From: Candidatus Stoquefichus sp. SB1
GTDB lineage: Bacteria; Bacillota_I; Bacilli_A; Erysipelotrichales; Coprobacillaceae
Length of the DNA stretch: 64,000 bases
NCBI RefSeq assembly: GCF_001244545.1
Contig: NZ_LN852695.1
Coordinates: forward strand, 372,001-436,000
Direction: 5' to 3'
In this document: positions 1-64,000 of the stretch, in pieces
How the letters are laid out: every line of letters begins with the position of its first letter
Numbering within the stretch: position 1 is the stretch's first letter
The notes under the pieces: generated by a model
The model's database searches: none
Told to the model about the DNA's origin: nothing
What the model saw: the letters and a program-made list of their open reading frames with translations, nothing else
Position numbers and translations under genes: made by a program

Positions 1-954
1 CTTGCAAATAGTATGAGAGAAACCATTCAAACATTAAACAAATATCTTAATGAAATTGGAAAGAGTTTAATTATGTTAGGAAATGGGAAACTGAATTATA
101 AAACGGATATGAAGTTTAAAGGTGATTTTGTAGCCATTAAAGATTCTCTTGATTGTATATCACAAATGTTAAGTGAATCTATGTTAAAGATTAATAACAG
201 TGCTGAACAAGTTTCAGGTGGAGCCCAACAGATTTCTAATGGTGCGCAAATGTTATCACAAGGGGCAAGTGAACAATCAGGCTCTATTGAAGAACTGGCA
301 GCCAATATTAATGAAATATCAGATAATGTAAAAAATAATGCTGATGATGCTGTTGTTGCGAGTGACTTAGCTGATCGAGTAGAAAAGGAAATTCTTGATA
401 ATAGTCAACAGATGGATAATGTAACAAAGGCCATTGATGCGATTAAAGAGAACTCATTAAATATTACAGGTATTGTTAAAGAAATTGAAGATATTGCATT
501 CCAAACCAATTTGTTATCTCTTAATGCAGCTGTTGAAGCAGCAAGAGCAGGTGATGCTGGACGTGGATTCTCAGTTGTTGCTGCAGAGATTAGAAAACTA
601 GCAACCAAAGCAACAGAGGCCAGTAAGTTAACTGCTGAACTAATTCAAAAATCAACAAAATCAGTTGAAGAAGGAAGTGCTTTGATTGATATAACAGAAG
701 AATCATTAAGACATATTGTTGATGGTGCAAGAGAAGTGGCCAATAAAATTGAAAGTATTTCACAAGCCAATATACAACAAGCTAACTTTATTATTCAAAT
801 TCGTCAAAGTATTGAGCAAATATCAGATATTGTTCAAGGAAATTCAGCAACGTCTGAGGAAAGTGCAGCAGCAAGTGAAGAATTGGCAGCTCAAGCTCAG
901 ATTTTAAAGGAACTGGTTAATAGTTTTGAAATTCAAGAAAAGGAAGAAATATAG
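1..954 (+). CDS. Methyl-accepting chemotaxis protein, C-terminal part (5' end outside window)
   Basis: This is the cytoplasmic signalling part of a chemoreceptor that controls CheA. The reading frame is open from base 1, so the gene begins upstream and the sensor and membrane segments are not visible. The visible protein is a long helical coiled coil with heptad-like Ala/Ser/Gln/Glu residues. It carries the conserved hairpin tip ([17 protein letters not shown], then GRGFSVVA and IRKLA) that contacts CheA and CheW. Ala- and Glu-rich stretches on both sides resemble adaptation regions. The gene ends 2 bp before cheY and heads the chemotaxis operon. The family is certain; the ligand cannot be judged. 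Confidence 0.93.
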
Positions 955-956
955 AG

Positions 957-1319
957 ATGAAATACAAAATTCTTGTTGTAGATGATGCCATATTTATGCG
1001 TGAAAGAATCAAGAAAATATTAAATGGAATAGATTGTGAAACAATTGAAGCAAAGAATGGAAAAGAAGGTTGTGAGCTTTTTCAAAGTACTGAACCTGAT
1101 TTGGTTCTCCTGGATATATCTATGCCTGTTATGAATGGGATAGAAGCATTATCTCAAATGATTTGTATAAATCCAAATATTCCTATTGTCATGTGTTCAG
1201 CAATAGGACAGGAATCACAAATTATGAATGCTATTGATTTAGGGGCAAAGGATTTTATTGTCAAACCCTTTAGTGAAGATTATATTATCAGGACAATTCA
1301 GAAGTTTCTCGATAAATGA
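957..1319 (+). CDS. cheY: CheY-type single-domain response regulator
   Basis: A 120-residue stand-alone receiver domain, the normal length for CheY. The acidic pair D9/D10, phospho-acceptor D53 (LLDISMP), switch residue S81 (MCSA) and K103 (VKPF) are all present, so phosphorylation by CheA should be possible. There is no output domain, so phosphorylated CheY presumably binds the flagellar switch. It lies 2 bp after the chemoreceptor gene and just before cheC, whose product is a CheY-P phosphatase. The operon context separates it from receivers of ordinary two-component systems. Confidence 0.9.
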   Translation: MKYKILVVDDAIFMRERIKKILNGIDCETIEAKNGKEGCELFQSTEPDLVLLDISMPVMNGIEALSQMICINPNIPIVMCSAIGQESQIMNAIDLGAKDFIVKPFSEDYIIRTIQKFLDK

Positions 1320-1332
1320 AAGGGAAAATAAT

Positions 1333-1956
1333 ATGTTAAATAAATATTCAGATTTAGATGATATTGCAAAAGATGCATTACGGGAAATAGGAAATATTGG
1401 AACTGGTCATGCTGTGACAGCATTGTCTCAAATGACGGGAAAGACGATTGATATGAATATCCCAGTGATTAAAATCGTTTCATATAAGGATGCTCCTACT
1501 TTACTAGGAGGTCCTGAAGATATTCAGGTAGGAATTTTATTAGAAGTCACACAAGGATTATCAGGGGTATTTATGTTTTTGTTAAATGAAGATTTTACAA
1601 AACTGATGCTTAAAGAATTACTTGGATGTCAGATTGAGTCTGTCAGAATACTAGATGAATTGTGTGAATCAGCTATTGCAGAAATGGGGAATATAATGTG
1701 TTGTTCATATATCAATGCATTAACCATGATATTAAAAGAAGATATTCATGTTTCTGTTCCGGCAGTATGTTGTGATATGGTAGGAGCACTTTTGAGTGTG
1801 CCAATGATTGAATATGGATGTCAATGTGATGAATTGATGTTTATTGAAAATCAATTTGAATTTAATCAAACAAGTTTCATTAGTCATATTCTTTTTCTCC
1901 CAGAATTGGGCTCTTTAAAAAATATGTTAAATACCTTGGAAATTTCTTATGAATAA
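1333..1956 (+). CDS. cheC: CheC, CheY-P phosphatase
   Basis: CheC removes phosphate from CheY-P in Bacillus- and Thermotoga-type chemotaxis. Two copies of the family motif D/S-x3-E-x2-N-x22-P are visible: E18/N21 followed by P44, and E117/N120 followed by a Pro exactly 22 residues later. Both active sites therefore look intact, as in canonical CheC and unlike CheX or FliY. I chose the ATG at 1333 because an AGGG element lies just upstream in GAAAGGGAAAATAAT; the frame continues upstream but only inside cheY. The gene overlaps cheD by 8 bp, in line with the known CheC-CheD complex. Confidence 0.92.
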   Translation: MLNKYSDLDDIAKDALREIGNIGTGHAVTALSQMTGKTIDMNIPVIKIVSYKDAPTLLGGPEDIQVGILLEVTQGLSGVFMFLLNEDFTKLMLKELLGCQIESVRILDELCESAIAEMGNIMCCSYINALTMILKEDIHVSVPAVCCDMVGALLSVPMIEYGCQCDELMFIENQFEFNQTSFISHILFLPELGSLKNMLNTLEISYE

Positions 1957-2428
1957 GCTTGTAACAGTAGGCATTGCTGAAGGAAAAATTGCTTTTTCAG
2001 ATAGTGCGCTAGTCACCTATGCTTTGGGTTCATGTGTTGGTGTTTGCTTATATGAGAGAGAAAGAAAAATAGCTGGTATGGTGCATATTTTGTTGCCGAG
2101 TCACTATGGGGTTCAACAACCAGAAAACAAATACAAGTTTGCAGATAGTGGGATTGATTTATTAATGAAAAGAATGGAAAATTATGGTGCCAAAAGGAAC
2201 CGTATGGTGGCGAAAATTGCTGGTGGAGCAGAAATGTTTCAAGTTGAAGCATGTAAAACAGGAATTGGGGAACGCAATGTGATGGCTGTTAAAAAAAGAC
2301 TCCAGCAACTTGATATACCTATTATTGCTGAGGATACGGGAAAAAATTTTGGACGAACAATATGGTTTTTTAGTAGGGATGGAAGTTTGAAAGTGAAGAG
2401 TATTAATAATGGTATAGAGATTATTTGA
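1949..2428 (+). CDS. cheD: CheD, chemoreceptor glutamine deamidase
   Basis: CheD deamidates specific glutamines in chemoreceptors and binds CheC to raise its phosphatase activity. The family's catalytic residues are visible: T23, C29 in ALGSCVGVCLYE and H46 in AGMVHILLP. At 159 aa it has the usual length. It overlaps cheC by 8 bp, implying translational coupling, and is followed after 22 bp by the response-regulator cyclase. I see no unusual substitution. Identification is firm from motif and context. Confidence 0.93.
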   Translation: MNKLVTVGIAEGKIAFSDSALVTYALGSCVGVCLYERERKIAGMVHILLPSHYGVQQPENKYKFADSGIDLLMKRMENYGAKRNRMVAKIAGGAEMFQVEACKTGIGERNVMAVKKRLQQLDIPIIAEDTGKNFGRTIWFFSRDGSLKVKSINNGIEII

Positions 2429-2450
2429 TTTTTTGAGAGGATGATAAAAG

Positions 2451-3389
2451 ATGGATAGGATACCAAAGTTATTAATTGTAGATGATAGTGATTATATTTG
2501 TACGCAAATAGAAAAGATATTTATAAATGAGAATATTGAAATCAAAAAGGCTCATGATGGAAAGAATGCATTAATAGCAGTGGAAGAGTTTGCTCCTGAT
2601 TTAATTCTATTAGATGTGATTTTACCAGATACTGAAGGATATGAACTTTATCATAAGGTAAAAGCAATTGATAGAAATAATGCTTTGATTATTTTTCTGA
2701 CTTCAAAAGATCAAGATAATGATGTTGTCAAAGGACTTTCTCTAGGTGCATGTGATTATATTAAAAAGCCTTTTCATAATGAAATTCTAAAATCTAGAAT
2801 TCTTATTCATTTAGAAGAGAAGAAATCTAAGGATGAATTAAAGAAAAAGAATTATGAAATGGAAGCCAATATGAAAAGACTGAATAATTATGCTTTTAAA
2901 GATCCTTTAACTGGGCTTTATAATCGAAGATATGTAGAGGAACAAATTAAGGAAAGAATTATTTATGGTTTAGAACAAACTGTATTGGCATTATGTGATA
3001 TTGATAATTTTAAACATATTAATGATGATTATAGTCATGAAACAGGGGATATTGTTTTAATTGGGATTGCTAATATTATGGAAAGTGTTTCATCTAAAGT
3101 GACAGCTGTACGTTGGGGTGGAGAAGAATTCTTGATTATTTTATTTAATGTTAATCATGATGAGGCTTTTCATATTATTGAAAGAATTCGTAATGATATA
3201 TTTAATTTTCCATTTTATTCTAAACAAGAACGTTTTCACTGTAGTGTTTCAATAGGATTAAATGAATATAATCGAAGCCTTAGTTTTATTCAAAATCTCG
3301 AACAGGTTGATGAAGCTTTATATGCTGGGAAAAGAAACGGGAAAAATTGTACAATATGGTATGATGATATGATAGGTAAACAATTATGA
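2451..3389 (+). CDS. Response-regulator diguanylate cyclase (REC-GGDEF)
   Basis: A PleD/WspR-like arrangement. The N-terminal receiver (residues 6-120) has D11/D12, phospho-acceptor D55 and the KPF lysine. A short coiled linker follows, then a GGDEF domain (about 150-310) with the catalytic motif GGEEF at 223-227 and the upstream signature DPLTGLYNRR. The protein should make cyclic di-GMP from GTP when its receiver is phosphorylated, plausibly by the CheA encoded next. No RxxD inhibitory site lies five residues before GGEEF, so product inhibition at the usual I-site is unlikely. It sits inside the che operon and overlaps cheA by 4 bp (ATGA), tying chemotaxis signalling to c-di-GMP. Substrate specificity is inferred. 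Confidence 0.9.
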   Translation: MDRIPKLLIVDDSDYICTQIEKIFINENIEIKKAHDGKNALIAVEEFAPDLILLDVILPDTEGYELYHKVKAIDRNNALIIFLTSKDQDNDVVKGLSLGACDYIKKPFHNEILKSRILIHLEEKKSKDELKKKNYEMEANMKRLNNYAFKDPLTGLYNRRYVEEQIKERIIYGLEQTVLALCDIDNFKHINDDYSHETGDIVLIGIANIMESVSSKVTAVRWGGEEFLIILFNVNHDEAFHIIERIRNDIFNFPFYSKQERFHCSVSIGLNEYNRSLSFIQNLEQVDEALYAGKRNGKNCTIWYDDMIGKQL

Positions 3390-5365
3390 GTTTATTTGAT
3401 GATGATCAAAAATCAATGTTAGATGTCTATTTGTATGAAACAAATAGTTTATTTGAACAATTAGATAAGATTCTTATTCGGACTGAAAAAAGCAATACTT
3501 TTACAGATGAAGATATCCGTTCTATTTTTCGTATCATGCATACGACAAAAAGTTCATCTTCTATGATGAACTTACAAAGTATATCTGTTTTAATGCATAC
3601 AGCAGAAGATTTGTTTTCATTCTTTAGAGATGACCCTCAAAAAATAATCAATCATGAAAAACAAACATTTGATCTTTTATTTGATATATCAGATTATATG
3701 CATTCACAATTAGATCAAATGAAAGATGAAGATTATACTCCAGAAGATGCTCAACAATATATTTTAAGAATTCAGGCATTAATGAATAAAATGAATGATG
3801 TGAAAGTCATATCAGATCAAGAAGAAATAATTGAAGAACCAGCCGATATTGATAATAGTGTCTATATTCGCATTTCTTTTGAAGAAGAAGCACGAATGGA
3901 AAATGTAAGAGCATATATGCTTGTGATGCAGATTAAGAATCTATGCCAAATGCTGACTTATTATCCTAAGGAGCTGGAAAACAATCCAGAAGCAGCTGAA
4001 TATATTAAAGAGAATGGATTTTATATCACATTCAAGGCAACAGACTCTCAAAAAGTATTAGAAACATTATATCGTTCATTATTTTTAAAAAAATGTGAAA
4101 TTATTGATAAAGATGAATACTTCATCAAAACGCAACCTCAAATAAGGACAATGCCACAAAAAGAAACTTTAGAAAATATTTCATTGGAACCTAGTTCATT
4201 GATACCCGTCCATGTCTCAAAATTGGATGCACTTCAAAATCTGATTGGGGAATTAATCATTGCAGAATCAAACATTCTAACACGAATGGAACAGTTAAAT
4301 CAAAAAGAATTAATGGAGTTATTTGATCGTCATTTTCATAAATCACTTCTAGATATTGAAGAAATTGTTATGTCTTCTCGATTAGTACCAATTGCTCAAA
4401 TTGTTCCTAAATTACATCGTGTTGTCAGAGATATCTCACGTAAAGAAAATAAAGATATTCATTTTGTTGTTAAAGGTGAAGAAATAGAAATTGATAAGGA
4501 AATTGTTGATAGTCTATTTGATCCGTTAATGCATTTATTAAGAAATGCAGTTGATCATGGAATTGAATCTCAAGCAGAAAGACAATCTTTACATAAGCCA
4601 GAAACTGGTGAAATTGTTTTTAATATTGAAAATAAGAATAGTGAAATTGTGATTCATATTAGTGATGATGGAAGAGGGTTGAATCTGGATAAAATTAAAG
4701 AAAAGGCTGCTTCAAAAGGTTTAATCAAAAAAGATCATCAGTATACTGATGAAGAAATATATGCTTTTATTATGTTACCAGGTTTTTCAACAAATCAAAA
4801 AGCCAATGAATTCTCTGGACGAGGGGTTGGAATGGATGTTGTTAAGAATATGGTAGATCATTTTAAGGGGCATATTACGATTGAAAGCCAGTATCAGGTA
4901 GGAACACATATTACCCTGCATTTACCTTTAACATTAATGATTATTGAAAGTTTATTATTTTGTGTAGGTGAAACAGTTTTCTCAATATCATCACATTATG
5001 CTATGCAGTTTTTTGCATATGATCAACAACATATACAACATGAAAATGGTCATTATGTTTATGTATATAAAGATAAAGTCTTACCAATTATTCAATTGAA
5101 TACATTATTCAATCTACAATCTCAAAAAAGTACATCTTCTCAAATTCTGATATATGTTCAATCTGCCACTGCCAAAGCCTGTTTACTTGTTGATGATATC
5201 ATTGGTTATCAGCATATTGTTGATAAACCATTGCCTTTATTGCTTAATAATACATTTAAGAAGGCAACATGTATATCAGGATGTAGTTTGTTAGGTGATG
5301 GAAGAGTATGTATGACATTGAATTTAGAATCTTTATTAAATATGAGAGGTGAAAAGCATGGATGA
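3386..5365 (+). CDS. cheA: Chemotaxis histidine kinase CheA
   Basis: CheA reads receptor state and phosphorylates CheY. The HPt (P1) domain carries H52 in MHTTKSSSSM; the usual HxxKG glycine is replaced by serine. A P2-like docking region (about 155-245) follows, then the P3 dimerisation helices. The ATPase shows the N box (LLRNAVDHGIES), the G1 box (DDGRGL) and the GxGVGMDVV lobe. A CheW-like P5 domain occupies the last 140 residues. Total length of 659 aa is normal. It is translationally coupled to the preceding cyclase gene and overlaps cheW by 8 bp. All catalytic elements look intact. Confidence 0.95.
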   Translation: MSLFDDDQKSMLDVYLYETNSLFEQLDKILIRTEKSNTFTDEDIRSIFRIMHTTKSSSSMMNLQSISVLMHTAEDLFSFFRDDPQKIINHEKQTFDLLFDISDYMHSQLDQMKDEDYTPEDAQQYILRIQALMNKMNDVKVISDQEEIIEEPADIDNSVYIRISFEEEARMENVRAYMLVMQIKNLCQMLTYYPKELENNPEAAEYIKENGFYITFKATDSQKVLETLYRSLFLKKCEIIDKDEYFIKTQPQIRTMPQKETLENISLEPSSLIPVHVSKLDALQNLIGELIIAESNILTRMEQLNQKELMELFDRHFHKSLLDIEEIVMSSRLVPIAQIVPKLHRVVRDISRKENKDIHFVVKGEEIEIDKEIVDSLFDPLMHLLRNAVDHGIESQAERQSLHKPETGEIVFNIENKNSEIVIHISDDGRGLNLDKIKEKAASKGLIKKDHQYTDEEIYAFIMLPGFSTNQKANEFSGRGVGMDVVKNMVDHFKGHITIESQYQVGTHITLHLPLTLMIIESLLFCVGETVFSISSHYAMQFFAYDQQHIQHENGHYVYVYKDKVLPIIQLNTLFNLQSQKSTSSQILIYVQSATAKACLLVDDIIGYQHIVDKPLPLLLNNTFKKATCISGCSLLGDGRVCMTLNLESLLNMRGEKHG

Positions 5366-5789
5366 TTTGTTATGTTTTCATACACAAGAGACTATTTATG
5401 GCATTCCATTAAAATATGTAGAGGAAACATTGGCCAAACAAAAAATAACAAAAGTCCCACGTCTTAACGATAAGTTAAGTGGTCTTTGTAATTATAAAGG
5501 AATTATTTATCCAGTGCTTTCTTTTGATCGTTTATTAGGTGTGAATGAGACTCATCAGGAGATATGCATGTTATTGCTTCGTGTTCATAAATATCAAGTT
5601 ATTTTAGAAATTCATGATATACCTTATATGACTTATGGCTCAAGTATAGTCAATCAAGTTCCCTATGAAGGTGGAAGTGAAGATATAAAGATTGATCAGT
5701 TGTGTCAAGAAGATAATCATTATATTTATGTCTTAAATATGCCTCTCATTTTAGACAATATTGCTGAGCATATATTAGTCAATGAATAG
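5358..5789 (+). CDS. cheW: Chemotaxis adaptor CheW
   Basis: A single CheW-like beta-barrel domain of 143 aa, which couples chemoreceptors to CheA. Typical features are the N-terminal LLCFHTQETIYGIPL strand and the VPRLNDKLSGLCNYKGIIYPVLSF segment, corresponding to the family VP..P....G..N.RG...PV pattern. I prefer the ATG at 5358, preceded by GAGGTGAAAAGC, over an in-frame GTG nine bases upstream. It overlaps the cheA stop by 8 bp and is the last gene of the operon before a hairpin terminator. Confidence 0.9.
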   Translation: MDDLLCFHTQETIYGIPLKYVEETLAKQKITKVPRLNDKLSGLCNYKGIIYPVLSFDRLLGVNETHQEICMLLLRVHKYQVILEIHDIPYMTYGSSIVNQVPYEGGSEDIKIDQLCQEDNHYIYVLNMPLILDNIAEHILVNE

Positions 5790-5805
5790 ACTTTCATTAT
5801 TTAAT

Positions 5806-5845
5806 AACCCCAAAAGTTAGATCATAACTAGAGGGGTTTTCTTTT
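5806..5845 (+). terminator. Terminator after cheW
   Basis: AACCCC at 5806-5811 pairs with GGGGTT at 5833-5838, with an inner AGTTA/TAACT stem, followed by TTTTCTTTT. It closes the chemotaxis operon. Confidence 0.7.
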
Positions 5846-5857
5846 CTAGAAAATTCG

Positions 5858-5885
5858 TTGTTTCTTTAAAGAGTCTTGTTATAAT
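5858..5885 (+). promoter_or_regulatory. Sigma-A-type promoter for HAD gene
   Basis: TTGTTT at 5858-5863 and TATAAT at 5880-5885 are separated by 16 bp, placed 25 bp before the start codon of the next gene. Confidence 0.6.
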
Positions 5886-5909
5886 AAATAACAATGGAGG
5901 AATAAAATA

Positions 5910-6782
5910 ATGATTAAATGTATTGTATGTGACTTAGATGGAACACTTATCAAAAGAGATGATACAATTGAAGAAAAAACCTTATTAGCTTTAAAACAAT
6001 ATATGAATCAAGGAATTGAATTTATGATAGCAACAGGAAGAGATTATAATATGGTTGTTGATCTATTAAATGATTATCAATTAGATTGTGATTTAATATT
6101 AAATAATGGAACACAATACTGTAATTATAATCAGTCTATTAATCAAATATATCCAATGGATAATCAATCATTTCAAAAAATAACAAAGATTTTAAATGAT
6201 TATGGATATTTATTAGCTATTCATACAGATCATGGAAAATATTCATTAAGAGATGCTGATGAATTTTGGAATTATCATATGACATTATTATTAAATTCAA
6301 AACAATTTCCAGATCAAGAATTACCTAAAAAAACATTTACAACAAGAGAAGGCTATCTTAGAGACTTTCATTATGTAAAGACTCCTCAGGAAATCATTGA
6401 ACAAGGAATAAAAGTTTTAAAAATTGATGCCCGTCATCATGATGCAAGTTTAGTTCAAGGAATTAAAAATCAATTAAATATAGATTATTTAGATATCTCT
6501 TCTTCATTTGAAGAAAATATGGAAATTACAACCAATCAAATGAATAAAGGAAAAATGCTTAAAAAAGTCATTGAACAAAAAGGTTATCATATAGATGAAG
6601 TGGCAGTATTTGGAGATGGTGAGAATGATCATGATATGTTAAAACATTTTCAATATTCTTTTGCACCTATGAATGCTTGTGCTCTTGCAAAGCAGGCAGC
6701 TCATTATTGTCTTGAAAAGACTGTTGATGAGGGAGCAGTTTATGAAGGTTTTGAAATATTAAGACAATTTCATTTAATGTAG
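5910..6782 (+). CDS. Cof-type HAD-IIB sugar-phosphate phosphatase
   Basis: A HAD-superfamily hydrolase of the Cof/YbjI class, normally dephosphorylating sugar phosphates or other small phosphorylated metabolites in the cytoplasm. Motif I CDLDGTL carries the two catalytic aspartates, motif II is IATGRD, motif III a lysine in NKGKML, and motif IV GDGENDHDM. A large C2-type cap occupies about residues 85-190. The length of 290 aa is usual. A TATAAT promoter and a strong terminator bracket it, so it is probably monocistronic. It is one of four such proteins in this window; substrates cannot be predicted. Confidence 0.88.
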   Translation: MIKCIVCDLDGTLIKRDDTIEEKTLLALKQYMNQGIEFMIATGRDYNMVVDLLNDYQLDCDLILNNGTQYCNYNQSINQIYPMDNQSFQKITKILNDYGYLLAIHTDHGKYSLRDADEFWNYHMTLLLNSKQFPDQELPKKTFTTREGYLRDFHYVKTPQEIIEQGIKVLKIDARHHDASLVQGIKNQLNIDYLDISSSFEENMEITTNQMNKGKMLKKVIEQKGYHIDEVAVFGDGENDHDMLKHFQYSFAPMNACALAKQAAHYCLEKTVDEGAVYEGFEILRQFHLM

Positions 6783-6783
6783 T

Positions 6784-6815
6784 GAAAGTGAGTGATTAAA
6801 ATTCACTTTCTTTTA
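6784..6815 (+). terminator. Terminator after HAD gene
   Basis: GAAAGTGA at 6784-6791 and TCACTTTC at 6803-6810 form a perfect 8-bp stem followed by TTTTATT. Confidence 0.85.
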
Positions 6816-6891
6816 TTATAGAAGATAAGTCAAAAAAAAGATTTTCTGATATAATAAAGATAATATCAAGATTTTATTTGGAGGCAAGAAT

Positions 6892-7476
6892 ATGGCTATT
6901 AATATTAAAGAGATTTTGGCAGAAGGATTACTAAAACTCTGTGAGACAACACCACTCAATACAATTACAATTCAACAGCTTCTCAATCAAACAGGAGTCA
7001 GTCGGCAAACATTCTATAATCATTTTGCTGATAAAAATGATTTAATTCAATATATTTATTTGAGTAAAATTATTCCTGAATATAATTATGCAGATAATAT
7101 TGAAATGGATTTTTATGAATCATTACGAGATAGTTTTTATAGAATGAAAAAGTATCATTATTTTATGAAACAGGCATGTTTAATGGAAGATCAAAATTGT
7201 TTGAAAGATTATATGTTAGAACATTGTAAACAATTTGATTTACAATGGCATCAAAAATTATATGGTGATACACCTATGCCAGATACATTACGTTTTGCAA
7301 CTGAGTATCATGCAAGTGCATCAAATAGTATGACGCTTTCATGGATATTATCAGATATGCCATCAAGTTGTGAAGAAATGGCACAATTAATTACACAGTT
7401 AAGAGGAATAGGCATGGATAAACTTTTTGAAGGTTCACAAATCAAAAAGAATCCTTATCAAAAGAGCAATTCATAA
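6892..7476 (+). CDS. TetR-family transcriptional regulator
   Basis: The N-terminal helix-turn-helix is typical of TetR: ITIQQLLNQTGVSRQTFYNHF followed by DKNDLIQYI (residues 24-54). The remaining 140 residues form an all-helical ligand-binding domain resembling the DhaS-like C-terminal domains of Bacillota; no ligand can be assigned. The ATG follows GGAGGCAAGAAT. A TATAAT at 6850-6855 gives a likely promoter. It may be read together with the membrane cyclase 41 bp downstream, although that gene has its own TATAAT. The target genes are unknown. Confidence 0.85.
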   Translation: MAINIKEILAEGLLKLCETTPLNTITIQQLLNQTGVSRQTFYNHFADKNDLIQYIYLSKIIPEYNYADNIEMDFYESLRDSFYRMKKYHYFMKQACLMEDQNCLKDYMLEHCKQFDLQWHQKLYGDTPMPDTLRFATEYHASASNSMTLSWILSDMPSSCEEMAQLITQLRGIGMDKLFEGSQIKKNPYQKSNS

Positions 7477-7517
7477 AAATAAGTGTTATAATAAAATGTA
7501 TAAGAGGAGGTTTTAAA

Positions 7518-9506
7518 ATGAAGAACCTATTATCAAAAATAAGAGTTATAGGGGTACCAATCATTTTATGCCTGGCTCTTATTTTTACCAGTATAGAATC
7601 CATTCTTTCTAATAGCAATCTTCAGGGAAATGCACGTGTTATCAATTATACTGGAATTGTTCGTGGTGCGACTCAAAGACTGGTTAAGATGGAGCTTAAT
7701 CATCATCCTAATGATGAACTGATTACAAAGTTAGATAAGATTTTATTAGGTTTATCAAAAGGAAGTGATGAATTGAATTTAATTAAGTTAAATGATAATC
7801 ATTTTCAAACATTATTAGGAGAAATGGAAGAAGATTGGGCAGATATCAAAAATGAAATCTATCGCTTTCGTGAAGATGATGCTTATAAAGAAGAACTCTT
7901 TACAATGAGTGAAGATTATTTTGAACTTGCTGATCAGACAGTTTTAGCAGCCGAAGTCTATAGTGAAAATGTTGTACAAGATACCAGAGATTTTCTTTTT
8001 TATATGAATGCTTTCTTTATTGGAATGGCTATTATTTTTGCAATCCTAGCCTTTTATCAGGAAAAAAGACGTCAAAAACTGATTGAAGCAGAAAAAAAGA
8101 ATAGAGAAAAAAGCGAACAATTATCTAAGCGTTTTGAAGATATGCTTGTCCCAATGAATGAAATATCAGAACTGATGTATGTTTCAGATATCGAAACATA
8201 TGATTTATTATTTGCTAATGAAGCAGGAAAGAAAACATTCCATATTGATAATACAAAAAAGAATAAATGTTATAGAGTAATTCAAGGTTTTGATGCTCCA
8301 TGCCCATTTTGTACAAATCATCTTTTATCAATGGATGAAACTTATTCATGGGAATATACCAATCCTTTAACCAAACGTCATTATTTACTTAAAGATCGTT
8401 TGATGGAGTGGGAAGGACGTTTAGCAAGAATGGAAATTGCTTTTGATATTACAGAAACAGCAAATGAAAAGATTGAATTAAAGAAGCGTTTAGAAAGAGA
8501 TAATATTCTTGTCGATTGTATTCGTGAACTTTATCGGAATCATGATTTGTTAGCAGCAATGAACTATATGTTAGAACATATTGGTCAAATGTTTGGAGCC
8601 CAACGTGCCTATGTATTCTTAATGGAAGGTGATTATGCAAGTAATGTAGCAGAGTGGTGCCAAGAAGGAATTGTTCCACAAATAGATAACTTACAGAATG
8701 TTTCTTTATCTGAATTTGCATTATGGATAGAAATGTTTAAACAACAAAAGGATATTGTTATTGAAAATATTGAAAGTTTAAAAGAAAAACAAAGAGCAGA
8801 GTATGAATTCTTAAAGAAACAGGATATTCAAAGTGTTATTATGGTTTCGATTGAAAAAGGTGGCTTATTAGCTGGTAGTATTGGTTTAGATAATCCAGAT
8901 CCAAGCCTAATGAGTAATGCAGTGACTTTTTTAGAAACTCTACGTTATTTTGTAATGTTAGCTATTCGTAGATATGAAGATGAAAAAATGTTACAGCGTT
9001 TAAGTTATGTTGATACATTAACATCATTCTATAATAGAAATCGATTTATAGAAGATATTGAAAAGATTGAAAAAGAAACAAATTCTATTGGTGTTATCTA
9101 TTTGGATATTAATGGACTTAAAGAAGTTAATGATCATTTTGGACATCTTTCAGGTGATAACTTATTAAAAAGATGTGCAGATATTATCCAAAAAAGCATT
9201 GAAAAAGGATCTTTCTATCGAATTGGTGGAGATGAATTTGTTGTGATATGTCAAACAATAGATGAAGAAGAGTTCTTATCATATGTTAATCATTTAAAAG
9301 AACATTTTGCTCAGATTAATGACTGTAAAGCAGCGATAGGATATAAATGGAGTGATTCTTCACAAAATATTAAAAAATTAATTAATATTGCTGATGAACT
9401 GATGTATCAGGATAAACAGTCATTTTATGAACAGCATGATATGACGAGACGCTATCGATATAATCAGAAAATGTTAAAGAATCCAAAAAATAATATTGAC
9501 AAATAA
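7518..9506 (+). CDS. Membrane PilJ-like sensor / Cys-PAS / GAF / GGDEF diguanylate cyclase
   Basis: A multidomain c-di-GMP synthase of 662 aa. Two membrane segments (about 10-27 and 156-178) enclose an extracytoplasmic helical sensor with the NARVINYTGIVRGATQRLVK pattern seen in type IV pili-type (PilJ-like) domains. A short coiled coil follows, then a PAS-like domain with the cysteine cluster C251-x10-C262-x2-C265, a GAF domain (about 345-490) and a GGDEF domain with an intact GGDEF at 570-574. No RxxD I-site lies before it. The same cysteine pattern occurs in the protein encoded at 61152. It is likely monocistronic, with TATAAT at 7487-7492 and RBS AGGAGG. Activity is inferred from intact motifs; the signal is unknown. 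Confidence 0.88.
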   Translation: MKNLLSKIRVIGVPIILCLALIFTSIESILSNSNLQGNARVINYTGIVRGATQRLVKMELNHHPNDELITKLDKILLGLSKGSDELNLIKLNDNHFQTLLGEMEEDWADIKNEIYRFREDDAYKEELFTMSEDYFELADQTVLAAEVYSENVVQDTRDFLFYMNAFFIGMAIIFAILAFYQEKRRQKLIEAEKKNREKSEQLSKRFEDMLVPMNEISELMYVSDIETYDLLFANEAGKKTFHIDNTKKNKCYRVIQGFDAPCPFCTNHLLSMDETYSWEYTNPLTKRHYLLKDRLMEWEGRLARMEIAFDITETANEKIELKKRLERDNILVDCIRELYRNHDLLAAMNYMLEHIGQMFGAQRAYVFLMEGDYASNVAEWCQEGIVPQIDNLQNVSLSEFALWIEMFKQQKDIVIENIESLKEKQRAEYEFLKKQDIQSVIMVSIEKGGLLAGSIGLDNPDPSLMSNAVTFLETLRYFVMLAIRRYEDEKMLQRLSYVDTLTSFYNRNRFIEDIEKIEKETNSIGVIYLDINGLKEVNDHFGHLSGDNLLKRCADIIQKSIEKGSFYRIGGDEFVVICQTIDEEEFLSYVNHLKEHFAQINDCKAAIGYKWSDSSQNIKKLINIADELMYQDKQSFYEQHDMTRRYRYNQKMLKNPKNNIDK

Positions 9507-9547
9507 ATAGAATTGTCAATTTATAGACAAGAATGAATAAATGTAAG

Positions 9548-9575
9548 TTGAACCTTCTTTGATATGTAGTAAAAT
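9548..9575 (+). promoter_or_regulatory. Promoter of the MBL-phosphatase-AKR operon
   Basis: TTGAAC at 9548-9553 and TAAAAT at 9570-9575 are 16 bp apart, followed by an AGGAGG ribosome site before the ATG at 9602. Confidence 0.5.
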
Positions 9576-9601
9576 AATATATAGAAAAGGAGGTTTTTAT
9601 A

Positions 9602-10426
9602 ATGAAAGTTTATAAAAACAAAAATGGTCAGGCAATGCCTGATAAAAGTCAATTTTTTGGTCCTGAAGCATTTCAAAAGATAAATCAAACAGAAATAAGA
9701 TGGCTCGGGAATGCAAGTATGATGATTAATAGTCGAGGAACTAATATTATGATTGATCCATTATTAGAAGGTTTTGATATGCCTTTATTAATTGAAATGC
9801 CTATCTTACCAAAAGATATTCCATCCCTTGATGGCTTATTAATAACGCATATTGATAATGATCATTTTAGTCGTGCAACGTGCATTGATCTCCTATCTGT
9901 TTGTCAGTCTTATCATGCACCTAAGTATGTTGCGCAAGTTATGCAAGAGGAAGGGATTCCTGGAGTAGGACATAATATCCATGAAAGTTTTATGATTGAT
10001 GATGTCAAGATTACACTTACACCAACATGTCATAATTGGCAAAAAGATTCAGCAAAATATAATTATCGTGAATGGAAGGAAGAAGATTATTGTGGCTATT
10101 GGTTAGAAACAGCTGATGGAACAATTTGGTTACCAGGTGATTCTAAGCTTTTAGATGCACATTTAAAAATGCCACAGCCAGATGTGATTTTCTTTGATTT
10201 TTGTGATAATGAATGGCATATCACATTAGAAGGAGCAATAACATTAGCGAACACATATCCACAAGCAGACTTGGTTTGTATTCATTGGGGATGTGTAGAT
10301 GCACCTGATTTTTCACCATTCAATGGCAATCCTGAAAATTTATTAGATAAAGTTATCAATCCAGAAAGAATAAAAGTGTTAGCACCTGGTGAACCGATTG
10401 TTTTAACACGCAAAGAAAAACAATGA
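9602..10426 (+). CDS. UlaG-like MBL-fold metallo-hydrolase
   Basis: A metallo-beta-lactamase-fold hydrolase of the UlaG-like group (ascorbate-6-phosphate lactonase relatives). The metal motif appears as THIDNDHF (HxDxDH), further ligands as TCHNW and PGDS, and a C-terminal histidine in IHWGCVD. The strand IRWLGNASMMINSRGTNIMID is characteristic of the group. The length of 274 aa fits. It overlaps the following phosphatase gene by 4 bp (ATGA), and an aldo/keto reductase follows, hinting at a small sugar-metabolite operon. There are no other ascorbate genes, so ulaG should not be assigned. Confidence 0.85.
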   Translation: MKVYKNKNGQAMPDKSQFFGPEAFQKINQTEIRWLGNASMMINSRGTNIMIDPLLEGFDMPLLIEMPILPKDIPSLDGLLITHIDNDHFSRATCIDLLSVCQSYHAPKYVAQVMQEEGIPGVGHNIHESFMIDDVKITLTPTCHNWQKDSAKYNYREWKEEDYCGYWLETADGTIWLPGDSKLLDAHLKMPQPDVIFFDFCDNEWHITLEGAITLANTYPQADLVCIHWGCVDAPDFSPFNGNPENLLDKVINPERIKVLAPGEPIVLTRKEKQ

Positions 10427-10998
10427 AAACATTATATTTAATGCGTCATGGACAAACGTTATTCAATGTTCAGCAGCGAATCCAAGGATGGTGTGATTCA
10501 CCATTAACAGAGTTAGGAATTCAACAGGCAAAAAAAGCAGGACAATATTTTAAAGAACATCAAATTCATTTTGATCATGCTTATTCCTCTACATCTGAAA
10601 GATGTTGTGATACATTAGAACTTGTGACGGATATGCCTTATACAAGACTAAAAGGATTAAAAGAAAATTTTTATGGTGAACTAGAAGCTGAAAGTGAAAG
10701 ATTAAATGCTCATTTAACACCACAGGATTGTGAAACGTTTTATTTACAATTTGGTGGTGAATCTTCTGAAACTGTAAAAGAGAGAATGATAAAAACTTTA
10801 ACAGAAATTATGCAACAAGATGATCATCAGAGTGTATTAGCAGTGAGTCATAGCGGAGCCTGTTTTAATTTTTTAAGAGCTTTTCAAGATCCAATGGAAG
10901 AATTAAAAAAAGGTTTTGGAAATTGTTGTATTTTTGTATATAAATTTGATAATAATAAATTTTATTTAGAGAAAGTCATTAGACAAAAGGAGGATTAA
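10423..10998 (+). CDS. Histidine phosphatase family protein (phosphoglycerate-mutase-like)
   Basis: A histidine phosphatase (branch 1) whose catalytic histidine lies in LYLMRHGQTLFN. A second histidine is in AVSHSGACF, an arginine in SSTSERCCDT, and a Glu/Asp region in GLKENFYGELE. At 191 aa it is much shorter than dimeric phosphoglycerate mutase and resembles small broad-specificity phosphatases such as PhoE or CobC types. It is translationally coupled to the upstream metallo-hydrolase, and the next gene begins 1 bp after its stop. The substrate is unknown. Confidence 0.87.
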   Translation: MKTLYLMRHGQTLFNVQQRIQGWCDSPLTELGIQQAKKAGQYFKEHQIHFDHAYSSTSERCCDTLELVTDMPYTRLKGLKENFYGELEAESERLNAHLTPQDCETFYLQFGGESSETVKERMIKTLTEIMQQDDHQSVLAVSHSGACFNFLRAFQDPMEELKKGFGNCCIFVYKFDNNKFYLEKVIRQKED

Positions 10999-10999
10999 A

Positions 11000-11986
11000 A
11001 TGGAGTATGTGAAACTAGGGCGTTCAGATTTAATGGTATCAAGAATCTGTTTAGGATGTATGGGATTTGGGGATGCTCAAAAAGGGATGCATTCATGGAC
11101 ATTATCTTATGAGGAATCAAAAAAGATAATTAAATATGCATTAGATAAAGGAATTAATTTCTTTGATACAGCAATGGCTTATCAGGGAGGAACCAGTGAA
11201 GAGTTTTTGGGACGTGCAATTCAAGAATATGCTCATCGAGAAGATGTCATCATTGCGACTAAATTCTCTAATCGTACAGCAGATGATTTAGCACGTGGTG
11301 TAACTGTTATTGAACATATTGAAAATTGCTTAAATGCAAGTTTAGCACGTTTAAAAATGGATTATGTGGATTTATATATTTATCATAGCTGGGATAACAA
11401 TGCCCCTATTGAAGAAGTGATGGAAGGGTTACATCGTGTTATTAAGCAAGGAAAAGTAAGATATATTGGTATTTCTAATTGTTATGCTTATCAACTAGCA
11501 AAAGCCAATGCATATGCGAGATCTCAAGGCTGGGAAGAATTTGTTTCTGTACAGGGACACTATAATCTGATTTTTAGAGAAGAAGAAAGAGAAATGGCTC
11601 GTTTATGTCGAGAAGAAAACATTGCTATGACGCCTTATAGTGCTTTAGCTAGTGGTCGTCTTGCGAAAAAGCCAGGAGAACAATCTAAACGTATGGTAGA
11701 AGATCAATATGCAAAAGGGAAATATGATGCATCCGTTGATGATGATTTCAAGATTATTCAAAGAGTAGAAGAACTTGCCAAAAAGAAAGAAGTTTCAATG
11801 ACAGAAATCTCTCTTGCCTGGCTTTTAACTAAGGTGACTTCGCCTGTTGTTGGTGCAACTAAGCCCCATCACATTGATGGAGCAGTTGATGCAGTTTATA
11901 TACAATTAACTGACTTAGAACAACAATATTTAGAAGAACTTTATAAACCTCATGCCTTAGTCGGTGTTATGGCAGAAAAGAAATAA
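11000..11986 (+). CDS. Aldo/keto reductase
   Basis: An NADPH-dependent (alpha/beta)8-barrel oxidoreductase. The catalytic tetrad can be read as Asp in NFFDTAMAYQGG, Tyr in the same segment, Lys in IIATKFSN and His in IYHSWD. The C-terminal SPVVGATKPHHIDGAV holds the cofactor-binding pattern. The opening YVKLGRSDLMVSRICLGCMGFG matches the tas/YajO-like group. At 328 aa it is the usual size. It is the last gene of a tight three-gene operon and is followed by a strong terminator. The carbonyl substrate is unknown. Confidence 0.92.
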   Translation: MEYVKLGRSDLMVSRICLGCMGFGDAQKGMHSWTLSYEESKKIIKYALDKGINFFDTAMAYQGGTSEEFLGRAIQEYAHREDVIIATKFSNRTADDLARGVTVIEHIENCLNASLARLKMDYVDLYIYHSWDNNAPIEEVMEGLHRVIKQGKVRYIGISNCYAYQLAKANAYARSQGWEEFVSVQGHYNLIFREEEREMARLCREENIAMTPYSALASGRLAKKPGEQSKRMVEDQYAKGKYDASVDDDFKIIQRVEELAKKKEVSMTEISLAWLLTKVTSPVVGATKPHHIDGAVDAVYIQLTDLEQQYLEELYKPHALVGVMAEKK

Positions 11987-12002
11987 TCACATGTATAGGA
12001 TT

Positions 12003-12036
12003 AATGCTTAGATATAAAATCTAAGCATTATTTTTT
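12003..12036 (+). terminator. Terminator after aldo/keto reductase
   Basis: An 11-bp perfect stem (12003-12013 with 12019-12029, AATGCTTAGAT/ATCTAAGCATT), 5-nt loop, then ATTTTTT. Confidence 0.93.
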
Positions 12037-12134
12037 AAATTAGCAATTATAATATTTGATGTAAAGATTTATAAGTTATGTAGAAAAAATATAAAAAATC
12101 TATAAAATATATAAAAATAATGTTTATATATTTA

Positions 12135-12172
12135 TATAATGTGGTTGTCGATAAAAAAGAAATACGTATTTC
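12135..12172 (+). promoter_or_regulatory. -10 element and 14-bp palindromic operator of the beta-glucoside operon
   Basis: A TATAAT at 12135-12140 without a good -35 is followed by a perfect palindrome GAAATACGTATTTC at 12159-12172. The palindrome lies between the presumed transcription start and the GAGGAGG ribosome site (12183 on). It resembles but does not fit a catabolite-response element, because six rather than four bases separate the GAAA and TTTC arms. It may be the operator of an unlinked repressor. The 208-bp gap otherwise holds only AT-rich sequence and the upstream terminator. Confidence 0.5.
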
Positions 12173-12194
12173 AATAACAATATGAGGAGGATAT

Positions 12195-15761
<3,567 letters not shown>

Positions 15762-15781
15762 AAGATTCATTCTTTCATCGT

Positions 15782-16975
15782 TTATGTATTCTTATATTGG
15801 AGAGGACTTTTACCAGTTTGTTCTTTAAAAACTTTATGAAAATGACTTTGACTAGAAAATTGTAAAATATCAGCAATTTCAGCTAAAGTATAAGAAGAAT
15901 TTTTAATTAAAAACTGAGCTTCCTGAACTTTCTTTTGATTCATATACTGTTTAATAGATTGACCAGTTATTTTCTTAAATTGAGTTGAGAGATAACTGGC
16001 ATTCATACCAGTAAGTTCGCTTAAATCATTTAAGGTTATTGTTTCATGGAGATGATGAGAAATATAATTCTTACAAGATTTTATCCAATAAGGATTTTGA
16101 ATATGCTTATATCTTTTCACTAAATTGGTAAAATCTACAATTGCATCAGCAATCAAATCATGCAGTTCTCGAGCATTTTGACAATGATCAATTTTACTAA
16201 TATAAACATCACTAAGACTATAAGCCTTAGCAATTGGAACACCAACATCAATAACACCTCTTGTAAAGAGTGTGATTGCAGCCACCAATTTATATTTTAT
16301 AGAAGTCATATGATTTTGAGATAATTCACGACCATCTTTAATTTGCATGAGTTCATTCATGAGAATGCGGGCCTGTGTGCTATTTTCTTCTTGAATAGAA
16401 TTGATAATTTTCTTTTCATAAGAATAACTAAAATCATGCATTGGATTTTCTCTGATTGTAAAGATTTCATGATGCATAGAGTCCTCTTGTTTTAAAGGCT
16501 GTGAGGAAGGTTGTTTATAATTTTTCTTAAGAATATTAGGATCTAAGACTTCTCCTGTAATGATTTGATAAATAAATAAAATAGAATCACCGGTTGTATG
16601 ATTGACATAAGGTAAATGAAAGAAGTCTTGAATTGTATATTTTGAAATAACATGAGTTAAAAAGGCATAATCAGATGGTTTATCCTGTGAAGATATCTTT
16701 TTATTAAAGATGGGTCCTATACATATATAAGCAATATCATTTAATGAATACGGAAAGAAAAGAAATGATGCTTGATGATAAAAATGCATGAATGTTTTAT
16801 AGTCATTAATATGATTTTCTTTGATCATTTTTTGATAATAATCATCTTCTAACTTTAAAAAAGATTGTGATGAATCAATAATCATTAAATCTTGAGAAAG
16901 TAAAAAAAGAGGAAGATCAAAATGATGATAAAGAGGATCTAATAATTGAATCAATTCTTGTTTACTTTGTATCAT
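15782..16975 (-). CDS. AraC-family regulator of the beta-glucoside region
   Basis: The C-terminal 100 residues are an AraC/XylS DNA-binding domain with two helix-turn-helices: ITLNDLSELTGMNASYLSTQFKK, then YTLAEIADILQFSSQSHFHKVFKE ending in GKSPLQYK. The N-terminal 290 residues are probably a ligand-sensing domain that I cannot assign; a PocR-like domain is possible. I chose the ATG at 16975, because AAAGGA stands eight bases upstream; an ATG nine bases earlier would sit on the ribosome site. It is divergent from the second GH1 gene across 76 bp and convergent with the ROK gene, so it probably regulates one or both beta-glucoside operons. Confidence 0.87.
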   Translation of the reverse strand: MIQSKQELIQLLDPLYHHFDLPLFLLSQDLMIIDSSQSFLKLEDDYYQKMIKENHINDYKTFMHFYHQASFLFFPYSLNDIAYICIGPIFNKKISSQDKPSDYAFLTHVISKYTIQDFFHLPYVNHTTGDSILFIYQIITGEVLDPNILKKNYKQPSSQPLKQEDSMHHEIFTIRENPMHDFSYSYEKKIINSIQEENSTQARILMNELMQIKDGRELSQNHMTSIKYKLVAAITLFTRGVIDVGVPIAKAYSLSDVYISKIDHCQNARELHDLIADAIVDFTNLVKRYKHIQNPYWIKSCKNYISHHLHETITLNDLSELTGMNASYLSTQFKKITGQSIKQYMNQKKVQEAQFLIKNSSYTLAEIADILQFSSQSHFHKVFKEQTGKSPLQYKNT

Positions 16976-17036
16976 AAATATCATCCTTTCTTTATTATTT
17001 TACAATTAATAAACATAAAAAGAAATCATTTTATAG

Positions 17037-18509
<1,473 letters not shown>

Positions 18510-18516
18510 GTATAGA

Positions 18517-18546
18517 AAAAGTGATATCAAATGGTATCACTTTTCA
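18517..18546 (+). terminator. Terminator after second GH1
   Basis: A 10-bp stem AAAAGTGATA (18517-18526) / TATCACTTTT (18535-18544) followed by C and an AT-rich tail. Confidence 0.8.
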
Positions 18547-18645
18547 TTATCTTAATGTTTTATACTCTAGAAATTACTCATTATAAAGTTGTTATGGATT
18601 AAATATATTTTCAATGATTAGATATGTTATTATGACAAAAAATAA

Positions 18646-18673
18646 TCATTATTCATTATATAATGAATAATGA
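18646..18673 (+). promoter_or_regulatory. Perfect 28-bp palindrome at promoter/leader of lipoprotein gene
   Basis: Bases 18646-18673 read identically on both strands (arms TCATTATTCATTAT / ATAATGAATAATGA). A TATAAT at 18659-18664 lies in its centre and the GAGGAGG ribosome site begins at its right edge. It may be a repressor operator or an RNA hairpin near the ribosome site. The Crp/Fnr gene downstream is a candidate regulator by proximity only. Confidence 0.55.
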
Positions 18674-18685
18674 GGAGGAAAATGA

Positions 18686-19189
18686 ATGTTTAAATTACAA
18701 AAATTATCTATACTTATCATTTCTTTTCTTGTCTTAACAGGTTGCGATGTTTTATATACATCAAATAAGCAGTTAAAGACTTATACTCATAAGTCAGAAA
18801 AAGTTCTTTTGATTTGCGATGATTTATATGGAGAATTAGAAGTCATCACAAATATTATCCAATCAAAAGTATCATGTACTCTCTATTCTATTGGTGATTA
18901 TCAAAAACCAGACATGAATCAATATGATATTATTCTTATTGGAACAACACCAATAGAAGATGAACCAAGTGTTGAAATGATAGATTTTTTAAATCAAATG
19001 AGTTTAAAAAATCAGAAAGTCTCTACATATTGGATTGGTGCAATGAACAATCAAATTTATGAATCACATATAAAACAATATATAAAAAGCAATAACATAC
19101 TCCCTGGACTTGGTTTTAATAATGATGAAATATCAGAAAAAGAATTAATAACTTATTTTATATACGAATGGTTATTGATGATTTATTGA
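18686..19189 (+). CDS. Small lipoprotein with a flavodoxin-like region
   Basis: A 167-aa protein starting with a lipoprotein signal peptide; lipobox LTGC puts the lipidated cysteine at residue 20, so it should be anchored outside the membrane. The mature part begins SEKVLLICDDLYGELEVITNIIQSK and continues with YDIILIGTTPIEDEPSVEMIDFL, which looks like a Rossmann/flavodoxin-like alternation, but the usual FMN loop (S/TxTGxT) is replaced by DDLYGE. FMN binding is therefore doubtful. Its stop overlaps the end of the convergent Crp/Fnr gene by 7 bp. I do not recognise a specific family. Confidence 0.7.
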   Translation: MFKLQKLSILIISFLVLTGCDVLYTSNKQLKTYTHKSEKVLLICDDLYGELEVITNIIQSKVSCTLYSIGDYQKPDMNQYDIILIGTTPIEDEPSVEMIDFLNQMSLKNQKVSTYWIGAMNNQIYESHIKQYIKSNNILPGLGFNNDEISEKELITYFIYEWLLMIY

Positions 19190-19848
19190 TGTAAGAAATA
19201 TAAATCCTGGCTAAGCTGTTGTAATGATGATACATCTAATATCTGATAACAGCTTCTTTTTCTTTTACTAATATACTGTTTTTGACAAAAATTATTAAGC
19301 ACACGTTGTAATTGGCGATAACTACAGCCAATCATTTCAGCTACCAATACAAAATTATCTTCAATCATCATATCATCTTGACAGGCAATTAAATAAGATG
19401 CCAATCTATTTTTAACAGGATAATTCATAGAAATAGAAGAATTATGATTAGTATTATATAACTTACAAGAGATTGTTTGAGCAAGATAACGCATAAAAAT
19501 GGGGTCATTAAAAAGCTCATTTTTGTAAAGTTCAATCGATATACTTAAACAATATATATCATCTATTGCATAGATATCATTAATAACATCACGATTATTT
19601 AAGAACTCGACTTCTCCTAGAATATAAATAGGATAAGCAAAACAATTTAAAACCGTAGAACCATTAGCAGTTGTATGACTTACTTTTAATTTTCCTTTCA
19701 CTAAAATATATAAGTAATCTAATCTTTGACCTTGTCTTAAAAGATATTGTCCTTTAGAAAATGAAACAAATTCAAAATATTGATAATTCATTTCACTCAT
19801 CACATGATTATCTTTAAGCATTTTTATGTAATTATCTTTTAGATTCAT
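19183..19848 (-). CDS. Crp/Fnr-family transcriptional regulator
   Basis: An N-terminal cyclic-nucleotide-type beta-roll (residues 25-120, with FSKGQYLLRQGQRLDYLYILVKGK) is followed by a dimer helix and a C-terminal winged helix (VAEMIGCSYRQLQRVLNNFCQ). Total length is 221 aa. No cysteine cluster for a [4Fe-4S] centre is seen at the N-terminus, so an FNR-type oxygen sensor is unlikely, and the effector is unknown. It is divergent from two YdcZ-type transporter genes, with a GACATATGTC palindrome between them. This placement suggests it controls those genes and itself. Confidence 0.88.
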   Translation of the reverse strand: MNLKDNYIKMLKDNHVMSEMNYQYFEFVSFSKGQYLLRQGQRLDYLYILVKGKLKVSHTTANGSTVLNCFAYPIYILGEVEFLNNRDVINDIYAIDDIYCLSISIELYKNELFNDPIFMRYLAQTISCKLYNTNHNSSISMNYPVKNRLASYLIACQDDMMIEDNFVLVAEMIGCSYRQLQRVLNNFCQKQYISKRKRSCYQILDVSSLQQLSQDLYFLHQ

Positions 19849-19868
19849 AATATCACCGCCTATAATAT

Positions 19869-19878
19869 GACATATGTC
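19869..19878. promoter_or_regulatory. Palindrome GACATATGTC between crp-like gene and transporter pair
   Basis: A 10-bp perfect palindrome in the 80-bp divergent region. TATAAT elements flank it: on the plus strand near 19899 and on the minus strand near 19881-19888. It is a candidate operator for the divergently encoded regulator; no second copy was found to support this. Confidence 0.4.
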
Positions 19879-19928
19879 CTATTATAAAGCAAGACTTATT
19901 GTTTATAATGCCATAGGAGGTTGATATA

Positions 19929-20348
19929 ATGATAATTTTACTAGCGATATTAAGTGGAATGATTATTACAATAATGAATGTTTTTAATGGACAGTTATCT
20001 TTTTATTATGGTGAATATTTAGCGATAGTTATTATTCATTTGATTGGTTTGATAACATTGATATTGATTTTAATCATTAAAAAAGAAAAAATAACATTTC
20101 AAAATAGGATTCCTTTGATCTTATATAGTGGAGGAATGATTGGTGTTTTTACAGTACTTTTTAATGTTATGACAGTTCAATCATTAGGAGCATCTTTATT
20201 AACTGTTCTTGGATTATTAGGACAAATGATAACTTCTATTATCTTAGAATATAATGGCTGGTTAGGAATTGCTCAATCAAAACTTAACAGCAAACAGTTG
20301 ATGAGTTTAATGATTATCATCATTGGAATTGGAGTGATGATGTTATGA
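19929..20348 (+). CDS. DMT transporter half, YdcZ (DUF606) family
   Basis: A 139-aa integral membrane protein with five hydrophobic segments, typical of the YdcZ/DUF606 branch of the drug/metabolite transporter superfamily. The N-terminus LLAILSGMIITIMNVFNGQLSFYYG carries the family's GxxxxxQxxxNxxL-like helix. Members often occur as two adjacent half-size genes, as here: the second half overlaps by 4 bp (ATGA). The substrate is unknown. The RBS is AGGAGG before ATG. Control by the divergent Crp/Fnr regulator is likely from position. Confidence 0.83.
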   Translation: MIILLAILSGMIITIMNVFNGQLSFYYGEYLAIVIIHLIGLITLILILIIKKEKITFQNRIPLILYSGGMIGVFTVLFNVMTVQSLGASLLTVLGLLGQMITSIILEYNGWLGIAQSKLNSKQLMSLMIIIIGIGVMML

Positions 20349-20785
20349 TCGCGATTATATGTGCTATAATGGCAGGCGTAACAATTGTTCTGAGTCGAAC
20401 AGTGAATGGCTATTTAGGACAAAGAATAGGTGTTTATCAGAGTACGTTCTTTAATTATTTTACGGGACTGTTATTGAGTATCGTTGTTTTATTATGGATG
20501 GGAATATCTACAGTAGGATATGATTTTACATTATTTTATAAGCAACCCACTATCATGATTGGTGGAATCATAGGGGTTTTTAATATCCTTATTCTTAATC
20601 TGATTGTGTCTAAAATTTCTCCAGTTCAACTTACATTAGTCTGTTTTATTGCTCAATTAACAACAGGAATTATCTTAGATTATTATATTTATGATATCTT
20701 TTCAATCAATAAATTAATCGGCTGTTTCATTGTGATTATGGGATTGTTTATGTATCAGCGAGCAGATAAAAATAGTCATTTCTAA
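20345..20785 (+). CDS. DMT transporter half, YdcZ (DUF606) family, partner
   Basis: The 146-aa partner of the preceding gene, again five membrane segments with the family start AIMAGVTIVLSRTVNGYLGQRIGVYQ. Together the two would give a ten-helix DMT-type transporter, probably a heterodimer in the cytoplasmic membrane. Translation is coupled through the ATGA overlap. The direction and the compound transported cannot be deduced from the sequence. Confidence 0.83.
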   Translation: MIAIICAIMAGVTIVLSRTVNGYLGQRIGVYQSTFFNYFTGLLLSIVVLLWMGISTVGYDFTLFYKQPTIMIGGIIGVFNILILNLIVSKISPVQLTLVCFIAQLTTGIILDYYIYDIFSINKLIGCFIVIMGLFMYQRADKNSHF

Positions 20786-20868
20786 GATAATAATTATCAG
20801 AAGATATGTTATAATAATAAAAACTGACTATTATTGTTCGTGTTGTCAAAAATGAAAAGGAGAAAATA

Positions 20869-21282
20869 ATGATTAGAGAAATTATTAAGGATCAATTTTT
20901 ATTATGTCGAAAGTCAAGTGATGCGACAGTTGATGATTTATATATTATTGATGATTTAAAGGATACAATGAATGCATATCAGGAAAGTTGTGTTGGCATG
21001 GCTGCTAATATGATTAATGAATTAAAGAGAATTATTGCAGTTAAAGAAAATGATGATATTCTTGTTTTGATTAATCCAGTTATTATTAAAACAGCTGGAC
21101 ATTATTATGAAACTGAAGAAGGTTGTTTGTGCCATGAGGGAACTCAAAAGACAAAAAGATATGAAAAGATTAAAGTACAGTACCATGATGATAAATTTAA
21201 AATGAAGATAAAAACATTTAGTGGTTTGACTGCTCAAATTATTCAACATGAGATTGATCATTGTAATGGTATTTTGATTTAA
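20869..21282 (+). CDS. Peptide-deformylase-like protein with altered motifs
   Basis: This 137-aa protein has the peptide deformylase fold signature. Motif 3 is intact as QHEIDHCNG (HExDH metal site) and motif 2 appears as EEGCLC, with the metal-binding Cys of EGCLS. Motif 1, normally GxGLAAPQ, reads VGMAANMI, so the oxyanion-hole glutamine is replaced. Deformylase activity on formyl-Met peptides is thus uncertain; it may be a specialised paralogue of the housekeeping enzyme. Translation starts after AAAAGGAGAAAATA. Eighteen bp downstream begins an NRAMP-type transporter, probably co-transcribed; the link between them is unclear. Confidence 0.8.
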   Translation: MIREIIKDQFLLCRKSSDATVDDLYIIDDLKDTMNAYQESCVGMAANMINELKRIIAVKENDDILVLINPVIIKTAGHYYETEEGCLCHEGTQKTKRYEKIKVQYHDDKFKMKIKTFSGLTAQIIQHEIDHCNGILI

Positions 21283-21299
21283 TAAAGGAATGATAAATC

Positions 21300-22502
21300 A
21301 TGAAATTGATGAATAGATTAAAGAATATTGGTCCTGGTGCACTTGTTGCTGCAGCATTTATTGGCCCTGGAACAATCACAGTTTGTTCAAGCTCAGGAGC
21401 AAGTTATGGGTATACATTATTGTGGGTTCTACTATTTTCCACTATAGCAACCATTATGTTTCAGGAAATGGCAGCAAGACTAGGAATTGTTACAGGACAA
21501 GGTCTAGGTGAGAATATCAGAGAGCGAATGACTCAAAAAGTCATAAAGATCCTGATGATAAGCATTGTTGTGCTTGCTATTTTTGTAGGAAATATTGCTT
21601 ATGAAACAGGGAATTTAACAGGTGGAGCAATGGGATTAACAAGTTTGCTGCCATCAGTTTCTTTGCAGACAATAGCGCTTGTTATGGGAATGGGAGCGAT
21701 TGTGTTATTATATTCAGGGAGTTACCGATATATAGAGAAGTTTTTAACAGGTTTGGTTTTGGTGATGGCATTTGCTTTCATTTTAACAACTATCTTATCC
21801 CGACCTAATCTTTATGAGATATTTCAAGGCTTTATTCCAAGTTTTCATAATGTGGACTGGTTAAGTGTTGTTGGATTAATTGGAACAACGGTTGTTCCCT
21901 ATAATCTATTTTTACATTCTTCTAGTGCTGCCCAGCGATGGCAAAATAAAGAAGATATACATAATGCTAGAATAGATACAATTTTATCTATTGGACTTGG
22001 TGGGATTGTTTCTATGTGTATTGTAACTGTTGCAGCTACAAACTGTGCTGGTTTAGACATTCAAAGTGGTGGTGATTTAGCCCAGGCTTTACAACCTGTA
22101 CTAGGTGATTTTGCAACTGTTTTAGTAAGTATTGGATTATTTGCTGCTGGGTTAACTTCAACTATTACAGCACCTTTAGCAGCAGCTTATGCAATCAGTG
22201 GCATTCTAGGCTGGAAATTGGATATGAAATCTCATAAATTTCGTTTGGTCTGGTTTATTGTTATTGTATTTGGAATGTTTTTAACGGCTATCAATCAGTC
22301 TACACCAACGCAGTTGATATTGATTGCCCAGGGGGCGAATGCTATTATCTTACCAATTATGGCAATCTTTTTAATGATTTGTATGAATGATCAGAAGTTG
22401 GGGCAATATCGTAATGGAAAGTTCAGTAATGCAATGGGAGTGATTGTGCTGTTTGTCACAATCTTGATATGTATTAAAAATATATTAGGTATTTTGGGAT
22501 AA
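21300..22502 (+). CDS. NRAMP-related metal-ion transporter with atypical ion site
   Basis: A 400-aa membrane protein with 11 hydrophobic segments of the NRAMP (SLC11) superfamily. The first helix normally holds DPGN, which supplies the metal-binding Asp and Asn; here it reads GPGTIT. The sixth helix motif MPHN reads VPYN, lacking the metal-binding Met. The rest is family-like (FQEMAARLGIVTGQGLGENI, NLFLHSSSAA, GLTSTITAPLAAAYA). It therefore belongs to an NRAMP-related branch rather than to manganese/iron transporters; the substrate is unknown. It follows a deformylase-like gene and is closed by a terminator. Confidence 0.85.
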   Translation: MKLMNRLKNIGPGALVAAAFIGPGTITVCSSSGASYGYTLLWVLLFSTIATIMFQEMAARLGIVTGQGLGENIRERMTQKVIKILMISIVVLAIFVGNIAYETGNLTGGAMGLTSLLPSVSLQTIALVMGMGAIVLLYSGSYRYIEKFLTGLVLVMAFAFILTTILSRPNLYEIFQGFIPSFHNVDWLSVVGLIGTTVVPYNLFLHSSSAAQRWQNKEDIHNARIDTILSIGLGGIVSMCIVTVAATNCAGLDIQSGGDLAQALQPVLGDFATVLVSIGLFAAGLTSTITAPLAAAYAISGILGWKLDMKSHKFRLVWFIVIVFGMFLTAINQSTPTQLILIAQGANAIILPIMAIFLMICMNDQKLGQYRNGKFSNAMGVIVLFVTILICIKNILGILG

Positions 22503-22506
22503 GAAA

Positions 22507-22538
22507 ACATGTTATAAATTTCATAACATGTTTTTTTG
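22507..22538 (+). terminator. Terminator after NRAMP-related gene
   Basis: A 10-bp stem AACATGTTAT / ATAACATGTT with a 7-nt loop and a following T run. Confidence 0.9.
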
Positions 22539-22589
22539 TTGATAAAATCAATATAAATTATTTGTCGTTATTTGTATAATGAAGTTGGC

Positions 22590-23258
22590 TTAAGGGAATA
22601 GTAAAGTTTCAAAAGCAATAATCGTTTCACCAAAGAAAGTATTACTACGATTTAAATCATGTGAAAAAGAATCATATTGACCAATTAATATGGGAAGTGT
22701 GGAATACTTAAAAATAGGGGAATCTTGATTACCAATGAAACTAATAATTGAAACATGATTCTGATGAGCAGTTTCAACTATCTCATTTAAGCGTGGTGTT
22801 TTTCCAGAATATGAGATAACAATTAAGATAGTGTCCTGGTTAAAGATTTGACTAAACATTTCCATATGGACAACACACATTGACTGATAATTAAGTAATG
22901 TTAAACGTTGTTGCATATATTCTGCAATGGGTGCAGAAAAACCAAGACCAAAAACAACAATTCTTTTTTGTTTATCTTCAAGCAAATGAGAAAACTGAGC
23001 TTGATACTCATGATAGCGATGCTTAAAATCGTTAGATGTATCCTTGGTAGATGTCAGGTGATAAATCATATCACTATATCCTTCAAAACCAAACTTATTA
23101 CAAAGTTTATAAATGGTTGAAGTACTTGTATAGTTATCTTTTGCCATTTGACGTATACCAATTGACTTTAATTCCTCAATATGTTCTTTCATATAGGCAA
23201 CTATTTGTAATTCTAAGTCATTAAGTTCATATTTCTCTGATAAATGCACAATATTCAT
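22590..23258 (-). CDS. RpiR/MurR-family regulator (HTH-SIS)
   Basis: The N-terminal HTH_6 domain (residues 10-70; IRQMAKDNYTSTSTIYKLCNKFGFEGY) is followed by a SIS phosphosugar-binding domain (about 95-215; VVFGLGFSAPIAEYM, ILIVISYSGKTPRLNEIVE). Such proteins sense sugar phosphates. The ATG follows a perfect AGGAGGTGAATTCTC. At 222 aa it is slightly short for the family. It is divergent, across 56 bp, from the RarA-like protein and EIIC genes, so it very probably regulates that PTS operon in response to the imported sugar phosphate. Confidence 0.9.
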   Translation of the reverse strand: MNIVHLSEKYELNDLELQIVAYMKEHIEELKSIGIRQMAKDNYTSTSTIYKLCNKFGFEGYSDMIYHLTSTKDTSNDFKHRYHEYQAQFSHLLEDKQKRIVVFGLGFSAPIAEYMQQRLTLLNYQSMCVVHMEMFSQIFNQDTILIVISYSGKTPRLNEIVETAHQNHVSIISFIGNQDSPIFKYSTLPILIGQYDSFSHDLNRSNTFFGETIIAFETLLFP

Positions 23259-23314
23259 GAGAATTCACCTCCTAGCACAATTATGTCATAGAAAAAAGAA
23301 AGGGGCAAGAAATT

Positions 23315-23926
23315 ATGGCAAAAACAATGTATGATCCATGGTCAAAAATTACAACAAGAAATGGTTATGCTGGTGATGAAGTGATTTCAGCATTACAAAA
23401 ATCAATCCGTCGAGGATTAGAAGAACAGGCATGTATGTTTGCTTATGAACTTTATGTTTCCTCTCCACAATTAGAAGAAAAATTATGGCGCAGATTATTA
23501 ACAATTTCAGTTGAAGATATCGGTATGGGAAATCCTATGGCAGCTATCATGGTGAATAATTTATATCGAATGAGTAGAGAATTTGATTATTCTGATGGTG
23601 ATAGATCTATCTATTTTATTCATGCAATTCGTTATATGTGTCAATCTGAAAAAGATCGTTCAAGTGATTTATTAAAGAATATCTGTATTAAATCTTTTGC
23701 GATGGGAAAATTTCCAGAAGTTCCTGATTACGCATTAGATAAACATACACAACGTGGGCAGGCAATGGGGAGAGATTCTTTTCATTTCTTAAATGAAGCC
23801 AGTCAAGTGATTCCACAAAAAGAAGTAGATAATGATTATAAAGAAAGATATGCAAAGATCTTAGAAGAATATGATCCAGAAAATGTTGTTGATTCAGCAT
23901 TTCAATTTAATGGATGGCAATTTTAA
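23315..23926 (+). CDS. Stand-alone RarA/MgsA C-terminal-domain-like protein
   Basis: A 203-aa soluble protein resembling the C-terminal helical/tetramerisation region of RarA (MgsA, WRNIP1) AAA+ proteins. It has YAGDEVISALQKSIRRGLEE, then WRRLLTISVEDIGMGNPMAA, then DKHTQRGQAMGRDSFHF near the end; these are the marks of that region. The AAA+ ATPase domain with Walker A and B is absent, and upstream DNA is the divergent regulator, so this is not a recent truncation. It lies 17 bp before a PTS EIIC gene in the same operon. Its role with a sugar transporter is unknown. Confidence 0.65.
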   Translation: MAKTMYDPWSKITTRNGYAGDEVISALQKSIRRGLEEQACMFAYELYVSSPQLEEKLWRRLLTISVEDIGMGNPMAAIMVNNLYRMSREFDYSDGDRSIYFIHAIRYMCQSEKDRSSDLLKNICIKSFAMGKFPEVPDYALDKHTQRGQAMGRDSFHFLNEASQVIPQKEVDNDYKERYAKILEEYDPENVVDSAFQFNGWQF

Positions 23927-23943
23927 TATAAGGGAGAAAGAGA

Positions 23944-25224
23944 ATGATTAGTGGTTTAGAGAGATTATTAGCACCATTTGCTAATAAATTAGGGAATCAA
24001 AGACATCTACAAGCTATTTCTAATGGAATGATGATGTCATTAGCTTTAATTGTGGTGGGTTCTATTTTCTTAATTGTAGCCAATCCCCCAATTAATTTAG
24101 ATCTTGTTGATTTAAATACAGGTAATATATTTTTAAAAGCGTTAATTGGATGGAAGCAATGGGCAGTTGCTAATTATAATACAATTACAATTCCGTATAC
24201 AATGACAATGGGACTCATTGGTTTAGTGACATCATTTGGAGTGAGTTATTGTTTAGCTGAAAGTTATAAAATGAAAGCAGCTATTAATGGAATTATTTCA
24301 ATGTGTGTCTTTTTAATGATTGCAGCACCTGTTAATGATGGACAATTATCAATGGCTTTCTTAGGTGCTGATGGTTTATTTGTTGCTTTAATTATTGGAT
24401 TATTATCAGTTGAAATTTGTCGTGTTGTTGGAAATAAAGTTGTCTTTACATTTCCTGAGAGTGTGCCTACAGCAGTTACAAACTTCGTGAATTCATTATT
24501 GCCATTAGCTGCTAATATTATCATTATTTATGGATTAAATTTAATAGTTATCGCTTTTTCTCATCAAGCTTTACCTGAGTTAATTATGAGTATTTTAACA
24601 CCAGCAATTTCTGGAGTAGATAATGTCTGGGCATTTATGGGTATTTTTGCTTTTTCAAATATTTTATGGTTATTTGGAATTAATGGTTCTTCAATTATTT
24701 TCCCTATTGTTTTTACTTTAGGATTAACAAATTCAGGATTGAATGCTGATTTAGTTAATAGTGGAAATGCAGCAGAACATGTCATGAATTTACAGATGTA
24801 TCGTTATGCCGTATTGGGCGGTGGAGGAAATACATTAGGATTAGTTTTATTAATGTGTTTTTCACATGTTAAACATTTAAGATCTATTGGTCGATTAAGT
24901 GTTATTCCAGGAATTTGTGGAATTAATGAACCTGTTATTTTTGGTGGACCTATTGTCTTAAATCCTATTTTAGCTATTCCATTTGTATTAATGCCATGTA
25001 TTTCAATAGGTTTAGGAGCATTAGTTCAAAATAGTGGACTTGTCAGTATGGGATATATTATAGATCCATCATTTACACCGTTTTTCGCTCAAGGATTTTT
25101 ATCAGCATTAGATTTTAGAAATGTGATTTTTATGTGTGTATTGGTTGCTATAAGTGTAGCTGTTTATTATCCTTTCTTTAAAGTTTATGAAAAATCAATA
25201 GATGAAAAAGAAGATCAAGAATAA
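23944..25224 (+). CDS. PTS EIIC, lactose/cellobiose family permease
   Basis: A 426-aa membrane subunit with about ten hydrophobic segments. Family marks are FPESVPTAVTNFVNSLLPL, WLFGINGSSIIFP, GGGGNTLGL and CGINEPVIFGGPIVLNP (the substrate-site NEP). It carries the sugar while a cellobiose-type EIIB phosphorylates it; no EIIA, EIIB or hydrolase gene accompanies it. The operon holds only the RarA-like protein in front, with the RpiR-type regulator divergent. A 12-bp stem terminator follows. The sugar is not deducible. Confidence 0.9.
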   Translation: MISGLERLLAPFANKLGNQRHLQAISNGMMMSLALIVVGSIFLIVANPPINLDLVDLNTGNIFLKALIGWKQWAVANYNTITIPYTMTMGLIGLVTSFGVSYCLAESYKMKAAINGIISMCVFLMIAAPVNDGQLSMAFLGADGLFVALIIGLLSVEICRVVGNKVVFTFPESVPTAVTNFVNSLLPLAANIIIIYGLNLIVIAFSHQALPELIMSILTPAISGVDNVWAFMGIFAFSNILWLFGINGSSIIFPIVFTLGLTNSGLNADLVNSGNAAEHVMNLQMYRYAVLGGGGNTLGLVLLMCFSHVKHLRSIGRLSVIPGICGINEPVIFGGPIVLNPILAIPFVLMPCISIGLGALVQNSGLVSMGYIIDPSFTPFFAQGFLSALDFRNVIFMCVLVAISVAVYYPFFKVYEKSIDEKEDQE

Positions 25225-25234
25225 GTTATTATAG

Positions 25235-25266
25235 AAGATTTCATATGATGATATGAAATCTTTTTC
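25235..25266 (+). terminator. Terminator after second EIIC
   Basis: A 12-bp perfect stem (25235-25246 with 25251-25262), GATG loop, then TTT C. Confidence 0.92.
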
Positions 25267-25273
25267 GTTACAG

Positions 25274-25303
25274 TTGTTCAGAATTTCTATTTTGGGTTAT
25301 AAT
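25274..25303 (+). promoter_or_regulatory. Promoter of UDG-like gene
   Basis: TTGTTC at 25274-25279 and TATAAT at 25298-25303, spacing 18 bp. It lies immediately after the preceding terminator and argues against translation starts further upstream. Confidence 0.65.
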
Positions 25304-25321
25304 TATAAAAAGGTGATGAAC

Positions 25322-25927
25322 ATGAATGAATTTGAAAAATTAAAACGAGATATATTAACATGTCAGGCTTGTCAGGATATTATCCCTTATGCACCACGAC
25401 CTATCTTTCAAGGACAACAAGATTCCTTCATTATGCAAATTAGCCAGGCCCCATCAAGAAAAGTAATGGAAACTGGATTACCTTTCAATGATGTGAGTGG
25501 GGAAAAGCTAAGAAATGAATGGTATCAGATAACATCAGAACAATTCTATAACCCGCAATATTTCTACATCACTTCGATTGGTAGATGTTTTCCTGGCAAA
25601 GCCAAAACAGGTGATAATCCACCATCATTTCAATGTGCACAACGCTTTTTAAAGAAAGAATTAGAAGTTGTTCAACCACAAATTTATATTTTAATTGGAA
25701 GTTATGCAGCAAAATTCTTCTATCCTGATTTAACATTAGAAGAATTAATTTTTAATGATCATAATTATTTAGGAAAACCATTATTTGTCTTACCACATCC
25801 TTCACCACTTAATCGAAAGTGGTTAAAAGACCATCCTGATTTTGAAAACAAAAGAATTATTGAGATTCGCAAACAGATTCATCATATCTTGCAGCAATCA
25901 CAAACATTTCCTATAGATTCTGATTGA
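25322..25927 (+). CDS. Uracil-DNA glycosylase superfamily protein
   Basis: A 201-aa protein of the UDG superfamily (COG1573-like). The N-terminal CQACQDIIPYAPRPIFQGQQ and the motif ISQAPSRKVMETGLPFNDVSG correspond to the family's GEAPG...G.PFVG segment. The second motif is LPHPSPLNRKW (HPS of motif B). The N-terminal CxxC is compatible with a metal site, but the four cysteines of family 4 UDGs are not obvious. DNA-repair activity on uracil or other damaged bases is inferred. The start is set at 25322 with AAAGGTG upstream. Monocistronic. Confidence 0.8.
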   Translation: MNEFEKLKRDILTCQACQDIIPYAPRPIFQGQQDSFIMQISQAPSRKVMETGLPFNDVSGEKLRNEWYQITSEQFYNPQYFYITSIGRCFPGKAKTGDNPPSFQCAQRFLKKELEVVQPQIYILIGSYAAKFFYPDLTLEELIFNDHNYLGKPLFVLPHPSPLNRKWLKDHPDFENKRIIEIRKQIHHILQQSQTFPIDSD

Positions 25928-25942
25928 AAGCAAGCATAAAAC

Positions 25943-25972
25943 TTGTAAAAAATCATAAAATATTGTTATAGT
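25943..25972 (+). promoter_or_regulatory. Promoter of murB
   Basis: TTGTAA at 25943-25948 and TATAGT at 25967-25972, spacing 18 bp, 32 bp before the start codon. Confidence 0.5.
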
Positions 25973-26004
25973 GGAGCTAGGTGAAAAGTGATGGTGATAG
26001 ATGA

Positions 26005-26916
26005 ATGATTAAAAATGATCTTGAAAAATATCAAGTGAAATATCAAGAGAATGCTGTTTTAAAAGAATATACGACTTTACATATTGGTGGAGAGGCTGAT
26101 TATATTGTTTTTCCTAATTCTATATCACAAATCCAAATATGTGTAACTTTGTTTAAAAAATATCAGATTCCTTATACTGTCTTAGGAAAAGGAAGTAATG
26201 TTTTAGTATTAGATGAGGGATATCGAGGAGGTATTATTCTTTTGGATGATAACTTTTCAGATATTGAAATGATGGATAAAACACATGTTAAGGTCCAAGC
26301 AGGAATGACGTTAAAAGGATTATGTCAGTTTTGTTTAACTCAGCAGCTTACAGGATTAGAGTTTGCCTGTGGAATTCCTGGGAGTGTAGGTGGCGCTGTC
26401 TATATGAATGCAGGGGCATATGGCGGTGAAATGAAAGATGTTGTTGAAAGTGTCATTTTTTTAGATGAACATAATACAATCAAATGTTTAAGTGGGGAGC
26501 AACTTTGTTTTCATTATCGACAAAGTTATTTTTCACAAAATCAAAGTATTATTCTAGAAGTGATTTATCGTTTAGAAATAGGTAATTTTCAACATATAGA
26601 AAAGAAAATGACTGAATTAATGAATCTCAGATATCAAAAACAGCCAATGGAAAATTATAGTGCAGGAAGTACTTTTAAACGTCCTAAAGGACATTATGCT
26701 TCAGCATTAATTAAATATTGTCAACTTCAGGGATTCAGTATTGGAGATGCTGAAGTTTCTAAAAAACATGCTGGTTTTTTAATTAATAAAGCAAATGCAA
26801 CAAGTAAAGATTTTCTAACTCTTATGCATTATGTTCAAAAAGAAGTTTATGAGCAGACAGGTTATTTATTAGAAAGTGAAGTACAGATTTTAAATCATCA
26901 AGAAAAGACCTTATGA
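26005..26916 (+). CDS. murB: UDP-N-acetylenolpyruvoylglucosamine reductase MurB
   Basis: MurB reduces UDP-GlcNAc-enolpyruvate to UDP-MurNAc with NADPH and FAD, a committed step of peptidoglycan precursor synthesis. FAD-binding motifs are visible: TTLHIGGEADYIVFP, LGKGSNVLVLDEGYRG and GIPGSVGGAVYMNAGAYGGE. The catalytic Ser is in AGSTFKRP, the Glu in LESEVQIL, and the Arg in HYRQSYFS. At 303 aa it is a type II MurB. It overlaps the convergent unknown gene by 6 bp. It has its own promoter. Confidence 0.96.
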   Translation: MIKNDLEKYQVKYQENAVLKEYTTLHIGGEADYIVFPNSISQIQICVTLFKKYQIPYTVLGKGSNVLVLDEGYRGGIILLDDNFSDIEMMDKTHVKVQAGMTLKGLCQFCLTQQLTGLEFACGIPGSVGGAVYMNAGAYGGEMKDVVESVIFLDEHNTIKCLSGEQLCFHYRQSYFSQNQSIILEVIYRLEIGNFQHIEKKMTELMNLRYQKQPMENYSAGSTFKRPKGHYASALIKYCQLQGFSIGDAEVSKKHAGFLINKANATSKDFLTLMHYVQKEVYEQTGYLLESEVQILNHQEKTL

Positions 26917-27501
26917 GGTCTTAGGTAAAATAATCTTTCTTCTTTTTTTAGCACATGTCTGATCATAGATGAGAGATTCAATATTCATAGCAATTAATTC
27001 ACTTTTATGAAAAGAAGTAGAAGTGAGTTTTTTTGTTATATAATCAAAACAATAAATATTTGTAATACAATTAATAAAAATGTATCTATAGAAAAAAGAT
27101 GAAAAATCTAAAGATTGTAAATATATATAAAGTTCACTTTGTTGAATATTATGACAATGAGAAAAGATATAAAGACCATTAGAATGATATTGTTCATAAT
27201 TTTTACTTTTGTCTATTTTACGAAGAATCGCATTATTGATTTTCTCAATAACATGAGGGATATTATCATTTTGATGATCAAAAGGATTCATATCCAAAAG
27301 AGCATATAATGGTTTTTTCATATCAGCGACAGCTTCTTCAGGAGTAATTGCCTGAGTCACTTCAATACCAAAATCCAAAATAGGAATCCGTAAATCAGGT
27401 TTATCTGATTGAATAATTTCATGTTCATTGACATGAAGAATCTTTGTTAATGTTAAAGCAGCATATTTTTCAAAATAGTTTTTACTATACGTTTCACTCA
27501 T
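26911..27501 (-). CDS. Unrecognised protein, possible nuclease-like core
   Basis: I do not recognise this 196-aa protein. An N-terminal SKNYFEKYAALTLTKIL is followed by DKPDLRIPILDFGIEVTQAI, which has the spacing of a PD-(D/E)xK-type core (PD, then an acidic residue after a strand) but ends EVT rather than ExK. The middle has a lysine-rich loop RKIDKSKNYEQYHSNGLYIFSH and the end is basic (KKRRKIILPK). Translation is placed at 27501, downstream of a TATAAT on this strand at 27528-27523 and an AAGGA. It is convergent with murB with a 6-bp overlap. Nuclease function is speculation. Confidence 0.65.
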   Translation of the reverse strand: MSETYSKNYFEKYAALTLTKILHVNEHEIIQSDKPDLRIPILDFGIEVTQAITPEEAVADMKKPLYALLDMNPFDHQNDNIPHVIEKINNAILRKIDKSKNYEQYHSNGLYIFSHCHNIQQSELYIYLQSLDFSSFFYRYIFINCITNIYCFDYITKKLTSTSFHKSELIAMNIESLIYDQTCAKKRRKIILPKTS

Positions 27502-27634
27502 ATTCAACACATCCTTATATCTATTATACAAGGAAATCATCAAAATGTTGACAATAAAAAGATATCTTTTAAAATTGTATGAATAGAGAAGAAATGTTTC
27601 ATATATGATATGATTAAGAAAAGAAGAGGTTGTT

Positions 27635-27640
27635 TATAAT
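27635..27640 (+). promoter_or_regulatory. -10 element of SRAP gene
   Basis: TATAAT at 27635-27640, with no convincing -35, 20 bp before the ATG; AGGAGG lies between them. Confidence 0.45.
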
Positions 27641-27660
27641 AAATATAGGAGGTTATATAT

Positions 27661-28236
27661 ATGTGTGGAAGATATTACTTTGATGGTGAAACCTATCAAT
27701 TGGTTGGAAATATTGTTCAAGATAATCAGGTTGAATATGATGATATCAAGTGTGATTTTAATCCAGGTGAAAATATTCCTGTTATTTTATTTGAAGATGA
27801 AAAATTTGTTTTAAAACCTATGAAATGGGGATATTCAATCAATACAAGTTCTCAAAGAGTGATTAATGCACGTTGTGAAACATTGCTAGAAAAACCAATG
27901 TTTTCACATGATGCAAGAGAGCATCGCTGTCTTATCCCAGCAAAAGGGTTCTATGAATGGGATACTCATAAACATAAGTTTGCAGTTGAATCACCAAATA
28001 ATCAATATCTACTGATGGCTGGAATTTATCGTGTCAAAGAAAATGAAGTGACGATTATTACAACAGCTGCTAATGATGCCATTAAACCTATTCACTCTCG
28101 TATGCCCTTAATCATTTTAGAAGAAGATATCCAAAGATGGTTATTAGATGAACATTATTTAGAAATGTTTTTAGCTTCATCAGGAGAAGACTTAAATATT
28201 GTTTCAGGACAAATGCAGCAATCATTATTTGAATAA
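27661..28236 (+). CDS. SRAP-family protein (YedK/HMCES), abasic-site protein crosslinker
   Basis: SRAP proteins crosslink to abasic sites in single-stranded DNA through Cys2, protecting them. The invariant MCGR start is present, so the catalytic Cys follows the removable Met. The DNA-binding Asn/Arg segment VINARCET, the Glu in GFYEWDT and the His in PIHSRMPLII are also visible. The length of 191 aa is slightly short but complete. The start codon is fixed by the need for Cys2 and by the AGGAGG upstream. It is monocistronic or read into the bcp gene, which has its own promoter. Confidence 0.93.
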   Translation: MCGRYYFDGETYQLVGNIVQDNQVEYDDIKCDFNPGENIPVILFEDEKFVLKPMKWGYSINTSSQRVINARCETLLEKPMFSHDAREHRCLIPAKGFYEWDTHKHKFAVESPNNQYLLMAGIYRVKENEVTIITTAANDAIKPIHSRMPLIILEEDIQRWLLDEHYLEMFLASSGEDLNIVSGQMQQSLFE

Positions 28237-28252
28237 AAGATAGGCATTATAT

Positions 28253-28281
28253 TTGCATTTTGATTTTTAAAACAGTATGAT
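28253..28281 (+). promoter_or_regulatory. Promoter of thiol peroxidase gene
   Basis: TTGCAT at 28253-28258 and TATGAT at 28276-28281 are 17 bp apart. The upstream in-frame ATG at 28277 lies within this -10, which supports the start at 28304. Confidence 0.6.
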
Positions 28282-28303
28282 ACTTACAAAGGAGCGTGAT
28301 TGT

Positions 28304-28756
28304 ATGTTAGAAGTAGGCACAAAGGCACCTGATTTTACATTATTAAATCAAAATGGTGAAAGTGTTTCTTTAAGTGATTATCAAGGGAAAAAGGTGATTT
28401 TGTATTTCTATCCTAAAGATAATACACCAGGATGTACAAAACAAGCATGTGGATTTGCTGAAAATTACCCACAATTTCAAGAAAAAGATGCAGTCATCTT
28501 AGGTGTTAGTAAAGATTCAGTGAAATCACATAAGAAGTTTGAAGAAAAATATCAATTACCATTTCAATTATTATCTGATCCTGAAAAATCAGTCATTGAA
28601 ACTTATGATGTTTTCAAAGAAAAAAACATGTATGGTAAAAAGGTTATGGGTGTTGTAAGAACAACTTATCTTATTAATGAAGAAGGAATTATTGAAAAAG
28701 CTTTTGATAAGGTCAAAGCAGCTGAAAATCCTAACCAGATGTTAAATGAATTATAG
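28304..28756 (+). CDS. bcp: Thioredoxin-dependent thiol peroxidase (Bcp/PrxQ)
   Basis: A PrxQ/Bcp-type peroxiredoxin of 150 aa that reduces hydroperoxides with thioredoxin. The peroxidatic cysteine C44 is in TPGCTKQACGF, with the resolving C49 five residues on, as in the two-cysteine PrxQ type. The active-site Thr precedes in the same PxxxTPGC motif. Start ATG at 28304 with AAAGGAG nine bases upstream. It fits oxidative-stress defence in an anaerobe. A short terminator follows. Confidence 0.95.
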   Translation: MLEVGTKAPDFTLLNQNGESVSLSDYQGKKVILYFYPKDNTPGCTKQACGFAENYPQFQEKDAVILGVSKDSVKSHKKFEEKYQLPFQLLSDPEKSVIETYDVFKEKNMYGKKVMGVVRTTYLINEEGIIEKAFDKVKAAENPNQMLNEL

Positions 28757-28776
28757 ACCAAATAGGTCTTTTTCTT
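28755..28776 (+). terminator. Weak terminator after bcp
   Basis: AGACC/GGTCT 5-bp stem with AAATA loop followed by TTTTTCTTTT; it begins at the bcp stop codon. Confidence 0.65.
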
Positions 28777-28821
28777 TTGGTGTGTTTGGGGTATACTAAG
28801 AAAAAATGAGGTGGGAATGTC

Positions 28822-29616
28822 GTGATTAAATTAATAGCAACTGATATGGATGGAACATTTTTAGATTCACAAAAAAACTTTGATAAAGAGTTTATTGATT
28901 TATTTTATAAGATGAAAGAAAAAAAGATAAAATTTGTAATAGCAAGTGGAAATCAATATTATCGTTTATATCAAAAGTTTCTTCCATTAAGTGAACAAAT
29001 GTATTTTATAGCTGAAAATGGAAGTTATATAGCACAAGGAGCAACAGAACTTTGTTGTGATATTATCCAACCAAAAACTGTTGAAAAGTTAAAATATATT
29101 TTATCTAAAGAATCTAGAATTTTTGTTGTATTGTGTGGTAAAAAAGGAGCTTATATTCTTAAAGATTATTTTGCCTATCGTCAGGAAATAAAAAAATATT
29201 ATTGTGCTTATGCTTTTATTAATTCTTTTGATGAAATTGATGATGATATTATGAAGATTGCTATTTATGATATGGAACATCATATTGAACAAATTATTGA
29301 ACCTATTCAAAAACAATTACCAGACGATGTTAAAGTTGTAACTTCTGGTAATGAATGGATGGATATTCAAAATAAGAATATAAACAAAGGGGTAGCAATT
29401 AAATACTTACAACTGCTTTATAAAATAACATCTCAAGAATGTGCGGCTTTTGGAGATCAGATGAATGACTACGAAATGCTACAAGAGGTTAAATATGCTT
29501 TTGCAATGAGTAATGCAGTGAAACCAATTCAAGATATTGCTTATGAAGTTATTGGTTCACATGATGAACAAAGTGTTATTGCAAAAATAAAAGAATTGCT
29601 AAATGAGGAGTTATAG
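28822..29616 (+). CDS. Cof-type HAD-IIB phosphatase
   Basis: A HAD-superfamily phosphatase of the Cof type, 264 aa. Motif I is TDMDGTF, motif II VIASGNQ, motif III the Lys in NKGVAI and motif IV FGDQMNDYEM. Translation starts at GTG 28822 after GAGGTGGGAATGTC. It overlaps the upstream region of a second HAD gene, whose ATG follows its stop by 1 bp; the two form an operon of paralogues. The substrate is unknown, probably a sugar phosphate or flavin-type phosphate. Confidence 0.88.
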   Translation: MIKLIATDMDGTFLDSQKNFDKEFIDLFYKMKEKKIKFVIASGNQYYRLYQKFLPLSEQMYFIAENGSYIAQGATELCCDIIQPKTVEKLKYILSKESRIFVVLCGKKGAYILKDYFAYRQEIKKYYCAYAFINSFDEIDDDIMKIAIYDMEHHIEQIIEPIQKQLPDDVKVVTSGNEWMDIQNKNINKGVAIKYLQLLYKITSQECAAFGDQMNDYEMLQEVKYAFAMSNAVKPIQDIAYEVIGSHDEQSVIAKIKELLNEEL

Positions 29617-29617
29617 A

Positions 29618-30433
29618 ATGAAGAATTTAAAAGTGATAGCAATGGATATGGATGGGACATTACTCACAGCTAATCAGGAAATCTTACCTTATACAAAAGA
29701 AGTTCTCATGAAGTTACAAAAAAGAGGTATTTCATTAGTGCTTGCTAGTGGGAGAGATATTGATAGTTTAAAGAAAATTGGTCAGAAATTAAATTTGTCT
29801 GATTATTCTCAAAATGGTTATATTTGTTTAAATGGTTTGGAAATATATGATGCAAAAGGGAATCAATTGCATCAAGAGAAAAAACTTCAATTTGAAGATG
29901 CAAGTGTTTTAGCAAACCTTGCGAAAACACATCATATAGATATGATTCTTTTCTTTGAAGAATGTCTTTATATTATGGATTTTGGTGAAACTGGTATAAC
30001 AGAACATCATTTCATGAGTTCAAAAAAATATAAAACTAGAGATATTTCACAAATTCCCTCATCACTATTTAAAGATTTAAGAAAAGTTGCTTTTATTCAA
30101 AAAGAAACACTTATTAATGAAGTTATACCAATTTTACAGAAAGACTACAATCATCAATTTGATATTTGTAAAGTAGAACCTGATTGGGTAGAAATCAATC
30201 CTTATGGCATGAATAAAGGAACTGCATTAATGAAATATGCTAAAATCAAAAATATTTCAACTCAACATGTATTAGCTTTTGGTAATGGAGAAAATGATAT
30301 TTCTATGTTAAAATTAGCAGGAAAAGGTATAGCAATGGCTAATTCTTTTGAAAATGTAAAAGCTATTGCTGATGATATTTGTGGAGATAATGAACATGAT
30401 GGAATTGGGATATATCTTCAAGCGTTATTATAA
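29618..30433 (+). CDS. Cof-type HAD-IIB phosphatase
   Basis: A 271-aa paralogue of the preceding protein: motif I MDMDGTL, motif II LASGRD, motif III Lys in NKGTALMKYAK, motif IV FGNGENDISM. I placed the start at 29618, seven bases after GAGGAG, 1 bp after the preceding stop. The C2 cap (about 85-190) differs strongly from that of its neighbour, so substrates probably differ. It is followed by a terminator hairpin. Confidence 0.88.
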   Translation: MKNLKVIAMDMDGTLLTANQEILPYTKEVLMKLQKRGISLVLASGRDIDSLKKIGQKLNLSDYSQNGYICLNGLEIYDAKGNQLHQEKKLQFEDASVLANLAKTHHIDMILFFEECLYIMDFGETGITEHHFMSSKKYKTRDISQIPSSLFKDLRKVAFIQKETLINEVIPILQKDYNHQFDICKVEPDWVEINPYGMNKGTALMKYAKIKNISTQHVLAFGNGENDISMLKLAGKGIAMANSFENVKAIADDICGDNEHDGIGIYLQALL

Positions 30434-30443
30434 TGAGAGATAA

Positions 30444-30489
30444 AGGCTTGTATGCATTCTTAATAGGAATTGCAGCAAGTCTTTTTTTG
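30444..30489 (+). terminator. Terminator after HAD pair
   Basis: AGGCTTG (30444-30450) pairs with CAAGTCT (30476-30482) including one G-T pair, with further inner pairing, followed by TTTTTTT. The rest of the 242-bp gap to the next gene is AT-rich sequence with no recognisable gene. Confidence 0.75.
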
Positions 30490-30646
30490 TTCAATAGAAT
30501 GTATATGAGTGAGTACATTTTCAAAAATGATTAACTTTTTTTGAATAAAAAAAGAAAAATGAACTTTTTTTGTGTATATATAAGTATAGGGATCTTTTGA
30601 ATGGATATTTACTTTAAGCAATTATTATGGTATATTGTTATTAGAT

Positions 30647-30666
30647 TCCTTATATCAATATAAGGA
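30647..30666 (+). promoter_or_regulatory. Hairpin covering the ribosome site of the Rpn-like gene
   Basis: TCCTTATAT at 30647-30655 and ATATAAGGA at 30658-30666 form a perfect 9-bp stem with a 2-base spacer. Its right arm contains AAGGA of the AAGGAGG ribosome site (30662-30668), so folding would hide it. Alternatively it is a 20-bp DNA operator. Confidence 0.5.
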
Positions 30667-30675
30667 GGTTATGTA

Positions 30676-31512
30676 ATGAGTTTTTTGATTTGTGAAAACA
30701 GTACTGATTATCTTGATTCCATTGCTAGACTGAGGTTGATGGATGATGACTTCATGAGGATTGTCTTTAAGGATGAGGATGTTGTCAGACAGTTTCTTGA
30801 AATTATCCTTGAAAGGAAAGTTGATATTATTGAATGTCATGCTCAGTATGATATCAATAATATTCTGGGTAGATCTATCAGTATTGATGTACTTGTCAGA
30901 GATGGTGATGACTATATCAACATTGAAGTACAGAGAGATACCAAAGGAGCGCATCCTAAAAGAGCGAGGTTTCATGGAAGCCTAATAGATGCGAATACAT
31001 CGTTTCCCAATGAACAATGGGATGAGTTACCTAATGTCATTATTATCTTTATAACAGAGACAGATGTATTGGGATATGGATTACCAATCTATCACAGTCG
31101 TTATAGAATTGATGAGAATAACGAGAGACTTGATGAAGGAACTGAGATTATCTATGTGAATGCAAGCATTCAGGAGGATACAGCACTAGGGAGATTAATG
31201 CATGATATGTTCTGTACTGATCCAAAAGATATTCATTATGAGTTTCTAAGAAAGAGAGTAAGATATTACAAAGAAAATGAAGGAGGGAAAAGAAAGATGT
31301 GTGAGATATGGGAAGAAATCAGAAGAAAAGGAATCATTGAGGGAGAAGCAAGAGGAAAAGCTATTGGAGAAGCGAACGGAGAGATCAAAGGAATCCTGAA
31401 ATCAATTCACAAACTTATAGCTAAAAATGGGTATACATTAAAAGAAGCATTAGATTTCTTAGATATTCCTGAAGATGAACAATCTAAGTACATAGAAAAA
31501 TTCATTTCATAA
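30676..31512 (+). CDS. Rpn-family PD-(D/E)XK nuclease (recombination-promoting nuclease / transposase-like)
   Basis: A 278-aa protein of the Rpn/YhgA-like PD-(D/E)XK nuclease group often annotated as a putative transposase. The N-terminal RLRLMDDDFMRIVFKDE is typical. The catalytic core is SIDVLVRDGDDYINIEVQRD: Asp after a strand, then ExQ in place of ExK, as is common in the family. A charged tail with repeated GEARGKAIGEANGE leads to a final KNGYTLKEALDFLDIPEDE. Codon use looks richer in G than in neighbours, a hint of transfer. No terminal inverted repeats or partner genes are seen, so it is not treated as an insertion sequence. Confidence 0.85.
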   Translation: MSFLICENSTDYLDSIARLRLMDDDFMRIVFKDEDVVRQFLEIILERKVDIIECHAQYDINNILGRSISIDVLVRDGDDYINIEVQRDTKGAHPKRARFHGSLIDANTSFPNEQWDELPNVIIIFITETDVLGYGLPIYHSRYRIDENNERLDEGTEIIYVNASIQEDTALGRLMHDMFCTDPKDIHYEFLRKRVRYYKENEGGKRKMCEIWEEIRRKGIIEGEARGKAIGEANGEIKGILKSIHKLIAKNGYTLKEALDFLDIPEDEQSKYIEKFIS

Positions 31513-31546
31513 TAAAATTGGACAAATTAATTTTGTCCAATTTTAT
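31512..31546 (+). terminator. Strong terminator after Rpn-like gene
   Basis: A perfect 15-bp stem (31512-31526 with 31532-31546), 5-nt loop, beginning at the last base of the stop codon. It could work in both directions. Confidence 0.9.
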
Positions 31547-31664
31547 GTTATGGATAATAAGTTATAATTTTAAAAGTTATGAAATAATTCCAAATAGAAA
31601 AATCAATTGTGAACGTGTGAGGAATATAGTACTATAGATGTAAGGAAAGGAAGGAATAAGAAAT

Positions 31665-32033
31665 ATGCATATAAAAGAGAGCGTTCAAAAACTAAAAGCT
31701 GATATTCCGGTTGTCTATCTAGTGCTTAAAGATAAAGAGACGCCATTTTTTGCAAAGTTATTAGCAGGTATAACAGTTGTTTATGCTCTTTCACCTATTG
31801 ATCTTATTCCTGATTTTATACCTGTTCTTGGATATTTAGATGATGTTATTATCTTACCTTTTTTTATTATTTGTACTATAAAACTGATTCCTAAAGAAAT
31901 ATGGCAAAGAAATCAATTATTAGCTATTGATATGTGGAAAGATGGTAAACCTAAGAAATGGTATTATGCTATTCCAATTATTGTGATATGGTTATTTGTA
32001 ATAGGATTGATTGTAAAAATAATATGGTTGTAG
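31665..32033 (+). CDS. YkvA-type DUF1232 membrane protein
   Basis: A 122-aa protein with the DUF1232 core: AKLLAGITVVYALSPIDLIPDFIPVLGYLDDVIILPFFI, in which the SPIDLIPDFIPVLGYLDD segment is diagnostic. Two to three hydrophobic segments place it in the membrane, and a further one lies at the C-terminus (VIWLFVIGLIVKIIWL). The biochemical role of the family is unknown. It lies 15 bp before a PHP-domain phosphatase gene and is probably co-transcribed with it. Confidence 0.88.
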   Translation: MHIKESVQKLKADIPVVYLVLKDKETPFFAKLLAGITVVYALSPIDLIPDFIPVLGYLDDVIILPFFIICTIKLIPKEIWQRNQLLAIDMWKDGKPKKWYYAIPIIVIWLFVIGLIVKIIWL

Positions 32034-32048
32034 GAAAAGGAGAATAAT

Positions 32049-32879
32049 ATGTATATTGATTATCATGTTCATACTCGTTATAGTGATGATTCTAGCTATA
32101 TGATGGAGGATGTTATAAAGGATGCTATTGAAAAAGGAATAGAAGAAATTTGTATAACTGATCATGTTGATTATGGAATAAAGTATGATTGGGATGAAGT
32201 AGAAACAATGGTTTATCGTGATGGTATGCCCCTTGCGAATGTTGATTATGTTAACTGGGAAAAGGAGTTAAAGTCTCTTCAAGAAAAATATAAGGGACAA
32301 ATCAATATAAAGATGGGAATGGAGTTTGGTATGCAGGTACATACCATTGATAGATATCAACAATTGTTTCATCGTTATCCATTTGATTTTATTATTTTAT
32401 CGGTTCATCAGGTTGAAGATCAAGAATTTTGGACTCAAGATTTTCAAAAGGGAAGGACTCAACAAGAATATATAGAAAGATATTATCAGGAATTAGAAAA
32501 TCTAGTGACTCTATATAAGGATTATAGTGTTTTAGGGCATATGGATTTAATTGTACGCTATGATGAAAATGGTCTTTATCCATTTGATCAAATAAAACCA
32601 ATGATTCAAAAGATATTAAACATTGTGATTAAAGATGAAAAAGGGATTGAAGTGAATACTTCATATCATCGTTATGGTTTAAATGATATGACACCTAGTC
32701 GTGATATTTTAAAATTATATAGAGATCTTGGAGGAAAAATCATAACAATAGGTAGTGATTCTCATAAAAAAGAACATTTAGGGGCATATATTCAAAGTGC
32801 AAAAGATGAATTAAAAAAATTAGGATTTGAATATTATTGTACATATGAACAAATGAAACCTATATTTCATCGATTATAG
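32049..32879 (+). CDS. PHP-domain phosphoesterase, HisJ-like
   Basis: A 276-aa PHP-family metal phosphatase similar to histidinol-phosphatase HisJ. Metal ligands are visible in YHVHTRYSDD, ITDHVDYG, GMEFGM, VHQVE, GHMDLIVRY and GSDSHKKEHLG. HisJ releases histidinol from histidinol phosphate, but no other his genes are here, so an orphan phosphatase with another substrate is equally possible. RBS AGGAG. It probably shares a transcript with the YkvA-like gene. Confidence 0.85.
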   Translation: MYIDYHVHTRYSDDSSYMMEDVIKDAIEKGIEEICITDHVDYGIKYDWDEVETMVYRDGMPLANVDYVNWEKELKSLQEKYKGQINIKMGMEFGMQVHTIDRYQQLFHRYPFDFIILSVHQVEDQEFWTQDFQKGRTQQEYIERYYQELENLVTLYKDYSVLGHMDLIVRYDENGLYPFDQIKPMIQKILNIVIKDEKGIEVNTSYHRYGLNDMTPSRDILKLYRDLGGKIITIGSDSHKKEHLGAYIQSAKDELKKLGFEYYCTYEQMKPIFHRL

Positions 32880-32989
32880 AGACTTTATTTTGATTTGTTT
32901 GGCTTTTGACCTATTATTTTATGCATTTGACCTTGTTTTCATAGATAATAAATAGGGGATTGCTTATAATGGTCAAAAGAGGTGTAAAA

Positions 32990-33478
32990 ATGAAATTAAT
33001 TATTACAGATATCAACGATTTTCATATTCCTATAAAAGGTGAATATGAGATTATAAAACCAAAAGATCATATTCAAAATTGTATTGGTTGTTTTGGATGT
33101 TGGGTTAAAACACCAGGAAAATGTGTTATTCATGATGGCTTTGAAAAGACAGGGATTTTCATGAGTCAGTGTACAGAACTGATTTTGATTAGTCAATGTA
33201 GTTATGGTTGTGTCAGTCCTTTTGTAAAAATGGTACAAGATAGAGCTATTTCATATATTCATCCAGATTTTGTTATTCGTCAGGGAGAAATGCATCATAA
33301 ACGTCGATATTCTAATATTATTTCGCTTTCAGCTTATTTTTATGGAGAAAATATGACAGATAGTGAAAAAGAAACTGCTACTCATTATATCAAGGCAAAT
33401 GCTGTTAATTATGATGGAGTTGTTAAAAATGTATCTTTTTATCAATCAATAAAAGATTTAAAGGAGATTGTTTTATGA
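32990..33478 (+). CDS. Flavodoxin-fold FMN-dependent oxidoreductase, iron-sulfur-flavoprotein-like
   Basis: A 162-aa protein of the NADPH-dependent FMN reductase/flavodoxin group. The segment DHIQNCIGCFGCWVKTPGKCVIHDG has the CxxCxxCx(7)C pattern of iron-sulfur flavoproteins and MdaB-like relatives, though the N-terminal FMN loop (GSP) is missing here and the start is short. The following gene carries that loop. I set the start at 32990 after AGAGGTGTAAAA; a TATAAT at 32965-32970 lies just upstream. It overlaps the next gene by 4 bp, suggesting that the two act together. Confidence 0.78.
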   Translation: MKLIITDINDFHIPIKGEYEIIKPKDHIQNCIGCFGCWVKTPGKCVIHDGFEKTGIFMSQCTELILISQCSYGCVSPFVKMVQDRAISYIHPDFVIRQGEMHHKRRYSNIISLSAYFYGENMTDSEKETATHYIKANAVNYDGVVKNVSFYQSIKDLKEIVL

Positions 33479-34110
33479 AAATAGCACTGATAAATGGAAG
33501 CCCTAAGATTAAGGAAAGTACAAGTGGATTGTTGCTTAAAGATGTTAAATCTTATATTGGAGAAAGGGCAGAAGTGTTAGAAATAGCTTTGCATAAACCT
33601 ATCATATCTGATCAAACTATAGAAGAACTAAAAACGGTAGATGTCTTTATCTTTTCGTGTCCTTTATATGTAGATGGAATTCCAGGACATTTGTTATCAT
33701 GTCTTTGTCAGTTAGAAAAAGAAGATTGGCAGGATTGTCAAATATCCATTTATGGTATCGTGAATTGCGGTTTCTATGAAGGTGAACAAGCCAAAATTGC
33801 ATTACAGATTTTAAAGAATTGGACACATAAATTAAATTTTGATTGGGGAGACGGTCTTGGTATTGGAGGCGGTGGTGCACTTATGCAGATGCCAGCGACT
33901 CAAAAGAATCATGGACCAAAAGCTCCTGTTGATAAAGCTCTACAAACTTTAGCTGAAACAATCTTTCAAGGGAATAGTCAGGAGAATCAATATGTATCAA
34001 TTGCTTTTCCAAGATTCTTATATAGAATAGCTGCTCAAACAGGATGGCGACAATTAATCAGAAGTAATGGAGGAAAAATTAAGGATTTAGCTAAACAATG
34101 GAATGAATGA
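33475..34110 (+). CDS. Flavodoxin-like NAD(P)H oxidoreductase
   Basis: A 211-aa flavodoxin-fold protein. The FMN-phosphate loop INGSPKIKESTSG is intact at the N-terminus, and the second loop FIFSCPLYVDGIPGHL follows the usual pattern. It is coupled to the preceding cysteine-rich flavodoxin-like gene through an ATGA overlap, so one protein may supply FMN binding and the other cysteine/iron-sulfur chemistry; that is inference. It is followed after 18 bp by a small unknown gene. Confidence 0.82.
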   Translation: MKIALINGSPKIKESTSGLLLKDVKSYIGERAEVLEIALHKPIISDQTIEELKTVDVFIFSCPLYVDGIPGHLLSCLCQLEKEDWQDCQISIYGIVNCGFYEGEQAKIALQILKNWTHKLNFDWGDGLGIGGGGALMQMPATQKNHGPKAPVDKALQTLAETIFQGNSQENQYVSIAFPRFLYRIAAQTGWRQLIRSNGGKIKDLAKQWNE

Positions 34111-34128
34111 GTTATAGGGAGGATGAAT

Positions 34129-34590
34129 ATGTTAACAAAACCACTTCATGGTTGGACTGATTTTAGTCTTGAAGGTACAGCATCATATGGATTAAGTTAT
34201 TTGGATGATATTGCATTTGAATGGGTAGAACAGGCAATACATGGATTAGAAACATTACTGCCGTTTTGTGTAAAAGGTTTTCTTGAACCAGGACGACTTA
34301 TATGTAATGTAAGTTATTGGAATTGTTATATTATTATTGAAAGTGATGAGAGATATCCTTTACAAAAAGAAAATATTGCTTATATATATTCACATACAAG
34401 TATGTTAGAATTTTGTAAGTATCTCTATATGGATATTTCTAATTATATTGATGAGTGGGTATCATTTGTAGATTATTGTGATGATAATCTAGAGGAAAAA
34501 AGACAAAAATTAATAAGTCAAATAGAAAAATTAAAAAGATTAATTGATGAAAAAGAAGAATATTTTGATCAAAATCATGGTTTTCTTTAA
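34129..34590 (+). CDS. Unrecognised 153-aa protein with C-terminal coiled coil
   Basis: I do not recognise this protein. The N-terminal part is aromatic and acidic (PLHGWTDFSLEGTASYGLSYL, then AFEWVEQAIHGLETLLPFCVKGF), and the last 35 residues form a charged helix or coiled coil (EEKRQKLISQIEKLKRLIDEKE). It has no signal peptide or membrane segment. Start at 34129, six bases after GGGAGG, which abuts an earlier ATG. Its size, composition and position after accessory genes would fit an immunity-type or cytosolic helper protein, but nothing in the sequence decides this. Confidence 0.65.
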   Translation: MLTKPLHGWTDFSLEGTASYGLSYLDDIAFEWVEQAIHGLETLLPFCVKGFLEPGRLICNVSYWNCYIIIESDERYPLQKENIAYIYSHTSMLEFCKYLYMDISNYIDEWVSFVDYCDDNLEEKRQKLISQIEKLKRLIDEKEEYFDQNHGFL

Positions 34591-34602
34591 ATGACAACAA
34601 GG

Positions 34603-34630
34603 GTATAAGATATGCATCTTATACTTTTTT
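34603..34630 (+). terminator. Terminator after unknown gene
   Basis: GTATAAGAT (34603-34611) / ATCTTATAC (34616-34624), 9-bp stem with ATGC loop, followed by TTTTTT. Confidence 0.92.
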
Positions 34631-34631
34631 G

Positions 34632-34662
34632 TTGACTTTATCCTAAGGGAAAGGTGTAAGAT
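34632..34662 (+). promoter_or_regulatory. MerR-type promoter with 19-bp spacer
   Basis: TTGACT at 34632-34637 and TAAGAT at 34657-34662 are separated by exactly 19 bp, the over-long spacing characteristic of MerR-activated promoters. The spacer holds an imperfect dyad (CTTTATCC/GGGAAAG). It lies directly before the merR-like gene, so autoregulation is likely. Confidence 0.8.
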
Positions 34663-34687
34663 GTTTATGAAGAAAGGGAGGAACAAT

Positions 34688-35527
34688 ATGTTATCAATTG
34701 GAGAGTTTTCAAATATATGTAAAGTATCTACAAAAACATTACGTTATTATGCAGATATAGGATTGATATTACCAGTAGAAATTAATCCAGAAAATGGATA
34801 TCGATATTATTCTATTGATCAGTTAGAGACAATGTTATTCATTAATCGTTTAAAATCATATCATTTTTCATTAACTGAAATTAAAAATATTTTAGAATTA
34901 AATGAATCAAAAGAAACAGTTCTTTATATGACTTTAAATCAAAAGAAAAAAGAAATAGAAAAACAATTACAAAAATATGAAACAAACTTAAAACAAATAG
35001 AAGAAGATATGTATAATCTAAAAGAAGGAAAAAGTATTATGTCTTTTTTAGAAAAGATAGATGTTCAATGTATAAATGTATCTCCTATATCTATTTTAAG
35101 TATCCGTAAAATGGTATCTGAAAATCAATTCCCTCAAGAATATCAACATTGTTTCAATGAACTCTTACAAAGAATGAAAGAAGATAATCTAACAATGGTT
35201 GATGCTCCACTTGTTCTTTTTCATAGTGATGAATTTACACCATTAGGATTAGATACTGAATTTGCTATTCCAATTAAAGAAAATGGATCAGGAAGCAGAG
35301 TCTTTGAGCCAGGATTATGTTTAAAAACAATTCTCTATGGTTCTTATTTAGGACTGCCAGCAGTTTACACAAGACAAAGAGAATGGGCACAACAACATGG
35401 ATATGAAAGTAGTAATGCTGTTTTTGAAGTTTATATTAATGATCCTCATGATGTTCAAAATGAAAATGATTTAATTACAGAAATCTATTATCCAATAAGA
35501 AAGAGAGAATCCTATGAATCAAGATAA
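34688..35527 (+). CDS. MerR-family regulator with GyrI-like effector domain
   Basis: A 279-aa activator of the BmrR type. The N-terminal MerR domain begins LSIGEFSNICKVSTKTLRYYADIGLILP and continues with NGYRYYSIDQLETMLFI. A dimerisation coiled coil follows (about 75-115), then a C-terminal GyrI-like ligand domain (about 125-275) that in relatives binds hydrophobic drugs. Start at 34688 after GGGAGGAACAAT. It overlaps the serine hydrolase gene by 14 bp. The promoter in front has the MerR 19-bp spacer, so it should control itself and the hydrolase. Confidence 0.9.
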   Translation: MLSIGEFSNICKVSTKTLRYYADIGLILPVEINPENGYRYYSIDQLETMLFINRLKSYHFSLTEIKNILELNESKETVLYMTLNQKKKEIEKQLQKYETNLKQIEEDMYNLKEGKSIMSFLEKIDVQCINVSPISILSIRKMVSENQFPQEYQHCFNELLQRMKEDNLTMVDAPLVLFHSDEFTPLGLDTEFAIPIKENGSGSRVFEPGLCLKTILYGSYLGLPAVYTRQREWAQQHGYESSNAVFEVYINDPHDVQNENDLITEIYYPIRKRESYESR

Positions 35528-36497
35528 AATAAAAGAATTAGAAGAGAAAATAAATGAAGAATACAATAATACTGTAGGTATTGTTGTACTTAAAGATCAT
35601 CAATTACAATATGAACATTACTTTCATGAATATGATCAAAATAATTATGTCCATGTTTATTCAGTTACAAAAAGTATTTTATCTATACTTATAGGAATTG
35701 CAATTGACAAAGGATATATCCAAAATGTTCATCAAAAAGTTCTAGATTTCTTTCCCAAATATCAAGTCAAAAAGAAAGAATTAACAATTCAAAATATCAC
35801 AATAGAACATTTATTAACAATGAGTGCTCCATATAAATATAAAGATTCACCTATATCTTATATAAAATACTTTAAAAGCAAAGACTATTTAAAATCAACT
35901 TTAGATTTATTAGGCGGTAAAGATGCGATTGGAAAATTCCGTTATACCCCTATAATTGGACCAGATATTTTATCAGGTATTCTTGTAAAAGCAACTGGTC
36001 AATCAGTTTTTGATTTTGCAACTGAAAACTTATTGAAACCTTTAGATATAACAGTTGAAAAAAATATTGTTTTAAAGAGTGCTAAAGAACAAATGGCATT
36101 CAATGAATCTACAACAATAAGTGGTTGGGTTACTGATTCACAAGGACTTAATACTGGAGCATGGGGATTAACACTTTCACCAATAGATATGGCAAAGATT
36201 GGTCAATTGTATTTAAATGATGGACAATGGGAAGGACAACAAATTGTATCGTCAAAATGGTTGACTGAGAGTACTCAAGAACATAGTGAGTGGGAAGAAA
36301 ACCATTTAAAATATGGATATCTTTGGTGGATTATTAATGAGGATGAAAGAGCTTGTGCAGCTATGGGAGATGGTGGAAATGTTATTTATTTTAATAAACA
36401 AAAGAATTTGGTTGTTTCAATAGCTTCTCTATTTATTCCTGAGGCTAAAGATCGTATAACACTTATTCAAGAATATATTGAACCCCTTTTTGAATGA
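35514..36497 (+). CDS. Serine hydrolase, beta-lactamase class C-like
   Basis: A 327-aa serine hydrolase of the beta-lactamase/penicillin-binding-protein fold (class C/esterase group). The catalytic SxxK is in YSVTKSILSIL, a YxN-like position in MSAPYKYKD, and the third box is probably in GDGGN. There is no signal peptide, so it is cytoplasmic, unlike true beta-lactamases; it is more likely an esterase or amidase acting on the compound sensed by its MerR partner. The two genes overlap by 14 bp and share the MerR-type promoter. A strong terminator follows. Confidence 0.85.
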   Translation: MNQDKIKELEEKINEEYNNTVGIVVLKDHQLQYEHYFHEYDQNNYVHVYSVTKSILSILIGIAIDKGYIQNVHQKVLDFFPKYQVKKKELTIQNITIEHLLTMSAPYKYKDSPISYIKYFKSKDYLKSTLDLLGGKDAIGKFRYTPIIGPDILSGILVKATGQSVFDFATENLLKPLDITVEKNIVLKSAKEQMAFNESTTISGWVTDSQGLNTGAWGLTLSPIDMAKIGQLYLNDGQWEGQQIVSSKWLTESTQEHSEWEENHLKYGYLWWIINEDERACAAMGDGGNVIYFNKQKNLVVSIASLFIPEAKDRITLIQEYIEPLFE

Positions 36498-36522
36498 TTA
36501 ATAAAAGATAACAAAAACAAAC

Positions 36523-36563
36523 AAAGAGATGATAGTAGCAATGTCTATGTATCATCTCTTTTT
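36523..36563 (+). terminator. Terminator after serine hydrolase
   Basis: A perfect 12-bp stem AAAGAGATGATA / TATCATCTCTTT (36523-36534, 36550-36561) with a T run 36559-36563. It insulates the phase-variable surface gene that follows. Confidence 0.9.
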
Positions 36564-36564
36564 G

Positions 36565-36650
36565 TCCGTTGAATATCCTATTTATCAGTGTGCTCCCAAA
36601 ACTCAATTAAAATGCTTTATAATTGAGTTAGTACAATAATGTACACATTA
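36565..36650 (+). repeat. Direct-repeat leader, copy 1
   Basis: An 86-bp segment that recurs at 42598-42683 in the same orientation, with 79 of 86 positions identical. It contains a TATAAT (36618-36623), a TACAAT (36632-36637) and an AACTCAATTA/TAATTGAGTT hairpin, and ends in the left inverted repeat. It probably carries the fixed promoter of the switch, though no good -35 can be seen. Confidence 0.85.
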
Positions 36651-36749
36651 ATTAACGGACTTTTATTTAGCATTAATAGAAGGAGCTATCTAAAATATTT
36701 AGGTATTTCCTTTTTTTATGCTCAATTCTTTATATTTTCTAATGTGTAC
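36641..36749 (+). other. Invertible DNA element 1 (phase-variation switch, apparent OFF orientation)
   Basis: A 109-bp element bounded by GTACACATTA (36641-36650) and its inverse TAATGTGTAC (36740-36749). The element matches element 2 (42674-42782) at 103 of 109 positions after reverse complementation. It contains a hairpin 36682-36710 (12 of 13 pairs, two of them G-T, with a 3-nt loop) followed by T7 at 36711-36717, a rho-independent terminator facing the 1920-aa surface gene. In this orientation transcription from the fixed upstream region should stop before that gene. No recombinase gene is in the window. Confidence 0.85.
36682..36717 (+). terminator. Invertible terminator inside element 1
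   Basis: The stem 36682-36694 with 36698-36710 (loop ATA) has a single C/T mismatch, followed by TTTTTTT. Its mirror copy in element 2 has its T7 on the opposite strand. Confidence 0.75.
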
Positions 36750-36777
36750 TTTAACAAACTTTGAAGGGAGTGAAAGA

Positions 36778-39700
36778 ATGAAGAATTTAGTAAGTAAGAT
36801 AATCAGGTTTGAAAAGAAGAATCCTCAATATAAGAAAACAATAACTATTATGTATTGTTTATTATATGTCTTACAGAGAGTCACAGATTTTATGGACTCA
36901 TTTATCAGACAAGTACAAAGGATAATTCTTAAAAAACAAATTGTATCTTTAGTTTTGACACTTATCTTGGTTATCTCAATGATAACTCAACCTATAAGTG
37001 TTTATGCAACTGATACAACAACAAGAAATACATCACCAAGCAATGAAACAAATGGTGATATTCCTATTGATGCAGAGCATTTTCCAGATGATGTATTTAG
37101 AGAGTATATATTGAATGACGTTTCTATTAATACAAACGGAGATAAAATCCTATCATCAGCAGAAATTAATTCTGCTACTGATATTGAAATTTTGTTTAAA
37201 AAAGATATAAAATCGCTGAAAGGATTGGAATATTTTACAGCGCTTAAAACACTTTACTGTGATGGAACAGGGATTACAGAGCTGGATATCAGCAAGAATG
37301 TAGCTTTAGAAGAATTAAGTTGTGGCAGCGTAGGAATTAGAGAAGTGGATATCAGTAAAAATACGGCTTTAAAAGTGATAAGCTTTAGTGGTACCCAAAT
37401 TGAGGAATTAGATATTAGTCAAAATACCAAATTAAAAAAATTGTGGTGCTACAATACAGGCATTTCTCAACTAGATGTTAGTAAAAATTTCGATTTAGAA
37501 GCATTATATTGTGATAGGACGAATCTAGAAAGTCTGAACGTCAATAAAAATCAGAATTTAAAAGTATTGACCTGTTATCAAACAGGAATAGAGACACTTG
37601 ATGTAACACAAAATACAAATTTAAAGCAATTAGATTGTCATAATACAAAAATCAAAAGTTTAGATGTCAGTAAAAACACTGAATTACAAGAGTTATCTTG
37701 TTATAGTACAAAAATCGAAAGTTTAGATGTTAGCAAAAATACAGATTTAACGAAATTGAACTGCAGTATGACCGAAATTGAAAATCTAGATATAAGTAAG
37801 AACTCAAAGTTAAAAGAACTGGAGTGCTATTCTATAGCAATAGAGAAATTAGATGTAACACAAAATATAAATTTAGAAGATTTGTCTTGCTATAGTACAA
37901 AAATCCAAAGTTTGAATGTTACCCATAACTTAAGTTTAAGAGTACTGGACTGCAGTGATACAGCAATAGAGAAATTAGATGTAACAAAAAATACAAATTT
38001 AGAGCAATTATGGTGTTCTTCTACAAAAATCCAAAGTTTGAATGTTATCCAGAACTTAATGTTAAAAGTACTGGACTTCAGTGGTACAGCAATAGAGCAA
38101 TTAGATGTAACACAAAATATAAATTTAGAAAATTTATATTGCTATAATACAAAAATTGAAAGTCTAGATGTTAGCAAGAATTCGAAACTAAGAGAATTAT
38201 TATGCTATAATACTTCTCTTGTATACTTGGATATAGGAAATATTTCTTCTTTAAAAAAGATACAAATGCCAACACTATCTTCGATAGAGTTAAAAGAGAA
38301 AAACAGTACCTTTAATATTGCAGATAAATTTCCAGGAATTGATCCTCAAAAAATAAATGTAACAAAAGGAGCAAAATATGATTCTAATACTGGCATTGTA
38401 AGTGAATATCTTGATAGAACACCCATTGAATATTCTTATGATTGTGGAACTGCTGATGGTAAAGCGATAACATTGAATGTCAAATTGACAATTCTCCAAA
38501 AAGAGGAGAGTACCATTAAAATCACTACCAATGATTTGAATAAGACATATGATGGAAAGCCAGTAATTACTCCTAATGTTGAAAAGACAGGGAGTAGTAA
38601 AGCCATTACTTATATTTGGAAAAAATGGAATGATCAAACATTCGAATGGGATGAAATTCCAAGTGCTCCGACAGAGGCAGGAGAATACGAATTTCACGCC
38701 CATGTAGACGCAGATGACAATTATATCGCAGCAGAAGATTACGTATACTTTGATATTGATAAAGCGGATGGTAGCATTGCCATTGAAACGATTGATGGCA
38801 AGACATATGACGGAAATGATTTTAATCATGCACCAGCAATCAAAGAGAAGACAGGAACTGGAAATGTTACTTATACATGGGAAATGAAGAAAGGCAATGA
38901 CTGGGAAGAAATTGAATCTATTCCTAAGAACGCTGGAGAATATCGTGTAACTGCTATATTGGAAGCTGATGATAATTACAAATCTGCAAAGTCTGAACCT
39001 GTAGAATTTGAGATTTCACAGGCATCTAATAGTTGGAAAAAGGCTCTTTCAATAGATAATTGGACTTATAAGGAAGAAGCAAAAGAGCCTAGTTCAGAAG
39101 CAAAGTTTGGGGAAGTCACATATACCTACAGCAAGAAAGGCTTAAATCAATATTCAACAACAGTTCCAACAACAGCAGGAGATTGGACAGTCAGGGCAAC
39201 TGTTGTAGGAACTGATAACTACAAGGGAATGGAAGCAACTAAAGACTTTACCATTTACAAAGCTATAGCGCTTGCCATTACTGAACCTCAAAATCTGAGT
39301 GGTGTACAGGATGATAAGCTTTCCACAGTGACATTGCCAGAATATTGGTCATGGGTTGATAAGGATACGGTTTTGAAAGCAACCAATAATGGGTATAAAG
39401 CTAGATTGACAGTTGATGATGCAAATTATGACTATACAGGTGTTGCAGGCTACAGTGAAGGTAATCATTATGTTGAAAGAACTTTAAAGGTCGTTGTACC
39501 AAAGGTTGAGAATGAATGGACAGTCGATCCTTCAATAGAGAACTGGACATACAATGAAACTGCAAGTACACCTGTAGGTACTGCAAAGCATGGAACTGTT
39601 ATCTTTACCTATAGTTCAAGCAAGGATGTCGAATTCACTAAGAATAAGCCAACAACTGCTGGAACATGGTATATGAAGGCTTATGTGTCAGCAGATGATG

Positions 39701-42540
39701 AGTATAAGGAACTCATTAAAGTCATAGAATTCAAGATTTTAAAGGCAGAAAACAGCGGTCTTAAAATCATATCAACAAGTGAAGAATTAACAACTGACTA
39801 TACTGGCAAGACATATGATAAAACTCCTAAGATCAGTAAACCTGATAATTATACAGGAACAGTGACCTTTAAATGGGAGAAGAAGAAAGCTGATGGCAGT
39901 TGGGAAGAGTTACTATCTAAACCTACAGATACTGGTACATATCAAGTTAGTGCTATAGCCAGTGAGGATAACAATTATCAAAAAACAGAATCTGAACCAG
40001 TGCAGCTTGAAATCAGAAAAGCTGAGAGTACGATTACAGTTAAGGGAACTTTAGATAAAGCCTATGACAGCAATTCAGTCAGCAATCCAACAATTGACAG
40101 GACAGGCAGCAGCAAAACACCAGTCTATACATGGGAAAAGAAGAATGGAAATGACTGGGAAAAACTTGAATCTGCACCTAAGGATGTCGGAGAATATCGT
40201 GTCAAAATTGATGTGGCTGAGGATGATAACCACAAGTCAGCAACAGCAACAAAGGAATTTACAATATCACAGGCAACTAATAGCTGGAAAGATGAACTTC
40301 AGATAGAGAACTGGATATATGGTGAAGAAGCAAAAAAACCAAGTTCAAAAGCAAAATTTGGTGAAGTCACATATACCTACAGCAAGAAAGGATTAAATCA
40401 GTATACTACAACAGTTCCAACAACAGCAGGAGATTGGACAGTTAAGGCAACTGTTGAAGAAACTGATAATTATAAAGAAATAGAAGCGACAGTAGATTTC
40501 AAAATTAATAAAGTTAATGGAAAGATCAGCATAACTTCTTCACAGCAGGATCTAAAGAGCATCTATAATGGACAGCCATTCAACAAGACAGTGAATGTAG
40601 AAAAGCCTGTTAGTTATACAGGAACAGTCACATTTAAATGGGAAAAACAGATGAATAATAGTTGGGAAGTCTTAACAGACAAGCCAAAAGATGCAGGAAC
40701 ATATCGTGTAACTGCAATAGCTAGTGCTGATAACAATTATAAAGAAGCACTGTCAGAACCTGTACAATTCGAAATTGAAAAGGCAGAGGCACCTATTATT
40801 ACTGAACCAAAAAATCTAAGTGGTGGAGAAGGTCAGAAACTTTCTACAGTTGCCTTATCAAATGGATGGAAATGGCTAAAGGATGATACAGTCTTAACAG
40901 CTGATCAGACAAAGTACCAGGCATATTTGGAAGTTGATGACAGCAATTACGATTATGCAAATACAGATGGCTATAATGAGAGTAAGCATTATGTTGTCAG
41001 AGCATTAACAATCATAATCAAGGCTCAAAACGAATGGAAAGTCAGTCCATCAATAGAGAACTGGACATATGGTAAAGAAGCAAACAAACCAAATGCAGAA
41101 GCAAAATTTGGAGAAGTTAAATATACTTATAGTGACAAAAAAGATGGTGTCTTTACAGATAAAATTCCTACAGATGCAGGAACATGGTATGTCAAGGCAC
41201 AAATCAATGAAACAAGTAACTATACAGGATTGGAAGAAGTCAGGGGATTCAATATTGATAAGGCAGAACCAGTGTATACATTGCCAGTCAATCTTAATGC
41301 AGTCTATGGACAGACACTAGGAGAGATAGCACTTAATGATGGCTTCGAATGGGTAGAGCCACTTAAAAAGGTAGGAGATGCTGGTGATGTCACAGCAATG
41401 CTCAGATATACACCAGATGATTCCAATTATAAGACAGTAACAATTCCAGTTGTTATTAAGGTAAATAGGGCAGAGAATGAATGGATTCATCATCCATCAA
41501 TAGAGAACTGGATATATGGAGAAGAAGCAAAAGAACCAACTTCAGAAGCAAAGTTTGGAGAAGTCGAATATACATATAGTGACAAAAAAGATGGTGTCTT
41601 TACAGATAAAGTTCCTACAGATACTGGAACATGGTATGTCAAGGCACAAGTCAATGAAACAGGTAACTATACAGGATTGGAAGAAGTGAAGGAATTCAAT
41701 ATTAATAAAGCAATCCCAACTGTTGAATTGCCTACGAATCTAAAAGGTGTAGAAGAACAGTTGCTTTCAACAGTTGTCCTGCCAAAAGGTTGGACATGGA
41801 CTGATGGAGATATTATGCTTAGTGTTCAAAACAGTGGATATAAAGCAAGACTTATTGTTGATGATATAAATTATGACTATACTGGTGTAGAAGGATACAA
41901 TAAAGAGAATCATTATGTGGAAAGAACATTGAATGTTTCCGTTGCAAGTAAAGAAGCAGGAAGCATACAAAAGGAAGTTAAGAAAGGGAATAATGCACCA
42001 GATGTAAAGATACCTATGACTGAAAGTCAACTTGCCAATATTGTTTTAACAGATGATGAAAAGAAGGCAGTAGAAAAAGGCAGTGATATAAAGATTGTTC
42101 TGACAGTTGATGATGCTTCAGGACAGATCAGTATCAAGGATAAGACAGTTGTAGAATCAGTGCTGGGAGAAATGAAGATAGGACAGTATCTGGATGTCAG
42201 TCTGTTAAAGATCATTGATCATGAAGAAAGCAGGATAAGCCAAACAAGAGGCATTATCAGAATCACAATAGAGATACCAGAAAGCCTAAGGAAGGCAAAC
42301 AGGGAATTTGTGATGATACGCGTCCATGATGGAGTGGCAACAATTCTAAAGGATTTAGATACTGATGCGAATACAATAACGATTGAGACAGATCAATTCT
42401 CTACATATGCTATTGCATATCAGGATAAACAAAGCAATATAGCAGAAACGGAAGATAGAACAGTCATAGGAGGATATATAATTCTTGCTGGGCTATCAGG
42501 AATGTTATTGTTCATTAACAGAAAACAAAAAAGGATATAA
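36778..42540 (+). CDS. Giant phase-variable LRR/MBG-repeat surface protein
   Basis: A 1920-aa cell-surface protein. The long N-terminus ends in a hydrophobic stretch (about 55-70) with likely cleavage after SVYA (residue 77). Next come 16 leucine-rich repeats of 21 aa (LDVSKNTxLxELxCYxTKIES pattern, internalin/BspA-like), and then many MBG/YDG-like beta modules carrying repeated KTYDG, EIENWTYGEEA-type and AGTYxVxA motifs up to about residue 1720. A final domain (SISQ to FSTYAIAYQDK) follows. It ends with a membrane helix (IILAGLSGMLLFI) and NRKQKRI, but shows no LPxTG; the site reads ETEDRT. Start at 36778 after AAGGGAGTGAAAGA. The role is probably adhesion, inferred from architecture. It lies behind an invertible terminator. 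Confidence 0.88.
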   Translation: MKNLVSKIIRFEKKNPQYKKTITIMYCLLYVLQRVTDFMDSFIRQVQRIILKKQIVSLVLTLILVISMITQPISVYATDTTTRNTSPSNETNGDIPIDAEHFPDDVFREYILNDVSINTNGDKILSSAEINSATDIEILFKKDIKSLKGLEYFTALKTLYCDGTGITELDISKNVALEELSCGSVGIREVDISKNTALKVISFSGTQIEELDISQNTKLKKLWCYNTGISQLDVSKNFDLEALYCDRTNLESLNVNKNQNLKVLTCYQTGIETLDVTQNTNLKQLDCHNTKIKSLDVSKNTELQELSCYSTKIESLDVSKNTDLTKLNCSMTEIENLDISKNSKLKELECYSIAIEKLDVTQNINLEDLSCYSTKIQSLNVTHNLSLRVLDCSDTAIEKLDVTKNTNLEQLWCSSTKIQSLNVIQNLMLKVLDFSGTAIEQLDVTQNINLENLYCYNTKIESLDVSKNSKLRELLCYNTSLVYLDIGNISSLKKIQMPTLSSIELKEKNSTFNIADKFPGIDPQKINVTKGAKYDSNTGIVSEYLDRTPIEYSYDCGTADGKAITLNVKLTILQKEESTIKITTNDLNKTYDGKPVITPNVEKTGSSKAITYIWKKWNDQTFEWDEIPSAPTEAGEYEFHAHVDADDNYIAAEDYVYFDIDKADGSIAIETIDGKTYDGNDFNHAPAIKEKTGTGNVTYTWEMKKGNDWEEIESIPKNAGEYRVTAILEADDNYKSAKSEPVEFEISQASNSWKKALSIDNWTYKEEAKEPSSEAKFGEVTYTYSKKGLNQYSTTVPTTAGDWTVRATVVGTDNYKGMEATKDFTIYKAIALAITEPQNLSGVQDDKLSTVTLPEYWSWVDKDTVLKATNNGYKARLTVDDANYDYTGVAGYSEGNHYVERTLKVVVPKVENEWTVDPSIENWTYNETASTPVGTAKHGTVIFTYSSSKDVEFTKNKPTTAGTWYMKAYVSADDEYKELIKVIEFKILKAENSGLKIISTSEELTTDYTGKTYDKTPKISKPDNYTGTVTFKWEKKKADGSWEELLSKPTDTGTYQVSAIASEDNNYQKTESEPVQLEIRKAESTITVKGTLDKAYDSNSVSNPTIDRTGSSKTPVYTWEKKNGNDWEKLESAPKDVGEYRVKIDVAEDDNHKSATATKEFTISQATNSWKDELQIENWIYGEEAKKPSSKAKFGEVTYTYSKKGLNQYTTTVPTTAGDWTVKATVEETDNYKEIEATVDFKINKVNGKISITSSQQDLKSIYNGQPFNKTVNVEKPVSYTGTVTFKWEKQMNNSWEVLTDKPKDAGTYRVTAIASADNNYKEALSEPVQFEIEKAEAPIITEPKNLSGGEGQKLSTVALSNGWKWLKDDTVLTADQTKYQAYLEVDDSNYDYANTDGYNESKHYVVRALTIIIKAQNEWKVSPSIENWTYGKEANKPNAEAKFGEVKYTYSDKKDGVFTDKIPTDAGTWYVKAQINETSNYTGLEEVRGFNIDKAEPVYTLPVNLNAVYGQTLGEIALNDGFEWVEPLKKVGDAGDVTAMLRYTPDDSNYKTVTIPVVIKVNRAENEWIHHPSIENWIYGEEAKEPTSEAKFGEVEYTYSDKKDGVFTDKVPTDTGTWYVKAQVNETGNYTGLEEVKEFNINKAIPTVELPTNLKGVEEQLLSTVVLPKGWTWTDGDIMLSVQNSGYKARLIVDDINYDYTGVEGYNKENHYVERTLNVSVASKEAGSIQKEVKKGNNAPDVKIPMTESQLANIVLTDDEKKAVEKGSDIKIVLTVDDASGQISIKDKTVVESVLGEMKIGQYLDVSLLKIIDHEESRISQTRGIIRITIEIPESLRKANREFVMIRVHDGVATILKDLDTDANTITIETDQFSTYAIAYQDKQSNIAETEDRTVIGGYIILAGLSGMLLFINRKQKRI
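37281..38288 (+). repeat. 16 coding repeats of 63 bp (LRR)
   Basis: From the first LDIS at 37281 to the last LDIG at 38226 the spacing is exactly 15 x 63 bp, with no indel. Each unit encodes a 21-residue leucine-rich repeat; units around 37660-37740 and 37850-38110 are close to one another at DNA level. Confidence 0.9.
38500..41960 (+). repeat. MBG/YDG-type module repeats within the giant surface gene
   Basis: A series of related modules of about 70-90 residues. Strong near-identical DNA pairs include the regions at 39030-39250 and 40280-40490, at 41030-41250 and 41480-41700, and at 39290-39490 and 41750-41940. Codon use is visibly richer in G and C than in the LRR part. Confidence 0.75.
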
Positions 42541-42561
42541 ACATTAATAAAGATAATGTTA

Positions 42562-42596
42562 AAGAAGAGGTTTATACAGATTAAATCTCTTCTTTT
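42562..42596 (+). terminator. Terminator after giant surface gene
   Basis: A 13-bp stem (42562-42574 with 42582-42594) with one G-T pair, followed by TT. It separates the two phase-variable units. Confidence 0.88.
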
Positions 42597-42597
42597 A

Positions 42598-42683
42598 TCC
42601 GTTGAATATCCTATTTGTTAAAGCACTCCCAAAACTTAATTAAAATGCTTTATAATTGAGTTAGTACAATAATGTACACATTA
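42598..42683 (+). repeat. Direct-repeat leader, copy 2
   Basis: The second copy of the 86-bp leader, 79 of 86 identical to 36565-36650. Differences cluster in a 10-bp patch around 42617-42627, while the TATAAT/TACAAT part is identical. Confidence 0.85.
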
Positions 42684-42782
42684 GAAAATATGAAGAATTA
42701 AGCATAAAAAAAGGAAATACCTAAATATTTTAGATAAATCCTTATATTAATGCTAAATAAAAGTCTGTTAATTAATGTGTAC
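42674..42782 (+). other. Invertible DNA element 2 (apparent ON orientation)
   Basis: A 109-bp element bounded by GTACACATTA (42674-42683) and TAATGTGTAC (42773-42782), the reverse complement of element 1 with 6 differences. Here the hairpin 42713-42741 is preceded by A7 and has no T tract on the plus strand; its plus-strand pairing is also worse (three mismatches). A transcript from the fixed leader should therefore read through into the 616-aa surface gene. Confidence 0.85.
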
Positions 42783-42808
42783 CTTTACGAACAAAAGGAG
42801 GGAAACAA

Positions 42809-44659
42809 ATGAAGTATCATTTAAAAGGGAAGTACAGATTAAAAGTGAATGCATTTTTAGTTAAACAGTTTAAGGTATGGTGTAGTCTATTTTTAATTAT
42901 TGGTAGTTCATCATACATTTTAAAAAATGCTTATGCACAAGAAACTACAACTACACATTGGGACATATCAGATGCATCAAATCCAGGAGCGGTTTCAGCT
43001 GATTATGCTGATGGAACACTAACGATTAGTGGTAATGGAACAATGAAAGTTATTTTACCTGATGCTATTTTAAATGATATACCGTGGTATGGTTATAAAG
43101 ATAATATAACGAAAGTGATTATTGAAGGGAATATTACTGCAACTAATTTACATGGAATGTTTCGAGATTTAACAAACCTCAAAACAATTAAAAATTTAGA
43201 CAAAATCAATACAAGTCATGTGACGAATATGTCTACTATGTTTTATAATTGCAATTCATTAACTAAATTAGATGTATCCAACTTTGATACAAGCAAAGTA
43301 AAAGATATGTCTTCTATGTTTTTTAATTGTAAGGCTTTAACTGAATTGGATGTATCCAACTTTAATACAAGCAAAGTAAAAGACATGTCTTCTATGTTTT
43401 ATAATTGCCAGTCTTTAAATGAATTAGATGTATCTAACTTTAAAACAAGCAACGTAACCGATATGTATTCTATGTTTTCTAATTGTAAGGCTTTAACTGA
43501 ATTAGATGTATCCAACTTTAATACAGGCAAAGTGACTAGTATGTTTTATATGTTTTGTAATTGTGAGGCTTTAACTGAATTAAATGTATCTAACTTTGAT
43601 ACAAGCCAAGTGACTGATATGGCTGGTATGTTTTATAATTGTCAGGTAATAAAAAAATTAGATATATCCAACTTTGATACAAGTCAAGTGACTAATGCAT
43701 TCTTTATGTTTTCTAGTTGTCAATCACTTGTTAATGTTCAAGGGTTAGACATCACTAAAGATAACTGCGATGTTGATTTTATTTTTAGCAACACTCCTCA
43801 TTTATCTCAAGTTCATGTGAAGACAAAAAAACAGTTAGAAATTCCTTATACTGATAGTAATCATAGATGGTATGATGAAGATGATAAAATCTTAAATGAT
43901 AATGATAGTGGTACTGCAGCGATTATTCCTATATCTGATGACTATGTGACTTATACATTATCACCAGCTATTACTCATGATATTATGTATGAATTAGATG
44001 GTGGAACTTTAGAAAGTAAACAAGATAAATTTGAAATTCTAGAAGGATATGAATTACCTATACCTACAAAGAGTGAATATTTCTTTGATGGATGGTATGA
44101 CAGTGCAGACTTTGATAGGAAGATTACGAAGATAGAGAAATATACATTAGAAGATAAGACAGTCTATGCTAAATGGACTAAGAAAGCAGAACTACAAGCA
44201 AATAACTTTAGTGTGAAGTTATCAAATGAAACCTATACAGGAGTTGAAATAACATATACCATAACATCTTCACTTGAAGGCGTTGGTATACCTCAAGTTA
44301 AAAAACTTGAAAAAGATGGTATTGAAATAAATGAAGTTAGAGAAGCAGGTACATATAAAATCACATTTGATGTTGATGAGGGCGAGAAATATCTGGGTGC
44401 TACAGGTTTAACTATTGTGTTTACAATAGAAAATAAACCAGTTGTAGAACCTGAGGATCCAACACGACCAAATGATAAACCAATACCACCAGTTAATAAA
44501 CCAACTATCCCAATTGAAAACTCAACACCATCAACTGATAATTCTCAGAAGATAACAAATGTTGAAACAGGAGATAATAGTTTTATAATATTATATGGTG
44601 GGATGGTATTAGTTGGATTAGGAGTAATGATTTATTTAAGAAGAAAAGAGAATGAATAA
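42809..44659 (+). CDS. Phase-variable BspA-family (DUF285) surface protein
   Basis: A 616-aa surface protein. The signal sequence has its hydrophobic core at WCSLFLIIGSSSYIL and likely cleavage after AYA. BspA-type DUF285 repeats of 26 aa follow (LTELDVSNFNTSKVKDMSSM then FYNC), at least six tandem units plus flanking degenerate ones. A Listeria-Bacteroides repeat (YELDGG..., FDGWYDSADF..., VYAKWTKK) and a further beta module come next. A Pro-rich stalk (PEDPTRPNDKPIPPVNKP) leads to NVETGD, a sortase-type signal, then a membrane helix and RRKENE. Start ATG 42809 after AAAGGAGGGAAACAA. The role is probably an adhesin, anchored to the wall by a sortase encoded elsewhere. Confidence 0.9.
   Translation: MKYHLKGKYRLKVNAFLVKQFKVWCSLFLIIGSSSYILKNAYAQETTTTHWDISDASNPGAVSADYADGTLTISGNGTMKVILPDAILNDIPWYGYKDNITKVIIEGNITATNLHGMFRDLTNLKTIKNLDKINTSHVTNMSTMFYNCNSLTKLDVSNFDTSKVKDMSSMFFNCKALTELDVSNFNTSKVKDMSSMFYNCQSLNELDVSNFKTSNVTDMYSMFSNCKALTELDVSNFNTGKVTSMFYMFCNCEALTELNVSNFDTSQVTDMAGMFYNCQVIKKLDISNFDTSQVTNAFFMFSSCQSLVNVQGLDITKDNCDVDFIFSNTPHLSQVHVKTKKQLEIPYTDSNHRWYDEDDKILNDNDSGTAAIIPISDDYVTYTLSPAITHDIMYELDGGTLESKQDKFEILEGYELPIPTKSEYFFDGWYDSADFDRKITKIEKYTLEDKTVYAKWTKKAELQANNFSVKLSNETYTGVEITYTITSSLEGVGIPQVKKLEKDGIEINEVREAGTYKITFDVDEGEKYLGATGLTIVFTIENKPVVEPEDPTRPNDKPIPPVNKPTIPIENSTPSTDNSQKITNVETGDNSFIILYGGMVLVGLGVMIYLRRKENE
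43271..43738 (+). repeat. Six 78-bp coding repeats (DUF285)
   Basis: GATGTATCCAACTTT-like starts at 43271, 43349, 43427, 43505, 43583 and 43661 are exactly 78 bp apart, each unit encoding 26 residues. Confidence 0.9.
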
Positions 44660-44673
44660 AAATGTAAAAATAA

Positions 44674-44731
44674 GGAGTTGCAGCGTATAAATAGTTTTTT
44701 AGCTATTGAGAGCGTTGAACTTCTTTTTTTC
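44674..44731 (+). terminator. Terminator after DUF285 surface gene
   Basis: The outer stem AGTTGCAGCG/CGTTGAACT has one bulge and one G-T pair; an inner AATAG/CTATT stem lies within it. A T7 run follows. Confidence 0.7.
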
Positions 44732-44811
44732 TTATTGAAAAAAATAAACAAGTATTGATTTGAGTGTTCAGATAACTTATGATGAATAAAAGATTTGAGG
44801 AGTTGATAGAT

Positions 44812-45528
44812 ATGATTGGATTAGGAACATTGATTAATACAGGTGCTATTCTATTAGGTGGTATAGGTGGTTTGCTTTTTGGATCACATATTGAAAAAAG
44901 ATATCAAGAGACATTAATGAGTGCTATTGGTATTTGTGTTTTGTTTTTAGGAATAATAGGGACTATTGAAAAAGTATTTGTTGTGAATAGTGGAGAATTA
45001 GTGAGTGGACATACAATGATGATGATTGCAAGTTTAGCAATTGGAGCATTGATAGGAGAGTTTTTGAATATTGAAGGTCATTTAGAGCATTTTGGGGAAT
45101 GGTTAAAAAAAGTAACAAAAAGTCAGGAGGATAATGCTTTTGTCGAGGCTTTTGTGACAACAACTTTAACGATTTGTATTGGTGCTATGGCTATTGTTGG
45201 AGCCATTCAAGATGGATTGACAGGGGATATTTCAACATTGCAGGCTAAAGCAATATTAGATGCAATTATTGTTTTGATTATGAGTGCATCTCAAGGAAAA
45301 GGATGTTTGTTTGCAGCTATTCCAGTTTTTATATTTCAAGGCAGTATGACACTTCTGGCTAAAGTTATTGAACCTATTTTAACACCAGCAGCATTTACGA
45401 ATCTTTCTTTAGTGGGTTCTGTGCTTATCTTTTGTATAGGTGTTAATCTTGTGTGGGGAAAGAAAGTCAAAACTGCTAATTTATTACCTGCTATTGTTAT
45501 TGCTGTTATTTGTTCTTATATAATATAA
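44812..45528 (+). CDS. DUF554 integral membrane protein
   Basis: A 238-aa membrane protein with about seven hydrophobic segments, matching DUF554 (YdfK/YqgA type). Family marks are the start IGLGTLINTGAILLGGIGGLLFG, the GICVLFLGIIG helix, and FVTTTLTICIGAMAIVGAIQDG, with LDAIIVLIMSASQGKG later. The function of the family is unknown; a transport role is often assumed. Start at 44812 after GAGGAG; the frame extends further upstream but without a ribosome site. It is convergent with the SAP-domain gene, sharing a terminator. Confidence 0.87.
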   Translation: MIGLGTLINTGAILLGGIGGLLFGSHIEKRYQETLMSAIGICVLFLGIIGTIEKVFVVNSGELVSGHTMMMIASLAIGALIGEFLNIEGHLEHFGEWLKKVTKSQEDNAFVEAFVTTTLTICIGAMAIVGAIQDGLTGDISTLQAKAILDAIIVLIMSASQGKGCLFAAIPVFIFQGSMTLLAKVIEPILTPAAFTNLSLVGSVLIFCIGVNLVWGKKVKTANLLPAIVIAVICSYII

Positions 45529-45529
45529 A

Positions 45530-45548
45530 AAAACACCATTGGTGTTTT
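45530..45548. terminator. Bidirectional terminator between convergent genes
   Basis: AAAACACC / GGTGTTTT with ATT loop, flanked by A and T tracts, lies between the DUF554 gene and the minus-strand SAP gene. Confidence 0.85.
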
Positions 45549-46120
45549 CATTGTAAGGAAATAAGATCATCTTTTTCATAACGATTATGACCAGGTAAAG
45601 CTTTTTTGTATTTCCAACAAATAATGGCTTGGTCTAATGACTTTCCCGGATTATCATCAAAGAAATCACGAATATAAGTGTTGTATTCAAATTGTTTATC
45701 AATTTGGCTACGACCTTTTTTCTTATCTTCTAATATCTGATAATAAGCATTAATTGCATCTTGATATGTTTTTCCAGTATTTGTTTTTAACCATTTTTGA
45801 AAAGCTACAGGGAAAGAAAAACTAGGGCCTATCTTTTCTTTGAAAAAGGCACGATGTTTTTCTGAACAAACAAAATTAGGTTCGATTAATGTGTCTTCTG
45901 TAATAACTGAAATATTTGATTTATGTGAACGAACTGATTTAACTGATAAAATTTCACCTGTTTTTAAATAATGAGCAATTCTATTGGTAATGTCTATTTT
46001 TCCTCCAGATGAAGGAATACCATGTTCTTTACAAAATGAAACAAGTTCTTCTTTTAAATAATAATAATTTAAAAAAGTATCAGCATCTAAATTTTTATCT
46101 AATATTGGTCTTTCATTCAT
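45548..46120 (-). CDS. SAP-domain / DUF6434-like protein
   Basis: A 190-aa basic protein. The N-terminal half includes a SAP-like motif (LKEELVSFCKEHGIPSSGGKIDITNRIAHYL), a helix-extended-helix fold that often binds nucleic acid. The C-terminal part, HRAFFKEKIGPSFSFPVAFQKWLKTN...TYQDAINAYYQI, resembles the DUF6434 family. Its function is unknown. It overlaps the upstream oxidoreductase gene by 8 bp and forms an operon with it. The family call is from memory of motifs and is moderately sure. Confidence 0.75.
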   Translation of the reverse strand: MNERPILDKNLDADTFLNYYYLKEELVSFCKEHGIPSSGGKIDITNRIAHYLKTGEILSVKSVRSHKSNISVITEDTLIEPNFVCSEKHRAFFKEKIGPSFSFPVAFQKWLKTNTGKTYQDAINAYYQILEDKKKGRSQIDKQFEYNTYIRDFFDDNPGKSLDQAIICWKYKKALPGHNRYEKDDLISLQ

Positions 46121-47081
46121 TAGTATCTTCCTGCCATTTCTGATAAAGTGTTTCTACAAGATGTGTTGCTTCCATTGTTCTTGCAGGTGTCATTATAGGA
46201 CTTGTCAGTAACTGTTGCTTTAAACATTCATGAATATGATTGATTTCATATACGAATTCACTTTGATAAGGAAAATCATAATGTTTTGTTTCACCATTAT
46301 GAAAATAAATATCCAAATGATTAGATTTCCAATAATTTGGAATCACAATATAACCTTTATCTCCATAGAAAACAGCTTCATTTTTGAGCGGAACATTCAT
46401 AGCTATCGTTGAAGAAACCAAAATTTGATGATTCATTTTTAATTGGAAATTACAGATTTCATCAGACCCTGTAGGACATTTTATACAACTACCATCAATT
46501 TGAAAATGTGGATTATCAAATAGAAACTGCATCAATTCAATAGTATATGTAGCACTTCCATATAATGCACCACCGCCCATAGATAAATCATACATCCAAT
46601 GATCATAATCAAAGCGACCTGGAAAACCAGCTTTTAATTCAATGTATCGAATATCACCAATAACATTTTGTTCAATTAGTTTTTTTAATTGAAGTGTTGT
46701 TGGTAAAAAAACACATTTTTGTGCTTCCATTAAAAAACATTGATTCTGTTTTGCTAAATCAAAAAGTTTTTGAGCTTCAATAGAAGTTAAAGTAAATGGT
46801 TTCTCTACAATCACATGTTTATGATGCAATAGTGCATTTTGACAATCACGATAATGCAATCCATTTACAGTTGGAATATAGATAACATCTATATTTTCAT
46901 CCTCATATAATTCTTCATAACTTCCATAATAATTCTTAATATCATATTGTAACGCCGCCTCTTTGGCTTTAGCCACAGTTCGAGATGCAATAGCATAAAC
47001 TTCTCCTGCCTGACTCTCTTTAATACCTGCTATAAATCTTCCTACAATGGAAGCCGTACTTAATATTCCATAACGTATCAT
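46113..47081 (-). CDS. Gfo/Idh/MocA-family NAD(P)-dependent oxidoreductase
   Basis: A 322-aa oxidoreductase with an N-terminal Rossmann fold (YGILSTASIVGRFIAGIKES) in place of the more usual GxGxxG, then VYIPTVNGLHYRDC and the conserved EKPFTLTSIEA, whose lysine takes part in catalysis. The C-terminal beta-sheet domain contains WMYDLSMGGGALYGSA. Substrates in the family are sugars, inositols or trans-dihydrodiols. I chose the start at 47081 because GGTGATAAAA precedes it and the family start fits; the frame upstream is not needed. It is divergent from a TetR regulator. Confidence 0.9.
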   Translation of the reverse strand: MIRYGILSTASIVGRFIAGIKESQAGEVYAIASRTVAKAKEAALQYDIKNYYGSYEELYEDENIDVIYIPTVNGLHYRDCQNALLHHKHVIVEKPFTLTSIEAQKLFDLAKQNQCFLMEAQKCVFLPTTLQLKKLIEQNVIGDIRYIELKAGFPGRFDYDHWMYDLSMGGGALYGSATYTIELMQFLFDNPHFQIDGSCIKCPTGSDEICNFQLKMNHQILVSSTIAMNVPLKNEAVFYGDKGYIVIPNYWKSNHLDIYFHNGETKHYDFPYQSEFVYEINHIHECLKQQLLTSPIMTPARTMEATHLVETLYQKWQEDTNE

Positions 47082-47131
47082 TTTTATCACCATCCTCATT
47101 ATAAAGAAATCAAAAGAATAAAGCAATCTTA

Positions 47132-47172
47132 TTGACAAAGCAAACAAAATAGTTTAATATGAACGCTGTTCA
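47132..47172 (+). promoter_or_regulatory. Promoter and operator of the TetR gene
   Basis: TTGACA at 47132-47137 and TAATAT at 47155-47160 with a 17-bp spacer form a near-consensus promoter. The palindrome TGAACGCTGTTCA at 47160-47172 overlaps the -10 end and start site. A second copy is at 47779-47791, pointing to autorepression by the TetR protein. Confidence 0.8.
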
Positions 47173-47188
47173 GTTTGGCGGTGAGAAG

Positions 47189-47746
47189 ATGAATAAAGTT
47201 GTAACATCAAGAGAAGCAATTTTAAAAGTGAGTCAAAAAATTGCCTCAGAAAAAGGTTTACAGTCTATTAATATCAGAGCAGTTGCAAAAGAATGTCAGG
47301 TCTCAATAGGATCAATTTATAACTATTTTCCTTCTAAAGCAGATCTCATTATAGCAACCATTGAGGAAATATGGAAATCATTCTTTCATATGCGTAGTGA
47401 CTATCATCAATTTGATAACTTTCTTCATTGTACTGAATGGGTTTTTGAAACAATTCAACAAGGAACAAAGGAATATCCAGGTTTTTTCTTAGCTCATGCG
47501 CAGGGGCTAGATGATGAAAGTCTTTATCAAGGTAAAGATATGATGGAAAAGTATTTTCAGCATATTCAAGAAGGAATGCTTTGGGTATTACATCAAGATC
47601 AACAAGTGAAAAAGAATATCTTTGATGATGATTTGACAGAAGAACAATTCATTCAATTTGTTTTTTCAAACATGTTGCAATTGTTATCACAAAATCAAGA
47701 GTCTTGCCATATTTTAAAAGAGGTTATCAGAAGAATAATTTATTAA
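47189..47746 (+). CDS. TetR-family regulator with two likely operators
   Basis: A 185-aa TetR regulator: the N-terminal HTH INIRAVAKECQVSIGSIYNYFPSKADLI is intact, and the rest is helical ligand-binding domain. Start at 47189 after GGCGGTGAGAAG, downstream of the promoter's start site; earlier in-frame codons would lie in the operator. Operators TGAACGNTGTTCA occur both at its own promoter and in front of the membrane-protein pair that follows, so it should repress both. It is divergent from the Gfo/Idh-type gene, which may also be affected. Confidence 0.88.
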   Translation: MNKVVTSREAILKVSQKIASEKGLQSINIRAVAKECQVSIGSIYNYFPSKADLIIATIEEIWKSFFHMRSDYHQFDNFLHCTEWVFETIQQGTKEYPGFFLAHAQGLDDESLYQGKDMMEKYFQHIQEGMLWVLHQDQQVKKNIFDDDLTEEQFIQFVFSNMLQLLSQNQESCHILKEVIRRIIY

Positions 47747-47763
47747 CCCACATCAGTGGGTTT
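47745..47763 (+). terminator. Hairpin after TetR gene
   Basis: AACCCAC/GTGGGTT, 7-bp stem with ATCA loop, followed by TATT. It is probably a weak terminator between tetR and the membrane genes. Confidence 0.6.
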
Positions 47764-47778
47764 ATTAATGAACGAAAT

Positions 47779-47791
47779 TGAACGATGTTCA
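47779..47791 (+). promoter_or_regulatory. Second TetR operator
   Basis: TGAACGATGTTCA differs only at its middle base from the copy at the tetR promoter. It sits six bases before the GGAGGTGG ribosome site of the membrane-protein gene, with a further half-site TGAACG at 47769-47774. Confidence 0.75.
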
Positions 47792-47806
47792 TTTTGGAGG
47801 TGGAAA

Positions 47807-48235
47807 ATGATTCAGAAAAAATATTTATTAGTGATTGGTGGTTGTGTTTGGGGTATTGCAGGTTTTAATATTTTAAGAATTGGGATTGAAACATATTCAT
47901 CATATATCAGTTTTATTCATATCTTATTATCAGTTATTGTGTATGGAATGTTTCAATATTTTGTATTTCAAAAAATGGTTAAAAAGCATACACAAAGAAT
48001 ATTAGGTTATCAGGAAGATAAACAATACTTTTTTAAGTTTTTTGATAAAAAGGCTTTTTGTATTATGGCATTTATGATGACTTTTGGTATTGGAATAAGA
48101 GTATTAGGGATTTTTCCAGATGTCTTTATTGCCGTTTTTTATACCGGCTTAGGTGTATCGTTGTGTCATGCGGGAATTTTATTTATGGTGAATTATTTTA
48201 AACATGTAAACTATAGAAAGGTGGAGGAAATATAG
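47807..48235 (+). CDS. Four-helix membrane protein, unknown
   Basis: A 142-aa protein with four hydrophobic segments (about 6-23, 33-54, 80-98 and 103-126) and short charged loops. No family is recognised. Start at 47807 after GGAGGTGGAAA; the frame upstream runs through the terminator and operator and is not coding. It lies 1 bp before a second membrane-protein gene and behind a TetR operator, so the pair probably forms a regulated membrane function such as small-molecule efflux or response; this is inference. Confidence 0.72.
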   Translation: MIQKKYLLVIGGCVWGIAGFNILRIGIETYSSYISFIHILLSVIVYGMFQYFVFQKMVKKHTQRILGYQEDKQYFFKFFDKKAFCIMAFMMTFGIGIRVLGIFPDVFIAVFYTGLGVSLCHAGILFMVNYFKHVNYRKVEEI

Positions 48236-48236
48236 T

Positions 48237-48905
48237 ATGCAAGCAATTGTAGAGACTTTATTTGATATTGTTTATTTAGTAACAGTCATTACATTAGGAA
48301 TTTTGATGATAAGAAATGGAAAAGAAAATAAGCAGTATTTATTATTTGGGATAATGGCAGTGACTTTAGGCTTAGGTGATTCTTTTCATCTTGTTCCAAG
48401 AGCTTATGCGTTATGTACAACAGGATTGCAAGATTATACTGTTGCATTAGGAATTGGTAAGTGGATTACATCCATAACAATGACAGTATTTTATGTTATT
48501 CTTTATTATGTATGGAGATTACGTTATCAGATTCAAGGAAAACAACTTTATACAATCATAGTTTATGGATTGGCAGTTATTCGTATTGTTTTATGTATGT
48601 TTCCACAGAATGGATGGACAAGTGCCAATGCACCTATTTCCTGGGGAATAATGAGAAATATTCCATTTGCTTTATTAGGATTGTTAATCATTGTTCTGTT
48701 TTATCAACAGACAAGACATGATCATGATCCATCATTTCAATATATGTGGTTAACAATTGTCTTGAGTTTTGGTTTTTATATTCCTGTTGTTTTATGGGCA
48801 GATGCGATTCCAATGGTAGGAATGTTAATGATTCCTAAGACTTGTGCTTATGTATGGACAGTATGGATTGGTTATAGTGATATGAAGAAGAAATTGGTTG
48901 ATTAA
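48237..48905 (+). CDS. Seven-helix membrane protein, unknown
   Basis: A 222-aa protein with seven predicted hydrophobic segments and a basic C-terminus (YSDMKKKLVD). Segments contain GDSFHLVPRAYAL and ISWGIMRNIPFALLGLL, with a His- and Asp-rich loop (TRHDHDPSFQY) between helices 5 and 6. I do not recognise the family. It follows the four-helix protein by 1 bp and shares the TetR-controlled transcript. A terminator hairpin overlaps its stop codon. Confidence 0.72.
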   Translation: MQAIVETLFDIVYLVTVITLGILMIRNGKENKQYLLFGIMAVTLGLGDSFHLVPRAYALCTTGLQDYTVALGIGKWITSITMTVFYVILYYVWRLRYQIQGKQLYTIIVYGLAVIRIVLCMFPQNGWTSANAPISWGIMRNIPFALLGLLIIVLFYQQTRHDHDPSFQYMWLTIVLSFGFYIPVVLWADAIPMVGMLMIPKTCAYVWTVWIGYSDMKKKLVD

Positions 48906-48918
48906 GACCAATTTTTTT
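48891..48918 (+). terminator. Terminator overlapping stop of the membrane gene
   Basis: AAATTGGT (48891-48898) / ACCAATTT (48907-48914) with an 8-nt loop spanning the stop codon, then a T run to 48918. Confidence 0.85.
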
Positions 48919-49007
48919 GTTTTATGAAAAGATTTAAGTGAATGAATGATATTCTTTCTATTGGATTATAAATCATATATAATAAAACTTAGAGTAGGAG
49001 GAGTATT

Positions 49008-49808
49008 ATGGAGACGAAAATAGCTTTTTTTGATATTGATGGAACATTAGTCAATGTTCCTCATGGATTAATGCAACCAACGAAAGAAACAATTCAGGCC
49101 TTAACAAAATTCAAAGAAATGGGGCATAAGATTGTTATTGCAACAGCAAGAGGAGAAGTTCCTCAAAGTGTTCAAGAAATTTCGTTTGATGGTTATATAT
49201 GCAATGATGGACATTATATTCGTTATAATAATGAAACATGGATTGATGAATTATTTAGTGTAGAACAAATAGAAAAGCAATTAAATGTTTATCAGAAATA
49301 TCATGGGCGCTGTATGTTTAATAGTCGATTTGGGCAATGGTGTTCATTTGTAGATGATGATTTGGTGATTCAACATCGTCAAATGTTCCAAGGCACAAGT
49401 GAAAGACCAACAGACATTCATGAAGAATTTTTACCAGAAGATGTTAAAGCGATTAGCTGTTGTGTATTGTTTGAGAATACAGATGATTTATGGGCTGCTT
49501 ATCATGAATTAGAAGATGAATTGACAATGGTTCCATATGATACAGGCTTAGTCAGAATGGATGTTTATTGCAAAGGATTTACTAAAGGGACTGCTTGTCA
49601 ATATGTTTATCAGAAATTAGGAATTAACTATGAGAATACATATGCTTTTGGTGATGGTGTGAATGATGTTGAAATGTTAGCATTGGTGAAACATGGAATT
49701 GCAATGGGAAATGCTGTTGATGTTTTAAAAGAAACAGCAAGTGAAATAACTGAGACAGTTGATAATAATGGAATCGCTTTGGCATTTCATAAACACTTTG
49801 GTATATAG
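49008..49808 (+). CDS. Cof-type HAD-IIB phosphatase
   Basis: A 266-aa HAD phosphatase: motif I FFDIDGTLV, motif II IATARGE, motif III Lys in KGTACQYVYQ and motif IV FGDGVNDVEM. The C2 cap contains the aromatic-rich GRCMFNSRFGQWCSFVDDD. Start ATG after AGGAGGAGTATT. Monocistronic by position. It is the fourth Cof-type protein in this window; the substrate is unknown. Confidence 0.88.
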   Translation: METKIAFFDIDGTLVNVPHGLMQPTKETIQALTKFKEMGHKIVIATARGEVPQSVQEISFDGYICNDGHYIRYNNETWIDELFSVEQIEKQLNVYQKYHGRCMFNSRFGQWCSFVDDDLVIQHRQMFQGTSERPTDIHEEFLPEDVKAISCCVLFENTDDLWAAYHELEDELTMVPYDTGLVRMDVYCKGFTKGTACQYVYQKLGINYENTYAFGDGVNDVEMLALVKHGIAMGNAVDVLKETASEITETVDNNGIALAFHKHFGI

Positions 49809-49874
49809 GCTATTGCATTTGAATGACAACTGGCAAAGTGATAAAATAAGGATATAAAGAAATAAGGTGAGAAG

Positions 49875-51500
49875 ATGAATGTCTTAAATGATGTCTTGTT
49901 TGAAGCGTTTGCCAATGCTTCTGATAATGTTTATATTTATGTATGTGATATGCGTGATGATGAATCAAGATGGTCAAAAAACGCTATTGATTATTTTGAC
50001 ATGCCCTCAGAATACATGAAAAATGCAGGAATGATTTGGTTAGATAAAATTCATCCACAAGATCGAGATATTTATTTAAAAGATATAGATGCAGTCTTTT
50101 CTGGGAAAACAAATCAGCACAATTGTCAATATCGTGCCTTAAATAAATATGGTGATTATATTTGGTTAGAATGTCGCGGCTCAGTTATTCAGGATGATGA
50201 TGGTCAGCCCCTTTATTTTGCTGGAATGATGACACGTATTTCAGCTCAAAACAAATATGATCCACTTACTAATCTTTTAACGGTGCATGAACTTTATAAA
50301 AGTGATTTTGGTAAAGAAGGAATTATATTGTTGTTAGGGTTTGATGCATTTAGAAAGATAATTAATAATTATGGGTATACATTTGGTGATATGATTTTAA
50401 AAGAATTTGCTTTGCAAATTATAAAAATGATTTCAAGTGAAAAAGTTTTTAGATTTAATGGTGATCAGTTTATCATTATTTGTGAAGATTATACTCAACA
50501 ACAAGCAAAAGAAATCTTTTATCAAATTAAAAAAATGGTTAAGAATATTGGAAAACATATGGAACCTGCTGTGACATTAAATATAACTGCTGGAGCAGTT
50601 AGGTATCCAGATAATGGTTCAACAAAAGAAGAATTATTAAGTAATTTGGAACATTCATTAGAACATGCGAAAACCAAACATCGTGGAGAAATTATCTTCT
50701 TTTCTCAAGATATTGCGAGATTACATCTACGTACTTTAAATATTAAAGAAGCTTTAACAAAGAGTATCCAAAGAAATTTTGAAAACTTTGAATTATATTA
50801 TCAGCCAATTGTCAATCAATATGATAAAACAATTGTTGGTTGTGAAGCCTTATTAAGATGGCATACAGCAACCAAACAAGTTTCACCTATCGAATTTATC
50901 AAATTATTAGAGGAAAGTGGAGAAATCCGTTTAGTTGGTAATTGGGTTATGGAACAAGTGATGAAACAGGCACAGATTTTCCAAAAACAATATCCAACAT
51001 TAAAAATCAATTTTAATGTCTCTTATATGCAGTTTGAAGATCGACAATTTATTAAGAATATAATTGAAAAAGCGAATGAATATCAAGTGGATAAATCACT
51101 GATAGTTATTGAATTAACAGAAAGCTGTCATGTTGAAAATATCCCAAGATTATCAAAAATATTTGAATATTTAAGAGAAGAAGGTTTCAAGATTGCATTA
51201 GATGATTTTGGAACAGCATATGCATCACTCAATCTTCTCAAAAATTTACCTGCTGATTATATTAAAATAGATCAATCTTTAGTCAAAGAAATATCTTTAA
51301 CACATAATCAAAAGGATATGATTATTATTGATAGTTTGACTGAATTGAGTCATCGTTTAGACTTTGAATGTATTATTGAAGGGGTTGAAAATCAAGAGGT
51401 AGAACAAGCACTTTTACATGTGAATGCACCTTATTTTCAAGGCTATTGTTATGCAAAACCTCTTCCATGTGAAGAATTTGAAAAATTATTAAAAAAATAA
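49875..51500 (+). CDS. PAS/degenerate-GGDEF/EAL c-di-GMP phosphodiesterase
   Basis: A 541-aa soluble protein. A PAS domain (about 5-120; RALNKYGDYIWLECRGSVI) is followed by a GGDEF domain whose signature reads NGDQF, so cyclase activity is probably lost. A C-terminal EAL domain (about 285-540) looks catalytic: CEALLRW, Asn in NFNVSYMQF, Glu in IELTES, DDFGTAYASLN, IEGVEN and QGYCYAKPL. It should cleave c-di-GMP to pGpG. No membrane segment. The esterase gene follows 7 bp downstream, perhaps in one transcript. The PAS ligand is unknown. Confidence 0.9.
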   Translation: MNVLNDVLFEAFANASDNVYIYVCDMRDDESRWSKNAIDYFDMPSEYMKNAGMIWLDKIHPQDRDIYLKDIDAVFSGKTNQHNCQYRALNKYGDYIWLECRGSVIQDDDGQPLYFAGMMTRISAQNKYDPLTNLLTVHELYKSDFGKEGIILLLGFDAFRKIINNYGYTFGDMILKEFALQIIKMISSEKVFRFNGDQFIIICEDYTQQQAKEIFYQIKKMVKNIGKHMEPAVTLNITAGAVRYPDNGSTKEELLSNLEHSLEHAKTKHRGEIIFFSQDIARLHLRTLNIKEALTKSIQRNFENFELYYQPIVNQYDKTIVGCEALLRWHTATKQVSPIEFIKLLEESGEIRLVGNWVMEQVMKQAQIFQKQYPTLKINFNVSYMQFEDRQFIKNIIEKANEYQVDKSLIVIELTESCHVENIPRLSKIFEYLREEGFKIALDDFGTAYASLNLLKNLPADYIKIDQSLVKEISLTHNQKDMIIIDSLTELSHRLDFECIIEGVENQEVEQALLHVNAPYFQGYCYAKPLPCEEFEKLLKK

Positions 51501-51507
51501 GGAGAAT

Positions 51508-52338
51508 ATGATGGCACTTATAAAAGTAGATTTTTTTTCACAATCACTGATGCGTACAGTGACAATACAGGCAATTTTACCAGTTGATAAAATTTTAGAG
51601 GTAGGAGAGGAATTACCATCACCGAAACCTTTTAAAACACTTTATTTGTTACATGGCATATTTGGTAATGATATGGATTGGGTGAGTGGAACCCGTATTC
51701 AAAGATGGGCTCAAGATTATAATGTAGCCGTCATTATGCCTGCTGGTGAGAATAAATTTTATGTTGATAATGAAAGATCACATGAATATTATTCGCGTTT
51801 TATTGGCGAGGAATTAGTAGATATGACAAGACGATTATTTCCTTTATCTCATCAGCGTGAAGACACATTTATTGCAGGCTTATCAATGGGTGGTTATGGA
51901 GCAATTGTGAATGGACTTAAATATCATCAAACATTTGGTTATATTGCCGGGTTGTCGTCAGCTTTAATATTGAATATGATAGTCAAATCAAAAGATGGAG
52001 ACAATATTCCTTATATGAATAAGCGTAGCTATTTAGAAAGTGTATTTGGACCCATTGATCAATTGATAGGCAGTGATAAAGATTACAAAGCATTGATAGA
52101 ACAGATTTCACAAAAAGATATTCCACATATTTATATGGCTTGTGGCAGTGAGGACTTTTTATTAAAAGAAAATAGAGATTATGTTAAGTATTTAAAAGCA
52201 CATCATATAGCAGTGACTTATGAAGAGGGACCAGGTGGTCATGAGTGGGATTTTTGGGATAAATATATCTTAAAAGTTCTTGAGTGGTTACCACTAACAG
52301 ATAAAAAAGAAGGATTAAGTAGTGGTCATGTGCAATAA
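51508..52338 (+). CDS. Alpha/beta-hydrolase esterase (EstA/esterase D-like)
   Basis: A 276-aa serine esterase of the esterase-D/tributyrin-esterase group. The nucleophile elbow is GLSMGGYGA, preceded by LYLLHGIFGNDMDWV (oxyanion region). An Asp in YMACGSEDFLL and a His in GGHEWDFWD complete the triad. There is no signal peptide, so it is cytoplasmic. In relatives the substrates are short acyl or phenolic esters, including those on carbohydrates. Two ATGs stand in tandem after GGAGAAT; the first is used here. Confidence 0.9.
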   Translation: MMALIKVDFFSQSLMRTVTIQAILPVDKILEVGEELPSPKPFKTLYLLHGIFGNDMDWVSGTRIQRWAQDYNVAVIMPAGENKFYVDNERSHEYYSRFIGEELVDMTRRLFPLSHQREDTFIAGLSMGGYGAIVNGLKYHQTFGYIAGLSSALILNMIVKSKDGDNIPYMNKRSYLESVFGPIDQLIGSDKDYKALIEQISQKDIPHIYMACGSEDFLLKENRDYVKYLKAHHIAVTYEEGPGGHEWDFWDKYILKVLEWLPLTDKKEGLSSGHVQ

Positions 52339-52473
52339 TGTCTATAGGAAACATATGTATCATTTGTTTCCTATTCTTTTTTTGGTCTTCTTTAAACAAT
52401 TTGCTTTCTCATCATTGGAATGATAAAATAAAAATGTGACACATTTGTGATATTCTTGAGAGGAATGGAAAAT

Positions 52474-53730
52474 ATGAAATTAAGGCGATTGATAAAGGGA
52501 TTTTTAACTATAAATTTATTTTTGATGTGTATTGGGTGTCAGGATAAATCTAAAAATATAATTGTAAATAATGAGGATCAGGAAACCATTAATTTAAGGT
52601 TCTATGGTTATAAAAGTGAAGCAATTAATGTTGTTGCAATTGAAGATAGTTTACAGGATTATATGAAAGAGAATCCTCATATAAAGATCACATATGAAAG
52701 TGTTAAAGGAATTGAATATTATAATGTCTTAGAGAAAAGATTAAAGAGTGGTCATTATGATGATATCTTTATGATAGATGAAGATCATTTACAAGAATTA
52801 AAAAGTAGTGGCTATTTTGCTGATTTATCAGATTTATCGACAATTTCTCATTTTAGTCAAAAATCAATAGATCAAATGAAAGAAAATGATGGTAAAATCT
52901 ATTATGTTCCTTCAACCATATCTGCCTTTGGACTTTACTGTAATATGGATTTATTAAATAAATATCATCAAAAAGTTCCAACAAATGAAAAGGAATTTAT
53001 GGATGTCTGTCAGTATTTTGTTAATCAGGGAATTGTTCCTATTATTGCTAATAATGATATATCACTCAAAACAATCGCAATCGCAAAAGCTCTCTATCCT
53101 GTTTATCAATCATCAAACAGTGAAGAGCTGATTCATCAAATGAATGCTAATCCGCAAGTTCTAGCAGATTATATGAAAACAGGATATGAATTTGTAGAGA
53201 AGATTATAAAAAATAAATATGTTGATTCAGCACAAACATTAAAAACAGAAAAGACAAAAGATGATTTGACACAATTTGAAGAGGGCAAGAACCCATTTAT
53301 GTTAACAGGTGCATGGGCATCTGTTAGAGTTCAGGATGCAAATCCAGAATTGAATTTTGAAGTTCATCCATATCCTATCTTAGAAAATGATTCAGTTTTG
53401 GTAACAAATATAGATACAAGATTATGTGCAAATGCTAAAGGGAAGCACGTGGAGGAAGCCAAAAAATTTATTGAATATTTAACACAAACTGATGTTATGT
53501 GGAAATTTGTAAATAGTCAATCATCATTTAGTCCTTTAATAGAATCACGTTTAGCAGATGATCAAACTATTCAGCCATTAAATGTATATCTTAATGATAA
53601 GAATTCTATACTTGGAACAGATTCTCGTATCAAATATCCTATTTGGACATTAACACGTGATGGAATACAAAAATTATTGAAAGGCGAAAGTATTGAGTCA
53701 GCATTAAATAATATTAAAGATTCAAAATAA
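52474..53730 (+). CDS. Extracellular sugar-type solute-binding lipoprotein
   Basis: A 418-aa family 1 extracellular solute-binding protein. The signal peptide ends in MCIGC, a lipobox-like site with lipidated Cys at about residue 22. The mature part has INLRFYGYK, ITYESVKGIEYYNVLEKRLKSGHYDDIFMI and FYLLTGAW-like segments (FMLTGAWASVRV) typical of sugar-binding proteins. No ABC permease or ATPase genes are nearby. Instead a membrane sensor with an EAL domain starts 15 bp downstream, so it may act as a ligand-binding co-receptor. Start at 52474 with AGAGG ten bases upstream. Confidence 0.88.
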   Translation: MKLRRLIKGFLTINLFLMCIGCQDKSKNIIVNNEDQETINLRFYGYKSEAINVVAIEDSLQDYMKENPHIKITYESVKGIEYYNVLEKRLKSGHYDDIFMIDEDHLQELKSSGYFADLSDLSTISHFSQKSIDQMKENDGKIYYVPSTISAFGLYCNMDLLNKYHQKVPTNEKEFMDVCQYFVNQGIVPIIANNDISLKTIAIAKALYPVYQSSNSEELIHQMNANPQVLADYMKTGYEFVEKIIKNKYVDSAQTLKTEKTKDDLTQFEEGKNPFMLTGAWASVRVQDANPELNFEVHPYPILENDSVLVTNIDTRLCANAKGKHVEEAKKFIEYLTQTDVMWKFVNSQSSFSPLIESRLADDQTIQPLNVYLNDKNSILGTDSRIKYPIWTLTRDGIQKLLKGESIESALNNIKDSK

Positions 53731-53745
53731 TAGAAGGAGATTAAC

Positions 53746-55962
53746 ATGAAGAAGAAAGAGATACCAATTATTATCATATGCAGTCTTTTAGCAATTGGAA
53801 TAGTCAGTGCAACAATGTTAACGTATATTAATTATGTACGTGATTCTTTATGGGATCAATCTGTTAATGATATATTAGACTCAACAACCCAAGTACAGGA
53901 AGCCTTTCAGTCATATATGGATAAAGATGTAGAGAATTTAAGTATTATTTTAAGAGGTGTTTCATCAGAAAAAGAAGATATCATATCTTCAATTATACAA
54001 CGTTCTGAAATAGAAGGACATAATCTCGTTTACATTAATCTTACTGATTATACTTATTTTAATCGTAGTGGTAAAGAAAAATTATTACCTGAAGAAATAG
54101 AACAAATAAAAACTTTCTCTTCTTCAAAAGGAGTAACAAAGCCATATTATAATACAATAACTGGTATAAAAACTATAGCAACCTATATTAAATCAGAAAA
54201 TCAATTATTAATTAAAGAAACTCAAATAGATGATTTAGCTGAACAGTTTTCTTTATCGTTTTATAATGATTTAGGATTTTCTTATATTGTTGATGATACT
54301 GGTAATGTGCTTGTAAGAACAAATCATAAAAATGCTAATAGAACAATGCAGAATTTGTTTGATATTATTGATTTAGAAGGTAATGATAAAGGAACAATTC
54401 AATCATTTGAAGATGCTTTTTCTCATCATCAAAAAGGTTATGCATTGTTTAACTATCATGATGATAAAAATGTCTTTTGTTATGTTCCATTAACAGGAAT
54501 GAATGATTGGTATATTGTTTCTATTATTCCTAATAATGTCATTATGACACAAGCAAATAATATTATATTATTTACAATTACTTTATCTTTAATTATTATT
54601 GGAGCTATTGGATTTGTATTGTTATTGTATCGATATAATAATAAAAAACATAAAAATGAAATGCTTCATTTGGCTTATTATGATCATCTAACAAATTTAT
54701 ATAATTATCAAAAATTTAAAGAAGAAGGTCAAAAGAAATTAAAGGATAAACATTTAAATTGGGCAGTGATTTATAGTGATATTGCAGGTTTTAAAATTAT
54801 TAATGATTTAAATGGATATGAATTTGGGGATAAAGTTTTAAAAGAGTTAGCGAATATTCTGAAAGATGAAGAGACATCAAATGACTTAACATGTCATATG
54901 ACAGCTGATAAATTTTTGATGATGCGTGAATATCGTGATAAACAGGAGTTGATAGACTGTTGTCAGAGAATTTATCAGAAACTTTCACTTTTATTAAAGG
55001 AGTATGGATTAGAGAAAGAAATTGTTATTAAATTTGGAATTTGTTGTTTGGAAGATGATGATAAAATAGAAAATATTGATGGATTGATAGATCGTAGTCA
55101 TCTGGCATTAAATGAAATAGATGCTAATCATAAAGACTATTATTGTTTTTATAATTATTCTATGCGTGAAAGAATGATGAAAGAAGCAGATATTGAGTCT
55201 AAAATGGAAAAAGCTTTAGAAAATAGAGAATTTATTTTCTATCTACAACCTAAATATGATGTTTATGGAAATGCAATATTAGGAGCGGAAGCATTAGTAA
55301 GATGGGTAGATAAGAGTGGTCAGATGATTATGCCAGGAGAGTTTATACCTATTTTTGAAAAAAATGGCTTTTTGTTAAAATTAGATGAATATATTTATGA
55401 AAGTGTTTGTCAATATTTAGCTGATCGTATTCAAAAACAACGTCCGGTTGTTTGTATCTCTGTTAATATTTCACGTTTACATTTCTATCAGTCAGATTTC
55501 GTAGAACGATATGTTAATATCAAAAAGAAATATAATATTCCAGATCATTTATTAGAATTAGAAATAACAGAGAATATTTTATTGGAAGATATGAAAACAA
55601 TAGAAAGAACAATTTCTCAACTACAGAGTTATGGCTTTAGTTGTTCAATTGATGATTTTGGTAGTGGTTATTCATCACTTAATTCATTAAAAGATTTACC
55701 ATTTGATGTGATTAAATTAGACAAAGTTTTCTTGGATAATAGTGTGAATACGAAACGTAGTGAAGAAATTATTAAATCAATTATTGATATGGCAAAACAT
55801 ATTGAAATTATAACTGTTGCTGAAGGTGTAGAAACATATGAGCAACTGGATTTTCTCAAAAAGACAGATTGTGATATGATTCAGGGATATATTTTCTCTA
55901 AACCATTACCAATAAGAGAGTTTGAAGAAGTATTAAGAGAAAATAAATCGATTGTGTCTTAA
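53746..55962 (+). CDS. Membrane Cache-like sensor / degenerate GGDEF / EAL phosphodiesterase
   Basis: A 738-aa membrane receptor. An N-terminal helix (about 6-28) and a second helix (about 268-292, IILFTITLSLIIIGAIGFVLLLY) enclose a 240-residue extracellular Cache-like sensor. The GGDEF domain has the signature TADKF instead of GGDEF, so it is probably inactive. The EAL domain looks intact: AEALVRW, VNISRLHF, LEITENILLED, DDFGSGYSSLNSL, AEGVET and QGYIFSKPLP. It should degrade c-di-GMP in response to an extracellular signal. Directly preceded by a solute-binding lipoprotein gene, its likely ligand-presenting partner. Confidence 0.9.
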   Translation: MKKKEIPIIIICSLLAIGIVSATMLTYINYVRDSLWDQSVNDILDSTTQVQEAFQSYMDKDVENLSIILRGVSSEKEDIISSIIQRSEIEGHNLVYINLTDYTYFNRSGKEKLLPEEIEQIKTFSSSKGVTKPYYNTITGIKTIATYIKSENQLLIKETQIDDLAEQFSLSFYNDLGFSYIVDDTGNVLVRTNHKNANRTMQNLFDIIDLEGNDKGTIQSFEDAFSHHQKGYALFNYHDDKNVFCYVPLTGMNDWYIVSIIPNNVIMTQANNIILFTITLSLIIIGAIGFVLLLYRYNNKKHKNEMLHLAYYDHLTNLYNYQKFKEEGQKKLKDKHLNWAVIYSDIAGFKIINDLNGYEFGDKVLKELANILKDEETSNDLTCHMTADKFLMMREYRDKQELIDCCQRIYQKLSLLLKEYGLEKEIVIKFGICCLEDDDKIENIDGLIDRSHLALNEIDANHKDYYCFYNYSMRERMMKEADIESKMEKALENREFIFYLQPKYDVYGNAILGAEALVRWVDKSGQMIMPGEFIPIFEKNGFLLKLDEYIYESVCQYLADRIQKQRPVVCISVNISRLHFYQSDFVERYVNIKKKYNIPDHLLELEITENILLEDMKTIERTISQLQSYGFSCSIDDFGSGYSSLNSLKDLPFDVIKLDKVFLDNSVNTKRSEEIIKSIIDMAKHIEIITVAEGVETYEQLDFLKKTDCDMIQGYIFSKPLPIREFEEVLRENKSIVS

Positions 55963-55985
55963 AAGCTATCTTGTGATAGCTTTTT
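55961..55985 (+). terminator. Terminator after EAL sensor
   Basis: AAAAGCTATC / GATAGCTTTT, loop TTGT, tail T; the stem starts at the stop codon. Confidence 0.9.
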
Positions 55986-56061
55986 ATTTCCTCTTTCTAG
56001 GAAAAAAAGTGTCTTTAGAATCATTGTTAAATAAGATATGATGCTTGTAGGAGTTGATGAT

Positions 56062-56370
56062 ATGAATAATATCAGAGAAAATACAATATCAATTATAGAA
56101 TTGACGCAAAGAAGTTATGATGCATACAAGCAAGCACTTTATTTTGTCAAACTAGGGAAACCAAAAGAATCCCAATATTACTTTCAACAGGGCGATGAAT
56201 TATTGTTGCAGATGAGTCGGATACATGCACAGATGTTATCACAAGATGTTGAAGTGAACTTGCTTATGGTTCATATTGAAGACTTGTTAATTTCTGTTCA
56301 ATTGTATAAATCAATGATTAAAGAATTATTAGTGTTCTATACAAAATTTCCTACCTTAAAAGGAAATTAA
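56062..56370 (+). CDS. PTS EIIA, lactose/cellobiose family
   Basis: A 102-aa helical EIIA protein of the lactose/cellobiose family, which passes phosphate from HPr to EIIB. The phospho-histidine is H71 in LLMVHIEDLL, with the magnesium-binding Asp at 74. The start at 56062 lies eight bases after AGGAG; the frame further upstream has no ribosome site. It is the first gene of a chitobiose-type PTS cluster and the only EIIA in the window, so it may also serve the two orphan EIICs. Confidence 0.92.
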   Translation: MNNIRENTISIIELTQRSYDAYKQALYFVKLGKPKESQYYFQQGDELLLQMSRIHAQMLSQDVEVNLLMVHIEDLLISVQLYKSMIKELLVFYTKFPTLKGN

Positions 56371-56437
56371 CAGTCTTTTTGTTTTTGTAGACGATTATAT
56401 AATGATATTGTCAAGCATGTCGAAAGGGGAAAAAACA

Positions 56438-57721
56438 ATGCAAAAAATGATGGAAAAAATGGAGTCAGTATTGGCACCACTTGCTACTAAGATTGGTAGC
56501 AACAAAATTTTAAAAGCTATTTCAACTGCTTTTAATCTTATTATGCCTGTGATTATTCTAGGCGCTATTTTCACACTTTTAAGTACCTTATCAATTGGTG
56601 GTTATCAGGATTTCTTAGCGAGTTCAGGAATTGGTCAAGTTCTCGCATTAGTTGGTCGTTTTACAACGGATATGTTAGCTGTCTATGTTGCATTTACTGC
56701 AGCTTATGCTTTTGTTAGAAATGAGGGAATGAATGCAGATGCAGTTCCAGCGGGATTGTTATCTATATTGGCATTCTTTATTATGACACCCTTAGCAAAC
56801 ATTGTTGTTAATGAAACACCAACAACTTTTATTAGTTTTGATTATTTAGGATCAAAAGGTTTATTTACCGCATTAATTGTTGGTGTTTTGGTTGGTTTTA
56901 TTTATACTTTTGTTGTGAATCGTGGCTGGGTGATTAAAATGCCAGAAGGTGTTCCACCAACAGTGGCTAAATCTTTTAGTGCATTAATTCCAGGGTTTGT
57001 TGTAACTGCTATCTTTTTAATTATTAATGGTGCTTTTGCAGCAATGGTTGGACAAACGTTTAGTGAATGGTTCTATGGTATTATTGCTGCACCGTTATCA
57101 GCTTTATCTGGAAGTCTTGTTACTTTTATGATTTTAATGTTGCTGGCATCTGTTTTCTGGTTTTTTGGTATTCATGGTGGGCAAGTGACAATACCATTTT
57201 TAATGATGATATTTATGCAGGCAGGTGTTGAAAATCAGACGGCTTTCGCATCTGGAGGAGAAATGCAAAATATTATCACAGTTGGGTTATTATTTTTCTT
57301 AATGTTAGGTGGAATTGGACATACCATTGGATTATCAATTGATATGTTATTCGCTAAAAGTAATCGTTATAAGACTTTGGGAAAGTTGGCGATTTTACCA
57401 TCTTGTTGTGGTATTAATGAACCAATTGTCTTTGGATTGCCAATAATTTTAAATCCAATTATGGCTTTACCTTATTTCATAGTTCCGCAGATTAATATTT
57501 TAATTACTTATTTTGCAATGAACAGTGGACTTGTTTCATTACCAAGAATTGCTATGGGAGCGGGAGGAACACCTATCTTATTAGATGGATGGCTAATCTG
57601 TGGTTTATCAGGAGTTGTTTTAGAGATTATCTTGATTGCACTTTCAGCATTATTATATTATCCTTTCTTTAAAATGCAGGATAATCTTGCAGTGAAAGAA
57701 GAACAGGCACTTGACTCATAG
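56438..57721 (+). CDS. PTS EIIC, lactose/cellobiose (chitobiose-type) permease
   Basis: A 428-aa permease with about ten membrane segments. Family marks are MESVLAPLATKIGSNKILKA, MPEGVPPTVAKSFSALIPG, WFFGIHGGQVTIPFL and CGINEPIVFGLPIILNP. Start at 56438 after AAAGGGG. Flanked by EIIA and, after the regulator, EIIB and a ChbG-type deacetylase, which suggests chitobiose or another N-acetylated beta-glycoside as substrate; that assignment is inference. Confidence 0.92.
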   Translation: MQKMMEKMESVLAPLATKIGSNKILKAISTAFNLIMPVIILGAIFTLLSTLSIGGYQDFLASSGIGQVLALVGRFTTDMLAVYVAFTAAYAFVRNEGMNADAVPAGLLSILAFFIMTPLANIVVNETPTTFISFDYLGSKGLFTALIVGVLVGFIYTFVVNRGWVIKMPEGVPPTVAKSFSALIPGFVVTAIFLIINGAFAAMVGQTFSEWFYGIIAAPLSALSGSLVTFMILMLLASVFWFFGIHGGQVTIPFLMMIFMQAGVENQTAFASGGEMQNIITVGLLFFLMLGGIGHTIGLSIDMLFAKSNRYKTLGKLAILPSCCGINEPIVFGLPIILNPIMALPYFIVPQINILITYFAMNSGLVSLPRIAMGAGGTPILLDGWLICGLSGVVLEIILIALSALLYYPFFKMQDNLAVKEEQALDS

Positions 57722-57795
57722 TCATTATAGGCTGATATTCAGCCTTTTTAACCTATATCAAAAGTGTTAAAATAGAATTATGGAGGTGCATGCTT

Positions 57796-59631
57796 ATGGA
57801 TAAAAATCAAAAAGCCATACTTATGGAATTGATGAATCATGAGACAATGTCTGGCAATGATTTGTCTCATTTTATTCAAATGAGCACCAGAACAGTCCGT
57901 ACAATTATTAAAACAATTAATGAAGATATTGTAGGTGCAAAGATTATATCAGGAACATTTGGCTATAAACTGAGTATTGATGATCCAGAGATCTTTTTAC
58001 AGTATCTCCAACAAGACAATGTTACACAAGATGCACAATCACGTTTTGATTATTTGTTTCAAAGATTTATTGATAATCAAAATTATATAAAAATAGATGA
58101 TTTATGTGAAGAATTGTATCTATCAAGAACACAATTAAAACAATCATTAAAAGAACTAAGAAGTTATTTCAATGATTATGATTTGATTATTGAAACCAAA
58201 CCACATTATGGAATGTATCTAAATGGAACAGAATTAAATAAAAGACGAGCAATTGCTCATTTTCAACAATATCAAAAAGATTTAGCTATTTATCAACAAA
58301 TTAAAAAAATCATCATGTCATGCATTGCTAATGCTGATTATGTGATTAGTGATGATAATTTAGATAATCTTGTTTCCCATCTCTATATTGCTTATATGCG
58401 TGTTTGTCAACATGAATATGCTCTATTAGATCATGCCTGGCTTGAATCTATTCAAAGTGAAAAAGAGTATGAACTTGCAAGTGCCATCATGTCTTTAATG
58501 AGCCAAATATTAAATATGGAATATCGTGAAGAAGAAGTTGCCTATTTAACGATGCATCTTTGTGGTAAAAATTGTAAACAACAGACACATCTTTATATTG
58601 ATCAAACAATTTTAACATTGGTAAATCATATTTTACAGGTATTAGAAAACGAGTCACATATTGCTTTTACATCTGATCTTAATCTCCAATTGGCTTTATC
58701 ACTTCATATTATTCCACTGATGAAGAGAATTCAATATTCAACATATATGAATAATCCCTTATTACAGGATATAAAAAGAAACTTAATTGTGGCTTATGAA
58801 TTAGCAATTAAAGTAGGAGAAATAATAAATAGTCAATATCATTGTTTTCTACCAGAAGATGAAATTGCTTATTTTGCATTACATATTAATCTATCATTAG
58901 AACAAAAGAAAACCAATATTCATCAAAAGAACATCTTATTAATATGTTCAAGTGGTGTGGGAAGTGCACGTTTATTAGAATATTTTTTTAGAGAAAATTT
59001 CAGTCGTTACATTCAGCATTTAAAAGTCTGTTCATTACATGAACTCTCAATTCAGGATATTTCCTCATATGATTGTATTTTCACAACAGTTCCCATTAGC
59101 CAAACTTTAGATATTCCAATATTTATGATTAGTCATCTCATGAATACAAAAGATACTATTCATATTACACACAATCTCCAAAATCTTAATCGTCCAGATA
59201 TTATGCAATATTTTCCACCACAATTGTTTTTTACATATGAAAGTTTTGCAACTAAAGAAGAGGCTATTCATGAAATTATTCAACAATGTCGCCATGACTA
59301 TGACTTACCAGATTCATTTGAAGAACTTGTTTTAGAAAGAGAACAACTAGCCACAACAGAATTCAATGATTTAGTAGCATTCCCACACTCACATAAACCC
59401 GTTTCTTCATCAACATTTGTATCAGTCACTATACTGAAAAAACCATTACTTTGGAAAAATCATAAAATTAGAATCATCTTATTATCTTCAATAGAAAATA
59501 ATAAGATGAAAGATTTAGATGATTTTTATGAAGTGATTTCAACAATCATGAGTGATCAATCCTTGCAATGGCAATTACTCAATCAGCCAACATATGAGAC
59601 TCTAAAAAGCATCATAGAAAGGTTGGTGTGA
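57796..59631 (+). CDS. PRD-containing PTS regulator (LicR/MtlR type)
   Basis: A 611-aa activator with domains in order: HTH (5-60), a second Mga-like HTH (70-150), PRD1 (about 165-265) and PRD2 (about 270-375), each with phosphorylatable histidines (YLTMHLCG, ALSLHIIP, FALHINLSL). An EIIB-like domain (LLICSSGVGSARL, with its cysteine) and a fructose-type EIIA domain (VAFPHSHKP, with its histidine) follow. Such proteins activate a PTS operon when the sugar is present and HPr is available. The ATG at 57796 is chosen by the GGAGGTG seven bases upstream. It lies between EIIC and EIIB genes and should control this cluster. Confidence 0.92.
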   Translation: MDKNQKAILMELMNHETMSGNDLSHFIQMSTRTVRTIIKTINEDIVGAKIISGTFGYKLSIDDPEIFLQYLQQDNVTQDAQSRFDYLFQRFIDNQNYIKIDDLCEELYLSRTQLKQSLKELRSYFNDYDLIIETKPHYGMYLNGTELNKRRAIAHFQQYQKDLAIYQQIKKIIMSCIANADYVISDDNLDNLVSHLYIAYMRVCQHEYALLDHAWLESIQSEKEYELASAIMSLMSQILNMEYREEEVAYLTMHLCGKNCKQQTHLYIDQTILTLVNHILQVLENESHIAFTSDLNLQLALSLHIIPLMKRIQYSTYMNNPLLQDIKRNLIVAYELAIKVGEIINSQYHCFLPEDEIAYFALHINLSLEQKKTNIHQKNILLICSSGVGSARLLEYFFRENFSRYIQHLKVCSLHELSIQDISSYDCIFTTVPISQTLDIPIFMISHLMNTKDTIHITHNLQNLNRPDIMQYFPPQLFFTYESFATKEEAIHEIIQQCRHDYDLPDSFEELVLEREQLATTEFNDLVAFPHSHKPVSSSTFVSVTILKKPLLWKNHKIRIILLSSIENNKMKDLDDFYEVISTIMSDQSLQWQLLNQPTYETLKSIIERLV

Positions 59632-60275
59632 TGATGAAAAATATCTTATTGGTCTGTGGTGCGGGTATGTCAACAAGTCTAATGGTGAAAAAGATGCAGG
59701 AAGCTGATTTCAATCATCAGTACCATATTCAATGTAGTGATACTGTAAGTGCCCAGCTGACTATTATGAAAAGTGATATCTTCTTATTAGCTCCTCATAT
59801 TAGTTATATGAAAGACGAGTTTTTGCCATTATGTCAAAAACAGCATATTCCTTTTATGGTGATTGATTCATTGGACTATACCAAAATGGATGGTTATAGT
59901 GTTCTTGAAAAAGTAACAAATATTTTTAATCAATATGAAAAGACACATGCCTTTCGAATTATTTTACTGCATTCTAGTGGAGGCACAATGTCTGATTTAT
60001 TGGTTATGGATATGAATAAGAAGAAAAATGAAGCAGAAAAAGAGTGGATTATTGAATCGAAAGATATTGAAAGATTTGAAGATTATGAAAATGTAGATGT
60101 TATTTTATTGGCTCCACAGATATGTTATGAGAAAAATATGATTCAAAAAAAATTAAGTCGTACTGATACGATTTTAGATATTCCATCAAGGAATTTATAT
60201 GGAACTTTTGATGGAAGAAAGATATTAAATTATATACATCAAATATTAAAAGAAAGAGGGTTTGAAAAGATATGA
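59631..60275 (+). CDS. Tandem PTS EIIB protein with a second, degenerate EIIB domain
   Basis: A 214-aa protein, twice the normal EIIB length. The first half is a cellobiose-type EIIB with phospho-cysteine C9 in LLVCGAGMSTSLMV and the closing IFLLAPHISYM pattern. The second half (about 107-212) repeats the fold, with RIILLHSSGGTMSDLLV and VILLAPQICYE, but its active-site cysteine is replaced by a His-Ser-Ser segment. Only the first half should carry phosphate; the second may be structural or regulatory. The start at ATG 59631 shares one base with the stop of the regulator gene, with AAAGG upstream. Confidence 0.85.
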   Translation: MMKNILLVCGAGMSTSLMVKKMQEADFNHQYHIQCSDTVSAQLTIMKSDIFLLAPHISYMKDEFLPLCQKQHIPFMVIDSLDYTKMDGYSVLEKVTNIFNQYEKTHAFRIILLHSSGGTMSDLLVMDMNKKKNEAEKEWIIESKDIERFEDYENVDVILLAPQICYEKNMIQKKLSRTDTILDIPSRNLYGTFDGRKILNYIHQILKERGFEKI

Positions 60276-61027
60276 AATTAATTATGCGTGCTGATGATCT
60301 TGGATTTAGTGAAGCAGTGAATTATGGAATTTTAAAATCAATTGTTGATGGGGTAATTACCAGTACTGGAATGATGCCAAATATGGAAAGTGCTAAACAT
60401 GGATATGAACTGGTTAAAAATTTAGATATTGCATTAGGGCAACATACAAATATTTGTGTTGGGAAACCACTTAGTGATCCCGCTCTTATTCCTTCATTAG
60501 TTCAAAAAAATGGTGAATTTTGTTCCAGTAAAGAAATACGAGCAAGAAAGGAAGATAGTATTGTTGTTGAGGAAGCGGAAATAGAAATAGAAGCACAACT
60601 GCAAAGATTTATTGAGATAACTGGTAGAAAGCCAGATTATTTTGAAGGACATGCAGTGTTTTCTGAGAACTTTTTTAAAGCTTTAAAGAATGTTGCTGAT
60701 AAACATGGTTTATTTTTCTGTAATCCTTCTATTGATAAAGAATGGGAAAAAGAAAATCATCTTTATGGTTTACCATTTTTCAAGTTGGATAGTGATGGTT
60801 TATATGATCCAAAGGAATATATGCAAGACAATTTTCAATTGATTAAGGAGAATGAATGTAGTGTCGCTATTTTTCATCCAGGGTATTTAGATCAATATAT
60901 TTTGACACATTCCTCTTTTACAAAAATTAGAGCAATGGAATGTGATTTCTTATGTAGTGAATGGTTAAAACAGTGGATTTGTGATCATCAAATTGAACTT
61001 GTTAACTTTAAAAATTATCAAAAATAG
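60272..61027 (+). CDS. ChbG/YdjC-type carbohydrate deacetylase
   Basis: A 251-aa metal-dependent deacetylase that removes an acetyl group from chito-oligosaccharides in the E. coli chitobiose pathway. Metal and catalytic residues are visible in MRADDLGFSE, LGQHTNICVG, FEGHAVFSE and IFHPGYLD. It overlaps the EIIB gene by 4 bp and closes the PTS cluster, supporting a chitobiose-like substrate. No phospho-glycosidase lies here, so hydrolysis must be done by a gene elsewhere, possibly one of the GH1 enzymes. Confidence 0.9.
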   Translation: MKLIMRADDLGFSEAVNYGILKSIVDGVITSTGMMPNMESAKHGYELVKNLDIALGQHTNICVGKPLSDPALIPSLVQKNGEFCSSKEIRARKEDSIVVEEAEIEIEAQLQRFIEITGRKPDYFEGHAVFSENFFKALKNVADKHGLFFCNPSIDKEWEKENHLYGLPFFKLDSDGLYDPKEYMQDNFQLIKENECSVAIFHPGYLDQYILTHSSFTKIRAMECDFLCSEWLKQWICDHQIELVNFKNYQK

Positions 61028-61035
61028 TAGATATG

Positions 61036-61074
61036 AGAGCAACTTTTGATTGAAGTTGCTCTTTAATTTTTTTT
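61036..61074 (+). terminator. Terminator after PTS/ChbG cluster
   Basis: A 10-bp stem AGAGCAACTT / AAGTTGCTCT, then AT-rich sequence with T8. Confidence 0.9.
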
Positions 61075-61151
61075 AACATCAATGGTTTTTCTTTCCAGTT
61101 ATCAGAATATTGAATATAATAAAGATAGGAGTTATGAAATGAGGAATTGTT

Positions 61152-62018
61152 ATGTATGCATTAGAAAGTATCGATCAAGAATTAAAAGAAATTATTAATC
61201 GCTTTGAATTATTTGATAATTATCGTTTAGTTGATTATAAATCATATGAAGTTTATGATTATCAAAAAGGAGAATTTGTTAAAAATAATCAATATTGCTA
61301 TGAAATATGGAATCGTGGTGGTCCATGTGAAAACTGTACTTCACGTCAGGCTGGGATCAATCAATGCGAAATGTTTAAATTAGAGTTTTTAGATGGGAAA
61401 TTATATTTAATTATTTCTTATCCTATTCAGATATCATCAAGGAATTTTATATTAGAACTGATAAAGGATGTCACACAAAGTTTAACAATAAGAAGTATAG
61501 ATGAAGGTGGTAAAAAAATTGCTGAACTGATTAATAGTTTAAATGATTATGTCATTCATGATACATTTACAGGTCTTTATAATAAAAAATATGCAATCCA
61601 GGAAATAGATAAAAAACTAAGTTTGCAAAAGAAGCTGACACTGGCAATGATAGATTTAGATCAGTTTAAAAATATTAATGATACATATGGACATGTTAAA
61701 GGTGATGAAGTCATCTTATATTTAGCTGATATATTAAAAAAATATTTAGTCAATACACATGTTTTGGCAAGTCGTATTGGTGGCGATGAATTTATGATTG
61801 TTTTAGATGATGTAAGTGAACATGATGTACTGATTATTTGTCATGAAATAAAAGAAGCTGTTTTAAAACATCCATTTTATAAAAGTAATCAGAAATTTTA
61901 TGTTGATATTAGTATTGGAATTGCCTATAGTCAAGATGGTGATACAGCCATGACACTTATAGATAAAGCAGATGTGGCAATGTATAAAATAAAAAGACAA
62001 AAAGCGAGTCAAAAATAA
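61152..62018 (+). CDS. Cys-PAS / GGDEF diguanylate cyclase
   Basis: A 288-aa soluble protein. The N-terminal 100 residues are PAS-like and contain C49-x9-C59-x2-C62, the same arrangement as in the cyclase at 7518, suggesting a metal, redox or iron-sulfur centre. The GGDEF domain (about 135-285) has the intact SRIGGDEF with GGDEF at 210-214 and the DLDQFKNINDTYGH signature. No RxxD I-site is seen. It should make c-di-GMP. It ends 39 bp before the solute-binding lipoprotein gene and may be co-transcribed with it. Confidence 0.88.
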   Translation: MYALESIDQELKEIINRFELFDNYRLVDYKSYEVYDYQKGEFVKNNQYCYEIWNRGGPCENCTSRQAGINQCEMFKLEFLDGKLYLIISYPIQISSRNFILELIKDVTQSLTIRSIDEGGKKIAELINSLNDYVIHDTFTGLYNKKYAIQEIDKKLSLQKKLTLAMIDLDQFKNINDTYGHVKGDEVILYLADILKKYLVNTHVLASRIGGDEFMIVLDDVSEHDVLIICHEIKEAVLKHPFYKSNQKFYVDISIGIAYSQDGDTAMTLIDKADVAMYKIKRQKASQK

Positions 62019-62057
62019 GAATGAATATGTTAAAAGATAATAATGGAGATGATTTTT

Positions 62058-63338
62058 ATGAAAAAGATACCTGGTGTTATCAGTGTTCTCATATTTTGCT
62101 TGCTCATCACAGCATGTCAGAGTCAAGAAGCCAAGCGTCAGGTTTTTACCGAGCCACAATATGATTGGGGGAAAATAAGTGGTGAAACTTTAACTGTTTG
62201 GGGAAGTGCACCTGATTTAGAGAGAACATATATTCAAAAAGCATTTCAACGTTATGAAGAATTAACTCATAATCAATTGGAAGTAGTTCAATATTCTAAA
62301 GATGAAATTGTTGAAAAAATGACAACAGCATTAAATCAGGGCGAGGCACCAGATATATTTGTGAGTTATGGTGGAACAAATATTGATGTCTATAATCCAG
62401 ATGATAATTTTTATGATTTTTCTCAGGCAAAATGGATCAATGATTTAACAGATACATCTATTAATCAAACAGTATATCATGGAAAAATTATTGGACTTCC
62501 TCATTGGGAAGCATCTGTTTCAGGAACGCTTTATAATAAAGATATTTTTAAAAAATACAATATTGAAGTTCCTAAAACACAGGAAGAGTTTATGTCAGTT
62601 TGTGAGGAACTGTTATCTCATGGCATAACACCTCTGTATATGCCGGCTAAAGAAATATCTATGCTTTTATACCAATTTCCATTAGATAGTATAGTTGAAG
62701 ATAGTGATATTTTAAATCAATTGAACCAATTTGAAATTGGTTATGAGGATATTCCTGAAATGCTAAAAATTGTTGAGTGGTATAAAGAGATGGCAACCAA
62801 AGGATATTTTGGTGATCATTATCTTGAAGATGATTGGAATGGCATGAGTCCAGCTTTAGAAAGTCAAAAATATGCAATGTTATTATGTTGGGATACATGG
62901 TTATATACTGATTTTAAAGGAGATGCATCACAATTTGGATTAATGCCAGCATTTCTAGGGGTTCCTTATAATGGAACTTTTGAAGGACCTAATTTAAATT
63001 TATTTATGGTTAATAAAAAGAGTAAAAAATTAGATGTAGCTTTAGATTTTATTACTTTTTTAGCAGATCCATATAACTATAATGTGGCTTTTGAAAATAT
63101 TCCTACAGCTTCAGTTTTTAAAAATCAAGTTGGAAGTATCACCACTTATCAATATTTAGAAAACGAACGTTTAATTGAAAAAAACTATCGTGATTCTATA
63201 GCGTGGCTAAGAATTAAAGAATTTTCACAAATGGATGCAATATGTATATATGAATATATTCATCCAGATAGCCAAATGAGTGCAAAAGAGTGTTTAGAAA
63301 AGATGACTGCACTACGAAAATCAAGAATAAATCAATAA
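62058..63338 (+). CDS. Second sugar-type solute-binding lipoprotein
   Basis: A 426-aa family 1 solute-binding protein. The lipobox LITAC puts the lipidated cysteine at about residue 20. The mature part has LTVWGSAPDLERTYIQKAF, PDIFVSYGGTNIDVY and the C-terminal LDVALDFITFLADPYNY typical of sugar-binding proteins. No transport genes are near. A membrane protein with a Cache-like sensor follows after 19 bp, and a diguanylate cyclase precedes it: the same arrangement as at 52474-55962. Start at 62058, nine bases after GGAG. Confidence 0.88.
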   Translation: MKKIPGVISVLIFCLLITACQSQEAKRQVFTEPQYDWGKISGETLTVWGSAPDLERTYIQKAFQRYEELTHNQLEVVQYSKDEIVEKMTTALNQGEAPDIFVSYGGTNIDVYNPDDNFYDFSQAKWINDLTDTSINQTVYHGKIIGLPHWEASVSGTLYNKDIFKKYNIEVPKTQEEFMSVCEELLSHGITPLYMPAKEISMLLYQFPLDSIVEDSDILNQLNQFEIGYEDIPEMLKIVEWYKEMATKGYFGDHYLEDDWNGMSPALESQKYAMLLCWDTWLYTDFKGDASQFGLMPAFLGVPYNGTFEGPNLNLFMVNKKSKKLDVALDFITFLADPYNYNVAFENIPTASVFKNQVGSITTYQYLENERLIEKNYRDSIAWLRIKEFSQMDAICIYEYIHPDSQMSAKECLEKMTALRKSRINQ

Positions 63339-63357
63339 GAAAATTGGAGGTCTTGTC

Positions 63358-64000
63358 ATGAAAAAAATAAAAAAGAATATTCATGAACATCTTCAAATAT
63401 GGATTATTTGTGTTGTTTCTATTGTTTTTATAGGGATTTTTGTGTGGATTTCATTTATGTATATACATAAATTTGATGAAACATTAATAGAAGAGAATAA
63501 AGCCCATTTATCAGAAATTGCTAATCATATTACAATTTATACAGAAGCAGCAATAGAAAACACAAAAAATTCTTTACAGGATGCTGCAAATTCATTATTG
63601 GTTATTCCAGAAAATAAAAAATTAGATTATCTAAATAGTATTGCGAAAAGACAAAAATTTGCATATATAGGATATGCTTATAAGAATGGTGATTTTTATG
63701 CAACTGAATCAACACAAAGTGGTTATATCAAAAATGAATCTTATTTTCAAAAAGCACTTTTAGGTCAAACATCAATCAGTGATTTAGAACATAAAATCTT
63801 TTATGACCATGTTGTTTCAGGAATAATACTGACAGTTCCATTATTTGATGAAAATAGGGAACCTACAGGTGCTATATCAGCGATGATAGATTCCGCCCAA
63901 CTTGATGATGCTTTAGAGGTGGAAAGTTTTCAAGGTGAAGGTTACTCTTATATTATAGATCAAAAGGGAGATTTGATTTTACATAATAAAAGTATGGATT
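63358..64000 (+). CDS. Membrane protein with Cache-like sensor (3' end outside window)
   Basis: Only the first 214 residues are visible. A basic start (MKKIKKNIHEH) is followed by a membrane helix (about 14-37) and an extracellular double-Cache-like sensor with YFQKALLGQTSISD and VPLFDENREPTGAISAMIDSAQL, near residue 160. The rest runs past the window, so the output domain (GGDEF, EAL, chemoreceptor or kinase) is not known. The start follows GGAGGTCTTGTC. It is paired with the preceding solute-binding lipoprotein, like the receptor at 53746. Confidence 0.85.
   Translation, partial: MKKIKKNIHEHLQIWIICVVSIVFIGIFVWISFMYIHKFDETLIEENKAHLSEIANHITIYTEAAIENTKNSLQDAANSLLVIPENKKLDYLNSIAKRQKFAYIGYAYKNGDFYATESTQSGYIKNESYFQKALLGQTSISDLEHKIFYDHVVSGIILTVPLFDENREPTGAISAMIDSAQLDDALEVESFQGEGYSYIIDQKGDLILHNKSMD

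Follow-up and report, generated by a model that had tools for sequence, protein, structure and literature searches.

The 1920-residue surface-protein gene in the window (the whole stretch of 64,000 nucleotides that was analysed, C5:372001-436000 of the genome G000) is preceded by one of four genomic copies of an element that we interpret as a terminator inverton. In each copy, transcription would start in a fixed leader, a serine recombinase would flip a 101-bp segment, and a one-way terminator within that segment would set the gene ON or OFF; we place the probability of this reading at about 80%. The arrangement is best explained, and with support from the sequence data, by an intrinsic terminator that lies between the fixed leader and the gene and depends on orientation. 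The four copies in two orientations, the terminators on one strand only, the dyad sites, their conservation and their recurrence across the order can be read directly from the DNA. As sequenced, locus 1 (1920 amino acids) is predicted to be OFF, and locus 2 (616 amino acids) and loci 3 and 4 (1003 and 676 amino acids) are predicted to be ON. The genome falls in the same genus as Candidatus Stoquefichus massiliensis AP9 (G001), and thus belongs to a gut bacterium that is a Stoquefichus relative in Erysipelotrichales.

A predicted terminator inside a putatively invertible segment

All features of locus 1 are given on the plus strand. The upstream gene (35514-36497) is followed by its intrinsic terminator at 36523-36566 (-15.0 kcal/mol, T5), which isolates the next leader, so that a separate promoter, beyond 36566, is required for locus 1. 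The fixed leader (36568-36630) contains a perfect -10-like TATAAT at 36618-36623, with no good -35 seen, and a TACAAT at 36632-36637 overlaps the left recombination site. This site, GTACAATAATGT.AC.ACATTAATTAAC at 36631-36656, is a 12-2-12 dyad with its core at 36643-36644, and its right-hand partner, ATTTTCTAATGT.GT.ACTTTAACAAAC, occupies 36734-36759 (core 36746-36747). The invertible segment of 101 bp (36645-36745) lies in what would be the OFF orientation, and contains no sigma-A promoter scoring above random. Within it, the hairpin GGAGCTATCTAAA-ATA-TTTAGGTATTTCC (36682-36710) and the T7 tract that follows (36711-36717) are aimed at the 1920-residue gene (36778-42540), the product of which has LRR_4 and MBG repeats and a C-terminal membrane segment. 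The original prediction gave 36682-36717 for the hairpin, which holds for hairpin and T7 together, the hairpin alone ending at 36710. Inverted repeats flank the element, and the sites are 26-bp dyads centred on AC/GT, longer than the bare 14-bp repeat. It is also to be noted that the fixed leader itself contains a near-perfect 13-bp inverted repeat (36600-36629), which overlaps the TATAAT and is broken in locus 4.

The predicted pairing of 12 of the 13 stem positions was confirmed; it includes two G.U pairs, and the remaining position is a C.U mismatch. The folded RNA has an energy of -11.8 kcal/mol, and none of 200 dinucleotide shuffles was as stable (z -4.1). The stem is AT-rich, with 3 G-C pairs, and would fail criteria demanding 4. 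Since it is both interrupted and AT-rich, a strict consensus terminator scanner called no terminator at locus 1, and terminators were therefore called by an energy-based scan instead.

Four copies in two orientations

At locus 2, the plus-strand intrinsic terminator of gene 1 (42561-42600, -14.5 kcal/mol) again isolates a plus-strand fixed leader (42601-42663) with TATAAT at 42651-42656. The left site, GTACAATAATGT.AC.ACATTAGAAAAT (42664-42689, plus strand, core 42676-42677), and the right site, GTTAATTAATGT.GT.ACCTTTACGAAC (42767-42792, plus strand, core 42779-42780), bound a segment at 42678-42778 that is predicted to be in the ON orientation. Its terminator (42706-42741) lies on the minus strand, with the hairpin at 42741-42713 and the T7 at 42712-42706, and points away from the plus-strand gene at 42809-44659. 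The latter encodes the 616-residue surface protein, which has DUF285/BspA-like repeats, List_Bact_rpt, and a C-terminal TGDN motif with a membrane anchor. On the plus strand, an A7 (42706-42712) precedes the hairpin, which contains three mismatches and is not followed by a T tract (-5.8 kcal/mol, z -1.9), whereas hairpin and T7 on the minus strand reach -11.9 kcal/mol; the statement that the T7 of locus 2 lies on the other strand was thus borne out. The leaders of loci 1 and 2 are near-identical up to AATGTACACATTA, where divergence begins, and reverse complementing the locus 1 segment restores identity between the two elements to 94%, which is the expected trace of inversion between two sites.

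A whole-genome search of G000 retrieved two further copies, namely, locus 3 (C5:870211-870403, L031), preceding the 1003-residue gene, and locus 4 (C5:16148-16310, L032), preceding the 676-residue gene on the minus strand. Read in the direction of the gene, locus 1 is OFF-type and loci 2, 3 and 4 are ON-type; the locus 1 element is 94-95% identical to the reversed elements of loci 2 and 3, the leaders staying in register and the change occurring at the core. Opposite orientations were seen only between such paralogous loci. All four segments are of equal length, the core spacing of 103 bp being kept even in locus 4, and at each of the four loci the sites are 26-bp 12-2-12 dyads with an AC/GT core. 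In the energy-based scan the terminators of loci 1 to 4 scored -11.7, -11.1, -11.5 and -9.7 kcal/mol, each with a T7 and on one strand only, and these energies are comparable to those of the neighbouring gene-end terminators. The locus 4 segment is only about 70% identical, yet in the comparison with locus 1 it keeps 23 of 24 positions in the 3' arm of the hairpin and the T7, as opposed to 30 of 53 in the remaining interior.

All four loci encode surface proteins, and those of loci 2, 3 and 4 share a common N-terminus and DUF285/BspA-like repeats. The locus 3 protein (L031:4428-7439) is a mosaic, in which an N-terminus of the locus 2 family is joined to a C-terminal portion of about 424 residues that is 77% identical to locus 1. 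Scans for the exact sites in genome and viral contig collections, from which near-own records may be absent, found none, and thus the site sequence of G000 is not shared exactly elsewhere. A plain DNA search of 98 relatives gave nothing beyond weak matches in three, apparently by chance.

Likely position of the promoter

Gene-end terminators upstream of loci 1 to 3 isolate each unit, and only a short stretch separates the right site from the start codon; the promoter must therefore be located either in the leader or within the element. The fixed leaders of loci 1 and 2 are identical from TATAAT to TACAAT (36618-36637 and 42651-42670), exactly as had been pointed out, and the leaders of all copies keep the TATAAT (TATACT in locus 4), without a good -35. 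The elements themselves were said to hold no good promoter, and indeed, by consensus scoring only, the best sigma-A-like site within the window elements scored 6.6 against a median of 6.4 for random AT-rich DNA; this site overlaps the hairpin and is absent from the diverged locus 4. By elimination, we infer a promoter in the fixed leader, weak by consensus. Across 16 elements, the copies of which are not independent, leader promoter scores exceeded those of the forward strand of the element (p=0.005), but they were not above those of whichever of its strands scored higher (p=0.48). On average, the leaders reached no more than roughly the 70th percentile of random DNA. A block, TCCGYTGAAWWTCC, located at 36568-36581 of the window, some 37-50 bp before the -10-like element, is present at loci 2-4 as well, even at locus 4; it is possibly a regulator site, which could explain the missing -35.

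Recurrence across the order

We searched for the inverted-dyad pattern in 60 relatives, in 295 genomes belonging to the order and in 395 belonging to the class. Complementary cores were found in 23 of the 33 order-wide matches analysed (expected 1/16; p ~1e-20). A terminator on exactly one strand was present in 16 of the 23 elements with complementary cores vs none of the 10 with non-complementary ones (p=3e-4), and the association held when G000 was left out (p=0.001). Relative to the gene, about 9 would be ON and 7 OFF if two that were assessed visually are included; the elements at G066 C3:31482 and G067 C24:2203, both of genus g39, fell below the energy-scan criteria and were counted by eye only. 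Orthologous elements of the sister species G074 and G083 had the same orientation.

Across the order, the elements precede genes for large secreted proteins and a PTS gene, and one lies within an exopolysaccharide operon. In Ca. Stoquefichus massiliensis AP9, a 94-bp cassette (L145:4085-4179) separates rmlD from a sugar-transferase gene in an exopolysaccharide cluster, and its terminator is directed toward the genes (predicted OFF as sequenced). The element of G019 has a perfect hairpin of 11 bp with T6, which precedes a PTS EIIC gene and faces away from it (predicted ON). Genus g39 has such elements in ten distinct places (one element being on two contigs), mostly before secreted proteins of 781-1226 residues, and those downstream proteins that were scanned have GH123, F5/8 type C, FIVAR or Big_2 domains. 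In addition, IR-flanked terminator-like hairpins of the form AAAGGATATC...GATATCCTTT plus a T run were seen in another family of the class, at G373 C3:103409 and at G551 C23:47481 and C45:63036, some of them with AT cores. Taken over all elements, the 12 distinct core spacings tend to fall close to whole helical turns (R 0.70, p ~0.003).

Recombination sites and the candidate enzyme

Family searches detected no recombinase adjoining any of the four loci, and the enzyme would thus act in trans. G000 has two serine recombinases (PF00239) of about 200 residues, L040 (C5:632920) and L041 (C5:35156), both best related to Mpi, with scores of 48 and 55 bits that are far under the NCBIfam Mpi cut-off of 272; it also has 16 tyrosine-recombinase matches. 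Homologs of the serine enzymes were found in 26 of the 60 genomes searched, and inverted dyad pairs occur directly downstream of small serine recombinases at L102 (core GT), L106 (AC), and L096 and L104 (AG). The L096 and L104 pairs were found by a profile that had not been trained on them, with no hit in 10 shuffled sets. The half-site ACATTATTGTAC and its counterpart ACATTATTGTAA at L102 agree in 11 of 12 positions. The core differs among systems and the half-sites are alike, as expected for serine recombinases. The sites look like those of serine recombinases, and the enzyme is probably a small Mpi-like serine recombinase, for which L040 and L041 are the candidates.

Orthologs of L041 (76-82% identical, support 100/99) occur in two further genomes. 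In all three genomes, the L041-type gene is followed by a conserved dyad pair (core AG/CT) directly before a GGDEF gene (L065:6009-6140, at about 35.0 kb on C5 of G000; L116:3650-3790; and L123 near 2830-3040), the spacings being 105, 115 and 94 bp. This arrangement is likely to be a phase-variable c-di-GMP switch. The half-site next to L041 is somewhat different from the window type, and no window-type site pair was found beside either L040 or L041. The presence of L041-type recombinases together with terminator elements in three genomes at first suggested L041 as the enzyme, but we do not favour it over L040: such elements also occur in a genus with small serine recombinases only about 54% identical to L041, and L041 has its own, slightly different sites before the GGDEF gene.

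Most of the recombinase-adjacent elements in relatives are without terminators, and some resemble invertible promoters; one enzyme family thus seems to serve both designs. Such terminator-less elements, recombinase-linked or related, are found at L106:2767-2929 (G034), L102:2711-2862 (G033), L096, L104 and L147, and the gene that follows encodes a secreted protein (L106), a GGDEF/EAL-like protein (L102), or a conserved protein of about 152 residues (L096, L104 and L147). From its sequence, the L106 element looks like an invertible promoter, and that of L096 possibly does so as well.

Proposed mechanism and alternatives

In the mechanism that we propose, transcription would begin within the fixed leader, a short distance before the left site. 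A trans-acting Mpi-like serine recombinase of about 200 residues would pair the two 26-bp dyads and cut at the central AC/GT dinucleotide, such that the 101-bp segment flips, as the anatomy of the sites and the relatives suggest. In one orientation, the nascent RNA would form the hairpin followed by U7 and stop within about the first 90 nucleotides, leaving the gene OFF; in the other, the transcribed strand would have no T tract after the hairpin, and the polymerase would read through into the gene (ON). The efficiency of this termination and the inversion in living cells are both inferred.

Two alternatives retain inversion and change one component. The segment could instead hold a promoter from which the gene would be transcribed in one of the two orientations, in the style of fim, hin or the Bacteroides Mpi, with the hairpin merely as an insulator. 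Elements with similar sites in relatives are promoter-like (L106, TTGAAA-17-TATAAT, score 12.2; L096, 10.9), a TTAGCA-18-TAAAAT in locus 1 aims at the gene, and the G066 C3 element has TCGAAA-17-TATAAT on its terminator strand. Nonetheless, we regard an invertible promoter as unlikely, since the best candidate in the window elements is random-like, overlaps the hairpin and is not kept in locus 4, where the hairpin arm and T7 are kept, and the elements with strong terminators have no consistent internal promoter; the original preference for a terminator switch over an invertible promoter is supported on the same grounds. Alternatively, the terminator could be flipped by a tyrosine recombinase of the XerC/D or RecV kind. 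G000 does encode XerC, XerD and several stand-alone enzymes of this family, and the known cwpV switch uses RecV, but the 12-2-12 dyads with a central dinucleotide that varies between loci and half-sites that are alike, and the matching sites directly adjoining small serine recombinases in relatives, make this rather unlikely.

The remaining alternatives dispense with inversion. If the elements were static IR-flanked terminators or decayed repeats that had lost inversion, their orientations would be historical accidents, with which the equal orientation of the G074 and G083 orthologs agrees. This is quite improbable, however, because the terminator aims at its own gene in about 7 of 16 cases, before intact long reading frames, the paralogous elements are reversed exactly at the core, and site pairs and spacing are conserved while the element interiors diverge. 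A conventional leader attenuator or riboswitch, for which orientation would be irrelevant, would account for a terminator in the 5' leader, but not for one that, in about 9 of the 16 elements, points away from the gene, nor for the inverted recombination sites that bound the element; it is hardly credible. No Rfam family was found in the window, which rules out a riboswitch as far as Rfam goes.

Comparison with known switches

Mpi/Hin-type DNA invertases are serine recombinases of about 200 residues that act on dyad sites with a 2-bp core, and to our knowledge the known Mpi and Hin switches flip promoters. Our elements share with them the inverted dyads of about 26 bp with complementary central dinucleotides and the small serine recombinases in G000, but differ in that the cassette would flip a terminator, and in that L040 and L041 fail the curated Mpi model.

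In the cwpV switch of Clostridioides difficile, a promoter lies upstream of a 195-bp segment with 21-bp repeats that is inverted by the tyrosine recombinase RecV, and in the OFF orientation an intrinsic terminator is formed where the left repeat meets the inverted DNA (Emerson et al. 2009, PMC2784873). Here too, apparently invertible DNA lies between a promoter, in our case a putative one, and a large surface-protein gene, an intrinsic terminator would act in the OFF orientation, and no recombinase gene is adjacent; by all sequence criteria, the mode of action is that of cwpV. In contrast, the segment is 101 bp, the sites are 26-bp dyads with a 2-bp core and of serine-recombinase type, the hairpin (36682-36710) is contained wholly in the segment, some 25 bp away from the left site and not at a repeat junction, and the element is present four times in a single genome, with further examples in the order. 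Thus, the likeness to cwpV that was first suggested stands for the mode of action and not for the position of the terminator or the enzyme, which is probably a serine recombinase and not RecV; because of these two differences, we do not claim membership in the cwpV type. Two orthologous cassettes before a 315-residue lipoprotein gene (L192:3544-3649 and L198:3591-3696) have a predicted hairpin that uses the recombination site itself, and are therefore nearer to the cwpV layout. The flagellar switch of C. difficile likewise acts after transcription start, through termination, but there termination needs Rho factor and inversion needs RecV (PMC7446863), whereas the hairpin and T7 described here predict factor-independent termination.

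Implications

When cwpV was described, termination modulated by DNA inversion was unique to its authors' knowledge (PMC2784873), and a 2025 survey of gut invertons named terminators as future work (PMC11892184). A literature search restricted to non-subscription papers retrieved no earlier report of terminator invertons with serine recombinases, nor of phase variation in Stoquefichus or Erysipelotrichaceae. The cwpV-like action being already known, what we predict is a widespread class of terminator invertons. On balance, it seems probable that Erysipelotrichales carry this as a general class that arose separately from RecV/cwpV, with cores 93-103 bp apart around a complete intrinsic terminator, flipped by Mpi-like small serine recombinases; depending on the locus, one enzyme family would flip either a promoter or a terminator cassette, and a terminator cassette could even sit inside an operon, as between rmlD and the sugar transferase in Ca. 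Stoquefichus massiliensis. Inverton surveys that seek promoters in flipped DNA would miss or misread such cassettes. If the reading is true, the ON/OFF state could be read from raw sequence by the strand of the T tract, and four independent switches would allow up to 16 combinations of surface proteins in this organism. Gut Erysipelotrichales would then possess a compact, portable module for switching surface adhesins, glycan-binding and -degrading proteins, exopolysaccharide and sugar uptake.
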